From Candidatus Zixiibacteriota bacterium (GTDB lineage: Bacteria > Zixibacteria > MSB-5A5 > GN15 > FEB-12), in contig JACZWU010000005.1 of NCBI GenBank assembly GCA_022571985.1, positions 1 through 64,000 of the forward strand: a stretch of DNA of 64,000 nt, in the 5' to 3' direction. The notes under the pieces were generated by a model. The model saw only the letters and a list, made by a program, of their open reading frames with translations. It made no database searches and was not told the DNA's origin. Numbering within the stretch: position 1 is the first letter of the stretch; every line of letters starts with the position of its first letter. Made by a program: the position numbers and the translations under genes. Positions 1-64,000 of the stretch are shown piece after piece.

Positions 1-141
1 GCCAATCGCTTCATCGAACTCATCCGGGCATACAATAACACACCAAGAAAATGTCTGGACTTTCGAACCCCAGCAGAACTATTTTGGAATAAACCGTTGC
101 ACTTCAAATGTGAATCCACCTTCCCGCCTGCGCGGGAATGA
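1..141 (+). CDS. IS30-family transposase, C-terminal fragment (5' end outside window)
   Basis: Frame 1 is open from the window edge to the TGA at 139-141 and reads as the last 46 residues of a DDE transposase. The stretch 'YNNTPRKCLDFRTPAELF' is the typical C-terminal signature of IS30-family enzymes. The upstream part lies outside the window, so it cannot be said whether the element is intact. The last codons run into a small GC-rich palindrome (121-138), so the C-terminus may be extended by repeat sequence. No IS30 terminal inverted repeat or target duplication was recognised downstream, so the element boundary is uncertain. Confidence 0.75.
   Translation, partial: ANRFIELIRAYNNTPRKCLDFRTPAELFWNKPLHFKCESTFPPARE
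121..138. repeat. GC-rich palindrome, REP-like
   Basis: TTCCCGC and GCGGGAA pair around a four-base loop. The unit, continuing into 'aatgacag', resembles the short intergenic palindromes scattered through many bacterial genomes. It overlaps the stop codon of the transposase fragment. Copy number cannot be judged from this window. Confidence 0.5.
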
Positions 142-179
142 CAGAACTTTAAAATAAATACCAACTGAACAATAATAAA

Positions 180-208
180 AAGGTGCCACACAATTTGTGT
201 GACACCTT
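180..208 (-). terminator. Rho-independent terminator for the repeat-lipoprotein operon
   Basis: AAGGTG, one mismatch, then CACACA pairs with TGTGTG and CACCTT (12 pairs, 3-base loop). Read on the minus strand it is followed by a T-rich run, and it sits about 30 bases past the stop of the minus-strand lipoprotein gene. Confidence 0.8.
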
Positions 209-236
209 CAGAATTCTAAACCAAATCCTGCGCTGT

Positions 237-857
237 TTACTTAGGCTGCAAGGTCAGGCACAGACTCACCCCATTACCAAAACCATTTGGCGGGTCGGGC
301 AAGATTATAAGAGTAGTCGACTCTGTGAATTGAAAATCAAAATCGAAATTGTCGCTCTGAGTCAAATCCCAATAAAACATCTCTCCGTTGACTTCGATCG
401 TCAGGGCTTTGGTCGGCTTGTCCCTGTCAGTAGTTGCTTCGAAAGCCAAGTGGTATTCTGCCGGAACACTTAAAAATGTCCATTCAATTTTATGTTGATT
501 GGAAGTAATTTCAGAGCAGATTACCACAGCTGCGGAGCCAACTATAACTGTATCAAAAACAGTAACAGTATCAGAAATAAAGACGGTGTCGGTAATTATA
601 GTCGTGTCTGATACTACCACAGTATCAACGATTATGATAGTGTCTACTCCTGTTAGAGTGTCTACGACTATTATCGTATCTACTATAAATGTGGTATCAC
701 TTGTAAAAACCGTATCGAAGATGTAGACAGTATCCACGCCTGGTTGAGGAATAGGCGGAGTTAAGTTGGAGCTTTCCAGCGGGCTGGAACAGTTTATTAC
801 AATTTGAAAAATTGCAAATAGTGCAAAGCAGGTAGTAAGAAAAATTAGTCTTTTCAT
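237..857 (-). CDS. Lipoprotein with eleven DTxxxx hexapeptide repeats
   Basis: Predicted secreted lipoprotein of 206 residues. A hydrophobic signal segment (residues 3-20) leads to a lipobox-like VINC with Cys23; Asn at -1 is unusual. After a proline-rich spacer, residues 42-107 consist of eleven consecutive six-residue units that each begin with Asp-Thr and continue with mostly Val/Ile/Phe (for example DTVVVS, DTTIIT). Such alternating beta-prone repeats could form a stalk or beta-solenoid. The remaining ~100 residues look like a small globular beta-rich domain that I do not recognise. The ATG overlaps the stop of the upstream OmpA-like gene (ATGA), so the two are probably translated together. 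No enzymatic motif is visible. Confidence 0.75.
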   Translation of the reverse strand: MKRLIFLTTCFALFAIFQIVINCSSPLESSNLTPPIPQPGVDTVYIFDTVFTSDTTFIVDTIIVVDTLTGVDTIIIVDTVVVSDTTIITDTVFISDTVTVFDTVIVGSAAVVICSEITSNQHKIEWTFLSVPAEYHLAFEATTDRDKPTKALTIEVNGEMFYWDLTQSDNFDFDFQFTESTTLIILPDPPNGFGNGVSLCLTLQPK

Positions 858-1837
858 TTTCCCCCTCCAATAGTCAGGAAGTATGTTAGTGAAAGCAGAA
901 AGAGGTCATTGTCTGTATTAGATAATGGGAAACCTGCTTCTAATTGTTTAGATGGATTATACGAAGCTGTTATTGAAATATTTTCGGTAGCCAGTCCGCG
1001 CAGACCGAAGACAGGTCCCTCGGAAAGCTTTACATATTTATAAAAAGTTTGAGAAATTTCTTCAAACCGATACCAGCCGCCTAAGAGTCCGATTCGTTTG
1101 CTCTTAAAGGGATATACAACAGCCTGACCGCCGGCCATGCGTTTGCGGGTATCAAGATTTACTCCGGCGAAATCAAAATCGCTGCTCCAGAAAGTATGGC
1201 CGAGTACGCCCTCAATAAAAGCAAATTTTTTCCAGGAGACTGCTCCGCCGACAATTGGAATCGGGCCAAAAGGCGATGTTGAGAGTCCGCCGGAAAAATG
1301 CAAAGCCAGATCATCGATCAGTAATCTTGGCTCAGGTTTCTGCTCGAGTGCAGTTATTTTTTCGCTCAGTTCGGCGATTCTGCCATCCAGCGGTTCTTTC
1401 TGTTCTAAGACATGAAGCCTGCTTTCTATTTCGGCCGTTCCATGAATGATTCGAATACTTACATAGCGGTACTGCTCACCTTTACTTTTCGCATCAGCCG
1501 ACTGCACCAGAATCTGTGTTGAATCAACATTGTACTGGCCGACTAAGACATTTCTTAAAGCCTGTGCCCGGCCTAAAGCCAGAGACGGATTTAAGGCGTC
1601 ATTGTATCTGGGGTAGCGGTTGCCATCGGTACCACCGGTAATAATCGCCAATGATTTGGGGTATTTGCCAAGCGAGTCGGCTACTGCTCTCAGCTGTATA
1701 TCATACTGGCTGAAGAAGCTCTGGTCGATATCAAGACCAATCCCGACCGGAAATCCGGGCAACGTCAATTCCTGCGAACTGACAGGCACCGAAAGCATTC
1801 CGATGAGTCCTATTAGTACTAAAACTTTCTTAATCAA
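854..1837 (-). CDS. Outer-membrane protein: N-terminal OmpA-like domain plus C-terminal barrel
   Basis: A signal peptide (residues 1-21, ending VSSQ) is followed by a segment resembling an OmpA/MotB peptidoglycan-binding domain ('ALGRAQALRNVLVGQY' near residues 90-105). A short coiled coil (about 140-170) leads to a Gly/aromatic-rich C-terminal half that looks like an outer-membrane beta-barrel. In classical OmpA the barrel comes first, so this order is inverted. It is the first gene of a two-gene minus-strand unit; the repeat lipoprotein overlaps its stop by four bases. A role in tethering or shaping the outer envelope is an inference. The ATG follows an AT-rich leader with no strong Shine-Dalgarno. 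Confidence 0.7.
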   Translation of the reverse strand: MIKKVLVLIGLIGMLSVPVSSQELTLPGFPVGIGLDIDQSFFSQYDIQLRAVADSLGKYPKSLAIITGGTDGNRYPRYNDALNPSLALGRAQALRNVLVGQYNVDSTQILVQSADAKSKGEQYRYVSIRIIHGTAEIESRLHVLEQKEPLDGRIAELSEKITALEQKPEPRLLIDDLALHFSGGLSTSPFGPIPIVGGAVSWKKFAFIEGVLGHTFWSSDFDFAGVNLDTRKRMAGGQAVVYPFKSKRIGLLGGWYRFEEISQTFYKYVKLSEGPVFGLRGLATENISITASYNPSKQLEAGFPLSNTDNDLFLLSLTYFLTIGGGK

Positions 1838-2044
1838 AATATTTTCCCAATGTTTATAAAAGTTAATTCTTTCGATTCGTATATCAGCAATAAGCCGTCC
1901 AAATGACGAATTTTTTCTGCGAAAACTTATGTTTTTCTAAAGGGAGAACCCTATAAGCCTATAGAGCTAAATAGAATAAAGAATGGCCGGTCAGTCAAGC
2001 GGATTATTTGGAATCAGTCGATTTCAGGCCGGCAGATAATGATT

Positions 2045-2094
2045 CTCGAAAGTAAAAAATCATGCAGTAATTTGCATATATGTGATTTTTCGAG
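2045..2094. repeat. Long imperfect inverted repeat
   Basis: CTCGA pairs with TCGAG, AAAAATCA with TGATTTTT, and inside them ATGCA with TGCAT, giving a roughly 50-base hairpin with an internal bulge. The A/T-tract arms could act as a terminator in either direction, but no gene ends right beside it. Confidence 0.45.
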
Positions 2095-2164
2095 GATTGA
2101 ATGTCTTATTGAAATCAAAAGCTGTCGTGGCTCCTGTTTAATTCTATGGTTCTGGTAGGGAATA

Positions 2165-2186
2165 ATAAAAGGGGCCAAGCCCCCCC
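2165..2186 (-). terminator. Terminator of the three-gene accessory operon
   Basis: GGGGC and GCCCC pair around a CAA loop (2171-2183). On the minus strand the stem is followed by TTTTATTATT. It lies about 55 bases after the stop of the last gene of the minus-strand operon. Confidence 0.75.
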
Positions 2187-2241
2187 TGTCAGCAGAATTG
2201 ATTTCGGCTTCAGGCGGACTAAATCAATAGGAACAGGTATC

Positions 2242-2589
2242 TTATTCGAATGACTTGTTACCTATTTTGGCTATCCCACTAAGAGATGAGGTGCCACGTG
2301 CTAGGAGCCCAGGTAGAGATGCCCCCAAGTAAATTGAGAATATTAGATTGTAACTGGGACCTATATCAACACCAAACAGAATAATAAAGCTCAGAGGACA
2401 GCTTATCAATGCCAGAATGTAGTTGACTCGGATGAATTGTCTCGGATCATTCTTGTAATATTCAGGCTGAGCTTCGGCCCTGCGTCGTTTTAGCGCAACA
2501 ATGTCAGCAAATACGAAAGTGAATGCTGAAACTACTGCTGAAAGAACCAATATGACAAACTGCCAATTATTCGAGAGTGTGTTAAACAT
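2242..2589 (-). CDS. Small membrane protein, unknown function
   Basis: 115 residues with about three hydrophobic segments (roughly residues 9-30, 53-75 and 78-97) and a basic, charged stretch between the first two (KRRRAEAQPEYYKNDPRQF). The ATG lies inside the 3' end of the preceding minus-strand gene (8-base overlap), so the pair is translationally coupled. No family recognised. The coupling to a putative winged-helix protein suggests the three genes act together, but nothing here gives the function. Confidence 0.6.
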   Translation of the reverse strand: MFNTLSNNWQFVILVLSAVVSAFTFVFADIVALKRRRAEAQPEYYKNDPRQFIRVNYILALISCPLSFIILFGVDIGPSYNLIFSIYLGASLPGLLARGTSSLSGIAKIGNKSFE

Positions 2590-3052
2590 CTGGATTTGCC
2601 AGTGATGCTATATTCTTAATGAATTGTGCCAATCTTTCTAGCCCCCTAACTTTTTTATCAGCTGATGTATAAAGAATTCTGTCATCTTCAGTCGAAAAAT
2701 GAGCTCGTCTAAATAGATCTGGGTTCTCTATCAATGCCTTTTCTATTTCTTGTTGGACGCTGACTTTAAGATTTTTAGATATTCCTTCAACAGTATAGTA
2801 GTCGTAGCTGCCAGTTTGAAAAAGTTTTTCAATTGACTGGACTAAAAGATTCCCAATTGGTTCTAATTCAAAGATGTTGTCTGTCAAATATTCAACAATT
2901 GTGTCTCCGCTGGGAGAAACTAATGCGTATCCACTAAATAACCAACAAGTAGTGTACCCAGTTTCCTTTTCTTCTAGACGCTTTAGCCGTTTCGACCTAT
3001 CGTGCGCAAGTATTGAATCCAATGACATTTTGGGATTAATATATATTTTCAT
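2582..3052 (-). CDS. Hypothetical protein with winged-helix-like C-terminal half
   Basis: 156 residues from the ATG at 3052 (a TTG five codons upstream is possible). The first half is a beta-rich segment containing CWLFSGYALVSPSGDT. The second half ('ISKNLKVSVQQEIEKAL', then FRRAH, then a short beta hairpin) has the helix-turn-helix-wing rhythm of a winged-helix domain; this is inference from pattern only. It sits in the middle of a three-gene minus-strand operon, overlapping the membrane protein by 8 bases. Codon use is AT-richer than in the housekeeping genes of the window, consistent with acquired DNA. Confidence 0.6.
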   Translation of the reverse strand: MKIYINPKMSLDSILAHDRSKRLKRLEEKETGYTTCWLFSGYALVSPSGDTIVEYLTDNIFELEPIGNLLVQSIEKLFQTGSYDYYTVEGISKNLKVSVQQEIEKALIENPDLFRRAHFSTEDDRILYTSADKKVRGLERLAQFIKNIASLANPDV

Positions 3053-3111
3053 TTTATCTTCGTACAAGAGTCTGCAATATTAAAAAGGAATAGCTATTTT
3101 GTTTCATTCTT

Positions 3112-3837
3112 TTACTCAGATGAACCATAACTAGATATCAAAAGTTTCGATTTGTGTACAGCTAGGAGAAGGTTTTCAATAATCCATTCCACATCTTCTG
3201 GTGTGGCTTGAAAGAAGAAAGTGTCTGGTGTCCCAGAATTCAGTTCAATGCCAACAGTAATTATGGGAGTTACAGGTGTCTCAGTATTAAGCTTTGTTTT
3301 TAAAGCAACTGTTTTGGCTGTTTCTCCAAAATTAACACCCTTTTCAAATACACCTCGCAATTCTGCACTTGCTTCAATTGAAGTTAAGGATGGGATGATT
3401 CCTCTTTCAGTTCTTTTCGTTAATCTAAAGTGTTTGTACCACTCTGATTCGGATCTAACCAATTCTAGAACTTGACGAATCGTTGGAGTAGAATCTTCGT
3501 CAATGCATTCAAGCGTTGATAAGTCTTCTAAAATATCATTAGGGTTGTCAGACTTTGTTGCCTCTCTCCAAAAATTCTTAAAAAAACTAATTATAAATCT
3601 ATAGACAGCAGCGGATTGATGAGTGGTTAAAACTCCTTCATCTATCAATTTTTGTTGCAGATCAGATTCTAGTCGATCAGTTTTAGCTTCAATTACTTTT
3701 TTCATTGATTCGAGTATTGTGGGCCATTTTTCAGTACTTATCTCTGCGAGTATTTTTGAGTCGCGTTTTAGTACTTCCTGTTCGTCTCCTGAAAAATATC
3801 CTAATGAGAACAATTTACTTTTAAAGTCTTTGTTCAT
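3112..3837 (-). CDS. Hypothetical protein, first gene of accessory operon
   Basis: 241 residues, no signal peptide or membrane segment. Residues 1-150 are helical and charged; the C-terminal part (about 165-241) is beta-strand rich and ends in a helix ('FFFQATPEDVEWIIENLL'), a pattern common in small bacterial proteins but not diagnostic of one family. It is followed after about 60 bases by the winged-helix-like gene on the same strand. Base composition is AT-rich. Function unknown; an accessory or phage-response role would be a guess based on position beside a transposase fragment. Confidence 0.6.
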   Translation of the reverse strand: MNKDFKSKLFSLGYFSGDEQEVLKRDSKILAEISTEKWPTILESMKKVIEAKTDRLESDLQQKLIDEGVLTTHQSAAVYRFIISFFKNFWREATKSDNPNDILEDLSTLECIDEDSTPTIRQVLELVRSESEWYKHFRLTKRTERGIIPSLTSIEASAELRGVFEKGVNFGETAKTVALKTKLNTETPVTPIITVGIELNSGTPDTFFFQATPEDVEWIIENLLLAVHKSKLLISSYGSSE

Positions 3838-4110
3838 TTCTTCTATAATCCTAATTTGTAAGGTAGAGATTTCAATATGTAAATTAAGCAGGGTATGTTA
3901 TTCATTGAACTTGAAATATACATTTAGCCCCAAGCCTTTCATGACCTTTCCCCACGATTGTTTCCCTTCAATTTTATATCGACAGCTTTTGTCCTGTCAA
4001 CTATAACCCTATTCACCTTAATAAAGGCATTTTATGTTTTTAGTCAATAGTTGTGGTCTTTTCGAGTTTTTTTTAATCTTAGTTCTTCATCACTTTTTTA
4101 GTAGCTCTGC

Positions 4111-4132
4111 TGTTAGGAGGGGATACCTAACA
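4111..4132. repeat. Hairpin upstream of the zinc-ribbon promoter
   Basis: TGTTAGG and CCTAACA pair perfectly around AGGGGATA. It lies about 37 bases upstream of the -35 box, where it could be a protein site or a weak terminator; there is no adjoining T run on the plus strand. Confidence 0.4.
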
Positions 4133-4168
4133 CCACCCAAAAAAATCTGATATTTCTCACTTTTTCGC

Positions 4169-4197
4169 TTGACACCTGCACAGATGTGCAGTATGAT
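4169..4197 (+). promoter_or_regulatory. Near-consensus sigma-70 promoter with dyad operator in the spacer
   Basis: TTGACA (4169-4174), exactly 17 bases, then TATGAT (4192-4197). The spacer is almost entirely a palindrome: CTGCACA-GA-TGTGCAG at 4176-4191. A protein bound there would cover the -35 to -10 gap, so tight repression or activation by distortion is likely. The regulator is not identifiable from the window. Confidence 0.75.
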
Positions 4198-4254
4198 GGT
4201 TTTACCTGAATGTTAGCAGGGGAAATAAGAAAAACTACGGAAGAGGTAGCTCTA

Positions 4255-4476
4255 ATGCAAGCAAATCTAAATCAATCAATCGGAAATGGACATCCCGCCG
4301 AAATACACGAGGATTACGGTTCAAGCTCTTTTGTAAGCTTGGGCAGCATCCTTTCGGACGAGAGTTTCAGTTATTTCAATGCTGCCAGCTGTCCGGATTG
4401 TGGCAACGGCATGGTCCGTCAAGGAGGCTGTTTGCTCTGTATGACCTGCGGTTTCAGCTCGTGTGGCTGCGGCTGA
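4255..4476 (+). CDS. Stand-alone zinc ribbon resembling the C-terminus of class II ribonucleotide reductase (NrdJ)
   Basis: 73 residues from the ATG at 4255, chosen because AAGAGG (4241-4246) is well spaced before it; an in-frame ATG at 4210 would add 15 residues but lies only 12 bases past the -10 box. The C-terminal 30 residues contain SCPDCGNGMVRQGGC, then LLCMTCGFSSCGCG: two CxxC pairs plus further cysteines, closely like the tail of B12-dependent NrdJ, where the cysteine-rich end is thought to bind zinc and help re-reduce the active site. No catalytic domain is encoded nearby, so it is either a decayed end of nrdJ or a free-standing redox/zinc module. Strong promoter and SD argue for an expressed gene. 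Confidence 0.6.
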   Translation: MQANLNQSIGNGHPAEIHEDYGSSSFVSLGSILSDESFSYFNAASCPDCGNGMVRQGGCLLCMTCGFSSCGCG

Positions 4477-4683
4477 ATGGTGTAGGTCAGCAAGGGGCAG
4501 ACGAGGGCGTCTGCCGCCCACAAAAATGATTGGGGTAGGTCAGCAACCGCAAGCAGTGGGGCACCCAGAATTTAGACAGGGTGGGTATTCAAAATCTGGG
4601 GAGGTTTTGAAATAGTGTAGTAGGTGTGTAGGTCAGGAGTTCTGCGAAGTTCTGACAGTAAAAGCAGGGAGTAGGGGTAGAAA
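4477..4683. repeat. Three GTAGGTCAG repeats and a strong hairpin
   Basis: GTAGGTCAG occurs at 4482-4490, 4535-4543 and 4628-4636; the first two continue with CAGCAA/CAGCAACC. Between copies one and two, GGCAGACG and CGTCTGCC form a perfect 8-bp hairpin (4496-4515). The third copy leads into GAGTTCTGCGAAGTTCTGAC, another near-palindrome. The block looks like a dispersed intergenic repeat family inserted between the zinc-ribbon gene and the helicase. The hairpin may also end the zinc-ribbon transcript, although no T run follows. Confidence 0.5.
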
Positions 4684-7476
4684 ATGAAAGTAAACGAACT
4701 CTACAAATGGGGAATACCTGAAAGAGTGATAAGTGTCTGGAAAGAAAGACAAGGCGAGATGTTACTGCCGGTGCAGTCGAAGGCAATCCGCAAGGGTCTG
4801 CTGGGCGATCAGGGAGATGACAGCAGCAGCCAAAGGGCTAATATGATAATTTCAGCGCCAACCTCGGCCGGCAAATCATTTTGCGCCGAGATGGCCGCAG
4901 TCAAAGTTCTGACCGAGCGCAAGAAAAGCATTCTGCTTTTTCCTTTGCGTTCTCTGGCCGAGGAAAACTATCGGCTGCTTAAAAAGACCTACGAGCCGCT
5001 GGGCGTTAAAATAATAATTGTCACCTCCGACCATCCCGAAAATGACTCACTTTTTCGCGACAGCAAATACAATATAGCTGTGGCAGTATATGAAAAATTT
5101 GATCTTCTCTTAACTTCGGCGCTGGATAGTCTGGTAAATGTCGGCTTAGTGGTTGTTGACGAAATCCAGACTATCGCTGAACCGGGGCGAGGAACTGTCT
5201 TAGAGCGGCTTTTGACAAAGATAGCAGCTTCTGGTTATAAGCTGACAGTTATAGGTCTCTCGGCGGTAATCGGCGACAGCGCTGTCTCGGCGGGAAAGTT
5301 AGCGGACTGGCTGGGGGCGACCCTGGTGGAGGAGACCGCCCGGCCGGTTGATTTAATCCGCGGAGTGGCAGCCGAGGGGCTTTTCTATAACCGTTCCTAC
5401 AACACTGGTGTTGATAATGTCGAGCCGTTTATAACAGCCACAGCAGACGAAAAGCCGTTTGATGCTTTTGTCCGGCAGATAAAAGTAGAGACTGGTCAAA
5501 CCCTTTCCGCCGAGGCGGACTCAGGACAGGCTCCGCTGCCCACCGGCGGTCAGACATTGGTATTCTTAAAATCCCGGGCTGAGACAGTCGAATATGCTTT
5601 CAAACTGGCTGCCGCTGTCTCTGCAAGTGGCGGCTGGACTGAAGCTAAAAATGCTATCGAGCGTCTGACTGAGGAAGAACCGTCGTCCTTAAACCGTACT
5701 TTGCGTCAGGCGCTGGGACGGGGGATAGCCTTTCATAATTCCGACCTGACTTCAACTCAAAGAGAGATTGTCGAAAATGCTTTCCGAAATCGTGAACTGA
5801 AAGTTTTGTTTTCGACTACCACTCTGGCAATGGGGGTCAATCTTTTTGCCGACACGGTTTATCTGGAGACAGTCAAATATATTTCACCGCGTTACGGTCG
5901 TCGTCCCTCGCTGATTCCTATAAGCCAGGCCGAGTTTGATAATATGACCGGCCGGGCCGGACGGCACCGTCATGGCCGCCAAAGCAAGCCGGGGAGAGCA
6001 GTTGTTTTAGCGCACTCCGCTTTAGAAAGAGAAATCCTGTGGAAAAACTACATCGCAGTCGACAAACCAAAGCCGGTCGAGTCTGCTTTTGCAGCCATTC
6101 CTCTGGCTGACTGGGCACTTGATATCATCTGCTCTGGTCTGGCTGATGATATCGACAGTCTTAACCGGGTTTATGCCGCAACTTTTTATACTGCCGGAGA
6201 TGATGACAATAACAACAGTGATAGCCAGCCAGACTTTGACTCCAGCTTAAAGACTCTGCTCGAACTTTCTTTAATAAAAGAAACTTCTGCCAGCGACAAG
6301 TGGCTGCCGACAGCACTGGGCAAAGCAGCAGCCGGGACAGGTTTGTCGGTCAATGAGACGAAAAGTTTCCTGTCTAAATTAGAGTCCGGTTATCCGCAGA
6401 CCTTGTTTGGCTGGATAGCTCTGGCTTTAAGTTCTCCGGATTGGAACGTCCCGCCCGGATTTTTGAACCGTATGGAACTGCTGCAGGAAAGTCCGCTGAA
6501 GATGCTTTATCAGCAGTTTGATTCCGTCTCCGGAGGGCTCGATCAGGCGCGTTTTCTTATTCCTGAAAATCATCAGAGCGAACCGCTGCCGCCTAAAAAC
6601 TCGGCCGCCATAAAAGCGCTTTTGCTTCTGAACAGCTGGTGCAAAGGTCTCTCGGTAGAGCGGCTCGAAGAACTGTTTCAGGTTCATTTGGGACAGGTTG
6701 TTTCGCTGGCAGAGACAGTCTCGCATCTGATTAAGTCGCTTTCTGCAATTGTCGGCGCTAAAGAAAAAGAAAGTCCGCTGATTGATAAACTGCAGAAGTA
6801 TGCTTTTGAAATCCGCCATGGTCTGCCGGCAGAGTTCAGACCATTATACGAGAAATTCAGTTCAGTTTTAAAACGCAGTGACTTTTTAAATCTAAAAAAT
6901 GCCGGTCTGGAATCAATCAGCCAGCTCTGTGAATTTGATGAAGAAAAGTTAAACAAAATAATTAAGGGCAAACAGAAACTGGCTTTGCTCAAAAACAAAA
7001 TTACAATAATTCGAGAGGAGGAGTTTATGTGTTCTCTAAACATCAATCCGGGGACAAACTCGTACAGTGTGCCGACTATGGTGTCACAGAAAGTGGAGCT
7101 CTTAGAAATTGACGGCAGCCCCGACAAAGAACGGTTTGTTGTCAAAATAAACGATCAAGCGGTACGCTTAACCGCCAAGTCGTTTAAATACCTGGCCAAA
7201 CTGGCCTGGTCGCGGGCTAATAATCCGGCAGCGTCCGGCTGGGTTTACAAAGAGGATATCGAGGTCGGCTTCAATCAGGCGCGATATTTATACCGGATGA
7301 AAAACGAGGTCAACGCCGGCCTTGGCTATAACTGGCCGCTGATTGAAAACAACCGTCTGGGATATTATCGTCTCAACGCCGATCCCGATAAAATCAGGAT
7401 AAATGTGGCGAACCTGCAGAATAACCCGGATCATGAGATACGGCAGATAGTATCAGGAGAGGCCGTTCTTAATTAA
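4684..7476 (+). CDS. Ski2-like superfamily 2 helicase with C-terminal winged-helix domain
   Basis: 930 residues. Helicase motifs in order: I APTSAGKS (58-65), Ia FPLRSLAEE (86-94), II DEIQ (159-162, a DExQ/H variant), III LSAV (192-195), IV TLVFLKSRAE (291-300), V STTTLAMGVN (377-386) and VI QAEFDNMTGRAGR (415-427). This is the Hel308/Brr2/Ski2 type of nucleic-acid-dependent ATPase. A helical region with a degenerate helix-hairpin-helix-like segment (about 730-765, NAGLESISQLCEFDEEKLNK) follows. Residues ~800-895 look like an OmpR-type winged helix (VRLTAKSFKYLAKLAW, then FNQARYLYRMKNEV). A perfect SD precedes an in-frame ATG at 7027, so the winged-helix part may also be made alone. Likely role: DNA repair, recombination or defence; the substrate is unknown. 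Confidence 0.8.
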   Translation: MKVNELYKWGIPERVISVWKERQGEMLLPVQSKAIRKGLLGDQGDDSSSQRANMIISAPTSAGKSFCAEMAAVKVLTERKKSILLFPLRSLAEENYRLLKKTYEPLGVKIIIVTSDHPENDSLFRDSKYNIAVAVYEKFDLLLTSALDSLVNVGLVVVDEIQTIAEPGRGTVLERLLTKIAASGYKLTVIGLSAVIGDSAVSAGKLADWLGATLVEETARPVDLIRGVAAEGLFYNRSYNTGVDNVEPFITATADEKPFDAFVRQIKVETGQTLSAEADSGQAPLPTGGQTLVFLKSRAETVEYAFKLAAAVSASGGWTEAKNAIERLTEEEPSSLNRTLRQALGRGIAFHNSDLTSTQREIVENAFRNRELKVLFSTTTLAMGVNLFADTVYLETVKYISPRYGRRPSLIPISQAEFDNMTGRAGRHRHGRQSKPGRAVVLAHSALEREILWKNYIAVDKPKPVESAFAAIPLADWALDIICSGLADDIDSLNRVYAATFYTAGDDDNNNSDSQPDFDSSLKTLLELSLIKETSASDKWLPTALGKAAAGTGLSVNETKSFLSKLESGYPQTLFGWIALALSSPDWNVPPGFLNRMELLQESPLKMLYQQFDSVSGGLDQARFLIPENHQSEPLPPKNSAAIKALLLLNSWCKGLSVERLEELFQVHLGQVVSLAETVSHLIKSLSAIVGAKEKESPLIDKLQKYAFEIRHGLPAEFRPLYEKFSSVLKRSDFLNLKNAGLESISQLCEFDEEKLNKIIKGKQKLALLKNKITIIREEEFMCSLNINPGTNSYSVPTMVSQKVELLEIDGSPDKERFVVKINDQAVRLTAKSFKYLAKLAWSRANNPAASGWVYKEDIEVGFNQARYLYRMKNEVNAGLGYNWPLIENNRLGYYRLNADPDKIRINVANLQNNPDHEIRQIVSGEAVLN
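7016..7029 (+). promoter_or_regulatory. Internal Shine-Dalgarno and in-frame ATG inside the helicase gene
   Basis: AGGAGG (7016-7021), 5 bases, then ATG (7027-7029), in frame with the helicase at codon 782. Initiation here would give a 149-residue protein made of the winged-helix domain only. The same bases encode Arg-Glu-Glu-Glu-Phe, so the match could be a by-product of the protein sequence. Confidence 0.5.
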
Positions 7477-7516
7477 AAAGAGCCTCTGACATCATTTAAT
7501 AGCTCAATTATAGCTT

Positions 7517-7552
7517 AAAAACCGGTCTGCAAAAAAACGCAGGCTGGTTTTT
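7517..7552 (+). terminator. Terminator after the helicase gene
   Basis: AAAAACCGG..CTGC pairs with GCAGGCTGGTTTTT around an A-rich loop. The T tract follows on the plus strand about 40 bases past the helicase stop. It separates the helicase from the Lon transcription unit. Confidence 0.8.
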
Positions 7553-7605
7553 ATATTCAGGAACTGGACTTTAAAAACTAAGTTAAATATATAGAAGCAA
7601 TAAAT

Positions 7606-7725
7606 AGAAAGAGGCCGAGCCAAGAGCGGTCAGGATTAGTAAGCCTTTGTTAGCGAGTCTGTTAGGACGGAAACGCCCAAACCTCTCAATCAAAGGCCGA
7701 AAAACCCGATAAGCTAATTAATCGG
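7606..7725 (+). ncRNA. Possible structured 5' leader of the lon-like gene
   Basis: AGAGG (7609-7613) can pair with CCTCT (7682-7686), and GCCTTTG (7643-7649) with CAAAGGC (7691-7697). The two helices cross, which is a pseudoknot arrangement. A separate CCGAT/ATCGG hairpin (7706-7725) ends 8 bases before the lon ATG, where it could affect initiation. I do not recognise a known riboswitch class; pairing was found by eye and could be coincidental. Confidence 0.3.
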
Positions 7726-7733
7726 CAAAAAAC

Positions 7734-10214
7734 ATGATAATTAAGACTAACCAAAATATACCGGTAATAGGCTCCGAAAAAGAAGAAGTCTATCCGCTAA
7801 TGGCCCTGCGCAGCGGGGTGCTTTTCCCGGGCACAAATCTGAGTATTCAGGTAGTCCGCGAAGAAAACATGGCCCTGATAAACTTTTGTCATTCAAAATC
7901 TCAAAATTTTGTGGCAGCTTTTTCTCCGGCAGTAAAAAGTAAAGCCAAATCCGGCAATATTTCGGTTCATCAAATTGGAGTTCTGGCAAAAATCTGCGAT
8001 GTCCGCCAGGGGCCGGGTGAATATAAGACAATTACCATCGAAGGTTTCGAAAGAGTAGTTCTTAAAGAAATCAAAGAGACACAGGAATTTAAGACAGTCT
8101 CGATAGACAGATTGAAAATTTCCTCCCAGGTGCCGGTAAGCGTAAAAAAGCAGGCCAGAGAAGCTCTGCAATTAAGCAAAAAAATAACAGAGCTTGATCC
8201 GAGTTATTCAAGTGAGCAGTTACTTATTTTGAGTGCCAGCCTGGGTGACCCCTCTATGATGGCCGACGAAATTGCATTTTCATTTAGACTTCCGCTGGAA
8301 TCAAAACAGCAGCTGCTGGAAATAATAGATCTGGATGAGCGGTTCACTACCTTAAACAGTCTTCTGACTGATGAGCTGGAAAGAGTAGAATTTCGTCAAA
8401 GTCTCGGCAAAAAGGCAGCTAAAAAAGTCAGGCGCAAACGCGAGGTGGAATTTCTTAAAGAAGAATTAGTCGAAATCAAGCGACTGCTGGGAGACCAGTT
8501 CATAGAAGAAAAAGAAGCCGAGCGGTTTAAAGAACTGGTCAAAGCCTTGCCGCATCTCCCGAATGAAGTTGTCAGCAAGGCGATTATTGAGGCTGACCGG
8601 CTGTCACAGCTCTCCACAGCCTCAGCTGAATATGGAGTTACTAAGAATTATCTGGAATGGCTGCTGTCACTTCCCTGGGGGAAATGTTCGCCGGAAAGTT
8701 ATGACATTGCCGATGTCGAACGAATTCTGTCCAGAGATTACTATGGCCCGACCAATATCAAAGAACAAATTTTGGAGCGTCTTTCTGTCCGCAAACTATT
8801 GGGGGGTCAAAGCGAAGGACCTACCCTCTGTCTGGTCGGCGCTCATGGCACCGGCAAAGCCTCGCTGGCTAAAGCTGTGGCTACTGCCATGGGCAAAGAG
8901 TTTATAAGAATATCAGTCGGCGGTATCAGCGATGTTTCTGAAATAAAAGGTTCGCCTCGTACGTTTCTGGGAGCATTACCCGGTAAAATCATCCGTACTT
9001 TAAGAAACGCCGGCAGCTGTGACCCGGTAATTCTGATTGAAGATATCGATTACTTTAACATTGATAACGACTCCTCTGTTAATATGGCTCTTTTAGAGGC
9101 GATAGACACCCGCTACAACTTTAGATTTTTTGATCAGTATCTGGGGGTTCCCTTTGATTTGAGCAAAGTTTATTTTATCTGTTCAGTCAGATCATTTGAA
9201 GAAATCCCCGAGCAGTTTATACCGCGGCTGGAAATTTTAGAACTCCCCGGCTACATTGCAAAAGAAAAAATAACAATTTCCAAACGCTATATTATTCCAA
9301 GGCTTTTGGAAAAACATGGTATTCAGAAGTCTGAACTGAAATTTTCGGACAAAATTCTGGCCCTGATTATCAGCGATTATACTATGGAAGCGGGACTGCT
9401 CGGTTTTAGCCAGCAGATAGAAAAAATCTGCCGCAAAATTGCCTTAAGAAAAGCTGAAAAGAAGAAAGTTTCCGTCAGTGTAAACGACAAAAATCTTGAA
9501 TCATATCTGGGTCTCGCCCAATACATCCCCGAAAAGGCTGTCAGTCAGCCAGAAATTGGTACCGCCACCGGCCTGGCCTGGACAGGTGCCGGCGGGGAGC
9601 TGATGTTTATCGAAGGGCTCAAGATGAAAGGCAACGGCGAAATCATTACAACCGGTTCTCTTGGTGAAGTAATGCGCGAGTCAATTTTAGCAGCACACTC
9701 CTACGTCCGTTCCAAAGCAGATGTTCTGGCTATTGATCACAACGATTTCAGCGATCTGGATATTCACATTCATTTTCCTTCAGGAGCAATTCCCAAAGAC
9801 GGACCCTCGGCGGGTGTGGCAGTCTGCATGGTGGTGGCGTCGGTAATGGCAGAGCGTCCGATAAGAAACGATATTGCCATGACCGGCGAAGTAACTCTGC
9901 GCGGTAAAATTTTGCCTGTCGGCGGTATAAAAGAAAAAATCTCGGCGGCATTTCGCGCCGGAATTCATGAAATTGCTCTACCAAAAGAAAACGAAAAGGA
10001 CCTGCGGGAGCTGCCCAAAGAAATCATACGCAAGACTAAGTTTATATTTATCGAGCGGGTTGATGAGCTTTTCGAAAAATGTCTGCTTGACTATTCTCCC
10101 TCGTCATATACGCTTGAGAAAATATTTACGGAAGAGATTGCCAAGTCCAAAAAGAAAAAACGCCGCACTACCAAAGGCCGCAAAAGGGCTGCCAAATCAG
10201 CCTCAAAAAAGTAA
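7734..10214 (+). CDS. lon: Lon-family protease with degenerate ATPase site and basic tail
   Basis: 826 residues with full Lon architecture: N-terminal substrate domain (about 18-200), coiled coil (210-260), AAA+ module (350-590) and Ser/Lys protease domain (605-790). The protease dyad is intact: Ser692 in KDGPSAGV and Lys733 in GGIKEK. The ATPase motifs are not. Walker A reads GAHGTGKAS (usual GPPGVGKTS), Walker B ILIEDID (usual LLDEID), the sensor-1 Asn is replaced (FICSVRS against FVATSNS) and the sensor-2 Arg is lost (YTMEAGLLG against YTREAGVRG). The arginine in IPRLE remains. The last ~25 residues are a Lys/Arg-rich histone-like tail that could bind DNA. Probably a specialised paralogue beside a canonical Lon elsewhere; ATP use may be lost or altered. 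Confidence 0.85.
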   Translation: MIIKTNQNIPVIGSEKEEVYPLMALRSGVLFPGTNLSIQVVREENMALINFCHSKSQNFVAAFSPAVKSKAKSGNISVHQIGVLAKICDVRQGPGEYKTITIEGFERVVLKEIKETQEFKTVSIDRLKISSQVPVSVKKQAREALQLSKKITELDPSYSSEQLLILSASLGDPSMMADEIAFSFRLPLESKQQLLEIIDLDERFTTLNSLLTDELERVEFRQSLGKKAAKKVRRKREVEFLKEELVEIKRLLGDQFIEEKEAERFKELVKALPHLPNEVVSKAIIEADRLSQLSTASAEYGVTKNYLEWLLSLPWGKCSPESYDIADVERILSRDYYGPTNIKEQILERLSVRKLLGGQSEGPTLCLVGAHGTGKASLAKAVATAMGKEFIRISVGGISDVSEIKGSPRTFLGALPGKIIRTLRNAGSCDPVILIEDIDYFNIDNDSSVNMALLEAIDTRYNFRFFDQYLGVPFDLSKVYFICSVRSFEEIPEQFIPRLEILELPGYIAKEKITISKRYIIPRLLEKHGIQKSELKFSDKILALIISDYTMEAGLLGFSQQIEKICRKIALRKAEKKKVSVSVNDKNLESYLGLAQYIPEKAVSQPEIGTATGLAWTGAGGELMFIEGLKMKGNGEIITTGSLGEVMRESILAAHSYVRSKADVLAIDHNDFSDLDIHIHFPSGAIPKDGPSAGVAVCMVVASVMAERPIRNDIAMTGEVTLRGKILPVGGIKEKISAAFRAGIHEIALPKENEKDLRELPKEIIRKTKFIFIERVDELFEKCLLDYSPSSYTLEKIFTEEIAKSKKKKRRTTKGRKRAAKSASKK

Positions 10215-10266
10215 CGACTTTTGCCCTCGATTTACCAATTTTGCTTAGCCAGCTGTGTCAAATGGC

Positions 10267-10295
10267 TTGACAGAATTGCCGTCCGGCTCTAATTT
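10267..10295 (+). promoter_or_regulatory. Putative promoter of the BACON/dockerin gene
   Basis: TTGACA (10267-10272), 17 bases, TAATTT (10290-10295). The start codon lies ~160 bases downstream, leaving a long leader in which I see no clear structure. Confidence 0.45.
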
Positions 10296-10457
10296 GATTC
10301 TATAGATTTACGTCGATTGTTCAGCCCGGTGGTCAATCGTACTTCTCTTAAGTTTCGGCGTAAATAGTTACTTCACAGTTTAACTTCGCATAAGGTGAGA
10401 AAATCTGGTCGGCGGGCAGCATGTGATTTTCACAAGTATTGGGATTGGGAGAACAAA

Positions 10458-12779
10458 ATGACAAGGACGCTGATTGTTTCCATCATCCTCTTGGGTCTTT
10501 TTGCGGTCGGAGTGCAGGCACAGGATCCGGGAATTGCTGACACAGTAGAATTAATAGTAACACTATCGCCCGATGCTCAGTCCAATCAATTAAAAGTTCA
10601 ATTAGAAGTATGGGTATTTAACGACGAGGAACTGATCGCAGCAAATATGGGATTTTCCTGGGATAACCAAAATCTGACTTTAGATAGTGCCGTTGCCAGC
10701 GCTCTTACCGATGGAGGATTTCAGATTGGCCCATTCTTTTACGAAGACAACAGTATCGCGATTACTAACGCCAATCGAAGAGTTCTAATGGGTGGTGTAT
10801 CAATATCTCCGCTATTTCCTGCAGATGCAAGCACACGCAGGCTCTGGGTCAGCTATTACTTTACCCTCTCAAGCTGGAATGAATCCGACCAAATAAATAT
10901 CGACACTCTGGAATTTAACGACGCCAGCAAATTTCAATTCGTAAGGGGTGACCAGACTCCGTTTGTTCCTGTCTGGACCGGCGGCTCGAAAATTATCGAC
11001 CCGAATGCGCCTGCTGATATTGTGCTGTCAAAAGATTCGCTGAATTTTAGTTCAATCGAAGGCGGCGCCAACCCGGCTTTTCAGGAGTTTGATATTTTTT
11101 CATCTACGGGTCAAATAATAGATTTCAGTTTAAGCGAAAGTGCCTCATGGTTAATCGTGACGCCGACTTCGGGTAACACCCCCAGAACAATCAGAGTTGA
11201 AATTAATAACATCGGACTAGGTACTGGAAATTATACCGAGACCATAATTGTAAATTCTGCAGCTGCGGCTAATACTCCCCTTGAAGTTGAAATAACTCTC
11301 GAGGTTGCTCCGCCGCCGCCTGTTATAGGTCTGAACCCCGGCATCTTTTTCTTTAGCGCCATAGCCGGTGAGGCAGACCCTGACAGCAAGATTCTTACTA
11401 TTACAAACAGAGGCGGTTCAACTCTCGACTGGTCAGCCACAAATTCTCAAGTCTGGCTCAATTTAAATCCTGTTTCAGGTGGAGACTCAACCGATGTTAC
11501 AGTTGCGATTGACATTATTGGGCTGCCGTTCGGAGATTATACAGATACTATAATAGTCAGTGACCCTGAGGCTACTAACAGTCCGCTTAAAGTCCCTGTC
11601 AATCTTTCGGTAGCTTCAGATTTACCGATAATCGTGGTCGATTCACCTTCTGTTTTTGTCATTATTCAAACCGGGGGAGGGGCCCTTGACTCTGCATTCT
11701 TTTATGTCAGAAATGGCGGAGGCGGAACAATGAATTTCTGGGTAGAAAGCGGTGGTTCACCTCGAATAATTGGCATTGAGCCGGATACGAGCGTAGCTCC
11801 GGATTCGGTCAAAGTTTCTCTTAAACTAACAGGAGGTGTTTCGGGCGATGAATTTCATGACACGGTCTGGGTTTATTCAGACCAGGCCATTAATTCTCCT
11901 GTGCCAGTAGAGATTCTCATACATCTGACTGACAATCCTGCAGAATTGAGAATTTTTCCAGATACAATCGAATATAGTATGTTCGAATGTGACCAGGGAC
12001 TTACTGGTTTAGCACCCATCATTTCTTTCAATGTGTTTAATCTTGGAGGAGACGACCCGCTTGATTTTGAAATAGTTTATGAGTCCGATTGGTTTACTAT
12101 TTCTCCTTTATCAGGCACGGCTGATCAATTGATAAATCTTTTTGCAAAACAAACAGATTTGTCCATAGGGTCATATACAGACACGGTCTTAGTCTATGCC
12201 AGGAAATCAGTGGTTACCCCCGAGACTCTGATAGTAAATTTCGATATTGTGCCGGCTTCGGAAACGCCGAAAATTTTCTTAATGGATTCTGTTTTCGTAA
12301 TGACGGCGCAGGAAGATCACGGCCCGATTATCCCTCGGTATTTTGAAATTAGAAACACGTTTGGCGGTTGTATGGAGTGGAGCATTGAAAACTCTGTTGC
12401 CTGGGCAAATGTAACGGACAGTTCGGGAAACGTTCCTGAGCTGGTTGGTATAAAGGCCAGTGCCTTTGGCCTGACGTTCGGTGAATATGTCGATTCCTTT
12501 TATATAAACGCTCCGGCTGCTTCAAATTCTCCCCGCAAAGTTGAAATGATATTCAAGGTCTGGCGGCTGCATGGTGATAACAATTATGACAATAAAGTCA
12601 ACATATTGGACCTTACATTCTTTGTTGATTTCATTTTTAGAAATTCTGGTTTGGCACCGCAGCCGGAATTTTTAGTGGGTGATGTCAATTGTGATGAAAA
12701 AGTCAATATTATTGATTTGACTTATCTGGTAGACTACATTTTCCGCGGTGGGCCGCCTCCCTGCGGGAATCCGGTATAA
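10458..12779 (+). CDS. Secreted multi-domain protein: BACON-like repeats and C-terminal dockerin-type domain
   Basis: 773 residues from the ATG at 10458, which follows GGGAGAAC and starts a clear signal peptide (cleavage near VQAQ). The first ~170 residues resemble a cohesin-like beta-sandwich (weak). Then come about five ~95-residue beta-sandwich repeats, each with a 'F....G....DFSLSESASWL' style core, a 'W...P.SG' turn and an ending like GDYTDTIIVSD; these resemble BACON or abnormal-spindle-type surface domains. The C-terminus carries two calcium-binding loops (DNNYDNKVNILD and DVNCDEKVNIID) and ends GGPPPC, a dockerin-type module common in FCB candidate phyla. Likely exported and cell-surface or extracellular; no catalytic domain is visible. 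Confidence 0.75.
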   Translation: MTRTLIVSIILLGLFAVGVQAQDPGIADTVELIVTLSPDAQSNQLKVQLEVWVFNDEELIAANMGFSWDNQNLTLDSAVASALTDGGFQIGPFFYEDNSIAITNANRRVLMGGVSISPLFPADASTRRLWVSYYFTLSSWNESDQINIDTLEFNDASKFQFVRGDQTPFVPVWTGGSKIIDPNAPADIVLSKDSLNFSSIEGGANPAFQEFDIFSSTGQIIDFSLSESASWLIVTPTSGNTPRTIRVEINNIGLGTGNYTETIIVNSAAAANTPLEVEITLEVAPPPPVIGLNPGIFFFSAIAGEADPDSKILTITNRGGSTLDWSATNSQVWLNLNPVSGGDSTDVTVAIDIIGLPFGDYTDTIIVSDPEATNSPLKVPVNLSVASDLPIIVVDSPSVFVIIQTGGGALDSAFFYVRNGGGGTMNFWVESGGSPRIIGIEPDTSVAPDSVKVSLKLTGGVSGDEFHDTVWVYSDQAINSPVPVEILIHLTDNPAELRIFPDTIEYSMFECDQGLTGLAPIISFNVFNLGGDDPLDFEIVYESDWFTISPLSGTADQLINLFAKQTDLSIGSYTDTVLVYARKSVVTPETLIVNFDIVPASETPKIFLMDSVFVMTAQEDHGPIIPRYFEIRNTFGGCMEWSIENSVAWANVTDSSGNVPELVGIKASAFGLTFGEYVDSFYINAPAASNSPRKVEMIFKVWRLHGDNNYDNKVNILDLTFFVDFIFRNSGLAPQPEFLVGDVNCDEKVNIIDLTYLVDYIFRGGPPPCGNPV

Positions 12780-12934
12780 TAGTTAACAGTAAATAAGTTT
12801 CAGAAAGAAAGGTCATCTTTTTTCGGGGCTATTGCAGGCGATTATGCGAATATGTGACACGGGCTTTTTTGTTTGATTTCCTGGTCTTTCAACTTATTAT
12901 CAAGCCTAAATTAAAACTTTAGAAAAATTCGAAT

Positions 12935-14269
12935 ATGGCAAAAAACAAAAGCGCTAACGGACATAAACCAGAGACATTCCATATCCAGACATTTGGCTGT
13001 CAGATGAATCTGGCAGATTCTTCAACTCTGGCCTCAAATATGATTTCCAAAGGATTTAAGCGGGTAGATTCGCAAGAAGAGGCCGACCTGATTATACTCA
13101 ACACCTGCTCTGTCAGAGAAAAGGCAGAAAACAGGGTTTATGGCCGTCTGGGTGAGATATACAAATACAAAAAGCGCCGTCCTAACCTCAAAATAGCAGT
13201 AGTCGGCTGTATGGCCCAGAGGCTGGGCGAGAAGCTCAAAGAGCGAGTGCCTCATGTTGATTATGTCCTGGGTACAGATCGCCAGTTTGAACTGCCTGAT
13301 GTTTTAAACGGGATTGAAGGCACACAGCAAGTGATGACCGCTTTTGGGCATGAAAATCTGGATTTTATTACTCCCGTAAAAGAGACGCCGCATTCTGGAT
13401 TTATTACCATCACCAGGGGCTGCGATAATTATTGCACTTATTGCATAGTGCCTTATGTGAGAGGCAAAGAAGTCTGCCATTCTCCGGGATACATAATTGA
13501 AGCGGTTAAGAAGATGGTCGATGAAGGGGTAGTCGAAATTACACTTCTTGGACAAAACGTAAACAGTTACAAGAGCGGCGGAATGGACTTTCCGGAATTG
13601 CTTGAGCGTGTTGTGAATGAGGCGAAATTGCCGCGGCTGCGTTTTATGACATCACATCCTAAGGATTTATCGAAGCGGTTAGTTGACGCTATGGCAGATA
13701 CGCCGCAATTACTGGGGCACATTCATCTGCCCTTGCAGTCCGGCTCCAACCGGGTCTTGCAAAAGATGGGCAGAATTTATACTATTGAGCACTACCTCAA
13801 AATCATCGATTATATCAGAAAAAGAATCCCCGAAACTTCTATTACCACCGATTTAATTGTCGGTTTTCCGACCGAGACCGAGGCCGAGTTTGAGCAAACT
13901 CTGGATGCTGTCAGAAGAATTCGATATGACTCTGCCTTTATGTTCCGCTATTCTGTTCGTCCGGGAACAGTTGCAGCCAAATACAAGGACGACGTTCCCG
14001 AAGAAGAAAAAATTCGCAGATTAAATAAACTCATTAAGATTCAGCAGGAGATCGGGCACCAGGTCAACCAGCGTGAGGTCGGTAAAATCCGAACGGCGCT
14101 TGTAGAAGGCAAATCGCGCAGAGACGATCAAATCTCCAGAGCCAGAACCGAAGGAAATAAGATAGCGCTGATAGATACGGCGGATCTTAAAGTTGGCAGT
14201 ATTGTTTCAATAAATATTACTCGGGCCGACGCTTTCACCCTTCACGGAAACCTGTCTGTTTTGAACTGA
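12935..14269 (+). CDS. miaB: tRNA-2-methylthio-N6-dimethylallyladenosine synthase MiaB
   Basis: 444 residues, full length for the family. The N-terminal domain has its three cluster cysteines in FGCQMN, NTCSVRE and GCMAQR. The radical-SAM core has CDNYCTYC (CxxxCxxC, near residue 165), and a C-terminal TRAM domain binds tRNA. MiaB methylthiolates isopentenyl-A37 of tRNAs reading UNN codons, using SAM and two 4Fe-4S clusters. The next gene starts 1 base after its stop, so transcription continues into the signalling genes. The leader is AT-rich without a strong SD. Confidence 0.95.
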   Translation: MAKNKSANGHKPETFHIQTFGCQMNLADSSTLASNMISKGFKRVDSQEEADLIILNTCSVREKAENRVYGRLGEIYKYKKRRPNLKIAVVGCMAQRLGEKLKERVPHVDYVLGTDRQFELPDVLNGIEGTQQVMTAFGHENLDFITPVKETPHSGFITITRGCDNYCTYCIVPYVRGKEVCHSPGYIIEAVKKMVDEGVVEITLLGQNVNSYKSGGMDFPELLERVVNEAKLPRLRFMTSHPKDLSKRLVDAMADTPQLLGHIHLPLQSGSNRVLQKMGRIYTIEHYLKIIDYIRKRIPETSITTDLIVGFPTETEAEFEQTLDAVRRIRYDSAFMFRYSVRPGTVAAKYKDDVPEEEKIRRLNKLIKIQQEIGHQVNQREVGKIRTALVEGKSRRDDQISRARTEGNKIALIDTADLKVGSIVSINITRADAFTLHGNLSVLN

Positions 14270-14270
14270 A

Positions 14271-17186
14271 ATGTTAACCTCTGCACTTGTCATACTGTTT
14301 TCCTTCTTTTTGGCGATGGCAGCAATTGTAACGATCAGGCGTCTTAAGTTTTTCTCATCCCAGATTTCTGACGGGAATTACTCTTTCACATCCGGTTCAA
14401 TTATGGTCTTTTTCGCCACCCTCTGGATGGCGGTCAGGTCGCTTCCGGATTATTTCAGCTGGTTTGTAAATTCAGCCTATTTCATAATTGATATCAGCCA
14501 CCTGTTGCTGCTTCTGGCTGGCCTCTTCCTGATAACCAGAGGAGTTCTGCGACTGTTCCGCGGCTACAGTGAAAGAGAAGATGAAATAATATTCCGCGAA
14601 CAGAAATTGAGTCTTGCCCAAAATTTGCAAAACGACGCCCGCAGCCCGTATCAGTTTTTGGAGCTCTTAAGTCTGTCAATCAAAGAAATTGTGGCCACCT
14701 TTCCGCGCAGTGCCGGAGCCATATTCTTGACAGGTAAAAACCGCAATCAGCCCATACTGGCCACCTCGTTTGGTCTGTCATCAAAGGAGACGGCTGCCTT
14801 CGAATACCTGCCGGACAACGAAAACCTGATTAGCCAGGCGCTGATAACAGGCCAGCCGCTGGTCTCCACCAAGTTTGAAACCGAAGGTCAGCCTCTGCTG
14901 GCCGATTCCAGATTCAGGTCGATTTTATGTCTGCCGCTGATTTCCATAGATGAAAGAATCGGCGCCATCATCTTAATGTCTGAGACAGAAAAGCTTTTTA
15001 GTCCGGCTGATATCAAAGTTCTTGCTCCGGTAACAGAATGGCTTGCCGAGAAAATTAAATCAGCGCGTCTGTCTAAAGAACTGGCTAATCTTGGCAAAGC
15101 CAACGCGGCCCAGCAAACAAAAATGAACGACGCTGCCCGGCGACTGATAGAGATTTCAAGTCTGGGGCAGAGTGACGCTTTAAATAATTTCTGCAGCAGC
15201 TTAAAAGGCTTTGCAGGAAGTTTCTCGGCACACTTAGTGGCCATTCAAGACGGGAGGCTTGACTCCCTGGGTGGCAGCGAGCCGCTGGTTAATATTAACG
15301 AGCAATTTGCGGCAACCTTAGCCGAAGCCCTGCACAAAGGCAAACCTCTGGTTATAAATGAAGAATCCGAAGATGACCACGGCCGTGCCTATATTACAAC
15401 TTCGACTTTAGTTTATCCCCTGGGAGAGAGCCGGCCGGGGCATGGGCTGCTGCTCAGAAGAGAGTCTGAAGCTTACACACTCGATAATTTCCAGCTGAAA
15501 ATTTTGAATCTTTTTTCACGGCTGGCCATAATGGTCTTTGAGCGCCAGGAACAATCTGCCAGAAGCATCACTCAGCGGCGCGGCTTTGAAAAAATCATTC
15601 AGCTGTTGAGAATTAGTCCACAGCAGTCATTTGAAGAGAAGCCGGGGTTTTTGATGAACCATCTTTCATCAATACTTCCGGATTCAACTGTTGCTATGAC
15701 ATTTGCTAAAGATAGCGATAACGAACTGAAGCTGGTTGATTCCATTGGACTCAAGAGTAACGCGTCGAGAGATATCTCGCTTGCATCTGGCGCGGGCTTT
15801 GTAGGCAGGGTCTTTGAAAATATGTCCGGTGAAATAATACCGGACAGACAAAAGTACTCAGCTGTCGTAAGTGAATTAAGTGAAGACTGGCAGAAGTTGC
15901 TGTCAAACTTAGGTAGTCAGAGCAGCTTGCCTGAATTGACCATCGCAAGTCCTCTGATTGAAGCAGACAAAGTCTGCGGAGTTGTGGTTTTTTTCTTTTT
16001 TGAAGCAGGTAAGGCTGAGGCAAAAGAATGGGAAAGGCTGGTTACGCTGGGCACCGGACTATATTCTCTGAAGCTGTCAGTTAACAGCTATCTCTCAAAT
16101 CGAGGTGAACTGCAGGGGAGCCCGGCAGACTCGCCTCAAATGGAGCAGTTTACCAATAAGCTCAATAATTATCTCTCAGCCATAATGGGTAATGCCGAAA
16201 TAATTATTTCGGGGGGGAATCTCGACGATAAATCCCTTGAACAGATGCAGTCAATAGTAGATCAATCTGAGCTTGCCTCGGACTATATCTCAGGTTATAC
16301 AAACAGGCTTAGCAGCCCGGCAGAATCAGAAGCAGTTTCCATAAATGAGATTACCAGGCAGAAGCTCAAACTTTCTCATGTATCAGAGAATCTATACCTG
16401 ATAGCAGGTCATGCCAGAGAAATAGAATTAAAACTAAACAGTCTCAAATCAATCAGTCTTGGCAACAAAGAATTTGAAAGTTTGCTGACATCGGCTATCG
16501 CCAGATTCTCTTCGTTGACGCAGGATGATGATATAATTACGATATCTACCTATTCAGATAACAAATATGCTTATCTTGATATTTCCCGTCATAAACGGAA
16601 TTTCCCCCCGGTAGAGGCAGTTTCCGGTTTTGGCAATTACCAATTTCCGGAAGAAGTAAAAAAGAGCCGTCCTGATGATGTCTATCTTGAAAGAATCAGC
16701 AAAGATGACTGCCAGGTAGCCTTTGACCGCTTCAGCAGCTCGCCCTCGTACTTGTCATTCAAATTTCCGGTAAGGGAAAAGGTGCTGGCCGCTGACTCTG
16801 TCATTAGTGATGGTCAGGTCTCAAAAATTCTGGCGGTCGATGACCAGCCGGTGATTCTCGAGTTAATTTCAGCAATGTGCCAGTCATTAGGCTATGAAGT
16901 CACTACTGCTACGTCTGGTGAGCAGGCGCTGATGTTTGCCGAGAAAACCAGATTTGAGCTTATCCTGACCGATCTGTCGATGCCTTCAATGTCGGGGCTC
17001 GAACTGGCCAGACGGCTGCGCAAAACTCATCCAAATGTGCCAATTATCCTGGTCACTGGCTGGGAAGCTGGAATACCGGAGTCAGAGCTGCGTCAAGCCG
17101 GAATCTCCGAAGTCCTCTATAAACCGTTTCGGATAGAGCAGCTTACCAATCTGGTTAAAGCCTCTATGGCCGAAAAAACCGCATAA
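14271..17186 (+). CDS. Membrane GAF-domain pseudo-histidine kinase with C-terminal receiver domain
   Basis: 971 residues. About three N-terminal membrane helices (1-100) are followed by three GAF-like sensor domains (~125-260, 290-425, 440-600). Near residues 624-645 the sequence EQFTNKLNNYLSAIMGNAEI matches the HisKA motif of hybrid kinases, but the phospho-accepting His is replaced by Asn629. The ATPase region that follows is degraded: LLTSAIARFSSL resembles the N box, with no clear G1/G2 glycine loops. The C-terminal receiver (from ~850) looks complete: DDQ acidic pair, phospho-acceptor in LTDLSMP, Thr in LVTG, Lys in YKPF. It is likely an input or scaffold protein phosphorylated by another kinase. 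It lies 1 base after miaB and about 57 bases before the HDOD gene. Confidence 0.75.
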   Translation: MLTSALVILFSFFLAMAAIVTIRRLKFFSSQISDGNYSFTSGSIMVFFATLWMAVRSLPDYFSWFVNSAYFIIDISHLLLLLAGLFLITRGVLRLFRGYSEREDEIIFREQKLSLAQNLQNDARSPYQFLELLSLSIKEIVATFPRSAGAIFLTGKNRNQPILATSFGLSSKETAAFEYLPDNENLISQALITGQPLVSTKFETEGQPLLADSRFRSILCLPLISIDERIGAIILMSETEKLFSPADIKVLAPVTEWLAEKIKSARLSKELANLGKANAAQQTKMNDAARRLIEISSLGQSDALNNFCSSLKGFAGSFSAHLVAIQDGRLDSLGGSEPLVNINEQFAATLAEALHKGKPLVINEESEDDHGRAYITTSTLVYPLGESRPGHGLLLRRESEAYTLDNFQLKILNLFSRLAIMVFERQEQSARSITQRRGFEKIIQLLRISPQQSFEEKPGFLMNHLSSILPDSTVAMTFAKDSDNELKLVDSIGLKSNASRDISLASGAGFVGRVFENMSGEIIPDRQKYSAVVSELSEDWQKLLSNLGSQSSLPELTIASPLIEADKVCGVVVFFFFEAGKAEAKEWERLVTLGTGLYSLKLSVNSYLSNRGELQGSPADSPQMEQFTNKLNNYLSAIMGNAEIIISGGNLDDKSLEQMQSIVDQSELASDYISGYTNRLSSPAESEAVSINEITRQKLKLSHVSENLYLIAGHAREIELKLNSLKSISLGNKEFESLLTSAIARFSSLTQDDDIITISTYSDNKYAYLDISRHKRNFPPVEAVSGFGNYQFPEEVKKSRPDDVYLERISKDDCQVAFDRFSSSPSYLSFKFPVREKVLAADSVISDGQVSKILAVDDQPVILELISAMCQSLGYEVTTATSGEQALMFAEKTRFELILTDLSMPSMSGLELARRLRKTHPNVPIILVTGWEAGIPESELRQAGISEVLYKPFRIEQLTNLVKASMAEKTA

Positions 17187-17243
17187 AATCTGTTTATTTT
17201 CGTCCATTCTAAAGAAAAAGTCATTGATACCGACATTTTGGGC

Positions 17244-18596
17244 ATGGTTAAAAGTGTGTCAAATAAGCTCCGTGGCAAGATAATTGAACAAATAAAGAAT
17301 GACAGCAATCTGCTTTCTATGCCGCAATCTCTTTATCAGATATTGAACGAAGTAGACAAAGAGGATTTTTCTCCCCAGAAACTGGCAGAAATTATCAAAA
17401 CAGACCCTGCTTTGACCGCCCGGATTTTGAGTCTGGCAAATTCTACTTTTTACCAGAGATTTGCCAGGACTACAACAGTTAACCAGGCGGTATCCGTATT
17501 AGGAGTATCAACTGTCAAATGTCTGGCCCTGTCTACGACTGTATTGAAGCCGGAATTAATTGAAAAAAACTCCGGAATCAACCCGAAGGAATTTTTTACT
17601 TACGTTCTGCTAAATGCAGCTACTGCTGAGTGTTTGGCCAGAGAGCTGAAACTTAAGGCTTCGGAAGAAATGTTCATAATTGGACTGTTAAATGATATTG
17701 GTTTGATATTTTTGGTTCATCACTACCCCTCTGAATATCGCCAGGTTTTGTCATTAAGAGGCAAGGCAGACTCACTCCGTTCTGCAGAAATCGAGATACT
17801 GGGAATCGACCATTATGAAATAAGCCACCTTCTGGCCAGGAAATGGCGCCTTCCTGAAGAGATGGTTAATTCAATCGGTTGCCAGAATATTGAAAATTCG
17901 TCTGAAAAAGTCAAAAAGATGCAGGCAGCTATCAAGCTGGCCAGATTGATGAACCCGGAAAACTTCTCTGGATTTGACTTCCCCCTCGAAGACCGACTGA
18001 CCCAGGTCAACCAGGCTGCGGATAAACTCGCACTAACCACTGAACAGATGAATTCAGTTACCAGTAGACTGATGTCCAGTGCAATTGAAGCGGCTGAGCT
18101 CATGGGAGTTGATATAGGCAGTATAGAAGATCTTCTTGCAAAGGCCAATCAGGAAATCTGGAAAGCATATTTTACCATTGAGCAGCTATTCAGAATCCGG
18201 CAGGACTTAAATAGCAAGCTTCTCAAAGAAGAACATTACCGGGGCGCTCTGGAGGCAAGAAATGCTGCTATGGCAACATTGTTTCATTACGTAAATAATG
18301 CAATCACCGGCGTATATGGCCGTTCTCAACTGATGCGCCAGCGCCATCAAAGCGGCCAATCTGAAATTCTTCTGAAGAATCTCGATAAAGATCTTAACAT
18401 AATTGACAAGTCAATTCAGAAGATTGTTGCTGTCCTGGAGGAAGTCAAAGAGATATCTCATATCGGACAGGATAAGCTCGCCGGCTGTTCCGAAGCTATG
18501 AATTTAGATGATAGAATTCAAGACCGCATATCGAAAATGGACAAAGAGCAAAAGTGGTTTGTCGAGGCGAAAAAAGAAAAAGCAACTTCGGGCTGA
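17244..18596 (+). CDS. HDOD-domain signalling protein with C-terminal HisKA-like helix pair
   Basis: 450 residues from the ATG at 17244 (a TTG two codons earlier is possible). Residues ~15-250 are an HDOD domain (SMPQSLYQILNEVDKEDFSP, then KTDPALTARILSLANS), a non-catalytic HD-GYP relative used as a signalling output. Near residue 345, MATLFHYVNNAITGVYG resembles a HisKA dimerisation segment and does keep a His, but no ATPase domain follows. Together with the preceding pseudo-kinase, which lost its His but kept its receiver, this suggests a split, non-canonical signalling pair. Same-strand arrangement supports co-expression. Confidence 0.75.
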   Translation: MVKSVSNKLRGKIIEQIKNDSNLLSMPQSLYQILNEVDKEDFSPQKLAEIIKTDPALTARILSLANSTFYQRFARTTTVNQAVSVLGVSTVKCLALSTTVLKPELIEKNSGINPKEFFTYVLLNAATAECLARELKLKASEEMFIIGLLNDIGLIFLVHHYPSEYRQVLSLRGKADSLRSAEIEILGIDHYEISHLLARKWRLPEEMVNSIGCQNIENSSEKVKKMQAAIKLARLMNPENFSGFDFPLEDRLTQVNQAADKLALTTEQMNSVTSRLMSSAIEAAELMGVDIGSIEDLLAKANQEIWKAYFTIEQLFRIRQDLNSKLLKEEHYRGALEARNAAMATLFHYVNNAITGVYGRSQLMRQRHQSGQSEILLKNLDKDLNIIDKSIQKIVAVLEEVKEISHIGQDKLAGCSEAMNLDDRIQDRISKMDKEQKWFVEAKKEKATSG

Positions 18597-18635
18597 TATT
18601 TCCAAAAATTGCGCTAGTTCCTTTATTTCTATCAA

Positions 18636-18664
18636 TTGACGCTTGATGGATAATTGGGTATCTA
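18636..18664 (+). promoter_or_regulatory. Promoter of aroC
   Basis: TTGACG (18636-18641), 17 bases, TATCTA (18659-18664). The expected transcription start is only a few bases before the aroC ATG at 18675, so the mRNA would be almost leaderless. Confidence 0.6.
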
Positions 18665-18674
18665 ACAGAGTACT

Positions 18675-19874
18675 ATGTTACAATTTTTGACAGCGGGAGA
18701 GTCTCACGGTCCCCAATTGACCACTATTCTTGAGGGCTTCCCAGCCGGTTTTCCCATAGACATTGAACAAATCAATTTTCAATTAAGCCGCCGTCAGAAA
18801 GGCTACGGGCGCGGGGGCAGGATGAAGATTGAAAATGACCGGGCAAAAATTCTCTCAGGCGTTAGAAACGGCATTACCCTGGGAGGACCGATTACCCTGG
18901 TCATTGAAAATAAGGACTGGCCAAACTGGCAAAAGATAATGGACCCGATTGAGCCGATAGCCGAAGACCTTAATCTCAAAGAGAAACGCCTGGCCTACGA
19001 AACAACTGCTCCCCGTCCCGGGCATGCCGATCTTAGCGGCGCTATCAAATGGAATCAGCAGGATATGCGAAATGTACTGGAAAGAGCCTCAGCCAGAGAG
19101 ACGGCGGCACGCGTGGCAGTCTGCTCTATTCCCAGACAATTACTGGAAAAGTTCGGGGTGAAATTCGCTGCTCATGTTGTTCAGATTGCTGATGTAAAAC
19201 TTGAGGCCGGCTACGACATCTCTGACCTTGATAATATCATCGAAACAACTGAAAAATCAGAAGTTCGCTGCCTTGACCTTAAGACCGAAGAAAGAATGAT
19301 AGCGGCCATAAGAGCGGCCAAAAATTCCCGCGATTCTGTGGGAGGGGTAGCCGAGGTCATAATTCGCGGCCTGCCGGCAGGGTTGGGAAGTTTTTCTCAA
19401 TGGAACAATCGTCTCGACGCCGCACTGGCACAGGCCATGGTCTCAATTCAGTCAGTTAAAGGCGTAGAAATCGGACGTGGCTTTGAGAACGCCGGACTGC
19501 GCGGTTCCAAAGTTCACGACGAAATTTATTATGAGCCGGGCTCCGACCAAAAAAAGAAAGATTTTTATCGTAAAACAAATAATGCCGGCGGACTTGAAGG
19601 CGGTATTACTAACGGTGAAGATATAATAATCAGGATAGCTTCAAAGCCACTTTCAACCCTGAACCAGCCGCTTAAAACAGTCGACGTTAAGACTAAGCAG
19701 CAGGTTGAAGCAATGGTAGAGCGCACCGACAACTGTGTGGTGCCGGCTCTGTCCGTTATCTGCGAGGCCATGGCCGCCTATGTTATCTGCCGGGCGTTTT
19801 TAGAAAAATTCGGTTGTGATAATCTGGCCGAGATTGAACGAAATTTTGCCTCATATCTGGATTCTCCCCTCTAA
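18675..19874 (+). CDS. aroC: Chorismate synthase
   Basis: 399 residues, normal length. It converts 5-enolpyruvylshikimate-3-phosphate to chorismate with reduced FMN, the last common step of aromatic amino acid synthesis. The N-terminal signature GESHGPQ, the arginine-rich RRQKGYGRGGRMKIE and the RASARETAARVA segment are all present. The gene has its own promoter and a very short leader. Confidence 0.95.
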   Translation: MLQFLTAGESHGPQLTTILEGFPAGFPIDIEQINFQLSRRQKGYGRGGRMKIENDRAKILSGVRNGITLGGPITLVIENKDWPNWQKIMDPIEPIAEDLNLKEKRLAYETTAPRPGHADLSGAIKWNQQDMRNVLERASARETAARVAVCSIPRQLLEKFGVKFAAHVVQIADVKLEAGYDISDLDNIIETTEKSEVRCLDLKTEERMIAAIRAAKNSRDSVGGVAEVIIRGLPAGLGSFSQWNNRLDAALAQAMVSIQSVKGVEIGRGFENAGLRGSKVHDEIYYEPGSDQKKKDFYRKTNNAGGLEGGITNGEDIIIRIASKPLSTLNQPLKTVDVKTKQQVEAMVERTDNCVVPALSVICEAMAAYVICRAFLEKFGCDNLAEIERNFASYLDSPL

Positions 19875-19953
19875 GTTACAAAACTGAAACAATCAGCTTT
19901 CTTGCTCTGTCTGACAAATTTGTTTAGGTTTCTCAAAACAAAAGGAGAATCTA

Positions 19954-21447
19954 ATGAATTTCGAATGCACTCATGGCGAGCTTTATGATATCGATGTTGA
20001 CACTCTGGTAGTTTTTACTGCTTCCTACTCTAAACTAAGTAACAAACGACTCGTCGAGCTTGACCAGGTCACCAACGGCAGTTTAAAACTTCTCTTGTCG
20101 TCTAAAGAATTCACGGGCAATACCAATCAAACAGCGGTCTTGTATAAGCCCGAGGGCGTCACAGCTTCGCGGGTGCTTTTAATCGGGCTGGGCGATAAAA
20201 GAAAAATAAATCACGACAGTTTCAGAAAAGCTGCCGGTATATCTTCACGGCACAATGCGGTTACTAAAGAAAAATCACTGGGCTTTTATTTTGACGGTTT
20301 TTCCTCGCCCGAATTTTTTCAAGCCGCCGCCGAGGGATTCTTGCTGGGTGGTTTCAAGATGCTGGATTACAAAACGACCAGTGAGGCTAAGAAGAAATCG
20401 GCAGTTAATAGCTGTACTTTTGTAGTTACCGGAAAGAAAGACTTAAAGAAACTTGAAAAAGCAGTTACCAGAGGTCAGATAATCGCCGAAGGGCAGCTTT
20501 TAGCCAGACGACTCAGCTATACACCGGCCAATGATTTGACTCCCACTATACTTGCCCGGCACGCCGAAAAACTGGCCAAAGAACATAAAATCAAATGCAC
20601 GATTTTAGGAAAACCGGAAATCATAAAAGAGAGAATGGGTGCGCTGTTATCGGTTGCTCAAGGGTCAATTGAACCGCCCCGTTTTATAATTTTGGAATAC
20701 AAAGGCGGGTCAGCCAAAAAAGCTCCGATTGTTTTGGTTGGCAAAGGAGTAACTTTTGATTCCGGAGGCATATCAATTAAGCCCTCGCTAAATATGCACG
20801 AAATGAAACAGGACATGACCGGAGCGGCTGTGATGCTCTCGACAATTATCACTGCCGCCAGATTGAAACTTCCGCTTAATATAGTAACTTTGATTCCCTC
20901 CACTGAAAATATGCCATCAAGCAACGCCGTCAAACCGGGCGATATTATCACAACCCGCAAAGGGCTGACAGTAGAAATTATAAATACCGATGCCGAGGGC
21001 AGACTGATACTGGCTGATGCGTTAGACTATGCTACCAAGTATAAGCCTGAAGCAGTAATAGATATTGCAACTCTTACCGGTGCGGCTTTGTTTATTTTAG
21101 GCTACGCCGGAGTGCCGATTGTCTGCAATAATAGAAAATTAGCTAATGGTCTGCGCAAAGCTGCAGACTTAAGCGCCGAAAGAGTCTGGGAACTGCCCTT
21201 GTGGGATGATTTTCGCGAGGCTATGAAATCTCCGATTGCAGATTTATGGAATTCAGGCGGCCGGGCGGCGGCTACTTTGACAGCTGCAGCCTTTTTAGAA
21301 AACTTCATCGGCAATCACCCCTGGGCGCATATTGATATCGCTTATCTGGATGCCGAACCGAAGGGGAGCGAGTATACTCCCAAAGGTCCGACCGGTTTTG
21401 GAACCCGTCTATTGGTAGAAATGCTCAGCAACTGGCGCAGCAACTAA
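19954..21447 (+). CDS. pepA: Leucyl aminopeptidase, M17 family
   Basis: 497 residues with the N-terminal macro-like domain and the C-terminal catalytic domain. Metal and catalytic residues are visible in GKGVTFDSGGISIKPS, MKQDMTGAA and the M17 signature NTDAEGRL. It is a cytoplasmic two-metal enzyme that removes N-terminal residues during peptide turnover; some homologues also bind DNA. A good SD (AAAGGAGAA) lies 5 bases before the ATG. Confidence 0.95.
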   Translation: MNFECTHGELYDIDVDTLVVFTASYSKLSNKRLVELDQVTNGSLKLLLSSKEFTGNTNQTAVLYKPEGVTASRVLLIGLGDKRKINHDSFRKAAGISSRHNAVTKEKSLGFYFDGFSSPEFFQAAAEGFLLGGFKMLDYKTTSEAKKKSAVNSCTFVVTGKKDLKKLEKAVTRGQIIAEGQLLARRLSYTPANDLTPTILARHAEKLAKEHKIKCTILGKPEIIKERMGALLSVAQGSIEPPRFIILEYKGGSAKKAPIVLVGKGVTFDSGGISIKPSLNMHEMKQDMTGAAVMLSTIITAARLKLPLNIVTLIPSTENMPSSNAVKPGDIITTRKGLTVEIINTDAEGRLILADALDYATKYKPEAVIDIATLTGAALFILGYAGVPIVCNNRKLANGLRKAADLSAERVWELPLWDDFREAMKSPIADLWNSGGRAAATLTAAAFLENFIGNHPWAHIDIAYLDAEPKGSEYTPKGPTGFGTRLLVEMLSNWRSN

Positions 21448-21553
21448 AATCGTAAACTCAAGACTATCCTGACGAGTCAGTCGTGGAGATTCTATCGCTG
21501 AGGCAGACGAATCCTATAGCGCTTGATTGCTCAACTTGAAAACGAAAGAAAGT

Positions 21554-22381
21554 CTAAAGGTACTTAGCGCCATGCCCCGCTAAGTATTGTCTGTATATAG
21601 CGAAATACTCACGTATTTCAGCTTCAGTTAATACACGGCCATATGAAATAAGTTTCTCATTGAGCTTCCTTAACGGATAACGTGAGACACCACCAAAATG
21701 TTTGTAAAGTTCATACGCTAAAAAGTCTGCCACTTGAAAGGGAATCACACCTGATTTTTTGAGAAAACTAATTTGTTTAATTTTATAATTCTTTCTAAAC
21801 TGTTCGTTTGAAGCCAATAGACAGGTGTGCTTAAAGGCTGGCGAATTATTCTTTTGACCGTCTTCAAGTAAAACTGCTATTGGTTGCATGTTTTTTCTAT
21901 GCATAGACATTGCGCTTATACTTATTATAGACCAGTCTACACATAGACTATAGGGAGTCAAGGGTATGTCAGGATAATCCACTTTAACCTTATCAAAGAG
22001 TGGCCGTTTAATGACTGCTCCTATCCATGTTACAGATTCTTTTACTATTAGGTTGATAATCTTACTTATAAAAGATTCACGTTTTTCTATGTCCCAACCT
22101 TTGAATTGGCCTTGAAAATTGTTGAGCTCGTTGGCATGACAAGCAGTAATCTCATATTTTTTCAACAAAAGCTCCCATTGGATACTAATGGAAGACCATG
22201 AGGTCTCTCTGGCTAATCCACCTGACACAACTGTTATCTTAGCGTCATCATGGGTTCCGCTTTCGTCCAAATATGCTTGAAAAAACGCCACGCTATTAGA
22301 ATACTCATAAAGGTTTATTGATTTGTCAAAGGTAAAGCGATAATTTTCTTTAACTTCTAACACATAATCTAACCTTTGCAT
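21554..22381 (-). CDS. DUF3800 family protein
   Basis: 275 residues. The segment AYLDESGTHDD near residue 36 is the hallmark of DUF3800, a family with an RNase H-like fold that is common on mobile elements and near defence genes; its activity is not established here. Conserved acidic residues recur in VLLEDGQ and in the C-terminal VADFLAYELYKHF. The gene is AT-richer than its neighbours, stands alone between pepA (converging) and a minus-strand propeller gene, and has no partner gene, which suggests a horizontally acquired single-gene insertion. The residues before the DUF3800 core (1-32) may reflect an over-long start. Confidence 0.7.
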   Translation of the reverse strand: MQRLDYVLEVKENYRFTFDKSINLYEYSNSVAFFQAYLDESGTHDDAKITVVSGGLARETSWSSISIQWELLLKKYEITACHANELNNFQGQFKGWDIEKRESFISKIINLIVKESVTWIGAVIKRPLFDKVKVDYPDIPLTPYSLCVDWSIISISAMSMHRKNMQPIAVLLEDGQKNNSPAFKHTCLLASNEQFRKNYKIKQISFLKKSGVIPFQVADFLAYELYKHFGGVSRYPLRKLNEKLISYGRVLTEAEIREYFAIYRQYLAGHGAKYL

Positions 22382-22398
22382 TGAAGGTATACAATTGC

Positions 22399-22437
22399 AA
22401 AAAAAAACCTGACCGGTGAAGTGCCAGTCAGGCTTTC
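22399..22437 (-). terminator. Terminator of the TolB-like gene
   Basis: CCTGACCGG and CCAGTCAGG pair (one mismatch), followed on the minus strand by a long T run. It lies about 25 bases after the stop of the propeller gene. Confidence 0.85.
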
Positions 22438-22459
22438 TTAAGAAAAATCTATTTGAGAT

Positions 22460-23491
22460 TTAATTATTTGCGGCGGCCTTTGACCAGGCCGGAGAGGTGT
22501 CCAGTCCGGGACCTGAGAGCCGGCGGGTGCCTTTTCCTGAAATATCCGCTATCCATATTGAGCCGTCCGTTGTAGAAAAGGTCAACCACTTGGAATCCGG
22601 AGAAAAAGAAGGCGATATAGTATAGAGGCTGGTTCCTACCGGAGGCGTGAATACCTCATAATCTGCTGATAAGTCAGGATTAGTGATATAGATGCCGGGA
22701 TTGTTAAGGTCGTTTTTGACATAGGCCAGCCAGTTTCCATCCGGCGACCAGCATGGAGCCACTTTCTTAAGATTTCTTTCTGACCTGACGCGGATCGAAT
22801 CCTGATGCATCATATATTCATTGCTTTTCAGTATGACCAGTCCTTTCGGCTTAAGTTCATAGAAGGCTACAAAAGCAACATCCCCTTTGGCATTCATGGT
22901 TGGCGCTATCATGAAATCGGCCATGACCTGCCAGTCCTTTCGCAAAAGCTCAATGTCACTGCCGTCAGGATTCATAGTGCAAATCTGGTAATTCGGCTCA
23001 AAAGCATCCACGTAATTGGCATTCATATCTTTCCAGTAAACTATTTTTTTGCCGTCGGCGCTCCACTCCGGGTCGCGGCTGCCAAGACCGTCGGTAATTT
23101 TCAACCACCAGAATCTGTTGTTGGCGTAAGCAGAATCAAGAAAAGCCTTAAAAATGTCATAGACTTTATGTTTGCCGCCCATAGCATCCGGTCCCTGCAA
23201 ATCAACCATGCCGGAGCGAGTGAAGAGAATTTCTCTGTTATCTGCAGACCAGGCCAGGCGGCCATCGCCATTGTTTACATCACATATTTCTTCCTGGCGG
23301 CCGGATTTTATATCCAAGACCCAGACACTTTTCTCTCTTAAGAAAGCGATTTTGCCCGAGGGCTCGCCGATAGACCCCGCCAGTTCAGCAGGCATCTTGT
23401 CGGCTGCAAATGAAGAGGAAAAAACAGCAGTAGCCATAAGAATCGCTGCAATTAGACAAAGCGGTATCCTGTTAAGTCTCAAGCTGAACAC
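22460..23491 (-). CDS. TolB-like beta-propeller (PD40 repeats), exported
   Basis: 343 residues with a signal peptide (about 1-29, cleavage after SSFAA). Several PD40/WD40-like blades recur with the pattern 'aWSpDgk.i.f' (DGRLAWSADNREILF, DPEWSADGKKIVYW, APCWSPDGNWLAYV, SPSFSPDSKWLTFS). This is the propeller of TolB and related periplasmic proteins; without an N-terminal TolB domain it is best called TolB-like. Likely a periplasmic binding or scaffold protein. It ends at a strong terminator. Confidence 0.8.
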   Translation of the reverse strand: MFSLRLNRIPLCLIAAILMATAVFSSSFAADKMPAELAGSIGEPSGKIAFLREKSVWVLDIKSGRQEEICDVNNGDGRLAWSADNREILFTRSGMVDLQGPDAMGGKHKVYDIFKAFLDSAYANNRFWWLKITDGLGSRDPEWSADGKKIVYWKDMNANYVDAFEPNYQICTMNPDGSDIELLRKDWQVMADFMIAPTMNAKGDVAFVAFYELKPKGLVILKSNEYMMHQDSIRVRSERNLKKVAPCWSPDGNWLAYVKNDLNNPGIYITNPDLSADYEVFTPPVGTSLYTISPSFSPDSKWLTFSTTDGSIWIADISGKGTRRLSGPGLDTSPAWSKAAANN

Positions 23492-23564
23492 TCCATTCTT
23501 CAGTTTTATCAGGGCAGCAAGATAGCCGGTCGGGTTGGAATGTCAACCTCGGCAGCGGCCGTTT

Positions 23565-24416
23565 CTACCAGTTGAAAAACTTCTTTAGTTCAATTCTGGC
23601 GCGAACACCTGACAGGCCGAGGTCAACTCTGCTCTCGGTGTTACCGGCATAGGAAGCCACTACTTCCTGATTTTGAGTATTATACCAGGCTACGTTGTTA
23701 AAGTTCAAGTAAAGGTAGTTAACGTCTACTCCCAGGGACATTGATCCAAAATTCAAAGGATACTCGGCACCGGCACTTAGCGACAGGCCGATATTGCTGT
23801 CTTTGAAAGTAGCATTAATAGCCGCCGGCAGAGAACTCGAAAGATTGATATTTTCATACTCATCCCAGACATCCCAGCTGACCTGATAGAAGCCGATCCC
23901 GGCGCCTAATTTAATAGCCAGATTTGTAAGATGATTCCTTGAGTTGGGCGGATTGGTCAGATAGAAATGCAAGGCCGAGGTCAGGCCGTAAACTTTAATT
24001 TCAGAGATAAGCTCTGTCACTGTAGTGCTGCCACCGGGAGGATTATAGGCAAAATTGCCGGACTCATTCTGGCCCAGCTTCATCCAATATTCTCCGCCAA
24101 TTGATACGGCAAACTTCTTGTTAAACATCCAGCCAAATTCCAGGCCGAAAGAATTAGCTTTGTTTAGCCACTCAATCTGGGTTGTTGGAAACTGGGCGCT
24201 GGTGTAATTAGCAAAATCATTGTAATCATTGTTCTTATTGATTCTATTCACGGCGTAGCTGCCTGAGAGCCAGTACAATTTTTTGTGCTGCTCCTGCTTT
24301 ATTTCAGATTTTTTCATATAATGATCTATGATTTCTTGCTCGGTTAACTGAGCTGCAACTGGCAGTGCCAGAATTGCCGCTGCCCCTATGGCCAAGGCTA
24401 TGAGTTTAAGACGCAT
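23565..24416 (-). CDS. Outer-membrane beta-barrel protein
   Basis: 283 residues: a signal peptide (1-22, ALPVAAQ), a short charged helical region (EIIDHYMKKSEIKQEQHKK), then repeated amphipathic strands rich in Gly, Tyr and Asn, ending in Phe-Asn-Trp, which is typical of the last strand recognised by BamA. No enzyme motif. It lies upstream of the propeller gene on the same strand (73-base gap). Specific role unknown. Confidence 0.75.
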   Translation of the reverse strand: MRLKLIALAIGAAAILALPVAAQLTEQEIIDHYMKKSEIKQEQHKKLYWLSGSYAVNRINKNNDYNDFANYTSAQFPTTQIEWLNKANSFGLEFGWMFNKKFAVSIGGEYWMKLGQNESGNFAYNPPGGSTTVTELISEIKVYGLTSALHFYLTNPPNSRNHLTNLAIKLGAGIGFYQVSWDVWDEYENINLSSSLPAAINATFKDSNIGLSLSAGAEYPLNFGSMSLGVDVNYLYLNFNNVAWYNTQNQEVVASYAGNTESRVDLGLSGVRARIELKKFFNW

Positions 24417-24588
24417 CTTTGCCTCCTGATTTGAGATTCAGATTTTTCTCAATTATCGGAAAGATTTCACTAATACTTGATTATTAAGGCTATGAGCAAA
24501 GTCTTATAGCTAAAACTGTATAGAAAATGACTCTAATTAAGTTGCTGCTATGATAGCAAGATCGGTTAAGCTATTGAAAAGAAGGAGC

Positions 24589-25146
24589 TTAGCCGTCGCT
24601 TTTCGATAAAGTGATTTCTTTCTGGGCCTGATATTTACCCTTTTTGTCGCTATAGGACTTGAGGCACTCCCTATCTGCCTCCAAAAAGAGCAGCTGAGCG
24701 ATTCCTTCGTTCGCATAAATTCTGACAGGCAGTCCCGAAGTATTTGACAGGGAAATAGTTGCATAGCCTTCCCACTCCGGTTCAAAAGGTGTCACGTTGA
24801 CCACTATGCCGCAGCGGGCATAGGTGGATTTTCCGAGGCAGATCGTAATAATATTGCGGGGAATTTTGAAGTATTCGCGGGTTCTGGCCAAAACAAAAGA
24901 TTGGGGACTTATTAATATTGAATCAGCTTTTATATCTTTGAACAGGGCAGAATTATCTGCTTTGGGATCCAGTTCGCCGGCGCCATTTGGCTCAAACATT
25001 TTGAATTCATCTGCCAGGCTAATGTCATACCCATAAGATGAAACCCCGTAACTGATTCCATTGCGGATTTGTGTTTCTTCAAAGGGATTTATCATCCCAT
25101 GATTTTTGGACATTTCTATAATCCACTGGTCAGATTTTACCGGCAT
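24589..25146 (-). CDS. dcd: dCTP deaminase
   Basis: 185 residues, close to the usual ~190. It deaminates dCTP to dUTP for thymidylate synthesis. The motif [20 protein letters not shown] carries the catalytic Glu region, and [16 protein letters not shown] matches the trimer and Mg-binding segment. N-terminal [15 protein letters not shown] aligns with the family. It is transcribed divergently from the cobO operon. A weak hairpin overlapping the stop (24564-24594) may end the transcript. Confidence 0.92.
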
Positions 25147-25222
25147 TTCAATTTCCTCTCAAGCCCGTTCGTTCAATTTTAATTAAAATAGCACATAACA
25201 GTCAGACTGTAAACCTCCTCAA

Positions 25223-25251
25223 TTGACATAATCCATAAACTGGTGCATACT
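25223..25251 (+). promoter_or_regulatory. Promoter of the cobO operon
   Basis: TTGACA (25223-25228), 17 bases, CATACT (25246-25251), about 30 bases before the cobO ATG. No cobalamin riboswitch lies in the short leader. Confidence 0.55.
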
Positions 25252-25283
25252 AAAAAGGCGCATGAATAAGACAGATATCAAAC

Positions 25284-25835
25284 ATGACAGCTAAGACCAA
25301 AGAAGAAAAACGCGGGCTCTTAATTGTATACACCGGCAACGGCAAAGGCAAGACCACCGCCGCCCTGGGGATGTGTGTCAGGGCCGTTGGCTATGACTGG
25401 AAGGTGTCTATCATTCAGTTTGTCAAAGGCAGCTGGAAGTACGGCGAACTTAAAGGGATCAAGAAACTTGAGCCGAATGTTGAACTTATGACAGTCGGGG
25501 AAGGCTTTGTAGGCATTGTCGACGACACCAAGGATTTCAAGGAGCATGTCAGAGCCGCTAAAGAAGGAATAGCTGCTGCAATTGAAAAAATTAAATCAGA
25601 AAAATTCAATATAGTTATTTTGGATGAACTCAATGTTGCTCATAAACTGGGGCTGGTAAATCAGGAAGATATAGAATCTCTTCTCCAGGCTAAGCCCCCC
25701 CAACAGCACCTGGTCATAACCGGCCGGGATGCCCCGGACTGGCTAATCAACAGAGCAGATTTAGTCACAGAAATGAAAGAGATAAAGCATCCTTACCAGC
25801 AAGGCATAATGGCTCAGAAAGGTGTCGATTGGTGA
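25284..25835 (+). CDS. cobO: Corrinoid adenosyltransferase (CobO/BtuR family)
   Basis: 183 residues. The P-loop YTGNGKGKTTAAL starts near residue 16, and the CobO-type segment VILDELNVAHKLGL follows. It transfers adenosyl from ATP to cob(I)alamin or cobyrinic acid diamide to make coenzyme B12. This fits an organism that uses B12 enzymes such as class II ribonucleotide reductase, but no B12 biosynthesis cluster is present here. The next gene starts inside its stop codon (GTGA overlap). Confidence 0.93.
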   Translation: MTAKTKEEKRGLLIVYTGNGKGKTTAALGMCVRAVGYDWKVSIIQFVKGSWKYGELKGIKKLEPNVELMTVGEGFVGIVDDTKDFKEHVRAAKEGIAAAIEKIKSEKFNIVILDELNVAHKLGLVNQEDIESLLQAKPPQQHLVITGRDAPDWLINRADLVTEMKEIKHPYQQGIMAQKGVDW

Positions 25836-26719
25836 GGGTGGCAGTCACCGGTGCCACCGGCTTCGTGGGCCGGCATTTGGTAGAAAGACTTCTTAAAGAC
25901 TCGCACGAAGTTACTATTGTGGCTAACCGCAGGTCTGGAGCAAAGTTATTTTCTGACAGAGTTAAATACGCCAGAGCATCGGTGCATAATGCTCCTGATT
26001 TGCAAGAAGCTTTTTCTGACTGCCAGGCAGTCTTTCATCTTGTTGGTATAATCGCCGAGACCAGAAAGAATACATTTAAAACGACAGTCGAAGAGGGCAC
26101 CAAAAATGTTATTTCCGCCTGCCGGCATAATAACGTAGGGACAATTATCTATTTATCCGCACTGGGTACTTCAGCTGAGGCCGAGTCAAAATACTTCGCA
26201 ACAAAATGGGCAGCAGAGCAATCCGTGAAAAATTCCGGACTTAATTGGACGATTTTTCGCCCCTCTATTATTTATGGACGAGACGATGGTTTTCTGGCGA
26301 TGATGTCAAAGATTATTAAACTTTCGCCGTTTGTTCCGATATTTGGAGATGGTAAGTATAAACTTCAGCCGGTTTATGTCGGAGATTTAGTCGATGCTAT
26401 GGCCAAGTCACTGGCAATCAAAGAGTGCCAGGGAGAGACAATTGAAATTGGCGGAGCAGAGCCGCTGGAATATGTCGAAATTATTAACTCGATAAAGAAA
26501 GCGCTCAAGAGAAAACGAATGAACTTATTCATACCAATGGCGGTTATAAAACCTGTTGCGGTTTTGCTTGAGAAAATGCTCAAACCGTCGCCTTTGACAA
26601 CCGACCAGCTGATTATGCTGGAAATAGGCTCTGTTTGCGATTTGAGTAAAATGAAAAGACTGTTTGAAATTGATCCTGTCGGATTCGATGAAGGTCTAAA
26701 GAAAGTTTTGGAGAATTAA
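25832..26719 (+). CDS. NAD(P)-binding epimerase-like protein (atypical SDR, NDUFA9-like)
   Basis: 295 residues from the GTG at 25832, which overlaps the cobO stop by four bases. The Rossmann motif VTGATGFVGRHLV begins near residue 5. The atypical SDR pattern VVFHLVGI-like (AVFHLVGIIAET) and a modified YxxxK (KYFATKW) follow, and FRPSIIYG is typical of the family. Related proteins include NDUFA9-like and ubiquinone-associated reductases. Substrate unknown. Co-transcribed with cobO and trxB. Confidence 0.8.
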   Translation: MRVAVTGATGFVGRHLVERLLKDSHEVTIVANRRSGAKLFSDRVKYARASVHNAPDLQEAFSDCQAVFHLVGIIAETRKNTFKTTVEEGTKNVISACRHNNVGTIIYLSALGTSAEAESKYFATKWAAEQSVKNSGLNWTIFRPSIIYGRDDGFLAMMSKIIKLSPFVPIFGDGKYKLQPVYVGDLVDAMAKSLAIKECQGETIEIGGAEPLEYVEIINSIKKALKRKRMNLFIPMAVIKPVAVLLEKMLKPSPLTTDQLIMLEIGSVCDLSKMKRLFEIDPVGFDEGLKKVLEN

Positions 26720-26723
26720 ATTA

Positions 26724-27674
26724 ATGTCTGAAAAAAATTACGATGTCATTATTGTCGGCGGGGGACCGGGCGGATTATGTGCCGGAATGTATGCGGCCAG
26801 AGCTATGCGTAAAACCGTTTGTCTGGAAAGATTCTTGACCGGAGGTCAAATCGCGCTGACAGGCGACGTCGAGGATTATCCCGGCTTTGAGCATATTTTG
26901 GGCTCGGAGCTGGCCAAAAAATTTACCGACCACGCCGTAAAATTCGGTCTTGAGATTGAAAGAGAAGAAGTTGCAGATATTTATAGTGACGGAGATGACC
27001 GTCTGGTGCGCTGCGAATCAGGGAATATATATAGGGGTAAAGTGGTTATCCTGTCTACCGGCGGTACACCGGTAAAACTTGAAGTTTCTGGAGAAGAAGG
27101 GTATAGCGGTAAAGGTGTTTCATACTGCGCCATCTGTGACGGTGCCTTTTTCAAAGACAAAGTAATTGCGGTAGTTGGCGGAGGGGATGCTGCTGTTGAA
27201 GAAGGCACCTTTTTGACCAAATACGGCTCAAAGGTTTACATTATTCACAGGCGTGACCAGTTCAGAGCACAAAAAATCATACAGCAAAGAGCATTTGATA
27301 ATCCAAAGATAGAAATTATCTGGGATACAGTGGTGGATTCGATAATCGGCGATGACAAGTCTGTTACAAGTCTCAGACTAAAGAATGTCAAGACCGGCGA
27401 AAATTCTGATTTGGGGATAGGAGCAATTTTCATATATGTAGGCTTTCATCCCAACACCGGCCTCCTGAAAGGGCAGATTGAAACAGATGAAAACGGCTAC
27501 ATTCTAACTAATGACCTTATGGAAACTAACATAAAAGGAATATATGCCTGCGGCGATGTCAGGTCCCAATTGGTCAGACAGGTAACAAATGCTGTCGGCG
27601 ACGCAACCACGGCTGCGGTGGCTGCTGAGAAGTATATAGAAGAACTTGAAGACAAGTTAGCCCAAAGGGTTTAA
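26724..27674 (+). CDS. trxB: Thioredoxin-disulfide reductase
   Basis: 316 residues, normal length. It reduces thioredoxin with NADPH and FAD. FAD motif GGGPGGLCAGMYAARA (11-26), redox pair CAIC (about 137-140), NADPH motif GGGDAAVEEGT, and the C-terminal FAD segment IYACGDVRSQ. Four bases separate it from the preceding gene, so it is the last gene of the cobO operon. Confidence 0.95.
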   Translation: MSEKNYDVIIVGGGPGGLCAGMYAARAMRKTVCLERFLTGGQIALTGDVEDYPGFEHILGSELAKKFTDHAVKFGLEIEREEVADIYSDGDDRLVRCESGNIYRGKVVILSTGGTPVKLEVSGEEGYSGKGVSYCAICDGAFFKDKVIAVVGGGDAAVEEGTFLTKYGSKVYIIHRRDQFRAQKIIQQRAFDNPKIEIIWDTVVDSIIGDDKSVTSLRLKNVKTGENSDLGIGAIFIYVGFHPNTGLLKGQIETDENGYILTNDLMETNIKGIYACGDVRSQLVRQVTNAVGDATTAAVAAEKYIEELEDKLAQRV

Positions 27675-28020
27675 TCTTGTCCCTAAATTATATTTAGTCA
27701 TTGACTTGTATTTGACTGGTTAGTCGCAAATCCTGCCCCGCTTCTCTCTTTCTCCTTGCCAAATTGACGGCTACTTGTTATATTCCCCATGGCGATACTA
27801 ACCTTTTCGAATGGCAACCGGGTATGACAGTCATTTCGATTATTTACTCATTTCGAGGTTTTCTATAGATATGGGAGTGGTGTGCGCTGGACCTCCAGCC
27901 GCCTGACGTTAGAGTCGGGCATCCCCCCTCCACCACTCCCTTTTTTATTGTTCAAATTTAGCTAATAAACTCTTCTGTCAGTCTGACGATAATTACAGAG
28001 ACTGTGAGAACAAAATAGCT
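27675..28020. other. Intergenic region between trxB and a sensor kinase
   Basis: About 345 bases without a reading frame. Two TTGAC sequences (27706 and 27764) lack a good -10 at normal spacing. The last third carries the Y-shaped RNA candidate described separately, and the rest is the leader of the kinase gene. Confidence 0.6.
27873..27946 (+). ncRNA. Candidate small RNA with three-way junction and built-in terminator
   Basis: GGGAGTGGTG (27873-27882) pairs perfectly with CACCACTCCC (27931-27940), followed by TTTTTT. Inside are two hairpins: GCTGG-ACCT-CCAGC (27886-27899) and GCCTGAC-GTTAGA-GTCGGGC (27901-27920, one G-U). A C-rich single strand (ATCCCCCCT) joins them to the closing stem. 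A TATAGAT box (27864-27870) lies at the right distance for a start at the first G, although the -35 is poor. About 74 nt. It lacks the SRP, 6S, tmRNA and tRNA signatures I know. It could instead be an elaborate terminator for trxB. Confidence 0.5.
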
Positions 28021-29961
28021 ATGTCTATAATTAAAAAACTTTTAAAACCCAGCCTTTTGTTGCGTCTGACAAACGTGATTTTTCTGCAGATTATTTTTGT
28101 CTTCGCAGCTTTGGTAATAATCCTTTTCAGCCCGGCGGAAGAAATAAATTTTGCAGGGCAAAAAGATATGGTTCTAAAGAGCTTAAGCAGAACCACCCAA
28201 ATGATAGCTGCGGTAGTGGCCTTGCAGCCATATAGTGCTAAAGATCAGCCGGTTTCTGAAAAAATAAGAGAAATGACTGATGATATTCTCCTGGCAGAAA
28301 AATGGATAGTACATGCCGACCTGTTCATTTTGGATGATAAGGGTAACTACCGGAAAGTTCATACCTACCATTCTGAACTGGACCTGAAGGAAGAGAGCAT
28401 TCTTCTTCCCCCGGAACCGTTTAAGTTCACCAATCATGACGGTATAATCGGTCCGCTGTATACTGAAAGCGATTATTTGGGATATTTTTATCCGTTTGAA
28501 CTTCGTAAAAACACCCTGGCTACAATCGGAGTAGCAGTTAATCATGAGCTTCTAATTTCCAATCGTGGCAGTGTTAAATATGCCTTATTATTGATTTTCC
28601 TGGCGGCAACTTTAATATCTCTTTTGACTGTTTACATGTTAGTCAAGTGGTTCCAGGAGCCAATGAGCAAGATAATCAATCGCATGGATAAAATTGCCGG
28701 AGGGGGCATTTATTACCAGATCAAAGCCGAAGGTAATGAGGAGACGCGGCAGCTGGCTGAAGCATTTAATGAAATGTCAGCTCAATTGTATGACAGTAGC
28801 AGAGAAGTTGCTCATTATCATGACAGGCTTTCGGAAGTAAATAGAAGCAATCTGACTTCTAAAAGATTTCTTTCAGCCCTCATCAACAATTCACCTGATT
28901 CTTTGATAGTTGCTTCCGCCGATGGTCAGATAATGATTTTTAATAATCAGGCGATCAAATCGTTTGGGTATGAAAGTGATCAGGATATAATTGGTCATGG
29001 CCTACAGGAGCTATTTACCCAGTCGGTAGAGGAATTAATCAGAAGCAGCCATGATTCAGCCTCAGCCAAAGGTGTTGAAGTTCTTTGCTGGAAAAAAGAC
29101 AAATCTTTGTTCCCTGCTTTCGCCAAGATTTCGGCAATCAAAGTGGCCGATAGTTCGGAGTCGGCCTATCTGTTTATAATCAGGGATATCACCGAAAGTA
29201 AGACGTTTCAACAGATGATGATTCGTTTAAACAAAAACTATACTCGCGGCGAGATGGCCGGCGACATTGCCCACGATATTAATAACTATCTGGCTGTGTT
29301 AATGGGAAATGTTGAATTGATCCCGATGTTTCTGAAGAAGAACAATATGGAAAAGGTTGAGGAGAAACTGGTCCAGATGAAAAAAACCCTCGACAAAATT
29401 AACAACTATACTTCCGGACTGCTCGACAGCGAGCATGATGACGTTAAGTTTAACAGGATACATGTAAATCAGATTATAGAAAACGTGCTGGCATTTTTAA
29501 AACCGCAGAAAAGATGCTATGGCATAAATGTAGTCACAGAATTATCTACCGAGCTGCCGGTCATTGATGCCGACCCGGCCAAACTACAGCAGCTTTTGGT
29601 GAATATGTTCTCCAACTCCTGCGATGCGCTGCATGACTGTAAAACGGAAAAGACAATCCGAATCAGGACCTTGAGTTCTTTCACCAATGGCCAGCACATG
29701 ATCCGTATAGAAATAAATGATAACGGTTCGGGCGTTGCCAAAGAGAAAAGGGAAAAACTCTTCATGGAGAGATTCACAACAAAACCTAAAGGGCACGGCA
29801 TAGGTCTGATTACCTGCCGCCGCATTGTTGAAGCTCATGGAGGTTCTGTCGGCTATGACTTTACAGATGGAACTACATTTTATATTGAATTACCGCAGAG
29901 CCAGGGTGAATCTGCAGAGAGCAGCAAAACTGCCGAAGTATTACTTTCACCGCAAGTTTAG
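28021..29961 (+). CDS. Membrane sensor histidine kinase (HAMP-PAS-HisKA-HATPase)
   Basis: 646 residues. One N-terminal membrane helix (about 14-36), an extracytoplasmic sensor region, a second helix (~188-212), a HAMP linker, a PAS domain (ALINNSPDSLIVASADGQ, ~290-400), then HisKA with the phospho-acceptor in DIAHDINNYLAVLMGN. HATPase boxes: N (LVNMFSNSCDALHD), G1 (NDNGSGV) and G2 (KGHGIGL). All catalytic elements are intact. Its HisKA is of the same subtype as the degenerate one at 14.3 kb. No response regulator is encoded beside it; the next gene is another kinase. Confidence 0.9.
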   Translation: MSIIKKLLKPSLLLRLTNVIFLQIIFVFAALVIILFSPAEEINFAGQKDMVLKSLSRTTQMIAAVVALQPYSAKDQPVSEKIREMTDDILLAEKWIVHADLFILDDKGNYRKVHTYHSELDLKEESILLPPEPFKFTNHDGIIGPLYTESDYLGYFYPFELRKNTLATIGVAVNHELLISNRGSVKYALLLIFLAATLISLLTVYMLVKWFQEPMSKIINRMDKIAGGGIYYQIKAEGNEETRQLAEAFNEMSAQLYDSSREVAHYHDRLSEVNRSNLTSKRFLSALINNSPDSLIVASADGQIMIFNNQAIKSFGYESDQDIIGHGLQELFTQSVEELIRSSHDSASAKGVEVLCWKKDKSLFPAFAKISAIKVADSSESAYLFIIRDITESKTFQQMMIRLNKNYTRGEMAGDIAHDINNYLAVLMGNVELIPMFLKKNNMEKVEEKLVQMKKTLDKINNYTSGLLDSEHDDVKFNRIHVNQIIENVLAFLKPQKRCYGINVVTELSTELPVIDADPAKLQQLLVNMFSNSCDALHDCKTEKTIRIRTLSSFTNGQHMIRIEINDNGSGVAKEKREKLFMERFTTKPKGHGIGLITCRRIVEAHGGSVGYDFTDGTTFYIELPQSQGESAESSKTAEVLLSPQV

Positions 29962-30012
29962 ACACCTTAACTTTTACTTGTTCCTGCCCGAATAGCAGAC
30001 AATCTTTTTGCT

Positions 30013-32034
30013 GTGAAGGCACCGCAAAAAACATCGTATTATAAATTTAATCAGAACGTAATTGCGGTAGTGACGATTGGTCTGGCGCTTTTAATTTTGA
30101 TTGTGACCTGGATCGGCGTTCAACAGAGCCGGCGGAACAGTCTTGATCTGCTTATTTCACAGGGGGCGTCGTTTACCGAGGGTCTGGCGCGAGCAGCCGA
30201 AAACGCTATAAAATCTGAACAGATAATAGATTATTATGTTCGCCAGAGATTTGCAGAGCTGATACGAGGGCTTAATCTAAGAACAGCAGCAAAACCAAGT
30301 TCTGATTTTTTGAGACAGGCCTCGCTTGACCAGCAAATAGAAGGGATTTTCATTTTTGATAATCAGGCGAAACTAGTCCACGGAGCTGCCGCGCACCAGT
30401 ATTACGAAGGCTTGCCGGAATTTATTTATGAAGAAGTCGCGCAGCTTATACAACACCCTGAAAATAATTTTGTACTTCTTTTAGATGAAGGTGATGGTGC
30501 CGAGCCGCCGGTTCACTACTATCTTGAAATTACCAGCGGTCTCCACCAGGTGATTGTCATTGTCGATGATGCCACGTTTTATGCCGAAGCTCTCCGAGAA
30601 ACACAGATTGGCTATCTGGCGCAGGGCATGGCCAGAGAAAAAGGGGTAGAGTATATAATTTATCAGGCACCTGAAGGCATCATCTTTTCATCCCGTCGCA
30701 CCGCCCATCTTTTGTCTATCGAATCTGATCCGTTTTTGAGTGAAGCACTTGAGGCTGATACCATCTCTCATCGCCAGATCGAATTCGAAAGCGAACCGGT
30801 GCTGGAACTGGTTCGGCCGTTCTCTTCGCCGGATTTCAGATTCGGATTGTTAAGGGTCGGTTTGTCTCTTCAAAAATATCTGGCTATTTCACAGGGCTAT
30901 AATTTAAGGCTCCTGATTATTACGCTGGTTATGGCCGCCTTAGTTCTGGCAACACTTTTATTTTTGAGAGCGCGCAGAATCAAAACCGAAAGCGAAATGA
31001 AGTATGAAAAGATTAAATCTGTAACGGATAGAATTTTTGAGCAGATGAAGACCGGTGTGGCGGCGATTAACCGAAAAGGCTTTATCACTTTGACAAATGC
31101 TGCTTTTGAAAATACAATTTCTATGCAGAAGCTTGTTGGGAAAAGCTGGAATGACATCAGCCGGAAAATAGGGCTGAATCTGGAGAAGCTTGAGGCACTT
31201 GGTGATAAGTTGACTGAGACAGAAATAACTGTCACCATAAACGGACAGAAGAAAGTTTTGTTAATTGCTCTGTCCGGATTAGGTGGTTCGGATGAAAGTG
31301 AAGGAGAGACCATACTTGTTTTCTATGACATCACCAGACTAAAAGAGTTTGAAACAGAGTCAGCTCGGCGCGAGCGTCTATCAGAGATGGGACAACTGGC
31401 AGCCGGAGTGGCCCACGAAATTCGTAATCCGCTGAATGCAATTTCTATTGCGGCGCAGCGTCTGGCCGCAGAATTTCGTCCGAGCGAAAACGAACAGGAA
31501 TATTTGAGCATTGCAAATAATATGAGGTCTGAGTCTAAACGGCTGGATAATATTATCACCAAATTTTTGGCGATGGCCAAGTCAGAGCAAAAACAGACTG
31601 AAGAAATTAATATCAAAGAGTACTTTTTAAATGAAATAAAAGTTCTGGAAGTTGAGGCCTCTCAACTGGGCATAGAGATGACATTCCAAATCGAAGACGG
31701 CCTCAAACTGACTGCGGATAAAGGCAGCCTGATGCAGCTGGTCACTAATTTTTATAATAATTCCAAAGAAGCTTTAAATGGCAGGCCGGGTAAATTTATG
31801 ATATCTGCCAGCAGAACAGAGTCAGGCTTGATGATTTCCTTTGATGACTCTGGCCCCGGGATTGAAGAAGATATTGCCAATGAAATTTTCCGGCCATTTT
31901 TCACGACCAAAGAATCTGGCACCGGTCTGGGCTTGCCAACCATAGATAGAATTGTTCGCGAGCTGGGGGGAGAGGTAAAGCTGGGTAAGAGTAAGCTTGG
32001 TGGCGCTAATTTTGTGGTGACGTTTAGGCTGTAG
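30013..32034 (+). CDS. Membrane sensor histidine kinase, NtrB/ZraS-like
   Basis: 673 residues from a GTG start. Two membrane helices (about 15-37 and ~298-320) flank a ~260-residue extracytoplasmic sensor. A PAS-like domain, HisKA (GVAHEIRNPLNAISIAAQRL) and a complete HATPase (N box LVTNFYNNSKEAL, GPGIEEDI, GTGLGLPTIDR) follow. This HisKA subtype usually pairs with NtrC-type sigma-54 regulators, but none is present here. It follows the previous kinase gene after about 50 bases on the same strand. Confidence 0.88.
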   Translation: MKAPQKTSYYKFNQNVIAVVTIGLALLILIVTWIGVQQSRRNSLDLLISQGASFTEGLARAAENAIKSEQIIDYYVRQRFAELIRGLNLRTAAKPSSDFLRQASLDQQIEGIFIFDNQAKLVHGAAAHQYYEGLPEFIYEEVAQLIQHPENNFVLLLDEGDGAEPPVHYYLEITSGLHQVIVIVDDATFYAEALRETQIGYLAQGMAREKGVEYIIYQAPEGIIFSSRRTAHLLSIESDPFLSEALEADTISHRQIEFESEPVLELVRPFSSPDFRFGLLRVGLSLQKYLAISQGYNLRLLIITLVMAALVLATLLFLRARRIKTESEMKYEKIKSVTDRIFEQMKTGVAAINRKGFITLTNAAFENTISMQKLVGKSWNDISRKIGLNLEKLEALGDKLTETEITVTINGQKKVLLIALSGLGGSDESEGETILVFYDITRLKEFETESARRERLSEMGQLAAGVAHEIRNPLNAISIAAQRLAAEFRPSENEQEYLSIANNMRSESKRLDNIITKFLAMAKSEQKQTEEINIKEYFLNEIKVLEVEASQLGIEMTFQIEDGLKLTADKGSLMQLVTNFYNNSKEALNGRPGKFMISASRTESGLMISFDDSGPGIEEDIANEIFRPFFTTKESGTGLGLPTIDRIVRELGGEVKLGKSKLGGANFVVTFRL

Positions 32035-32037
32035 CTC

Positions 32038-33276
32038 TCAGGGCGTTTGCGAATTGTTCGAGCTGTCTATACTATAATAGTAAATGTCATCGTCGGTGTA
32101 GGCATCTACGTCAGGTCCCACGCTATAAATTACATAGCCATCTTCAGAGATATAGTAGCCATAGGGATAACCATCAAACGGGTCAAGCGGCTCTGTCTTA
32201 CCCGGTCGATATTGTTTCCATACTTCCGTAAGTGTGTAGTTTTTTTCTTCCGGCAGTTTTCCGGTAGAAAGTTTTACTTCTTCAACAACTTTGGCAAGCA
32301 GGCTAAGGTCGGATGATACCAGAACTTTGGCAGAGTCAATTCCTATCTGGTTGACTAAGGCTTCGGAAGCAGTTGCTAAAACGGTTTCGCTCTGTATCTC
32401 ATTTACTTTTTCCATGACGTTCGCGAAGAAAGTCATCCCACCTATAGTTATCCCGGTAGTAATAATTAATGAAAAGGACAGGATGCCGATTGCCCGAACA
32501 TTTCCTCGCCATTGCGGCTTCATACTCGAAACCAGCGAATGCTGCAAGGCCGCAATACGTTCACTCAAAGGAGGGTGCGTAGACATCCATTTGCCAATTG
32601 TCATTGCCCCTGTGTTCAATGAATCACGTTGACCGACGAATGTTTCAAGCTTGATTTTGGGACCGTAAACAGAACCGGCGGAGAGAATAGCCAGACCTTT
32701 GAGCGCAGCCTCACCTGAACCGGCCAGGATATAGCCGTATCTGTCGCAAGTGAACTCACGCGCGCGGGACAAGGCTGTTCCCAGAAACGGAATCATCAGG
32801 CCGGGGAGCAGCAGCCAATGAAGCCTCAAGTGCCCTTCCTTAATATGACCCAACTCATGCCCAATAATCATATTCCGAGCGGTGGTGTTATCTCCGCAGG
32901 CTTCCAGCAAATCAGAGTATAAAACTAAAATATTAGAGCGAAATAGCCTGGTCGCAAATGCATTGAGCGCGCCTCCCTGCTGCATCAGATAAACCTCCGG
33001 CACGGGCTCCAAACCTATTTTCATGCAGAGTTCACTAACAGTACTGTAAATTTCGGGGAATTGTTCAGAAGATATTTTGACTGCGCTGCCCCTGATATAA
33101 GCGATAAAAGCCAGATGAGTAAGAAAGAAGAAAACACCGAAAAAGATAGCGTAGATGATTCCAATAGCTGAGAGAAAAAGTAATATCCACAGCGCAATTG
33201 ATGTCAGAACCACTAATGCCAGCCATATTGATTCGGAGCTCCATCTATTGACCACGACAGACGGGGTTGAGTTCAT
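32038..33276 (-). CDS. M48-family membrane metalloprotease fused to a GspG-like C-terminal segment
   Basis: 412 residues from the ATG at 33276, chosen because AAGGAG lies 6 bases upstream. Two membrane helices (~15-60), then the peptidase domain with the zinc motif IGHELGHIKEGH near 145 and the downstream Glu in AREFTCDRYG. This is the HtpX-like membrane quality-control family. A further helix (~262-285) leads to a tail (~340-400) with PLDPFDGYPYGYY and YSVGPDVDAYTDDDIYYY, which closely resembles the calcium-binding C-terminus of the type II pseudopilin GspG. The fusion is unusual. It converges with the upstream kinase (3-base gap). Confidence 0.85.
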   Translation of the reverse strand: MNSTPSVVVNRWSSESIWLALVVLTSIALWILLFLSAIGIIYAIFFGVFFFLTHLAFIAYIRGSAVKISSEQFPEIYSTVSELCMKIGLEPVPEVYLMQQGGALNAFATRLFRSNILVLYSDLLEACGDNTTARNMIIGHELGHIKEGHLRLHWLLLPGLMIPFLGTALSRAREFTCDRYGYILAGSGEAALKGLAILSAGSVYGPKIKLETFVGQRDSLNTGAMTIGKWMSTHPPLSERIAALQHSLVSSMKPQWRGNVRAIGILSFSLIITTGITIGGMTFFANVMEKVNEIQSETVLATASEALVNQIGIDSAKVLVSSDLSLLAKVVEEVKLSTGKLPEEKNYTLTEVWKQYRPGKTEPLDPFDGYPYGYYISEDGYVIYSVGPDVDAYTDDDIYYYSIDSSNNSQTP

Positions 33277-33384
33277 TGTTAACTCCTTGTCAAGAATATT
33301 ATTATGTTCGTTAAAAGACACAAAACTCTTCAATGGAAGAGAGTTGTCTTCACTAAACAGCGCTATTGGAAATTCGAGCTTTTT

Positions 33385-34668
33385 TCAGGCTTTTGCAACT
33401 AATTTCTTGATCCACTCAGTGCTGACCGATTTTGGCCGCGTGATAGGCGAACCCAGCGCTCTGTTTAAGATCAGCTGTGCCAGCATGCCCAGCGATCTTG
33501 AGACAGAAAACAGGACGGTGTAATATTCGAATTCTTTTAGCCCAAAATGGTAAAGAATTGAGCCGGAACCGGCGTCGACATTTGGCCAGGGGCTTTTGGC
33601 TTTGCCGTGTTCTTTTAAGACCTGGGGTACAATTTTGAAAACTCTGGCGATAGTTCTAAATACCGGATCATTGGGCAGATTGTTCTGGCCGAACTCATGA
33701 AAGGCTATAAAGCGAGGGTCGGAGACTCTCAAGACAGCATGGCCGTAACCGGGAATAACTTTGCCGTTGTTTAAGGTATCCCAGGCATGCTGGCGGATTT
33801 GATCTTCGGTCGGTGTGCCGCCGAACTCTTCCATTAGTCCCAGCGCCCATTTCAGGCATTCCTGATTGGCCAGTCCATGCAATGGACCGGCCAGTCCGTT
33901 TAATCCGGCAGAGACGGCATAGAACGGGTCAGACAAAGCCGAGCCAACCACATGACAGGCGTTTGCCGAAACATTGCCGCCCTCGTGGTCAGAATGAAGC
34001 ACCAAATAAAGACGCATCATTTTAGCAGTCAGTCCTTTTTTGGGAGCGAGTCCCAGCATCTTCGCGTAGTTTGCCGACCAGTCGTTTTTCTTAGACGGCT
34101 CAATCAGCGAGCCTTTCTTATATCGAAGGCGGTAAATGCCGGCAGCAATTGTATGGATAGTTGCAATTATCTTAATCGAATCATCTAATATAGCTTCCCA
34201 ATAATCAGCTTTGCTTAGTCCCTCGGCGTATTTTCTGGCGAAAACAGATTCATGCTGCATAGCCAGGATGGCTGTATCAAGCATAGCCATGGGATGGGAT
34301 TTTTTGGGCAGAGCTTTGATAACTTTCCAGATATAGGCCGGGACTTCGCCCGCAGCTCTCAGTTCGTCCTGGAAACCTTTAACTTCCTCAGCCGAGGGCA
34401 TGGAGCCTGTTACCAGCAGCCAGAAGATTTCTTCGGGAAGTTTATTTTTTAATTTGAGTACCGGCTGACCGCGAATTATTAAGCCCTTATCCGGATTGAC
34501 GACAGAGGTATCACAAATTTGACTTTTGATACCGCGCATGCCGCCGAAAGCCTGGGCTATGGATACATCGGATATTTTTTTATCGCCATGCTGTTTTAGT
34601 ATAGTCTGCCGCTCTTGGCGAAGACCCGGTATTATCGATGCTAATTTTTCTTTGAGTGTCTGTGCCAT
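33385..34668 (-). CDS. gltA: Citrate synthase, mitochondrial-like type
   Basis: 427 residues. It condenses acetyl-CoA and oxaloacetate. Catalytic residues lie in LVLHSDHEGGNVSAN (His), IPGYGHAVLR (His) and PWPNVDAGSGSILYHF (Asp). The N-terminal part (GGMRGIKSQICDTSVV and RFRG-like region) and overall length match the eukaryotic/mitochondrial-type enzyme rather than the hexameric Gram-negative type. It is transcribed from its own upstream region in the minus-strand metabolic block. Confidence 0.93.
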   Translation of the reverse strand: MAQTLKEKLASIIPGLRQERQTILKQHGDKKISDVSIAQAFGGMRGIKSQICDTSVVNPDKGLIIRGQPVLKLKNKLPEEIFWLLVTGSMPSAEEVKGFQDELRAAGEVPAYIWKVIKALPKKSHPMAMLDTAILAMQHESVFARKYAEGLSKADYWEAILDDSIKIIATIHTIAAGIYRLRYKKGSLIEPSKKNDWSANYAKMLGLAPKKGLTAKMMRLYLVLHSDHEGGNVSANACHVVGSALSDPFYAVSAGLNGLAGPLHGLANQECLKWALGLMEEFGGTPTEDQIRQHAWDTLNNGKVIPGYGHAVLRVSDPRFIAFHEFGQNNLPNDPVFRTIARVFKIVPQVLKEHGKAKSPWPNVDAGSGSILYHFGLKEFEYYTVLFSVSRSLGMLAQLILNRALGSPITRPKSVSTEWIKKLVAKA

Positions 34669-34826
34669 TTCAAGCCGCTCCTTCAGTTAGCGCTATTTTG
34701 GTCATTAAGAATTCCTTTTCCAATAAACCTCAGTACTAATTGTCGGCCTATCATCTATAATATGAAGCTATAAGGACTTTCGGGTACTGTCAAGCGAGCG
34801 GGAAAAAAGTGTAAAAACATTTCTTG

Positions 34827-36188
34827 TTAAGAAAAAATTTTGCCGGGGTTAAGCAAAGCCCGCGGGTCGAAAATTTCTTTCAGCCATTTCATACTCTCAA
34901 GAGTAGCCTGGTCAAACTCCAATCCGATATAATCTCTCTTGGCCAGACCGATACCATGCTCGCCGGTTAAAGTACCACCAAATTCTATGGTTTTCTTAAG
35001 AAGTTTTTCAAGTTCAACTTCAATAAGCTGCCGGGTCCGGGGATCGTCAGAGTCCGCCATAAAATTAACGTGCAAGTTGCCGTCGCCGGCGTGACCGAAA
35101 GAATTAATGCGCAGAGAAGAACCGGAATTCAGCTCGGTGACATATTCTATCAGTTCGGGGAATTTCGAATTGGGCACAACTACATCTTCGGAGACTCTCA
35201 TTACGGCTATATCTCTGACCGCTTTTGAGAGATTCCGGCGGACTTTCCAGAGTTTATCCGCTTTGGCCAGATCAGACTCCTGCCGGAAAAAAGAGCAATC
35301 GTTTTGCTCACAGATTGTCTTAATCAAATCGGCTTGTTTGCCGTCAGATTCATGGGGGATTTCTATCAAAAGTATGGCCGCAACGTTATCAAGGCCTTCG
35401 GTTTTTTCATACTCGTTTGAGCATTTGGCAGCATCACCATCTAAGAACTCCAGAATAGTAGGAATAATTCCCGAGACAGTAATATCGCTGACTGTCTGCG
35501 CGGCCTGTCTGGGACTATCAAAGGCCACCAAAAAAGTGTCGCCGGTCTCGAAGTTATCAATCAGTCTTAAGCTGATTTCGGTTATGATAAGCAGCGTACC
35601 TTCTGAGGCGATCAGGATATCCGAGAGGGCAAAGCCGCAATTGTTAATATAAGAGCCGGTTTTCAAAATTTCAGCGGCAGCAGTTACGCCTCTTATGCCC
35701 AGAACGTAGTCTTTGGTAACGCCGAATCTTTTGCAGCGCAGTCCGCCGGCGCCTTCGGCGACATTACCGCCAAGAGTTGATTCCAGATAGCTGGCCGGGT
35801 CGGGCGGGTAGGCCAGATCGAATTCAGCAGCTTTCTGCTGTAAATCTCCCGTTATAACGCCTGGACCGACAACTGCAATTTTTTTTAATTTGTCAATTTC
35901 CAGATGCCTGATGCGTTCGGTTGAAAGAACTATGCTGCCCTGCTCGGGTATGCAGCCGCCTGAAAGTCCGGTACCGGCCCCGCGGGGGACGATTGCAAGC
36001 TTATGCTCGATGGCGTATCTGACAACCTTGACGACATCTTCTTCGCATTCGGCCATTACCAGAGCGTCAGATTCGCCTGTGATTTCGGTGGCATCTTTTA
36101 AGTATTCCGGCCGGTCTTCGAAACTTGTAAAGAGCGATTCCCGGTTTCTTAACGAGGCGGCCAGATCTGCAAATGAAGATTTGCTCAT
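34827..36188 (-). CDS. FAD-linked oxidase, GlcD / D-lactate dehydrogenase-like
   Basis: 453 residues. A PCMH-type FAD-binding domain at the N-terminus (VPRGAGTGLSGGCIPEQG near residue 70) and a C-terminal oxidase domain with the substrate and FAD motif SFGHAGDGNLHVNF and TGEHGIGLAKRDYIG. Likely oxidises a 2-hydroxy acid such as glycolate or D-lactate. No iron-sulphur GlcF partner lies adjacent, so the electron acceptor is unclear. It is followed by gltA on the same strand. Confidence 0.88.
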   Translation of the reverse strand: MSKSSFADLAASLRNRESLFTSFEDRPEYLKDATEITGESDALVMAECEEDVVKVVRYAIEHKLAIVPRGAGTGLSGGCIPEQGSIVLSTERIRHLEIDKLKKIAVVGPGVITGDLQQKAAEFDLAYPPDPASYLESTLGGNVAEGAGGLRCKRFGVTKDYVLGIRGVTAAAEILKTGSYINNCGFALSDILIASEGTLLIITEISLRLIDNFETGDTFLVAFDSPRQAAQTVSDITVSGIIPTILEFLDGDAAKCSNEYEKTEGLDNVAAILLIEIPHESDGKQADLIKTICEQNDCSFFRQESDLAKADKLWKVRRNLSKAVRDIAVMRVSEDVVVPNSKFPELIEYVTELNSGSSLRINSFGHAGDGNLHVNFMADSDDPRTRQLIEVELEKLLKKTIEFGGTLTGEHGIGLAKRDYIGLEFDQATLESMKWLKEIFDPRALLNPGKIFS

Positions 36189-36235
36189 ATATGCATAAAG
36201 TATGAATCTAATATCTTAAGAGCAACAATCTAAAG

Positions 36236-36562
36236 TCAGTCTTTAGTTTTGTTTTTTGATGAAGAACTGTCTGCAGACTTTTTTGAAGTTGTGGAAGAGG
36301 ATGCGGAAGAAGAGCTATCTTTAGACGTTTTCTTCGAATCACTTTTTGATTCGCTTTTTTCAGTTGGTCTCTTTTCGCCGGCTCTTTTGTAGTCGGTTAT
36401 GTAAAAGCCGCTGCCCTTAAATATCAAACCGACGCCGCCGCTTATCAAGCGCTTTACCTGCCCCTGGCACGAGGGGCAGACCTTGACCGGTTCTGCTGAA
36501 ATTGACTGAAATTCTTCAAACTCATGCTCACATTCTAGGCATTTATATTCGTAGGTTGGCAT
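36236..36562 (-). CDS. FmdB-family zinc ribbon protein
   Basis: 108 residues. [18 protein letters not shown] starts the CxxC-x(n)-CxxC ribbon completed by CPSCQGQ, typical of FmdB regulatory-type proteins. The last ~45 residues are a low-complexity Ser/Lys tail. Specific function unknown. It lies 47 bases upstream of the FAD oxidase and shortly downstream of the aminotransferase gene. Confidence 0.85.
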
Positions 36563-36599
36563 GTTTCACTATCTTTCTTGCTAATTAATTTGCGTCAGG

Positions 36600-37778
36600 T
36601 TATTGCAGTTGTTCGAGGCCGTCTTTTAGTCGTTTCAGACCTTTTTGCAGGTCTGTCTGGCAGATTGAAAAATTTAATCTGATAAATCCGGGGGCACCAA
36701 ATGATTCACCCGGCACTACCGCTAAGCCATGCTTTCTTAATAGATACGAGGCGATATCTTGTGATGTTTCTACTTTATTGCCATCATAAGTTTTTCCAAG
36801 AAACTTTGTTATCAAAGGAAACAGATAAAAAGCTCCACTTGGCACAAGGCATTCCAAGCCGTTGATTGAATTTAAGATTTTCAACGCGGTGTCGCGCTTT
36901 GAAATCAGTTCAGGCAAAAGTTTTTTGACAAAATCCGGTTCTTCCTGCAGAGCGGCCAGGGCTGCTTTCTGTGAAATTGAGCAGACATTGGTGGTTGTAT
37001 TGGATTGAATAATTCCGGCGGCCTCGATTATTTCCAGCGGTCCGGCTGCAAAGCCAACTCTCCAGCCGGTCATGGCGAATGATTTTGAAAAACCGCCGGC
37101 TATCAGAAAATTACTTTTAAGTTCGGGGAAAAGTTTCAGCATTGAATGTTCTTCTGCGGGCGGGAAGACCAGCCCTAAATATACTTCGTCTGAGAGAAGC
37201 AGGATATCTTTCTCTTTGACTATTTCGGCAACGCCGCTCAGAGTTTCCAGAGTGTAAACCGCACCGGTCGGATTATGAGGCGAATTTAGAAGCAGAACTT
37301 TTGTTTTGTCAGTTACCAGACTTTTTAAGAGATCCGGTTTTATTTGAAAGTCATCAGAAAGTGCTGTTTCAAGCAGTACCGGAGTTGCGCCAAGCAACTC
37401 TACCTGTCTCAAATGCGAGGGAAAATACGGAGAAGGAATTATTACTTCATCGCCTCGATTTAACACTGCCGCCAGTAGATTAAACGAGGCCTGTTTGCTG
37501 CCGTTGGAAACTATGATCTGTTCCATGGCGAAGTTCTGCCCGGTTTCAGCGCTCAGGCTCCGGGCTATCTCCTGACGAAGTTCCGCAATGCCGTCGCTGA
37601 CGGTATATCTGGTAAAATTTTCGTCAATCGCTTTGATAGCCGCCCGCTTGGCGGAATCGGGCGAGTTAACATCAAGTTCGCCTACTGCGAAAGATATTAT
37701 GTCGACGCCGGTGGCTTTTAAGCGGGCTACCTCGGCATGGAGTGACATGGTGCCCGATGGTTTAGGAGATCTGGTCAT
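36600..37778 (-). CDS. Class I/II PLP aminotransferase, aspartate aminotransferase-like
   Basis: 392 residues. The PLP lysine sits in GGFSKSFAMTGWRVGF. LLNSPHNPTGAVY and LSDEVYLGLVF match the cofactor-binding segments. The N-terminal RSPKPSGTMSLHAEVARLKA pattern and FAVGELDV identify the AspC/AAT-1gamma group, which makes aspartate from oxaloacetate and glutamate. The gene shares the minus-strand block with pckA and gltA, and aspartate and oxaloacetate link these enzymes. Confidence 0.9.
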   Translation of the reverse strand: MTRSPKPSGTMSLHAEVARLKATGVDIISFAVGELDVNSPDSAKRAAIKAIDENFTRYTVSDGIAELRQEIARSLSAETGQNFAMEQIIVSNGSKQASFNLLAAVLNRGDEVIIPSPYFPSHLRQVELLGATPVLLETALSDDFQIKPDLLKSLVTDKTKVLLLNSPHNPTGAVYTLETLSGVAEIVKEKDILLLSDEVYLGLVFPPAEEHSMLKLFPELKSNFLIAGGFSKSFAMTGWRVGFAAGPLEIIEAAGIIQSNTTTNVCSISQKAALAALQEEPDFVKKLLPELISKRDTALKILNSINGLECLVPSGAFYLFPLITKFLGKTYDGNKVETSQDIASYLLRKHGLAVVPGESFGAPGFIRLNFSICQTDLQKGLKRLKDGLEQLQ

Positions 37779-37844
37779 TTTAACAATCGTTTAATCATTC
37801 AAACATTCAATTATTTGATGTCCGGTCAGTTTCAAAAAAATAAA

Positions 37845-37892
37845 TTCAAAAAACAAATGTCCAGCAGCTGCAAGATAACAGCTAAGCTGGAC
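37845..37892 (-). terminator. Terminator of the prfB-pta-pckA unit
   Basis: GTCCAGC-AGCTG pairs with CAGCT-AA-GCTGGAC (37859-37892), followed on the minus strand by ATTTGTTTTTT. It lies about 33 bases past the pckA stop. Confidence 0.85.
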
Positions 37893-37924
37893 GAATGTTG
37901 TTTATATAACAAAGAATATTCTGT

Positions 37925-39568
37925 TTAGTTCGAATCCGGTCCGGCCGCAACTATTTCTGCCGGAGTTCCTTCCTTAAATTTTTCAAAGTTCTTATTAAAC
38001 TTTTCGGCAAGATTCTTATAACGTTTATTGTAATCATCTTTGTTGGCCCACGATTCCGAAGGATTTAAGACACTTTTGGGAACCCCGTCGGCCGACTGCG
38101 GCACCTGGAAATGAAAAACCGGGTCGGTAACATACTCGACATTTGAGAGCTCACCCTCGAGCGCCAGGTTTAAAAGAGTTCTGGTATGCTGAATGGACAT
38201 TCTCTTACCGACTCCAAAGGGTCCGCCGGTCCAGCCGGTGTTGACCAGCCAGCAGTTGACATCATGTTTGGCAATTAAATCTTTTAGCATCTCGGCATAT
38301 TTTGAGGGGTGGTGAACCATAAACGGCGCCCCAAAACAGGTGCTGAAAGTGCTGGTAGGCTCGGCGCCCATGCCGATTTCTGTGCCGCCGACTTTGGAAG
38401 TATAGCCGGATATAAAATGATAAACTGTCTGCTGCGGCGTAAGTTTGGCGATGGGAGGCATGACCCCCGAAGCGTCACAGGTCAGAAGAATAATATTTTT
38501 GGGATGTCCCGCTTTCTTTTCCGGCAGGGCATTGCCTATGTATTCCAGCGGGTAGGCCGCCCGTGTATTTTCGGTGATGCTGGCATCCGTCAGATCAAGT
38601 TCACGACTGTGTTGGTCATAGACCACGTTTTCCAGTATCGTACCGAACTTCTGTGTGACGGAAAAAATCTCAGGCTCTGCTTCGGCGGAAAGATTGATAA
38701 CCTTGGCATAACAGCCGCCTTCGAAATTGAAAATGCCGTTATCACTCCAGCCATGTTCGTCGTCGCCTATGAGAGATCGTTTCGGGTCTGCCGAGAGCGT
38801 TGTTTTGCCCGTTCCCGACAATCCGAAAAACAAAGCGGCATCACCTTTGTCACCGACATTGGCCGAGCAATGCATGGATAAGACACCTTTTAAGGGCAGT
38901 AAATAATTGAGCATAGTAAATATAGATTTTTTAATTTCACCGCCGTAGCCGGTGCCGCCAATGAGGCAGAGGCGTTCATCCAAATTAAGCAGAATAAAAG
39001 TAGGCGTGCGGGTACCGTCTGTCTCCGGGTCGGCCTCAAACGAAGGAATCGAAACAACTGTGAACTCCGGTTTGAAATCTTTTAATTCAGATTTGTCTGC
39101 CGGTCTGATCAGCATACTTTTTGCGAAGAGACTGTGCCAGGCATACTCGGTAATAATTCTGACCTTAAGGCGATAATCCGTATCGGCGCCGGCGTAGCAA
39201 TCCTGCACAAACAGATCACGCCCCTGCGCGAATTCCTGCATTTTCTTTTGAATTTTCTTAAATTGTTCAGGGTCCAGCGACTGATTGTTATCCCACCAGA
39301 CATGCTTTTCACTTTCCGGATTTTTTACGATAAATTTGTCTTTGGCCGCACGTGCGGTGTGAGTGCCGGTATTGACAACCAGAGGACCCATTCGTGAGAG
39401 GCTGCATTCGCTGCGGAAAATACTTTCCTCGTAAAGCGCTTCGACAGGCAGATTCCAGTACTGCCTGTTTAGCTTGGTGAAATTATTAAAATCCAGTCCG
39501 CAACTTGACTTTAAGTCTTCGGCCTGTTTTTCCGTCGGGGAAGTCTCTTCAAAAATGTTTCTGCTCAT
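37925..39568 (-). CDS. pckA: Phosphoenolpyruvate carboxykinase (ATP)
   Basis: 547 residues. It decarboxylates and phosphorylates oxaloacetate to PEP using ATP. The kinase P-loop GLSGTGKTTLSADP, followed by IGDDEHGW, and the C-terminal NTGWTGGPFGVGKR are diagnostic. An AAGGAG-like SD lies ahead of the ATG. It is the last gene of a minus-strand unit with pta and prfB (27-base gap to pta). Confidence 0.95.
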   Translation of the reverse strand: MSRNIFEETSPTEKQAEDLKSSCGLDFNNFTKLNRQYWNLPVEALYEESIFRSECSLSRMGPLVVNTGTHTARAAKDKFIVKNPESEKHVWWDNNQSLDPEQFKKIQKKMQEFAQGRDLFVQDCYAGADTDYRLKVRIITEYAWHSLFAKSMLIRPADKSELKDFKPEFTVVSIPSFEADPETDGTRTPTFILLNLDERLCLIGGTGYGGEIKKSIFTMLNYLLPLKGVLSMHCSANVGDKGDAALFFGLSGTGKTTLSADPKRSLIGDDEHGWSDNGIFNFEGGCYAKVINLSAEAEPEIFSVTQKFGTILENVVYDQHSRELDLTDASITENTRAAYPLEYIGNALPEKKAGHPKNIILLTCDASGVMPPIAKLTPQQTVYHFISGYTSKVGGTEIGMGAEPTSTFSTCFGAPFMVHHPSKYAEMLKDLIAKHDVNCWLVNTGWTGGPFGVGKRMSIQHTRTLLNLALEGELSNVEYVTDPVFHFQVPQSADGVPKSVLNPSESWANKDDYNKRYKNLAEKFNKNFEKFKEGTPAEIVAAGPDSN

Positions 39569-39595
39569 GCTAAGCTCTTGGCTCCTTTTTGTTTT

Positions 39596-40609
39596 TTATT
39601 CTGCCATTACGCAGGCAATTGCCGTGGCGTCAATTATATCTTCTACCGAACAGCCGCGTGACAAATCGTTGACCGGCTTTGTCAGTCCCTGTAAAATCGG
39701 ACCAATTGCTTTGGCCCGAGCCAGGCGCTGAGTCAACTTATAGCCAATGTTGCCTGCATCCAGGGTTGGAAATATAAGGATATTGGCCTCTCCCGCAACT
39801 ATAGAATCCGGTGCTTTTTGCATTTGTATTTCGGGCACGATAGCAGCGTCAAGCTGCAGCTCGCCGTCCACTTTGAGGTTAGGAAAATTTCTGTTTAGTA
39901 TTTTCAATGTTTCAGTCACTTTTTTGACGTCGGCATGTCGGGCTGAGCCTTTTGTCGAAAATGAGAGCAGGGCGATGCTTGGCTCAATGCCAAAAAGCAG
40001 TTTTAGAGTTTCGGCTGTTGAAGCTGCAATAGAGGCCAGTTCAGCCGGGTCAGGATTTGGCAGCACACCACAGTCGGCAAAAAGGAAGACCTTGTCTTTT
40101 TGTCCCATATATTCAGGGATAATCATAAGAAAGCTGCTGGAAATTGTCTTGACAGTTTTTTTGAGTCCTAAAACCCTAATAGCGCTTCTAATTACATCAG
40201 CAGTAGTATTGACTGCTCCGGCTACCATCGCATCAGCCTGGCCGGCTCTTACCAGCATAGCCCCAAAATAGAGCGGATTGATTAATGTCTGAATCGCTTT
40301 TTCTTCTGAAATTTTCTTACTCTTGCGAATTTTAATAAAATCTGCGACAAAATTGTCAAAAAGATCGCTGGCTGCAGGGTCAATCAGCAGCGCCTGGCTT
40401 AAGTCGACAGAAAGCTCGCTGGCAAGATTGTTAATTTCATTTCTGTCACCTAAGAATGTCACTTCGGCAATCTGATTTTCGAGAATAGCCGCAATCGCTT
40501 TTATAGTTCTTGGCTCTGAGCCTTCGGGGAAAACGATTCGCTTCTTCCTGGATTTGGCTCTTTCATAAATCGCCTGCATGGGAGCAGACATGTTGTTTGG
40601 CTCGTTCAT
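39596..40609 (-). CDS. pta: Phosphate acetyltransferase
   Basis: 337 residues, the short single-domain form. It interconverts acetyl-CoA and acetyl phosphate. RIVFPEGSEPRTIKA at the N-terminus and LADCGVLPNPDP-like and GEANILIFPTLDAGNIGYK segments are typical. No acetate kinase gene lies nearby. It starts 8 bases after the prfB stop, so the two are probably co-transcribed. Confidence 0.93.
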   Translation of the reverse strand: MNEPNNMSAPMQAIYERAKSRKKRIVFPEGSEPRTIKAIAAILENQIAEVTFLGDRNEINNLASELSVDLSQALLIDPAASDLFDNFVADFIKIRKSKKISEEKAIQTLINPLYFGAMLVRAGQADAMVAGAVNTTADVIRSAIRVLGLKKTVKTISSSFLMIIPEYMGQKDKVFLFADCGVLPNPDPAELASIAASTAETLKLLFGIEPSIALLSFSTKGSARHADVKKVTETLKILNRNFPNLKVDGELQLDAAIVPEIQMQKAPDSIVAGEANILIFPTLDAGNIGYKLTQRLARAKAIGPILQGLTKPVNDLSRGCSVEDIIDATAIACVMAE

Positions 40610-40617
40610 ATCAGAGA

Positions 40618-41722
40618 CTAATCTTTCAAATTTGGGTCAGAGAGGTATGCGTCAATAAACTGGTCGATGTCGCCGTCCATTACAGCCTGAGTGTTGCCGA
40701 CTTCGACCAGAGTCCGGTGGTCTTTGACCATGCTATAGGGATGAAAAACATAAGAGCGGATTTGAGAGCCCCATTCTATTTTCTTTTTGTTTTTATCAAA
40801 TTTCTCCATTTTCTTAGCCTGCTTTTCCAGTTCCAGCTGATAAAGCCTCGATTTGAGAACTGTCATAGCGGCTTCTTTATTTTTGTGCTGACTCCGTTCC
40901 GACTGACAGGTTACTACGATCCCGCTTGGTGCGTGGGTAAGTCTTATGGCCGAAGAAGTCTTGTTAACATGCTGGCCGCCGGCTCCGGAAGCCCGGTAGG
41001 TGTCAATGCGCAGGTCTTCGTCTTTAATCTCAATTTCAACATTGTCTTCGACCACCGGATAAACATGGACCGAAGCAAAGGAAGTGTGCCGGCGCGAATT
41101 TGAATCAAACGGGGATATGCGTACTAAGCGGTGCACTCCTGACTCGGCTTTTAACAGCCCGAAACCATACTCACCTTTTACTTTGATAGTTACCGATTTT
41201 AGTCCGGCTTCATCGCCCGGCTGGTAATCAAGCAGGTCTACCGTAAAGCCTTTGCGTTCGCACCAGCGGTTGTACATCCGAAAAAGCATACTGGCCCAGT
41301 CCTGGGATTCTGTACCGCCGGCTCCGGGATGAATAGAAACCAGGGCATCGCGAAAATCGTCAGGTCCCGATAAAAGAGAATTAGTTTCAAATGAATCTAC
41401 TGAGCGCGACAGCTCTGTCATAGCCGCATTTAACTCTTTTTCGTCTTCGGGATTATTTTCTTCTGCGCTAATTGAAAAGAGCTCGGCTAAATCCTCAAGT
41501 TCGGCAGTCAGTTTTTCATGGGTTTCTACCCACTTTTTTTCAGCGGCTATTTCTTTGAGAGTAGCCTGGGCGGAAAGATTATCATCCCAGAATTTGGGGC
41601 TGGTGGACTCTTTTTCGAGTTTTGAGATGGTCTGGCGGCGCTGGTCGAGGTCAAAGATACCTCCCGAGCTTTTCAAGCTTCTCTTTTAGCTCCGGGATTT
41701 TGCTCTTTATTCCGATATCCAC
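40618..41722 (-). CDS. prfB: Peptide chain release factor 2, with programmed +1 frameshift
   Basis: The gene starts at the GTG at 41722 (GGAGG nine bases upstream) and encodes 23 residues ending GRYL before an in-frame TGA at 41651-41653. A +1 shift at CTTTGAC continues into DLDQRRQ and the remaining protein, giving about 367 residues, the normal RF2 length. The codon-recognition SPF (RISPFDSNS) and peptidyl-hydrolysis GGQ (ASGAGGQHVNK) motifs are present. RF2 terminates at UGA and UAA; the in-frame UGA lets it regulate its own synthesis. Annotating only the +1 frame ORF would miss the true start. Confidence 0.95.
41650..41665 (-). promoter_or_regulatory. prfB: prfB frameshift site
   Basis: On the minus strand: GGGAGG, three bases (TAT), then CTT TGA C. 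The internal SD-like hexamer, its 3-base spacing and the slippery CTT-TGA-C match the classical autoregulatory site. Confidence 0.95.
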
Positions 41723-41838
41723 GCTTTAATGCCTCCGCTTAAAATCTTTACTGTCGTAACTATAAGATATTATGTAACAGAAATTTTATAATATCAACAA
41801 GTGAAACATTTGTAACATTTAAACATCGAGAAATTGGG

Positions 41839-41866
41839 TTGACAGGACATTTAGCGCCAATATCTT
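41839..41866 (+). promoter_or_regulatory. Promoter of the MBL-hydrolase operon
   Basis: TTGACA (41839-41844), 16 bases, TATCTT (41861-41866). The expected start lies about 5 bases before the ATG at 41878, giving a nearly leaderless mRNA. A TTG within this -35 box is in frame with the gene but cannot be the real start. Confidence 0.55.
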
Positions 41867-41877
41867 GGCTCTCTATT

Positions 41878-42522
41878 ATGAATATGAAACTTGAGACAAT
41901 AGTTGTCGGTGATTTTGCAGTCAACTGCTATCTGTATTTCAGCGAAGCCAGCAAATCGGGTATAATAATCGATCCCGGGGCAGAGCCGGACAGGATTATC
42001 AATAAAGTAGATTCGCTGGGCATAAAGCCATTGGCCATTCTGCTGACTCACGGCCACTGTGACCATATCGGTGCGCTGGCAGATATTAAAGAGCGCTATG
42101 AAATTCCAATCTATATAGGAAAAGGCGAGGAAATTCTCTTAAAAGATACAACTGAAAACGGTTCTGCCTTGTTGGGACAGCCGTTTACCGCCCCCGATGC
42201 GGACTTTCTTTTTGAAGATGAAACACCCTACAGTTTCGGAGATATCAATCTGCGGGTTCTTTTCACGCCCGGTCATTCCAGAGCCGGAGTTTGTTTACTT
42301 GACGAAACCGCAGGCATTTTATTTACCGGTGACACTCTCTTTCAAGCCTCAATTGGCCGAACAGACCTGCCGGGGGGGTCGTTTAAAATATTACTGAATT
42401 CTATTCAGGAAAAGATATTACCACTGCCGGATGATATTGTCTGTCTGCCCGGTCATGGTCCCAGCACCACTGTCGGGGCTGAACGAAGAAATAACCCTTT
42501 CTTTTTCGAGAGCATGGTTTAA
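41878..42522 (+). CDS. MBL-fold hydrolase, glyoxalase II-like
   Basis: 214 residues from the ATG at 41878 (a second ATG at 41884 is possible). The zinc motif THGHCDHIGAL (HxHxDH) lies near residue 60, followed by FTPGHSRAGV and a C-terminal LPGHGPSTT metal ligand. These small YcbL-like proteins hydrolyse thioesters such as S-lactoylglutathione; the actual substrate is unknown. First gene of a plus-strand unit with the DNA glycosylase and glutamate dehydrogenase. Confidence 0.88.
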   Translation: MNMKLETIVVGDFAVNCYLYFSEASKSGIIIDPGAEPDRIINKVDSLGIKPLAILLTHGHCDHIGALADIKERYEIPIYIGKGEEILLKDTTENGSALLGQPFTAPDADFLFEDETPYSFGDINLRVLFTPGHSRAGVCLLDETAGILFTGDTLFQASIGRTDLPGGSFKILLNSIQEKILPLPDDIVCLPGHGPSTTVGAERRNNPFFFESMV

Positions 42523-42538
42523 GTGAGAAAAAAGAAAA

Positions 42539-43162
42539 GTGTCCGCCAAAAGACCGACTAAATTAAGCCGAAAATTTTTCGAACGTCCCACCCTGCAAGT
42601 GGCCAGAGAGCTTTTAGGCAAGCAGATTGTTTTTAACGGCCGGCATCAGAAGTTGTCCGCCAGAATAGTCGAAGTTGAGGCTTACATTGGCAAAAATGAC
42701 CCGGCCTGCCATGCCTCCAGAGGAAAGACCAAAAGAACGGCGGTTATGTTTGGTCCGGGAGGGGTTTCGTACGTCTATTTTATCTACGGCATGTATCACT
42801 GCCTGAATTTCGTGACTGAAAAAGAGAATTTTGCGGCGGCAGTACTTCTGCGGGCAGCTGAGCCTGACGAAGGTCTGGAGTCGATGAAAGAAAATTCACC
42901 CGGCTGCCAAGAGAAAGATCTGCTGAGAGGTCCTGGCCGCTTTTGCCGTTCGTTTGGAATTTCTAAAGTGCACAGCGGTCTTGATTTGACCGGGGATACC
43001 ATCTATCTTGAAGACCGCCAGAGGGAAGTGAAAAGTATTGGAAAAACCACACGAGTCGGAATTAAAGAAGGCGGAGGCTTGCTGTGGCGTTTTTATGACA
43101 AGAACTCTCAGATGATTTCACTGCGGCCTAAAGAAAAGGCCGACTTAAGGAGACTGCCCTGA
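42539..43162 (+). CDS. 3-methyladenine DNA glycosylase, AAG/MPG family
   Basis: 207 residues from a GTG. The catalytic segment ARIVEVEAYIGKNDPACHA carries the active-site Glu, and PGGVSYVYFIYGMYHCLNFV is the family hallmark. It excises alkylated purines in base-excision repair. The stop overlaps the ATG of the next gene (TGATG), so the two are translationally coupled. Confidence 0.92.
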   Translation: MSAKRPTKLSRKFFERPTLQVARELLGKQIVFNGRHQKLSARIVEVEAYIGKNDPACHASRGKTKRTAVMFGPGGVSYVYFIYGMYHCLNFVTEKENFAAAVLLRAAEPDEGLESMKENSPGCQEKDLLRGPGRFCRSFGISKVHSGLDLTGDTIYLEDRQREVKSIGKTTRVGIKEGGGLLWRFYDKNSQMISLRPKEKADLRRLP

Positions 43163-44496
43163 TGGGAAAATCTACTAAAGCCAGTACAATTAAGATACGG
43201 CGACTGGTGCAGCGTCACCCCAGGCGTCTGGTCTCTAAAAAAACAACCACTCTGCCTATTTCCATCTTTGGCAACGTACTAAAACAGATAGACCAGGCCG
43301 CAAAATTACTGGAGCTCGACCAGTCTATAATCAATTTCATAAAAATGCCTCGGCGCAGTACGATTTGCAATTTGCCGGTGCGCATGGATGACGGTACTTA
43401 TAAAATATTTGTGGGTTACCGGGTACAGCATTCTATCGCGCGCGGTCCGGCCAAGGGAGGCATCCGCTATCATCCCGATGTAACTCTTGATGAAGTTCAG
43501 GCGCTGGCAGCCTGGATGACCTGGAAATGTGCGGTGGTCAATATTCCCTTTGGCGGCGGCAAAGGGGGCGTAATTTGCGACCCCAACAAAATGTCGGTTG
43601 GTGAACTGGAAAGACTTACCCGCCGCTACGCTGCCGATATGATGCATGTCTTTGGTCCTGAATCCGATGTTCCCGCGCCCGATGTCGGCACCGGTCCGCA
43701 GGTGATGGCCTGGATTATGGATACAATTTCGATGCATGAAGGACATGCCGAGCCGGCCGCTGTCACCGGCAAGCCGCTGGTACTGGGAGGTTCCAAAGGA
43801 CGACTGGATGCTACCGGCCGGGGGGTTATGATTACTATCAGAGAAACTGCGTCTCAAATCGGGCTTGATTTGAGCCAGGCCACAGCAGCAATACAGGGTT
43901 TCGGAAATGTCGGCTCGGTCTCGGCCCGTCTACTTGAAGAGATGGGCGTTAAGATAACCTATGTTTCTGAAGTAACCGGCGCTCTGCATAATCCAGAAGG
44001 AATTAATGTCAAGGCGCTCAGCGATTATTTTAAAGCTAAGAAAACTATTGTAGGTTTCAAAGGCGCCGTCAGATCCAGCCCCAGAGAAATTCTATTTCAG
44101 AAAGTAGATATTCTGATACCGGCAGCACTTGAAAATCAGATCACCAAAGAGAATGCCTCAAAGGTGAAATGCAAAATTCTGGCCGAGGGTGCCAACGGTC
44201 CGGTAACTCCCGAAGCAGACGTCATTCTTAAAAAGAAAAAAATAACTGTAATACCGGATATTCTGTGCAACGCCGGCGGTGTCACTGTCTCATATTTTGA
44301 GTGGGTACAGAACCGGCTGGGTTATTTCTGGACCGAAGAAGAAGTCGGTCGCCGGCTTGAAGAAAAAATGGTGATGGCTTTTGACGATGTCTGGCAATCT
44401 GCCGCCAAATACAAGACGACACTAAGAATAGGCGCTTTTGTTTTGGGCATCAGACGGGTAGTCGAAGTTGTGGCCTTAAGAGGCATACACAGTTAG
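43162..44496 (+). CDS. Glutamate dehydrogenase (Glu/Leu/Phe/Val family)
   Basis: 444 residues. Substrate motifs GPAKGGIRYHPD and the catalytic-Lys segment NIPFGGGKGGV are present; the Rossmann part has IQGFGNVGSVSA. It reductively aminates 2-oxoglutarate or the reverse. The first ~40 residues are a basic Lys/Arg-rich extension (IKIRRLVQRHPRRLVSKK) not usual in the family. It overlaps the glycosylase stop by one base. Confidence 0.93.
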   Translation: MGKSTKASTIKIRRLVQRHPRRLVSKKTTTLPISIFGNVLKQIDQAAKLLELDQSIINFIKMPRRSTICNLPVRMDDGTYKIFVGYRVQHSIARGPAKGGIRYHPDVTLDEVQALAAWMTWKCAVVNIPFGGGKGGVICDPNKMSVGELERLTRRYAADMMHVFGPESDVPAPDVGTGPQVMAWIMDTISMHEGHAEPAAVTGKPLVLGGSKGRLDATGRGVMITIRETASQIGLDLSQATAAIQGFGNVGSVSARLLEEMGVKITYVSEVTGALHNPEGINVKALSDYFKAKKTIVGFKGAVRSSPREILFQKVDILIPAALENQITKENASKVKCKILAEGANGPVTPEADVILKKKKITVIPDILCNAGGVTVSYFEWVQNRLGYFWTEEEVGRRLEEKMVMAFDDVWQSAAKYKTTLRIGAFVLGIRRVVEVVALRGIHS

Positions 44497-44578
44497 CGCT
44501 GTTCTGTTTTTGTATATTCTAAAAGTCGTATCCGATTTTTTTTGTTTATGTAAGGGCGGTCTCTTGGTATAAGATAGT

Positions 44579-45202
44579 ATGTTTGATCAAGAATTCTTAA
44601 TGCGGGCACTGCTGGCCTTGCCGGCGATATTGTTTGCACTGACTGTCCACGAATTTTTTCACGCCTGGACAGCCTTAAAATTCGGCGACAGCACCGCCCG
44701 TGATATGGGGCGGCTGACTCTGAATCCTCTGGCTCATCTCGATCCTCTGGGAACTCTGACAATGTTTTTGTCCGGTTTCAAATTCGGCTGGGCCAAGCCG
44801 GTGCCGATAAATCTGCATAACCTGCGAAATCCGAGAGTCGCCGATTTCTGGATTTCGGCAGCAGGGCCGCTTTCAAATTTTGCTTTGGCGTTTATTTTTG
44901 GCACGCTTTTCAGATTCGCCGGACAGATTGGTGTTTCGGAAGTGTTATATATGTTTTTGTACTATTCAGTTTCAATAAATGTTGGTCTGGCTGTATTTAA
45001 CCTGCTGCCGTTGTTTCCGCTGGACGGTTCCCACATTCTGCGCAATCTCCTGCCCGTATCATACGGCCCCACTCTGGACAAGATTGATACCGTTGCTCCA
45101 TATTTGCTGCTGGCGCTGATTATGATGGGAGGTGTCTGGCTGATAATCGGGCCGCTTTTCATATTCTTCTTCCAGCTCTTTTCAGGAGTGTCAATAAATT
45201 GA
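44579..45202 (+). CDS. Site-2 protease family protein (M50)
   Basis: 207 residues, mostly membrane helices. The zinc motif HEFFH is near residue 24, and the second ligand motif LLPLFPLDGSHIL near 143, in the order of small cytoplasm-facing S2P homologues (YwhC-like). Such proteases cleave membrane-bound substrates in envelope signalling. The following lipoprotein gene starts inside its stop codon (TTGA overlap). Confidence 0.88.
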   Translation: MFDQEFLMRALLALPAILFALTVHEFFHAWTALKFGDSTARDMGRLTLNPLAHLDPLGTLTMFLSGFKFGWAKPVPINLHNLRNPRVADFWISAAGPLSNFALAFIFGTLFRFAGQIGVSEVLYMFLYYSVSINVGLAVFNLLPLFPLDGSHILRNLLPVSYGPTLDKIDTVAPYLLLALIMMGGVWLIIGPLFIFFFQLFSGVSIN

Positions 45203-45891
45203 TAAAGAAGACTGCCTATATTCATTTATTAAATTTGCTGGCCCTACTACTGTTGGCTGCATGTACATCGTGCGGCGGCTACGGCTCTTCATTTATAGAT
45301 ATAGAAGAAAATAAAGTCGGACAGCAAAAAATCGAAGCCGAGGCTTATCTTTTTGATGTGAAAATTCGGCGACAGGGCAAGCCGACCTCGCTGCGTCTTG
45401 ACCTCTATCAGACTGATTCAGTCATCGCAATGTTCGGACGGGCTTATTTTAATAAAGGCGCCTTTCGTGGAAAACTGACCAACGATTCTCTGCATATTTT
45501 TTTTCCGGCATCGAATGAATTTTTGCAGGAATCAGTTGACGCTCTGTTTAGTTCTTTCAACTGTCAGGGGATTTTGAGCGGATTACCGGTTTTCAAATAT
45601 TTTTCTGAACTTCCGGATTCTACTCTGTCAGAAACCGGACTGGAAATCAGAACTTTGATTAACGAAAACAAAAAGAAAAGCTTCGAAATTTCTGCTACCG
45701 GCTGCAGCTGGCTGATGTCACTAAAATACCAAAAAGAAGACAAAGGCTGGAGACTTAATGAATTCAAATTCGATGATAACGAATCTGTCCGTATCAAAGG
45801 CAGCCGCAGAATTTACAAAAGCTCTGCGAAAATTCCTTCGAGTCGCTTCGAGCTGGCTATACCGTCCGATTCTTATCGCATAAGCATATAA
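45199..45891 (+). CDS. Lipoprotein, DUF4292-like
   Basis: 230 residues from a TTG that overlaps the stop of the protease gene. A signal peptide with lipobox LLAAC (Cys about 22) is followed by a beta-rich domain in which LRLDLYQTDSVIAMFGRAYF and a C-terminal SRFELAIPSDSY resemble the LolA/LppX-like DUF4292 group. A role in handling lipids or lipoproteins is inference. Confidence 0.7.
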   Translation: MIKKTAYIHLLNLLALLLLAACTSCGGYGSSFIDIEENKVGQQKIEAEAYLFDVKIRRQGKPTSLRLDLYQTDSVIAMFGRAYFNKGAFRGKLTNDSLHIFFPASNEFLQESVDALFSSFNCQGILSGLPVFKYFSELPDSTLSETGLEIRTLINENKKKSFEISATGCSWLMSLKYQKEDKGWRLNEFKFDDNESVRIKGSRRIYKSSAKIPSSRFELAIPSDSYRISI

Positions 45892-45900
45892 TGGCCTTGT

Positions 45901-46014
45901 TTTTCTTTGAGTGTAACTCCGGCAATGGAAGCAGGCGTTACTGACAGGTTGTGGAGCTTAGAAGATATTGTTAAGTTGATTGAAGAAAGAGAAAGTAAGA
46001 AATCAAATGAATAA
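45901..46014 (+). pseudogene. C-terminal remnant of an insertion-sequence transposase
   Basis: The frame ending at TAA 46012-46014 reads SLSVTPAMEAGVTDRLWSLE, then DIVKLIEERESKKSNE, which matches the C-terminus of transposases whose end reads 'SLRVTPAMEAGVTDRLWSLEDIV' in many genomes (IS1-type, recalled). Only ~38 residues remain; the rest is absent, so it is a scar. It sits directly between the lipoprotein gene and a small membrane-protein gene. Confidence 0.6.
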
Positions 46015-46363
46015 TAACGAACAGCTTAGAGATAAATGGATGCCCAGATTTCATGCCTGTTTTGCATATGTAGCATTCTTCTTCTACTTTGGCTCGAGGC
46101 AAGAAACAGAGACTTTTCCAATCGAGCTAAGGGAATTTTACTATTCAACCCTTTTTAAAATAATATTTGTCGGCATAGGTCTCTTTGGAACCATAGTAAC
46201 GGCAATGGGCATACTGATATATCTGAATAAAAAGATACATGGACGTACAATTTCATCCTATCTTATTGACTTTGATGATTACAAATTTAGTTATTTCAGA
46301 CCATACTTATTTACAATATTGTTTGTGATTCTATTGGAAAGTGTCATTCATGTACTAAATTAG
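46007..46363 (+). CDS. Small membrane protein, unknown
   Basis: 118 residues from the ATG at 46007, inside the last codons of the transposase remnant (ATGAATAA); an upstream TTG at 45980 is also in frame. Hydrophobic segments at about 21-35, 52-76 and 96-113 with basic residues between them (NKKIHGR). AT-rich and unlike the flanking genes. No family recognised. Confidence 0.5.
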   Translation: MNNNEQLRDKWMPRFHACFAYVAFFFYFGSRQETETFPIELREFYYSTLFKIIFVGIGLFGTIVTAMGILIYLNKKIHGRTISSYLIDFDDYKFSYFRPYLFTILFVILLESVIHVLN

Positions 46364-46415
46364 TATTAGAATTTTGACCTAACCTAACCGACCCACTACC
46401 TTGTTTTTAGGCGCA

Positions 46416-46444
46416 TTGACTTGCCACGCCGGATATGCCATATT
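46416..46444 (+). promoter_or_regulatory. Promoter of the msbA/LPS operon
   Basis: TTGACT (46416-46421), 17 bases, CATATT (46439-46444), about 30 bases before the msbA start. Confidence 0.55.
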
Positions 46445-46473
46445 AATCAATTAACTCAAATTTGGAAGAATAA

Positions 46474-48357
46474 TTGAATTTTTATAAAAGAACATTTCTG
46501 ATACTAAGAAGCTACTGGAAACAGCTGGCGGTGGCCTCTTTTTCTGCCGCGCTGCACGCCATCTTTTCGGGGATGATGGTCTGGGTAGCCGGGCCGCTGA
46601 TGATGACTCTCTTTCAGGTAGAAAATTTGCCTCTGCCCCAAGCACCAATCGAAAATGTCCAGAAAGTTTCTCCACTTGAAAACTCTGTTACCATTGATGA
46701 CCAGCTGGCCAGTGTGGCTGATAACATTCGTGAAACGATGAAAAGCTGGGTCAATAATTTTGTTGAGGCCGATGACCGTCAGGATATGCTGATCAATTTC
46801 AGCTGGCTGATTTTAATAATCGTGCTGGCCAAGAATGTATTTTTATACATACAGGGTTTTTTCATGGCTTTCGTACAGCAGTCGGTCATACGAAAGTTTC
46901 GCAACGAACTTTTTGCAAAATATCAGCGGCTTTCGCTTGATTATTTTCACCGCCGCCGAACCGGTCAGATAATTTCAAGAGTCACCAACGATGTGGTGGT
47001 CTTAAACGAGTCAATTGATATCGGCTTTAACCGGCTGGTGACAGATTTGTTAATGGCCGGGGTGTTGTTCACTTTTCTGATAATTCTCAGCTGGAAACTG
47101 ACACTGCTGGCCATGGTAGTGCTGCCGATTGTTTTCGGCTTTATCTGGTTTGTCGGCAGGAAACTTCGCAAATATTCAGAACGTTCGCAGGAAAAGATGG
47201 CTGATGTAAACTCTGTTTTAGAAGAATCAATCACCAATATGCGGGTAGTCAAAGCTTTCGCCATGGAAAACTTTGAACTTAAAAAATTCTTTGCTGCCAC
47301 CAAAGATTACTTTAAGTCACTGCTGCGGATGACCCGTATAAGACATCTGGCCTCGCCTATTAACGATATGCTGGCCACAGCTGCCGGTGTTATGATTCTG
47401 CTTTATGCCGGCCGGCAGATTATTTCCGGCTCAGGTGAAATTGATGCCGGTGACTTTATGACTTTCATCTTTGCCATGTTTTCTATGATTCGTCCGGTAA
47501 AATCGCTGACCCAGATTCATGTTAAACTTCAGGAAGGCATAGCCGCCGCTGAACGGATTTTTGAAGTAATCGATGCTGATGAAAAGATTGTTGATACGCC
47601 TGATTCGAAAGAAATGACAAAATTTAATCATTGCATCAGCTATGAGGCAGTCAGTTTCAGCTACAATGAAGCCGAGCAGGTTTTGGATAATGTTTCGTTC
47701 AAAGTAAACAGCGGTGAAGTAGTGGCGGTTGTCGGCCCCTCGGGTGGTGGCAAATCTACGCTTCTGGATCTGCTGCCGCGCTTCTATCAGCCGCAGTCGG
47801 GTACTATTACAATCGATGGCATTGATATCCGGCAGATCAAACTTGCTTCACTTAGAAATATGATGGGTATTGTCACTCAGGAGACGCTACTGTTTAACGA
47901 CACCATTGCCAACAATATCGCCTATGGTTTAGAAAATATCGGCCGTCAGGAAATAATTGAAGCTGCCAAAATGGCCAACGCTCATGATTTTATTGAAGAG
48001 TTTGAAAAAGGCTACGATAGTGAAGTCGGCAACCGCGGGGTTATGCTTTCGGGCGGTCAAAGGCAACGCATTGCTATTGCACGGGCGCTCTTAAAAAATC
48101 CTCAGATATTGATTTTTGATGAAGCAACTTCGGCGCTCGATACAGAATCAGAGCTGCTGGTGCAGCAGGCGATTGACCGTCTGATGTCCGGCCGTACCGT
48201 GTTGGTAATAGCTCACCGGCTGTCGACTATAAAACATGCCGACAGAATCATCGTAATTGATGATGGCCGGATTGTAGAAAGTGGCAATCACAACGACCTG
48301 TTGTCAAATGGCGGCTTATACAACCGGTTATATTCGCTGCAGTTTCAGGAAGTATAA
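46474..48357 (+). CDS. msbA: ABC transporter, MsbA-type lipid flippase
   Basis: 627 residues from a TTG with GGAAG five bases upstream. An N-terminal six-helix membrane domain (~15-330) is fused to an ATPase with Walker A GPSGGGKSTLLDLL, signature LSGGQRQRIAIARALL and Walker B ILIFDEATSALD. This half-transporter dimer flips lipid A-core across the inner membrane. A ~60-residue insert between helices 1 and 2 (PLENSVTIDDQLASVADNIR) is longer than in E. coli. It heads an operon of LPS glycosyltransferases, which supports the assignment. Confidence 0.88.
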   Translation: MNFYKRTFLILRSYWKQLAVASFSAALHAIFSGMMVWVAGPLMMTLFQVENLPLPQAPIENVQKVSPLENSVTIDDQLASVADNIRETMKSWVNNFVEADDRQDMLINFSWLILIIVLAKNVFLYIQGFFMAFVQQSVIRKFRNELFAKYQRLSLDYFHRRRTGQIISRVTNDVVVLNESIDIGFNRLVTDLLMAGVLFTFLIILSWKLTLLAMVVLPIVFGFIWFVGRKLRKYSERSQEKMADVNSVLEESITNMRVVKAFAMENFELKKFFAATKDYFKSLLRMTRIRHLASPINDMLATAAGVMILLYAGRQIISGSGEIDAGDFMTFIFAMFSMIRPVKSLTQIHVKLQEGIAAAERIFEVIDADEKIVDTPDSKEMTKFNHCISYEAVSFSYNEAEQVLDNVSFKVNSGEVVAVVGPSGGGKSTLLDLLPRFYQPQSGTITIDGIDIRQIKLASLRNMMGIVTQETLLFNDTIANNIAYGLENIGRQEIIEAAKMANAHDFIEEFEKGYDSEVGNRGVMLSGGQRQRIAIARALLKNPQILIFDEATSALDTESELLVQQAIDRLMSGRTVLVIAHRLSTIKHADRIIVIDDGRIVESGNHNDLLSNGGLYNRLYSLQFQEV

Positions 48358-49509
48358 ATGAACATTCTTTTTTTAGATTCAATTGACAAAAATACTTACG
48401 GTGGCATGGAGGAATGGATTCGGCTGGTTGGCGCCGGACTTCACCAGAAGGGACATAATGTTTATATCTCAGGTCGCGATAATTCAAAGTTTCTAAAAAC
48501 AGTCTCTGCAGACAATCCGGAACTTAAACAGATTCCTCTTAACATATCAGGTGATTTTAATCCGGCCACCATTGCCAGAATTTATTCTGAAATTAAATCA
48601 AAGCAGATTGATATAATCGTGGTCAACTTTAACAAAGACCTCAGGCTTGGCGGACTGGCTGCAAAACTCCACAAAGACTGCAAAGTTATCTGGTCGGTAG
48701 GGCTGGACATTACCAGAAACAGCCTGGTTCATAAAGTGCTGACTCCCAGGCTTGTCGATGGCGTGATAGTACCGTCGGAAGCTTTAAAAAAACAGATTAC
48801 CAGATTTGACTATATAACATCTGACCAGGTTGAAGTTATACCGATCGGTATCCCCGAATCAAATTCGCAAATCGAAAGACAAACAGCCAGAGAGAAAGTA
48901 TTAGAAAAGTTTGGCTTAAACGAGAACGCTTTTATATGTGTTACCAGCGGCCGCTTTGTTGACCAAAAGGGACATCGTTATCTAATTGAGGCAGCGCCAA
49001 AGATTATTGAAAAATGTCCACAGATAGTTTTTCTTTTTCTTGGAGACGGCCAGCTCAGGAGCGAATTGCAAGTTATGATTAGCGAGCAAGGCCTGGAAAA
49101 ATATTTTGTTCTGGCAGGAATGCTGGGTACGAATAACGTTGTTGAAATTCTACCCGGCTGTGATTTGATGGTACACCCTTCTATCGAAGAGCCGTTTGGT
49201 ATCGCCATTCTGGAAGGAATGAGAGCGGGGCTTGCGGTAGTAGCCAGCAGAGTCGGCGGTATTCCTGAAGTAGCAGCGCAGAACGAAACAGCCCTGCTAG
49301 TCGAGCCCAAAAACGCAGCTGATATCGTTGCTGCCGTTCTGTCGCTGCAGTCGTCACAGGAAGAACTAAGACAAATGGGACAGGCCGGAAAAACCCGCTG
49401 GCAGAAATATTTTGGTTATCAAAGTATGATAGAAAGAATTGAAAGCTATCTTGGCGGCTTTATCAAAAGTGAAAAGACTTATGGAACGTCTGAAACCGCT
49501 CGAACATAA
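48358..49509 (+). CDS. Glycosyltransferase family 4
   Basis: 383 residues, beginning immediately after the msbA stop. The C-terminal GT4 domain has IEEPFGIAILEGMRAGLAVV (E-x7-E donor-sugar motif) and the N-terminal GTB acceptor half. It likely adds a sugar to the LPS core or O-antigen; the sugar is unknown. The next gene begins inside its 3' end. Confidence 0.85.
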   Translation: MNILFLDSIDKNTYGGMEEWIRLVGAGLHQKGHNVYISGRDNSKFLKTVSADNPELKQIPLNISGDFNPATIARIYSEIKSKQIDIIVVNFNKDLRLGGLAAKLHKDCKVIWSVGLDITRNSLVHKVLTPRLVDGVIVPSEALKKQITRFDYITSDQVEVIPIGIPESNSQIERQTAREKVLEKFGLNENAFICVTSGRFVDQKGHRYLIEAAPKIIEKCPQIVFLFLGDGQLRSELQVMISEQGLEKYFVLAGMLGTNNVVEILPGCDLMVHPSIEEPFGIAILEGMRAGLAVVASRVGGIPEVAAQNETALLVEPKNAADIVAAVLSLQSSQEELRQMGQAGKTRWQKYFGYQSMIERIESYLGGFIKSEKTYGTSETART

Positions 49510-50596
49510 ATTTAAGGCGTTGTTTTTTGAAACGCTCAGTCCATTTCTCAAAAGAGGGAGGGCAGACTTTAGTTCCATCGACGGTGCCAAAATCAGCAAA
49601 GTGCTTTTTTTGAGACCGGAGAAAATAGGGGACATGGTAATTTCTTTACCGGTCTTTGACGGGCTGCATAAAAGTTATCCTGATATTCGAATATCTATCT
49701 TAGGCTCGCCAAAAAACCTTCCGCTGATTAAAGACGACCCGCGTTTTGACAAGATATTTCTATATAGAAAATCAATCTGGAAAGACCCGGGCACAATGCT
49801 GCGCATCAGAAGGGAAAACTTTGACTGTGTGGTAGATATGATCTGCGATGATTCTGTGACGGCGCTGTTTATGTCGCAGTTTCTGGCGCCGGGCAAACCC
49901 CGTATTGGTGTAGGCAAAAATAAATTCAGGCAGTATTACGACTACAACTACGACCACAGAATGAATAACACCGGACATATCATTGACAACACTTTAAAAC
50001 TTCTAAACGCTTTTGATATTGATTCGTCAGAGGTTTCCGAATTTGCGCCGCCATTTTTGAGTGATAAATCCAGAAAGCAAGCGTCTGAGTTTTTCAGCAA
50101 TCTAAAAAGTTCAGAAATGACCGAGCTGCGCGTCGGTATCAACATATCCGCCGGATCACCCACCAGAGTCTGGCAGCAGGGTAAATTTGTTGAACTTGTA
50201 AATAGTATTTTAAAAAGCAGGCCGAAAGCACAAATTGTTATTTTCAGTATGCCCGATGAAAGAGGCAGAGCTGCAGAAATCATAGCGAATTGCGACAGCA
50301 AAGTGTTCTTAATACCTGGCGGGCTTAGTCTCGAAGATGTCTCGGCAATTATTGCAAAGCTCGATGTTCTGATAACTCCGGACACTTCGCTGGTTCATAT
50401 TGCCAGAGCCTTCAAAGTGCAGGTGGTAGGTTTGTACACCCGCTTTATGAAGAACTTTCTGCTGTGGAAACCGTTCGGACAGGAAAGCGGCACGGTGGTG
50501 TCCGACAATGATGACAATATCCACGACATCACTCACGAGCAAGTTTATGTCGAGTTCATGAAAGTTGCAGAACTAAAGCAGGCGGTAGGACAATGA
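49481..50596 (+). CDS. Glycosyltransferase family 9 (heptosyltransferase-like)
   Basis: 371 residues from the ATG at 49481, overlapping the GT4 gene by 29 bases. FLRPEKIGDMVISLPVFDGL at the N-terminus and ITPDTSLVHIARAFKVQVVG at the C-terminus are the ADP-heptose:LPS heptosyltransferase signatures. Acts in LPS inner-core assembly; the acceptor cannot be assigned. Confidence 0.87.
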   Translation: MERLKPLEHKFKALFFETLSPFLKRGRADFSSIDGAKISKVLFLRPEKIGDMVISLPVFDGLHKSYPDIRISILGSPKNLPLIKDDPRFDKIFLYRKSIWKDPGTMLRIRRENFDCVVDMICDDSVTALFMSQFLAPGKPRIGVGKNKFRQYYDYNYDHRMNNTGHIIDNTLKLLNAFDIDSSEVSEFAPPFLSDKSRKQASEFFSNLKSSEMTELRVGINISAGSPTRVWQQGKFVELVNSILKSRPKAQIVIFSMPDERGRAAEIIANCDSKVFLIPGGLSLEDVSAIIAKLDVLITPDTSLVHIARAFKVQVVGLYTRFMKNFLLWKPFGQESGTVVSDNDDNIHDITHEQVYVEFMKVAELKQAVGQ

Positions 50597-51345
50597 CAAA
50601 ATTGTCGGTGGTGCTGATTACAAAGAACGAAGAAGACAACATTCGGCGCTGTCTGGACTCTGTGCGTTTTGCCGATGAAATCATAGTAATAGACAGCGGT
50701 TCCACCGACAAAACGGTTGAAATAGCTGAAAGTTATCAGGCTAAAATATTTGGTCACGAGTGGAGCGGGTTCGGACCAGCTAAGCAGGCCGGAGTAGAAA
50801 AAGCCAGCGGAGACTGGATATTATCGATAGATGCCGATGAAGAAGTTACAGCAGAGCTTGCTGCTGAAATAAAAGCAAAGATAGAAAATGACAATGGCAC
50901 CTGCGGCTATTATTTTAAGAGAAAGACTAAATTTTTGGGCAGGTGGATTCTTCACTGCGGCTGGTATCCTGATTATGTGCTGCGTCTGTTTCAAAAAGAT
51001 AAAGGCGGCTTCAACAATGCCATCGTTCATGAAAAAGTTGTCACCGATGGGCCGGTAGATTATTTGAGCAGCGAGCTTTTGCATTACAGCTATCCGAACT
51101 TAGAACACTACCTGACTAAGTTTAACAGGTATACTACCATGGGAGCCGAGGAGGCGTTTAGAAAAGGTCGCAAAGCGAAACTGAGCGATATCGTAATCAG
51201 ACCGGCAGCATCGTTCGTGAAGCATTATCTGCTTAAACAGGGTTTCAGAGACGGTGCAGAAGGTTTTGTGCTGTCGTTTTTGTCGTCGATGTCGGTGATG
51301 GTGAAGTACGCGAAACTTCGCTTATTGTGGAAAGAAAACAGGTAA
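50593..51345 (+). CDS. Glycosyltransferase family 2, WaaE/LgtF-like
   Basis: 250 residues, ATGA overlap with the upstream gene. The GT-A core has VVLITKNEEDNIRRCL, the DxD-like SIDADEEV and WYPDYVLRLFQKD. This matches LPS core beta-glucosyltransferases of the WaaE/KdtX type. Cytoplasmic, acting with the two GT9 enzymes. Confidence 0.88.
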   Translation: MTKLSVVLITKNEEDNIRRCLDSVRFADEIIVIDSGSTDKTVEIAESYQAKIFGHEWSGFGPAKQAGVEKASGDWILSIDADEEVTAELAAEIKAKIENDNGTCGYYFKRKTKFLGRWILHCGWYPDYVLRLFQKDKGGFNNAIVHEKVVTDGPVDYLSSELLHYSYPNLEHYLTKFNRYTTMGAEEAFRKGRKAKLSDIVIRPAASFVKHYLLKQGFRDGAEGFVLSFLSSMSVMVKYAKLRLLWKENR

Positions 51346-51362
51346 CGAAAGAAGATTATTTA

Positions 51363-52406
51363 ATGTCAGAAAAGATTGACTTACAACCCGGGGATAAACT
51401 TCTGATAAGCCGCACTGACAGGCTGGGAGATTTGGTTTTAGCTCTGCCCTTTGTTGAGACAATGAAACAGCGTTATCCCGAGTGCAGTATTGAAGTTTTG
51501 ACTTCACTTTATGCCTCGCCAATTTTGGAATACAATCCCCATGTTGACAAAATAATGCGCGTGCAAAACGACATGCTGCGCCGGGACAAACTTTACAAGA
51601 AAGATCTTTTACACAAAATCAAAATTAGTAACTACAAGGCAGTAATTGTGCTTTATCCGGAAAGGCGAATTTGTCAATTATTTAACAAAGCGGAAATTCC
51701 TGTTCGACTGGGTACTGCCGGCAGGTTTCATTCCATCTTTTTTAATGTTCATCTGCTTCACAGCCGTAAGTCGAATCTCAAACATGAGTCAGACTACAAT
51801 CTTGACTTTCTCACGTTTTTTAGAGACGGTGAGACAGTAAGGACACCTAAAGTTTATTTGCAGGAGCGCGAAATCAATCACGCCCTCAGAATGCTGAAGG
51901 AGTCCGGTATCGAAAGGCCGTTTGTTGTAGTTCATCCGGGGAGCAAAGGCTCTGCCGACTGCTGGCCGGTTGACAGATTTATTGAGTTGTACAAGCAACT
52001 GGAAGAAGCCGGTATAAATGTTGTCGTATCCGGTTCGGAAGTAGAAGGGGAAATTTGTGACAACATTGCCCGTGAGAAGAGTGTGTCACTTCGCAAAATA
52101 ACCGGTCAGACAGACTTAAGAACGCTGGCCGCTGTTTTGTCATTGAGCGAAGTAGTGGTAGCCAACTCAACCGGACCGCTGCATCTGGCTACTGCTTTAG
52201 AGACACAGGTCGTAGGCATTTATCCGAGTAAGCAGGTGATGTCTCCAAAAAGGTGGGGTCCGCTGGGAAACAAAGATATTGTGATTCAACCTGAAACCGA
52301 AAAGTGCCGTTGTCCGTCCCACAACTGCAGCTGCATGGAAACTATTCAGGTAGAAACTGTTTTAGGTGCGGTGACTTCGCTTCTGCTGCAGCACCAAAAT
52401 AAGTAA
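51363..52406 (+). CDS. Glycosyltransferase family 9, second heptosyltransferase-like enzyme
   Basis: 347 residues from the ATG at 51363 (GAAAGAAG upstream). ISRTDRLGDLVLALPFVETM and VVANSTGPLHLATALETQVV are the GT9 signatures. It ends with a Cys-rich stretch (CRCPSHNCSCM) that may bind metal. Two different GT9 enzymes in one operon fit stepwise heptose addition. Confidence 0.87.
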   Translation: MSEKIDLQPGDKLLISRTDRLGDLVLALPFVETMKQRYPECSIEVLTSLYASPILEYNPHVDKIMRVQNDMLRRDKLYKKDLLHKIKISNYKAVIVLYPERRICQLFNKAEIPVRLGTAGRFHSIFFNVHLLHSRKSNLKHESDYNLDFLTFFRDGETVRTPKVYLQEREINHALRMLKESGIERPFVVVHPGSKGSADCWPVDRFIELYKQLEEAGINVVVSGSEVEGEICDNIAREKSVSLRKITGQTDLRTLAAVLSLSEVVVANSTGPLHLATALETQVVGIYPSKQVMSPKRWGPLGNKDIVIQPETEKCRCPSHNCSCMETIQVETVLGAVTSLLLQHQNK

Positions 52407-52417
52407 GAACGACTAAA

Positions 52418-54553
52418 ATGAACCTGGCTGAATTCATAATCAATATTGAATCATATAATGCGAATGTAAATATTCCGCTTATCAGAAAAGCGTATGAATT
52501 TTCTGATAAGGCTCACCACGGGCAGAAGAGAGCCTCGGGTGAGCCGTTTGTCGAGCATTGTCTTGAAGTAGCTTTCATACTGGCCGAGCAGCATATGGAT
52601 TCGACCACTATCGCCGCCGGTCTGGTGCATGACGTGGTAGAAGACACCGATGCCACCATCAAAGATTTAAAAAACGAATTTGGCGAAGAGATTGCAGAAC
52701 TGGTAGATGGCGTAACCAAAATAGGCGCGGTCAAATTCCAGTCCCGCGAACAGCAGCAGGTTGAATATTTCAGGAAAATGCTTTTGACCATGTCCCGCGA
52801 CATACGGGTTATCCTGATTAAACTGGCCGACCGTCTGCATAATATGCGGACTCTCTCGCATCTGCCAGAGTCAAAACGGCTGATAATAGCTCAGGAGACT
52901 AAGGACATTTACTGTCCGCTGGCCCATAGATTTGGCATTTACAAAATCAAGAACGAACTCGAAGACCTGGCCTTTAAGCATATTCAATCAGAGAGATACA
53001 TAGATTTGGCCAGACGGCTAAATGAAAAGAAAGCAGAAAGAGACGCTTATATTCGGGTGGTAGTTGAACCTCTGCTGGAAGCGCTGGAAAAAAACGGAAT
53101 CAAAGCTGAAGTACATGGCCGGGCCAAAAATCTGGCGTCCATTGAAAGAAAAATTAAAGTGCGCAAGGTTCCCTTCGAAGATATATACGATCTGTTTGCT
53201 ATCCGCGTAATTGTTGCTAATGAAAGAGAATGCTATCATACGCTGGGTGTTCTTCATTCAATGTGGAAACCTGTGGCCGACCGTTTTCATGACTACATTG
53301 CCAACCCCAAGCCTAACGGTTACAGTTCACTGCACACCACCGTCTTTGGTCCTGAGCAGAGGAAAATCGAAGTACAGATACGCACTCAGAAGATGCATCA
53401 CATTGCGGAAAACGGAATTGCTGCCCACTGGCTTTATAAAGAAGGGAGGCAGCAGATGAGCAAGTCTGACAGGCAGATGATATGGCTGCGCGATGTTCTG
53501 GACTGGCAGAAAGATATGGAAAATCCATCAGAATTTCTGGAATACTTAAAAATTGATCTGTTCTCAGAGGACATCTTTGTTTTTACTCCCAAAGGGGAAA
53601 TTGTGCACCTTCCCAAGGGTTCAAGCCCGATTGATTTTGCCTATCAGATTCACACCGAAGTCGGCTCGCACTGTACCGGAGCTAAAATAAACGGCAGACT
53701 TCAGCCGCTTTCTACAAAGCTTCAATCTGGCGACTCGATAGAGATTACCACCAGTACCAGCCAGACTCCCTCACGCGACTGGCTAAAACTTGTCAAGACA
53801 GCCAATGCCAGATCAAGAATCAAGCGCTGGCTCAAGAAAGCTGGCTTTGACCAGGCCGTGGATTTGGGACGACAGATTCTTGAGAGAAAATTAAAAGAAA
53901 TCAGAAAGCCGATGCCGTCAGACAGAGAGTTGCAAGTTTACGCTACGCAGCTTGAGCGAGGAGCCACCCTTGATATTCTGGCAGCAATTGGCAACGGTTC
54001 AATGTCCATGCGGCCGCTTCTTGAATTGATTTCACCGCCTGAAGAAAAGCAAGAGGCTGGTTTTGTCAGCCAGGTTATTGAGCGCATTCGCGGTTCCAAG
54101 GGCATCAAAGTCGGCGGCATGGCTGATATGATGTTCCAGTTCGCCAGATGCTGCCAGCCGGTCCCGGGTGAAGAGATAATCGGTTTTATAACCAGAGGAC
54201 GGGGAGTAACTGTACATACCGCCGAATGTGATCAGGCTGTAATCCTTCAGGATTCTTTTCCGGAAAGACGGATTGATGTCGAATGGGATAAAGACTCCGG
54301 ACAGTCATTTGTGGTTGAACTTGAACTAATTGTTGAAGACCGCAAAAATATGCTGCGAGATATAACGCAGGCAATTTCTGATTCGGATACCAATGTGCGA
54401 GGCGCGGAAATGTTTGCCCACGATGCCTCGGCTGTAGGAAGATTCGTTATCGAGGTTGCTGACCTGAAACATTTAAATCAGATATTCGACAAGGTTCGCA
54501 AAATCAAAGGCGTAATTTCGGTCGTGCGGGCCAGAAGTAATAAGCCGTCCTGA
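52418..54553 (+). CDS. Bifunctional (p)ppGpp synthetase/hydrolase (RelA/SpoT homologue)
   Basis: 711 residues. Order: HD hydrolase (HGQKRASGEPFVEH, VHDVVEDT, LADRLHNMRTL), synthetase (RAKNLASIERK, NPKPNGYSSLHTTVFGP), TGS (~385-445, FVFTPKGEIVHLPKGSSP), a conserved-cysteine segment and a C-terminal ACT domain. Both catalytic centres keep their motifs, so it probably makes and degrades (p)ppGpp. It begins 11 bases after the last GT gene, placing stringent control in the LPS operon. Confidence 0.93.
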   Translation: MNLAEFIINIESYNANVNIPLIRKAYEFSDKAHHGQKRASGEPFVEHCLEVAFILAEQHMDSTTIAAGLVHDVVEDTDATIKDLKNEFGEEIAELVDGVTKIGAVKFQSREQQQVEYFRKMLLTMSRDIRVILIKLADRLHNMRTLSHLPESKRLIIAQETKDIYCPLAHRFGIYKIKNELEDLAFKHIQSERYIDLARRLNEKKAERDAYIRVVVEPLLEALEKNGIKAEVHGRAKNLASIERKIKVRKVPFEDIYDLFAIRVIVANERECYHTLGVLHSMWKPVADRFHDYIANPKPNGYSSLHTTVFGPEQRKIEVQIRTQKMHHIAENGIAAHWLYKEGRQQMSKSDRQMIWLRDVLDWQKDMENPSEFLEYLKIDLFSEDIFVFTPKGEIVHLPKGSSPIDFAYQIHTEVGSHCTGAKINGRLQPLSTKLQSGDSIEITTSTSQTPSRDWLKLVKTANARSRIKRWLKKAGFDQAVDLGRQILERKLKEIRKPMPSDRELQVYATQLERGATLDILAAIGNGSMSMRPLLELISPPEEKQEAGFVSQVIERIRGSKGIKVGGMADMMFQFARCCQPVPGEEIIGFITRGRGVTVHTAECDQAVILQDSFPERRIDVEWDKDSGQSFVVELELIVEDRKNMLRDITQAISDSDTNVRGAEMFAHDASAVGRFVIEVADLKHLNQIFDKVRKIKGVISVVRARSNKPS

Positions 54554-54560
54554 TTAAATT

Positions 54561-56279
54561 TTAGTCAAAAATAACTTCAAGTTTCAGAGTGTCGCTCGCT
54601 CTTTCTACGATTACATATGTAGTGTCATGCTTGCGGAATTTTCCCAGACAGTTCATATAATCATAAATATCACCAATAGGATTACCGCCGATACCAATAA
54701 TTATGTCGCCGGAGAGCAAACCGGCTCTGTCGCCCGGCCTTTCCGGGCTAACGCCGTCAACTCGCAGTCCCTTAACTTCGGCAATGTAATCCGGCATAAT
54801 TCCCAGTGTAACTGAAAACGAAGAGCGCCTTTTGCCGGTATTGGGGTCGACAGTCTTCTGAAACAGAAGCTCTTCTTTGAGCTTATCGAAATGCAAAATT
54901 GTCCTTGCTGCCAGTTCAATTACTCTGACAGTACCCTCAATATCAATTGATTCGACATCGTCACTCGGTTTATGGTAATCATTATGCGCCCCGGTAAAAA
55001 AGTGCAGTACCGGAACAGACTGATTATAAAACGAGGTATGGTCCGATGGTCCCGTGCCCGGTTCCTTATTGACAACTTTCAGTTCGTCTGAGTCCAGACT
55101 ATCGAAAAATGACTTAAATTGTGCAGTCGTGCCTGTTCCAAATATCGCCAGACCGCTTTCCTGGTCTTTTAAGCGGCCGATCATATCGAAATTAATCATC
55201 ATTCTTACTGCCTCGGGGTTCACCGTCATATTTTTTGAAAAATAGTTAGAGCCTAAGAGGCCGGCTTCTTCACCTGAGAAAGCTGCAAACAAAATCGAAT
55301 AATTCAGTTCATCTTTTTTGCTCTCAAAATATCTGGCCAGTTCCAAAACAGCGGCCACGCCCGAGGCGTTATCGTCTGCTCCGTTATGAATCATCTTTTC
55401 TTTGCCCATATAACGTGAGCCTGCTGCGCCCCAGCCGAGATGGTCATAGTGGGCGCCGATTATTACCGTGCTGTCGTTACCCGTATCAAGCAGGCCGAGG
55501 ACGTTATAGCCGGTGTCTCTGGTTTTGAGCAATTCGGTTTCCCCGGCTGCTGTCATAACTAAGGGACTGTCCAGGTCCAGTTTTAGTATTTCCAGAGCGG
55601 CTCTTCGCAAATGCACGATAGGAATATCTTTTGGTGTTATTCTGGTCGCACGAAATTTTGGCAGGGTATCATCATACGAACCTGGCGTGATAAAAAATAT
55701 GCCAGCCGCACCCTGAGCTATAGCTGTTGCTATTTTATTGGTCAGCGAACTGTATTTATCGAAATCCAGATGGGGATTGTCGCTTGAGTCCGGTGCGTAT
55801 CTTTTGATAACAACCGCCTGGCCGTCGACTTCAAGCCCATCATAGTCGTTGTATGAACCATCGGCACTGTCTACAATTATGCCGTAATTTACAAAAACTA
55901 CATTTTCAAAAGAGAATTCGAGCGAGGCTGATTGCCGCATTGGCTCAAATCCTTCGAGAAGTTTTAACTCCCGGCCATTTATACTGAGCCTGTTGCTTTG
56001 GCCGAGTTCGATTTTTTTAGTGAATTTGAAAGACTGCCAGCTGCTGCCGTTATCTCCGGCTCTGGCAAGCTCGATATCGTCGAATACCGATGAAATATAT
56101 TGGGCAGCTTTCCATTCGCCGGGCTCTCCCACCTGACGGCCTTCAAGGGAATCATCAGCCAGAATTGATATATGTTCATAAACAGCCTGTTCGCTTATTT
56201 TATAGCTGCCGGAAATTGAGTTCGATACCGCCGTTATTAGTGCTAAACAAACCAACAAACAGAACTTTAATCGTTTCAT
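54561..56279 (-). CDS. Secreted M28 aminopeptidase with PA insert and C-terminal PDZ domain
   Basis: 572 residues: a signal peptide (1-24), an N-terminal region with a PA-type insertion, then M28 zinc-binding motifs GAHYDHLGW, NGADDNASG, SGEEAGLLGS, MINFDMIGRL and AHNDYHKPSD. The last ~80 residues form a PDZ domain (GDIIIGIGGNPIGDIYDYMN). A periplasmic or extracellular aminopeptidase. It converges with the (p)ppGpp gene with only 7 bases between stops and no clear terminator. Confidence 0.9.
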   Translation of the reverse strand: MKRLKFCLLVCLALITAVSNSISGSYKISEQAVYEHISILADDSLEGRQVGEPGEWKAAQYISSVFDDIELARAGDNGSSWQSFKFTKKIELGQSNRLSINGRELKLLEGFEPMRQSASLEFSFENVVFVNYGIIVDSADGSYNDYDGLEVDGQAVVIKRYAPDSSDNPHLDFDKYSSLTNKIATAIAQGAAGIFFITPGSYDDTLPKFRATRITPKDIPIVHLRRAALEILKLDLDSPLVMTAAGETELLKTRDTGYNVLGLLDTGNDSTVIIGAHYDHLGWGAAGSRYMGKEKMIHNGADDNASGVAAVLELARYFESKKDELNYSILFAAFSGEEAGLLGSNYFSKNMTVNPEAVRMMINFDMIGRLKDQESGLAIFGTGTTAQFKSFFDSLDSDELKVVNKEPGTGPSDHTSFYNQSVPVLHFFTGAHNDYHKPSDDVESIDIEGTVRVIELAARTILHFDKLKEELLFQKTVDPNTGKRRSSFSVTLGIMPDYIAEVKGLRVDGVSPERPGDRAGLLSGDIIIGIGGNPIGDIYDYMNCLGKFRKHDTTYVIVERASDTLKLEVIFD

Positions 56280-56390
56280 TTCTCTTTTTCCCTGTCAAAA
56301 TATTGAATTAAGACCGCTACAATTGAGCGTCCACGCTGTTTTCAAAGATATAACTTGGTGGCAGCATTACTCAAGTATATATTGGTAAAT

Positions 56391-57053
56391 ATGAGCAAAA
56401 TTCAGTGTAAATCATGCCGCATAGAAATTGACTCCACGGCCAAATTCTGTCCGGAATGTGGTTCACGGCAGGAAAATCTTACTCATGACCAGCCTAACGG
56501 CAAGCCGGATAAACCACCAAAGGACAAAGCTGCCCGTTTTCGTGAGATGTACATTGCTGTTGGAGTTGTTGCACTAATTACGCTGAGCTATTTTGTAATA
56601 GTGGAGCCGGAACCAATCCCTGAGCCGAGTCAACAGCAGCAGATGACCGGTCACGGCCCGGAGGGTATGGAAATGACATTTCCAGTTCTACCCGAAGATT
56701 TAGGCGGGCTTGTAACAGCTGGCGACAATTACATGGACGAAGGCAATTACCCGCTGGCTGCCGAATGCTACAAAAGAGCGCTTGAAATAGATAGTGCCTC
56801 TGTCAATATCCGTTCAGATTTCGGCTCCTGCCTGTATGGCATGGGACTCGGTGACCGGGCACTTGAAGAATTTCACAAGGTGCTGGCCATTGATCGCTCA
56901 CATGGCATAGCTTTGTTTAATCTGGGAGTTGTTTTTTCTGGACAAGGGCTTAACGACTCTGCTAAATTTTACATGGGCGAATATTTGAAGTTAGAGTCTG
57001 CAGGTGAGGCGGCTGACAGAGCCCGAAAACTGATAAACGAGATGGGTGCGTAA
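56391..57053 (+). CDS. Zinc-ribbon, membrane-anchored TPR protein
   Basis: 220 residues from the ATG at 56391. A double-CxxC zinc ribbon (CKSCRIEIDSTAKFCPECG) is followed by one membrane helix (~51-70), a Pro/Gln-rich linker and 2-3 TPR units (DEGNYPLAAECYKRALEIDS and ALEEFHKVLAIDRSHGIALF). A cytoplasmic ribbon with extracytoplasmic TPRs suggests a scaffold. It lies 3 bases before the metal-permease gene. Confidence 0.8.
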   Translation: MSKIQCKSCRIEIDSTAKFCPECGSRQENLTHDQPNGKPDKPPKDKAARFREMYIAVGVVALITLSYFVIVEPEPIPEPSQQQQMTGHGPEGMEMTFPVLPEDLGGLVTAGDNYMDEGNYPLAAECYKRALEIDSASVNIRSDFGSCLYGMGLGDRALEEFHKVLAIDRSHGIALFNLGVVFSGQGLNDSAKFYMGEYLKLESAGEAADRARKLINEMGA

Positions 57054-57056
57054 TAG

Positions 57057-58166
57057 ATGCTTGATTATTTAGGACAAATAATTCTTTCATCGTGGCAGAT
57101 GATTATTGCTTCGGCAGCGGCTTTGACAGCAGGTCTGGCTCTGGCCGGGCTTCTCAGCGTCTTTTTTAATGAAAAGACTCTCAAGAAATTTCTTGGCAAA
57201 GGGAAATTCCGTGATGTCTTCTATGCTACTATGATCGGCATTCCTTTGCCGCTTTGTTCCTGCTCTGTTCTGCCGGTGGCACAGATGCTGCGCAAATCTG
57301 GTGTCAGAAAGGGTGCCACTGTCTCATTCCTGGTCTCTACTCCAGAAACGGGCGCTGATTCAATCGTTCTTACATACACTTTGCTGGGACCTTTCATGGC
57401 CATTATCAGGCCGGTGGCAGCTTTCCTAACAGCTATGACGGCAGGTTTAGTAGAGTCATTCTATGACGCCAGCCCGGCATCGAATGAAAGCGCGGTCGAT
57501 GAAACAGCTTCAAGCTGCAGCTGCTGTCACAGCAGTGACGATGCCAACGAGACAGACACCAGACCAATTTATGTCAAATTGATAGAGGGGATAAAATACG
57601 CTTACACAACGCTTCTGGCCGACCTCTCGCCATATCTTTTACTCGGCTTTCTCTTATCAGGGATAGTAGTGACTTTCATGGGAAGCGATATGTCACTTTT
57701 ACCAGTCTGGCTGCGTGAGGGCTGGGGAAGTTATTTTGGCGCCATTATACTTGGCCTGCCGCTCTATATCTGTGCCACCTCGTCAACTCCTCTGGCGGCT
57801 GCCTTTTTGGCGCTCGGTTTTTCACCCGGGGCGGTGCTGGTTTTTCTGCTGGTCGGTCCTGCTACAAATATTGCCTCGCTGGTAGTAGTTACCCGGATTA
57901 TTGGCGGCTGGTCGGTGGTTCGATATCTTCTAATCGTAGTCGGTGTTTCTGTTTTTTGCGGAATTTTTACAGACTGGTTCGGCCAGTTTGTAGTAGTCAG
58001 CTCTTCGGAAACAGCGCACCTGCATTTAACCGAAGGAGGCGGCTGGTATTCACTTGTGACCGCCATAGGGCTTACCTCTTTAGCGGGATATTATACTTTG
58101 AGGTCTTTTTTGCGAAAATTCAAAAACAATATCAACAAGGTCGATTTTGCGACCCAATCCAATTGA
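57057..58166 (+). CDS. SO_0444-type permease (DUF318), putative Cu/Zn efflux
   Basis: 369 residues with about 8 membrane helices in two repeats. The first repeat carries GIPLPLCSCSVLPVAQMLR, the CSCS-bearing permease motif; the second has LGLPLYICATSSTPLAAAFL. A Cys/His-rich cytoplasmic loop (SCSCCHSSDD, ~155-163) could bind metal. Related proteins export copper or zinc or organoarsenicals. Confidence 0.85.
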   Translation: MLDYLGQIILSSWQMIIASAAALTAGLALAGLLSVFFNEKTLKKFLGKGKFRDVFYATMIGIPLPLCSCSVLPVAQMLRKSGVRKGATVSFLVSTPETGADSIVLTYTLLGPFMAIIRPVAAFLTAMTAGLVESFYDASPASNESAVDETASSCSCCHSSDDANETDTRPIYVKLIEGIKYAYTTLLADLSPYLLLGFLLSGIVVTFMGSDMSLLPVWLREGWGSYFGAIILGLPLYICATSSTPLAAAFLALGFSPGAVLVFLLVGPATNIASLVVVTRIIGGWSVVRYLLIVVGVSVFCGIFTDWFGQFVVVSSSETAHLHLTEGGGWYSLVTAIGLTSLAGYYTLRSFLRKFKNNINKVDFATQSN

Positions 58167-58172
58167 TGACCT

Positions 58173-58880
58173 ATGCCGGCAATAGCAGAGCAGGAGTGGC
58201 TTAAAGGGTTTCTTGATTTTTTCTTCCCGCCGCTATGTCTTGGCTGCGGCACTTTTTATGAAGGCGAAGATTCAATCTGCGAAACCTGCTTTCAGAAAAT
58301 TGAAGAGTTCGCTCATCCTTTTTGCTTAAATTGTGACAGCATCGTTCCCAGCCACAGCCAATGCCCGATTTGCCTCAAAGATTCGGCGTTGCTTTATGTC
58401 TTCGCTGACTACAGGCCGCCTCTAAAAGAGATTATCATTAATTTCAAATTTCGCGGGATAACTTCTCCGGCAAGAACGTTCGCACGGCTGATATCTGAAA
58501 AATTTGAAAAACAGTTAGCCGGCTTAAATGCCCAAGCCATCGCCCCGATTCCGCTGCATGCTGCCCGGAAAAACCATCGCGGCTATAATCAAGCCGAATT
58601 ATTAGCGAGGGATCTGGCCTCCGTTACAAATCTGCAATTAGCCGATAATATCTTGTATCGCTATAAGCGTAGTCGTCCTCAGTCAAGACTCGAACTAAAG
58701 AAACGTCAAGCCAACGTTGCCGGAGTCTTTACAGCGGTCAAATGCGAGAATGATATCAAGCGCGTCCTGCTTGTAGATGACGTAGTAACAACTGGTGCCA
58801 CGGTTTTGGAAGCCAAAAAGTGCCTCGAAAAAAATGGCTATACAGTAGTCGGTATAATGGCAATAGCACATGGACACTAA
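58173..58880 (+). CDS. comF: ComF family protein
   Basis: 235 residues. An N-terminal Cys ribbon (PPLCLGCGTFYEGEDSICETC and CLNCDS..CPICL) precedes a phosphoribosyltransferase domain with the PRPP motif VLLVDDVVTTGAT. ComF proteins aid DNA transformation in some bacteria and are widespread even where competence is unknown. The stop overlaps the xerD start by 11 bases. Confidence 0.88.
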   Translation: MPAIAEQEWLKGFLDFFFPPLCLGCGTFYEGEDSICETCFQKIEEFAHPFCLNCDSIVPSHSQCPICLKDSALLYVFADYRPPLKEIIINFKFRGITSPARTFARLISEKFEKQLAGLNAQAIAPIPLHAARKNHRGYNQAELLARDLASVTNLQLADNILYRYKRSRPQSRLELKKRQANVAGVFTAVKCENDIKRVLLVDDVVTTGATVLEAKKCLEKNGYTVVGIMAIAHGH

Positions 58881-59790
58881 TAAAAGCAAAATAATCGATT
58901 TACAAACTGAGGACTTCCTGCAGTTTATAAGACTGGAAAGAGGACTCTCGTCAAATACAATCAATGCATATGCTGCGGATTTGAGCGAATTCAGAGCGCT
59001 TACTGGCTGTAGTGATGCCTCGAAAGCCAAAGCCCGGATCGCGTCGAAATATGTTGAGGCTCTCAAGCAAGCCGGTAGAAAACCGGCCACCGTGGCCCGC
59101 AAACTTTCTTCCTTAAAACAGTTTTATGAGTATCTCTTAAAGAGAAAGATTGTCAATGAAAATCCGTTTTCAAGTTATTCTGCCCCGAAAATAACCCGCT
59201 ACCACCCGCATTATTTAAGTCCGGCAGATATCGAAAAAATTCTTAACTCAATTGACTTAAGTAATGAAACTGGAAAAAGGGACAAGGCCATAATTGAGCT
59301 TCTTTATGGTTCCGGCCTGCGAATTTCGGAACTTGCCGGACTCAAACCGGCCGATCTTGAGCTTGAAGCCGGCTTTATTCGGGTCACCGGCAAAGGCAAT
59401 AAGCAGCGGCTGGTTCCAGTCGGAAAGTTTTCCAAAGATGCCATAAATTCGTACCTGGACATTAAATCCGATAAGCCTGCTTTTAGGTTGGCTCAGACCC
59501 TGTTTCACAATAGACTCGGTAAGCCTTTGTCCAGGACTGGTTTATGGAAAATAATCCGCAAGAGAGTTGCTTTAGCCGGTATTTCAAAGCAAGTCTCACC
59601 TCATACCTTCAGGCACTCTTTTGCCACTCATCTGCTTGAAGGCGGCGCTGATTTACGGGTTGTACAAGAAATGCTCGGTCATGCCGATATATCTACGACA
59701 CAGATATATACTTCTGTAGACAGGGATTATTTGATTGCGGAACACAGAAAATACCATCCTCGAGAGCTGGCCGGTAGCAGTACCAAATGA
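58870..59790 (+). CDS. xerD: Tyrosine recombinase XerD
   Basis: 306 residues. An N-terminal SAM-like core-binding domain (1-95) and a catalytic domain with Arg in GSGLRISELAGL, HTFRHSFATHLLEGG (HxxR), GHADISTTQIYT (His/Trp-type and nucleophile Tyr). It resolves chromosome dimers at dif sites. It overlaps comF at its 5' end and the GGDEF gene at its 3' end. Confidence 0.9.
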   Translation: MDTNKSKIIDLQTEDFLQFIRLERGLSSNTINAYAADLSEFRALTGCSDASKAKARIASKYVEALKQAGRKPATVARKLSSLKQFYEYLLKRKIVNENPFSSYSAPKITRYHPHYLSPADIEKILNSIDLSNETGKRDKAIIELLYGSGLRISELAGLKPADLELEAGFIRVTGKGNKQRLVPVGKFSKDAINSYLDIKSDKPAFRLAQTLFHNRLGKPLSRTGLWKIIRKRVALAGISKQVSPHTFRHSFATHLLEGGADLRVVQEMLGHADISTTQIYTSVDRDYLIAEHRKYHPRELAGSSTK

Positions 59791-60733
59791 GGGGCAGCAC
59801 AAGCTAAACTTCCACTTTGCCTTAAGGCAAAGCGAGGTAAACCTCGATTTTCATCTGGAGCAGTATTTCAAAGACCAGGATACAAAATTCCATTATTTCC
59901 GCTCTTTTGATGAACTGGTAATAATTTGCCAGAGATTTCCGATAGACTTGATTTTTTTAGCCAGCCGCTCAAATATGAATTCTGATATCGAAATTTTACG
60001 CTCAATTAAGAGCAATGTCTTTCTGTCAATTACCCCCGTAATAGTGGTAAACCCGGAGCCAAACGACAATGACATCGTAGCCGTATTTGAAAACGGAGCA
60101 GAAGAGTTTATCTATGGTAAATGGGTTGACCGGCTGGTGGAAGTTCGCATACGCCGGGTTATTGAAAGAAGCCGCCGGGACCTGGCCGTAAATCCATCAA
60201 CCAAACTGCCGGGACCGTCGCTGATTGAAATTGAAGTCAACCGGCAGCTGGAACAAAAACAGCGCTTCGCAATTTGCTACGCTGACCTTGATAATTTTAA
60301 AGCTTACAACGACTATTATGGCTATTCGTCAGGGGACAGGGTCATAAAACTAACCGCGCGAATTATCAAAGATGCCGTGTTCGATTTGTGCCGCGGAGGA
60401 TTTGTGGGGCATATCGCCGGTGATGATTTTGTAATGGTTATCCCGGATTCACTGGTGGAACAAATTTGTGCTAACATCCTCGAGACCTTTGATTCTCTCA
60501 TTCCCCTGTCATATGATGAAAAAGACAGGGAGCGCGGTCACATTACTACCGTCAATCGCCGGGGCGAAGTAGAAGATTTTCCGGTCCTGACAATGTCTAT
60601 TGCTGTCCTGATAAATAAGAGCGGAGAGTTTAAGCATGTCGGCGAAATGTCAAAAATGCTGGCAGATTTGAAAAAGATTACCAAAGAAAAAGATGGCAGT
60701 AATTTTATGGTTGAACGCCGCAGTAAATATTAA
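59735..60733 (+). CDS. GGDEF-domain protein with degenerate motif and receiver-like N-terminus
   Basis: 332 residues from a TTG inside the xerD 3' end (56-base overlap); no ATG in frame precedes the conserved domain, so this start is uncertain. Residues ~20-155 resemble a receiver fold without a clear phospho-Asp (DLIFLASRSN). The C-terminal domain (160-332) is GGDEF-like, with the signature reading AGDDF at about 227-231, and no RxxD inhibitory site before it. Diguanylate cyclase activity is doubtful. Confidence 0.75.
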   Translation: MRNTENTILESWPVAVPNEGQHKLNFHFALRQSEVNLDFHLEQYFKDQDTKFHYFRSFDELVIICQRFPIDLIFLASRSNMNSDIEILRSIKSNVFLSITPVIVVNPEPNDNDIVAVFENGAEEFIYGKWVDRLVEVRIRRVIERSRRDLAVNPSTKLPGPSLIEIEVNRQLEQKQRFAICYADLDNFKAYNDYYGYSSGDRVIKLTARIIKDAVFDLCRGGFVGHIAGDDFVMVIPDSLVEQICANILETFDSLIPLSYDEKDRERGHITTVNRRGEVEDFPVLTMSIAVLINKSGEFKHVGEMSKMLADLKKITKEKDGSNFMVERRSKY

Positions 60734-60740
60734 AATAAAA

Positions 60741-62912
60741 TTAGTTTTCCAGTTCTTTCATCAGGCTCAGTAGGCTCAGTGCCGGCTCGTAATCCGGCTT
60801 AATTTCAAGACATTTTTGTAAATAGAATTTGACGCTGTCTTTGGGTTCATTGACATTGCGGTAAACAGCGGCGATTACATAGTAGGCGGGGTGAAGTTTT
60901 TGATCTTTCTTGAGAGCCCGCCGCATCAGCGCCATGCCTTCGTTGTACATCTCACGCTGGACGTATGACAAGCCCCAGTTGTAAAAGTCAACAGCGCCAA
61001 GCAGCTGAACATGCATGGCATCGATGTAAGTAGAATCGGCCAGCTCATGCATTCCATTTCTGGCAAAGAACGCACCTGCTTGCAAAAAAGCTCGGGGATA
61101 CAATGGTGAATTTATCATCGCTTGCTTAAACGCCCAGGCTGCAGAATCGATGAGGTTTCTTTTTTCCATTACGCCGGCAAGATTAACATAGTATTCGCCG
61201 ATTTCGTGGGGACGCGATTGCTCTTTGTTATAAAAAGAAACGGCGTTTCGAAAAAGTATTCGGGCTGAGTCGAGGTCTCCTTTTGATTGAACCAGGACCC
61301 CCAGATTATTATGAGCCATCGCAAGCCGCGGATTGAGTGACAAGGCGCGGGCTAAAGTTTGATCTGCTTTTTCATCCTTTTCAAGTTTCATTTGAACTTC
61401 GGCCAGATTTACCAGCAAGGCCGAGGAATACGGAAAAGTTTTATCGGCCAGCAGGTATGCCTGTTCGGCTTTCTTATAATCGCCCAGGCGGTAGTGAGTC
61501 AGGCCGTCGTTGAAGTGAATCTGAAACGGATTAGGAACGCCCAAATCATAAAATTTCATATTGAAAATTATGACGGCAGTGGCAAAAATAGTCAGGGCCA
61601 GAGCCAGATTGGACCTTGTTAACTTCCGGGCTGATTTAAACAGCGTATAAACTCCGGCCCCGGCAATTACGATTAAAAACGGGACCAAAGGCAGCCGGTG
61701 CCTGGCAGAGACCAAAAACAGAACTATAGACGGGATATAAGCCAATATGAAAATATACAGAGGCATAAGTTTCTTGAAGTCGTGCCTTAAAACGAAGAGG
61801 CTCAAGAATACCAACGGAAGCAGCAGTCCGAAAGGAAACGAGATGATATTATCCCATACCAAGAGAGAGTAGAGGCCGGATTTGTTTCTTTGATAATAAA
61901 TATCCGAAGCGTCGCTGTTTTCGAAGCCGCTCAGGAGATAAACTGATTTTTTCCAGACTAACCCCAAAAATTCAGTCGGGTTATTAAAAACGAAAGTAAC
62001 AGCTTTGCCTGTCCAGAAACTGGAAACTTCTGCATCAGTCAATTTACGTCCCAATTCTTTTTCTGCAGCTGCCGATGTTACCGGGATAAACATATCCCAG
62101 GTAATACTCTGATTGAGTTCTACCTCCGGCATTAGCATTGTCAGTCCGTCGGCTACTTCATTGTTGCCCAGATATAGATTAATTCCCCCCTGTGATGAAA
62201 TGAGAATGAGATCCCCGGTCACGGCATAATTGCGGATTGTCACCGGAGCAATCGCCAGAAACATTCCGGCCACCAGAACCAAAGCAGGGCGAATTGCTGT
62301 CTTCCAGTCCAGCGATGGCTGCCTCTGTTTGAAAAACAACCACAGAGCCAAAAAAGGAACGACTATAATAATATTGGGTCGTGTTATCGCAGCCAGACCA
62401 AATATCAGGCCGGTAACTGCCCAGCTCTTAAGAGAAGTGCTGTCTTGATTCTCTATCAGACGATACATCCCCCAGACTAAGAAAAACAAAAACAGGACCG
62501 GAATCAGAAACATCGCTTCATAAAAAACGAGAGTACCGTAGAGAGCATAAGCAAACCCGGATATGACGCCCACAGTTTCATTGAACAAACTCCGGCCGAT
62601 TTTGAAGATGAAAGCTGCAGTCAGACCACAGATTAAAATCTGCAGAAACTTTGCCCAGAATATCGAAGCATCGGTTATGAAATAAAGAAAAGCGAGTAAA
62701 TAGGGATACAAAGGACCGCGAAAATATGAACCCTCACCCCAGAAAGATTTGTCCAGAATCTCCTGCGCCCAGAGCCAGTGCCATTTTTCGTCAACCATAG
62801 GTACGCTGAACCCGGGCTGATTGCTCAGTTCGACCAGATAGAAGACACGCACGACAATGGCCGCCAATGCAATAATCAGCGGCCATCTGTTTTTTGCTAA
62901 GAAATCTTTCAA
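60741..62912 (-). CDS. GT39-type membrane glycosyltransferase with TPR domain
   Basis: 723 residues. About 10-11 membrane helices in the first ~450 residues, with acidic residues in the first loop (VDEKWHWLWAQEIL) as in ArnT/PMT-type GT-C enzymes. Residues ~460-720 are TPR repeats (ALSLNPRLAMAHNNLGVLVQ, and others). Probably transfers sugar from a polyprenyl carrier to protein or lipid. Converges with the GGDEF gene (7-base gap). Confidence 0.82.
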   Translation of the reverse strand: MKDFLAKNRWPLIIALAAIVVRVFYLVELSNQPGFSVPMVDEKWHWLWAQEILDKSFWGEGSYFRGPLYPYLLAFLYFITDASIFWAKFLQILICGLTAAFIFKIGRSLFNETVGVISGFAYALYGTLVFYEAMFLIPVLFLFFLVWGMYRLIENQDSTSLKSWAVTGLIFGLAAITRPNIIIVVPFLALWLFFKQRQPSLDWKTAIRPALVLVAGMFLAIAPVTIRNYAVTGDLILISSQGGINLYLGNNEVADGLTMLMPEVELNQSITWDMFIPVTSAAAEKELGRKLTDAEVSSFWTGKAVTFVFNNPTEFLGLVWKKSVYLLSGFENSDASDIYYQRNKSGLYSLLVWDNIISFPFGLLLPLVFLSLFVLRHDFKKLMPLYIFILAYIPSIVLFLVSARHRLPLVPFLIVIAGAGVYTLFKSARKLTRSNLALALTIFATAVIIFNMKFYDLGVPNPFQIHFNDGLTHYRLGDYKKAEQAYLLADKTFPYSSALLVNLAEVQMKLEKDEKADQTLARALSLNPRLAMAHNNLGVLVQSKGDLDSARILFRNAVSFYNKEQSRPHEIGEYYVNLAGVMEKRNLIDSAAWAFKQAMINSPLYPRAFLQAGAFFARNGMHELADSTYIDAMHVQLLGAVDFYNWGLSYVQREMYNEGMALMRRALKKDQKLHPAYYVIAAVYRNVNEPKDSVKFYLQKCLEIKPDYEPALSLLSLMKELEN

Positions 62913-62932
62913 TTTTTTCAGCGTTTTAATTA

Positions 62933-64000
62933 TTAGTTTTTGCCGAATCCTTTGGTTGCCATCCTGTACATGAACAGGGCCAGCCCGCCGAACAGAATCA
63001 GCGCCAGCCAGGGACCATAAGCACCGGTTACACTGTTCATCATACCTTCGTAGCTGTCATAGTAGCCGGCGTAACCTGCCCAGCTGCCAATCATAAACGC
63101 CACCAGCACGCCGATAAGCGCGTCACCAGCCACCATCCCCGACGCGAACAAGACGCCCTGCAGATTTTTTCGACCATACTCCTGATCAGATGAGACTTTT
63201 CTGACTATGTAAGCAATCAGGGCTCCAGCCATGATTGGTGTTGAGAGTGACAGCGGCAGATACAAACCAATGGCAAAAGGCAGCGATGAAACTCCCAGCA
63301 ACTCAACACCGACCGCAACCATAGCGCCGACCAGAATAGGTGTCCAGGGCAGGTTGGAGTTCATTACTCCCTGGACAATTGTCGCCATAATATTTGCCTG
63401 CGGAGCCAGCAGCGGTTCGCGGGAAGTCGCTCCCTCGACAAAACCAAAAGCATCATTTAAGAAATAAAGTGTAAAGCCCATGGCCATAGCCGGGAAGAGC
63501 AGTCCTATAAATTCTGTTAATTGCTGTTTTCTTGGCGTCGCACCCAGCAGATAGCCTGTTTTCAAATCCTGCGCTATGTCACCTGACATACAGACTGCTA
63601 TACAAACAACCGTGCCGACAGACATGGCGGTGACCATGCCGGCGGTGCCGTCGACTCCAAAATAAAGCAGAATCAGGCAGGTCACCAGCAGCGTTGCTAT
63701 GGTCATTCCGGAAACGGGTGACGACGACGAACCGACGATTCCCACAATTCTGGCGGCGACTACTACAAAGAAAAATCCAAAAATTACGGCCAGCAGAGTG
63801 CCCAGAATATTTAGATTAGTCCCCGGCAGCAGCCAAATGCCGATTGTTACCAGCGTAACTCCGAGCATAACCCATTTCATAGACAGGTCAAGGTCTGTTC
63901 GAGGCGTGCTTTCGGATTGAGCATTCTTGCCTAAAAGTTGACTGAAGCCTGTCTTAAGAGATGTAATGATGACAGGTGTAGATTTTAGCAGTGAGACAAA
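62933..64000 (-). CDS. OPT-family oligopeptide transporter, C-terminal part (5' end outside window)
   Basis: The minus-strand frame is open to the window edge beyond the ATG at 63880 ('SLLKSTPVIITSLKTGFS' upstream), so the gene starts outside. About 355 residues are visible, made of membrane helices with Gly-rich loops (GIVGSSSSPVSGMTIATLL, GDIAQDLKTGYLLGATPRKQ). This pattern fits the OPT superfamily of proton-coupled peptide or metal-chelate uptake. It lies 20 bases upstream of the GT39 gene. Confidence 0.88.
   Translation of the reverse strand, partial: FVSLLKSTPVIITSLKTGFSQLLGKNAQSESTPRTDLDLSMKWVMLGVTLVTIGIWLLPGTNLNILGTLLAVIFGFFFVVVAARIVGIVGSSSSPVSGMTIATLLVTCLILLYFGVDGTAGMVTAMSVGTVVCIAVCMSGDIAQDLKTGYLLGATPRKQQLTEFIGLLFPAMAMGFTLYFLNDAFGFVEGATSREPLLAPQANIMATIVQGVMNSNLPWTPILVGAMVAVGVELLGVSSLPFAIGLYLPLSLSTPIMAGALIAYIVRKVSSDQEYGRKNLQGVLFASGMVAGDALIGVLVAFMIGSWAGYAGYYDSYEGMMNSVTGAYGPWLALILFGGLALFMYRMATKGFGKN

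Follow-up and report, generated by a model that had tools for sequence, protein, structure and literature searches.

dLon, a LonA paralogue of the Zixiibacteriota with a degenerate ATPase and a retained protease

The window analysed here (the whole stretch of 64,000 nucleotides from a Candidatus Zixiibacteriota bacterium) encodes, at positions 7734–10214, a LonA paralogue with a degenerate ATPase, which was labelled dLon. Our main reading, to which a probability of about 0.55 was given, is that dLon represents a duplicated LonA that no longer hydrolyses ATP but still has its protease. On balance, it would also be the second independent ATP-independent Lon, derived from a full-length LonA; it probably had a single origin, at the base of the Zixiibacteriota or close to it, and the motor would have been lost by different steps in each family. 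The first-pass annotation had described a Lon with dismantled ATPase and intact protease at this position, and the gene proved to be a real, full-length open reading frame whose substitutions recur in its orthologues. The NCBI model of endopeptidase La (TIGR00763) returned 694 bits against a cut-off of 608, which corresponds to a full-length Lon. The features of the gene and its upstream neighbour are as follows.

4684..7476, plus strand: Hel308/Ski2-like SF2 helicase, upstream neighbour (conserved neighbour, candidate partner at most)
7734..10214, plus strand: degenerate-ATPase LonA paralogue dLon, 826 aa, ATG start (ORF, Pfam, TIGR00763, alignment)
7791..8369, plus strand: LON substrate-binding N-domain, residues 20–212 (PF02190, 8.2e-28)
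8826..9236, plus strand: AAA large subdomain, residues 365–501 (PF00004, 1.1e-15)
8838..8861, plus strand: degenerate Walker A GAHGTGKA, residues 369–376, Lys375 kept, Thr replaced by Ala376 (E. coli Lon alignment)
8964..8984, plus strand: pore loop 1, FLGALPG replacing YIGSMPG (alignment)
9027..9044, plus strand: Walker B, Glu436-Asp437 replacing Asp-Glu (D423-E424) (alignment)
9189..9191, plus strand: sensor-1 position, Asn (N473) replaced by Arg486 (alignment)
9225..9227, plus strand: Arg finger Arg498 (R484 in E. coli), kept (alignment)
9309..9467, plus strand: Lon AAA+ lid subdomain, residues 526–578 (PF22667, 3.2e-15)
9399..9401, plus strand: sensor-2 position, Arg (R542) replaced by Leu556 (alignment)
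9480..10085, plus strand: S16 Lon protease domain, residues 583–784 (PF05362, 3.6e-79)
9807..9809, plus strand: catalytic Ser692 (E. coli S679), within KDGPSAG (alignment)
9930..9932, plus strand: catalytic Lys733 (E. coli K722) (alignment)
10113..10211, plus strand: conserved C-terminal helix (TLEKIFTEEIAK), then Lys/Arg-rich tail (tail comparison, AF2 model)

The hallmarks were numbered according to E. coli K-12 Lon (NC_000913), to which dLon was aligned, and the assignments of sensor-1 (N473), sensor-2 (R542) and the Arg finger (R484) followed PMC9569914. Five of the seven ATPase hallmarks were replaced in dLon (T363A, D423E, E424D, N473R, and R542L), and the change in Walker B was a conservative D/E swap. 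It had been stated that every ATPase hallmark was changed; this held for these five, but not for Lys375 of Walker A or for Arg498, the Arg finger, both of which were kept. The alignment bore out that Ser692 and Lys733 are intact, and the Pfam match that the N-terminal domain is retained. Pore loop 1 of the window copy keeps its aromatic-hydrophobic pair, which drifts in other families. The AF2 model of dLon was a monomer built from a shallow alignment of 14 sequences (mean pLDDT 73.5, pTM 0.37) and held no information on the ring, and a Foldseek search with it returned LonA structures with poor global TM.

dLon was searched for in 132 genomes of the phylum belonging to 19 families (f1–f19), of which f1–f4 form the order of the window. 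An orthologue was present in nearly all genomes of 14 of these 19 families. Nearly every genome of f1–f4 carried a copy with 44–65% identity (93–96% inside the genus), and more distant copies, mostly 37–45% identical (at most 48% for partial copies), were found in families f5, f7–f13, f18, and f19. Families f6 and f14–f17 and genome G093 had canonical Lon copies only and no dLon among the 132 genomes, and dLon was not detected in G035 and G036, whose genomes are 84 and 69% complete, respectively. The ATPase substitutions recurred in all 31 orthologues examined of the window's family, with a D-D Walker B instead of E-D in L016, and in all 50 copies of the order, with small variation at each site. 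They are thus fixed in close relatives, and the case that relatives are canonical and only this copy is altered was excluded. The LON N-domain was lacking only in f12 (L091, L092, L212, and L217) and in two copies of f13 (L076 and L077), and these proteins were about 567–619 aa long. The gene directly upstream of dLon in L091 and L092 encodes a cyclophilin-type peptidyl-prolyl isomerase. The copy L006 in a congener draft (G022:C11) has an in-frame TGA just past the catalytic Ser motif, and single internal stops were also seen in the draft copies of G032 and G064; these are probably draft errors.

In the hallmark census, the seven hallmarks were scored in 81 altered and 30 canonical copies. All seven were present in every canonical copy and in none of the dLon copies, of which 12 retained four, 12 three, 55 two and two only one. 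The catalytic Ser was found in 81 of 81 dLon copies and the catalytic Lys in all 80 with the residue present. The Walker A Lys was kept in 79 of 81 and lost in L011 (Ile) and L068 (Arg). L011, from the long-read genome G016, and L126 (CP070756.1), which is probably the same genome, both read GTGIAA at Walker A. The Arg finger was kept in 68 of 81 and lost in families f7, f8, f11, f12, and f13, where the gene was retained, and the aromatic residue of pore loop 1 was retained in 65 of 81. The hallmarks lost differed by family: the copies of f10 kept T363 and D423 and lost E424, N473, and R542, and those of f13 mostly kept R542 and lost the Arg finger. This suggested that the loss was stepwise and partly parallel. 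Across families, the sensor-1 position was mostly R, K, Q, S, T, E, D, or L, the sensor-2 position was L, T, S, I, V, G, Q, K, A, or R, and the position of the Walker B Glu was D, N, P, Q, G, R, or E.

The constraint on the protease of dLon rose, and that on its AAA+ domain fell, relative to the canonical copies. The mean pairwise identity of the protease was 0.78 for dLon in the order and 0.68 in the other families, compared with 0.62 for canonical copies, whereas that of the AAA large subdomain was 0.62 and 0.45, respectively, compared with 0.81. Of the columns invariant in canonical copies, dLon kept 94% within the protease; the figure was 61% for the remainder of AAA+, 50% for pore loop 1, and 49% for the nucleotide motifs (protease vs. 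AAA+ columns, Fisher p = 7e-13). Eighteen columns that vary in canonical copies were fixed in dLon in the protease, and none in AAA+. Between the window gene and two congeners of the same genus, dN/dS was 0.05–0.09 for the whole gene, 0.007–0.024 for the protease, and 0.02–0.06 for AAA+ and lid, and the protease of the canonical Lon copies of this genus gave 0.07–0.09. This inversion in identity, columns and dN/dS indicated that the AAA+ domain is kept as a folded part, with the nucleotide pocket freed from its old constraint and the protease tightened. The AAA+ domain is under purifying selection and therefore does something, and the low values for the whole gene and the protease showed that dLon is not decaying.

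The phylogeny was inferred with quick LG+G4 trees and SH-aLRT support, with no bootstrap and with the motif columns excluded. The altered copies formed one clade (SH-aLRT 100) with the 30 canonical copies outside, and the single clade was recovered with the same support after 31 Lon sequences from outside the Zixiibacteriota were added. It was nested inside LonA, and its nearest canonical rows were further LonA copies from families f5 and f7. Degenerate hallmarks were found in none of the 64 non-Zixiibacteriota loci listed (the best 80 of the genome contig scan, and the viral scan) and in none of 20 Lon copies from the outside-phylum genomes sampled; one of these canonical Lon carried an equivalent Ser at T363. 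Of the named records listed from genome contigs, the closest was 95% identical to dLon over the AAA+ region and is a Candidatus Zixiibacteriota. The altered matches among those listed from genome contigs belonged to the Zixiibacteriota or to records labelled "bacterium", together with L127 (DYGG01000039.1). The last is labelled Ignavibacterium sp. and has the same score as G066; it appears to be a Zixiibacteriota contig and was read as a mislabel. The apparent restriction of degenerate LonA to the Zixiibacteriota rests on the best 80 matches and this sample and is not proven. The one viral match listed, L196, on a 316-kb contig of the viral collection (IMGVR_UViG_3300023199_000204), was a LonA of about 780 aa with canonical motifs. 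In the openly accessible literature searched, neither a degenerate LonA nor any Lon from Zixibacteria was described.

dLon shares with LonA (TIGR00763, MEROPS S16.001; E. coli Lon) the domain order of LON N-domain, AAA+, lid and S16 protease, and the type-A active site PKDGPSAG with a Ser-Lys dyad; its best PDB match was Thermus Lon (7p6u, 4.7e-155). Unlike LonA, it lacks canonical Walker A and B, sensor-1 and sensor-2 motifs, its protease is more and its AAA+ domain less constrained, and it carries a long basic tail after a conserved helix. Judged by its sequence, dLon is a LonA descendant and not a functional ATP-dependent LonA protease. LonC, which has lost the same kinds of residue, is devoid of ATPase activity; each hexamer binds six nucleotides, and the enzyme degrades unfolded proteins (PMC3391209). 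dLon resembles LonC (MtaLonC, TTC1975; S16.007) in its degenerate AAA+ motifs, intact protease dyad and predicted ATP-independent proteolysis (PMC3391209). However, LonC derives from the LonB side and lacks the LonA N-domain, which dLon has. The insertion specific to LonC, which follows the catalytic-Lys helix and precedes the next strand, with the consensus CX3GLX(G/E) (PMC3391209), is absent from dLon, which aligns there with LonA without gaps. It also lacks the LonB-like AAA_32 domain and matched MtaLonC over only about 100 residues (~1e-7).

The genome encodes four Lon-family proteins: dLon, two canonical LonA on contig C9, and L004 (G000:C2:94328-97630), a LonC homologue with AAA_32, LonB lid and Lon_C that matched MtaLonC at 4e-83. 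A canonical lon was thus found in the genome, in two copies. Membership of dLon in LonC was rejected on account of its N-domain, the missing insertion, its place in another clade, and the separate LonC homologue. A path separate from LonC had been proposed from the window alone, and the tree, the domains and the other Lon proteins of the genome all point to such a separate route to a motor-less Lon. LonBA of B. subtilis represents another variant subfamily of Lon whose protease site is of type A, but it is membrane-bound, has its Walker motifs, and differs from LonA in its N-terminal fragment (PMC9569914). The layout of dLon (Pfam, PDB alignment, and AF2 model) was LonA-like with no extra segment, the membrane anchor being judged from layout alone. 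BrxL showed weak similarity (3.5e-17), limited to the protease-like domain, and is an ATP-dependent DNA-binding BREX factor (PMC10164562).

Most likely, dLon is a chambered Ser/Lys protease that would cut unfolded or flexible substrates independently of ATP hydrolysis, working like LonC without being LonC. In AAA+ proteins, the Walker A Thr and Walker B Asp coordinate Mg2+, and the Walker B Glu activates water. Sensor-1 and sensor-2 position the phosphates (PMC8913295). Since the residues that handle Mg2+, water and phosphate are lost, the dLon ring should not run a hand-over-hand cycle. LonC with such losses is a hexameric, nucleotide-binding, ATP-independent protease (PMC3391209), and the same working mode was proposed for dLon. 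After duplication of a LonA, ATP hydrolysis would have been given up and the protease retained. dLon may assemble into a Lon-like ring and chamber, with the AAA+ layer as a static scaffold or gate; like LonC, this layer might still bind nucleotide, here by means of the retained Walker A Lys and the Arg finger. Substrates would be recruited by the N-domain, and unfolded or intrinsically flexible polypeptides would enter the chamber and be cut without ATP-driven unfolding; the ATP-dependent work would be left to the cell's two canonical LonA. Against full motor loss, the Walker A Lys and the Arg finger are kept in most members. Binding of Mg-ATP by an E-D Walker B is conceivable, and with it weak or altered hydrolysis, and the aromatic residue of pore loop 1 in most copies would fit residual translocation.

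If this is true, living intermediates with four, three, two, or one hallmark left are open to comparison. Lon is a model for the coupling of an ATP motor to a protease in one chain, and a natural series of LonA proteins across the phylum, with motor residues lost step by step as the protease tightens, would separate coupling from structural residues. It would also test whether the LonA protease ring can act without ATP. As dLon passes TIGR00763, pipelines would call it an ordinary endopeptidase La, and such proteins would thus be hidden in databases.

The main rival is that dLon is a motor-dead subunit that joins either of the genome's two canonical LonA in mixed hexamers; the LonA would then provide the ATPase, and dLon the protease sites or substrate choice by the N-domain. 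It owes this place to the trans-acting Arg finger, which most families keep though dLon's own sensors are lost; genomes with dLon also show canonical-type LonA matches, and the AAA+ domain is still constrained. Yet dLon shares only about 36% identity overall with the canonical copies, the gene persists in five families without the Arg finger, and a protease constrained well above that of the canonical copies fits a separate function better, so that we consider mixed rings unlikely. An ATPase with a rewired site, using an E-D Walker B and an Arg or Lys at sensor-1, could also account for the retained Walker A Lys and Arg finger and for the purifying selection on AAA+, and T363A, D423E, and E424D are fixed rather than drifting in f1–f4. 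However, the residues at sensor-1, sensor-2 and the Walker B Glu vary from family to family, which looks like lost constraint and not like one new chemistry, and in the long-read copy L011, as in L126, even the Walker A Lys has given way to Ile. A working but altered ATPase was therefore regarded as quite improbable. Decay or mis-assembly of a lon copy has next to nothing in its favour beyond the single internal stops in a few drafts (G022, G032, and G064); a decayed or mis-sequenced lon was rejected from the comparative data, namely the orthologues over 14 families, the dN/dS within the genus, and the invariant dyad.

It was held to be very doubtful that dLon, by means of its basic tail, cooperates with the adjacent Hel308-like helicase as a protease bound to DNA or associated with nucleic acids. 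A basic tail of about 24–52 residues was indeed present in all 14 dLon families (mean net charge about +8 to +14 in the last 30 residues), preceded by a conserved helix, which reads TLEKIFAEEIEKAK in the order. The Lys/Arg tail noticed in the first-pass annotation is therefore real and conserved, but basic tails, mostly shorter, are also found on numerous canonical Lon copies of the Zixiibacteriota, C9:489k of this genome among them. From these sequences the tail appears to be a trait common to these Lon proteins more than a distinctive feature of dLon. It is thus no special sign of a DNA tether, and the suggestion of a DNA-tethered Lon was weakened. The order helicase-dLon was conserved in families f1–f5, f9, and f10, and most of the gaps measured about 30–290 bp. 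Homologues of the helicase occurred in 126 of 132 genomes and adjoined dLon in at least seven families, but they were also found in genomes without dLon and lay far from it in several families. In the window, the two genes are separated by 257 bp containing a terminator-like stem-loop, as read from the sequence. An operon of dLon with the helicase was therefore unsupported in the window, and only a conserved neighbourhood was accepted.

Downstream, dLon was followed by a BACON/dockerin protein or by miaB, an arrangement shared by f1–f5, f9, and f10. In the window, a BACON-domain protein with a dockerin-like C-terminus lies directly downstream (10395–12779), and it was found beside dLon in most of the order.
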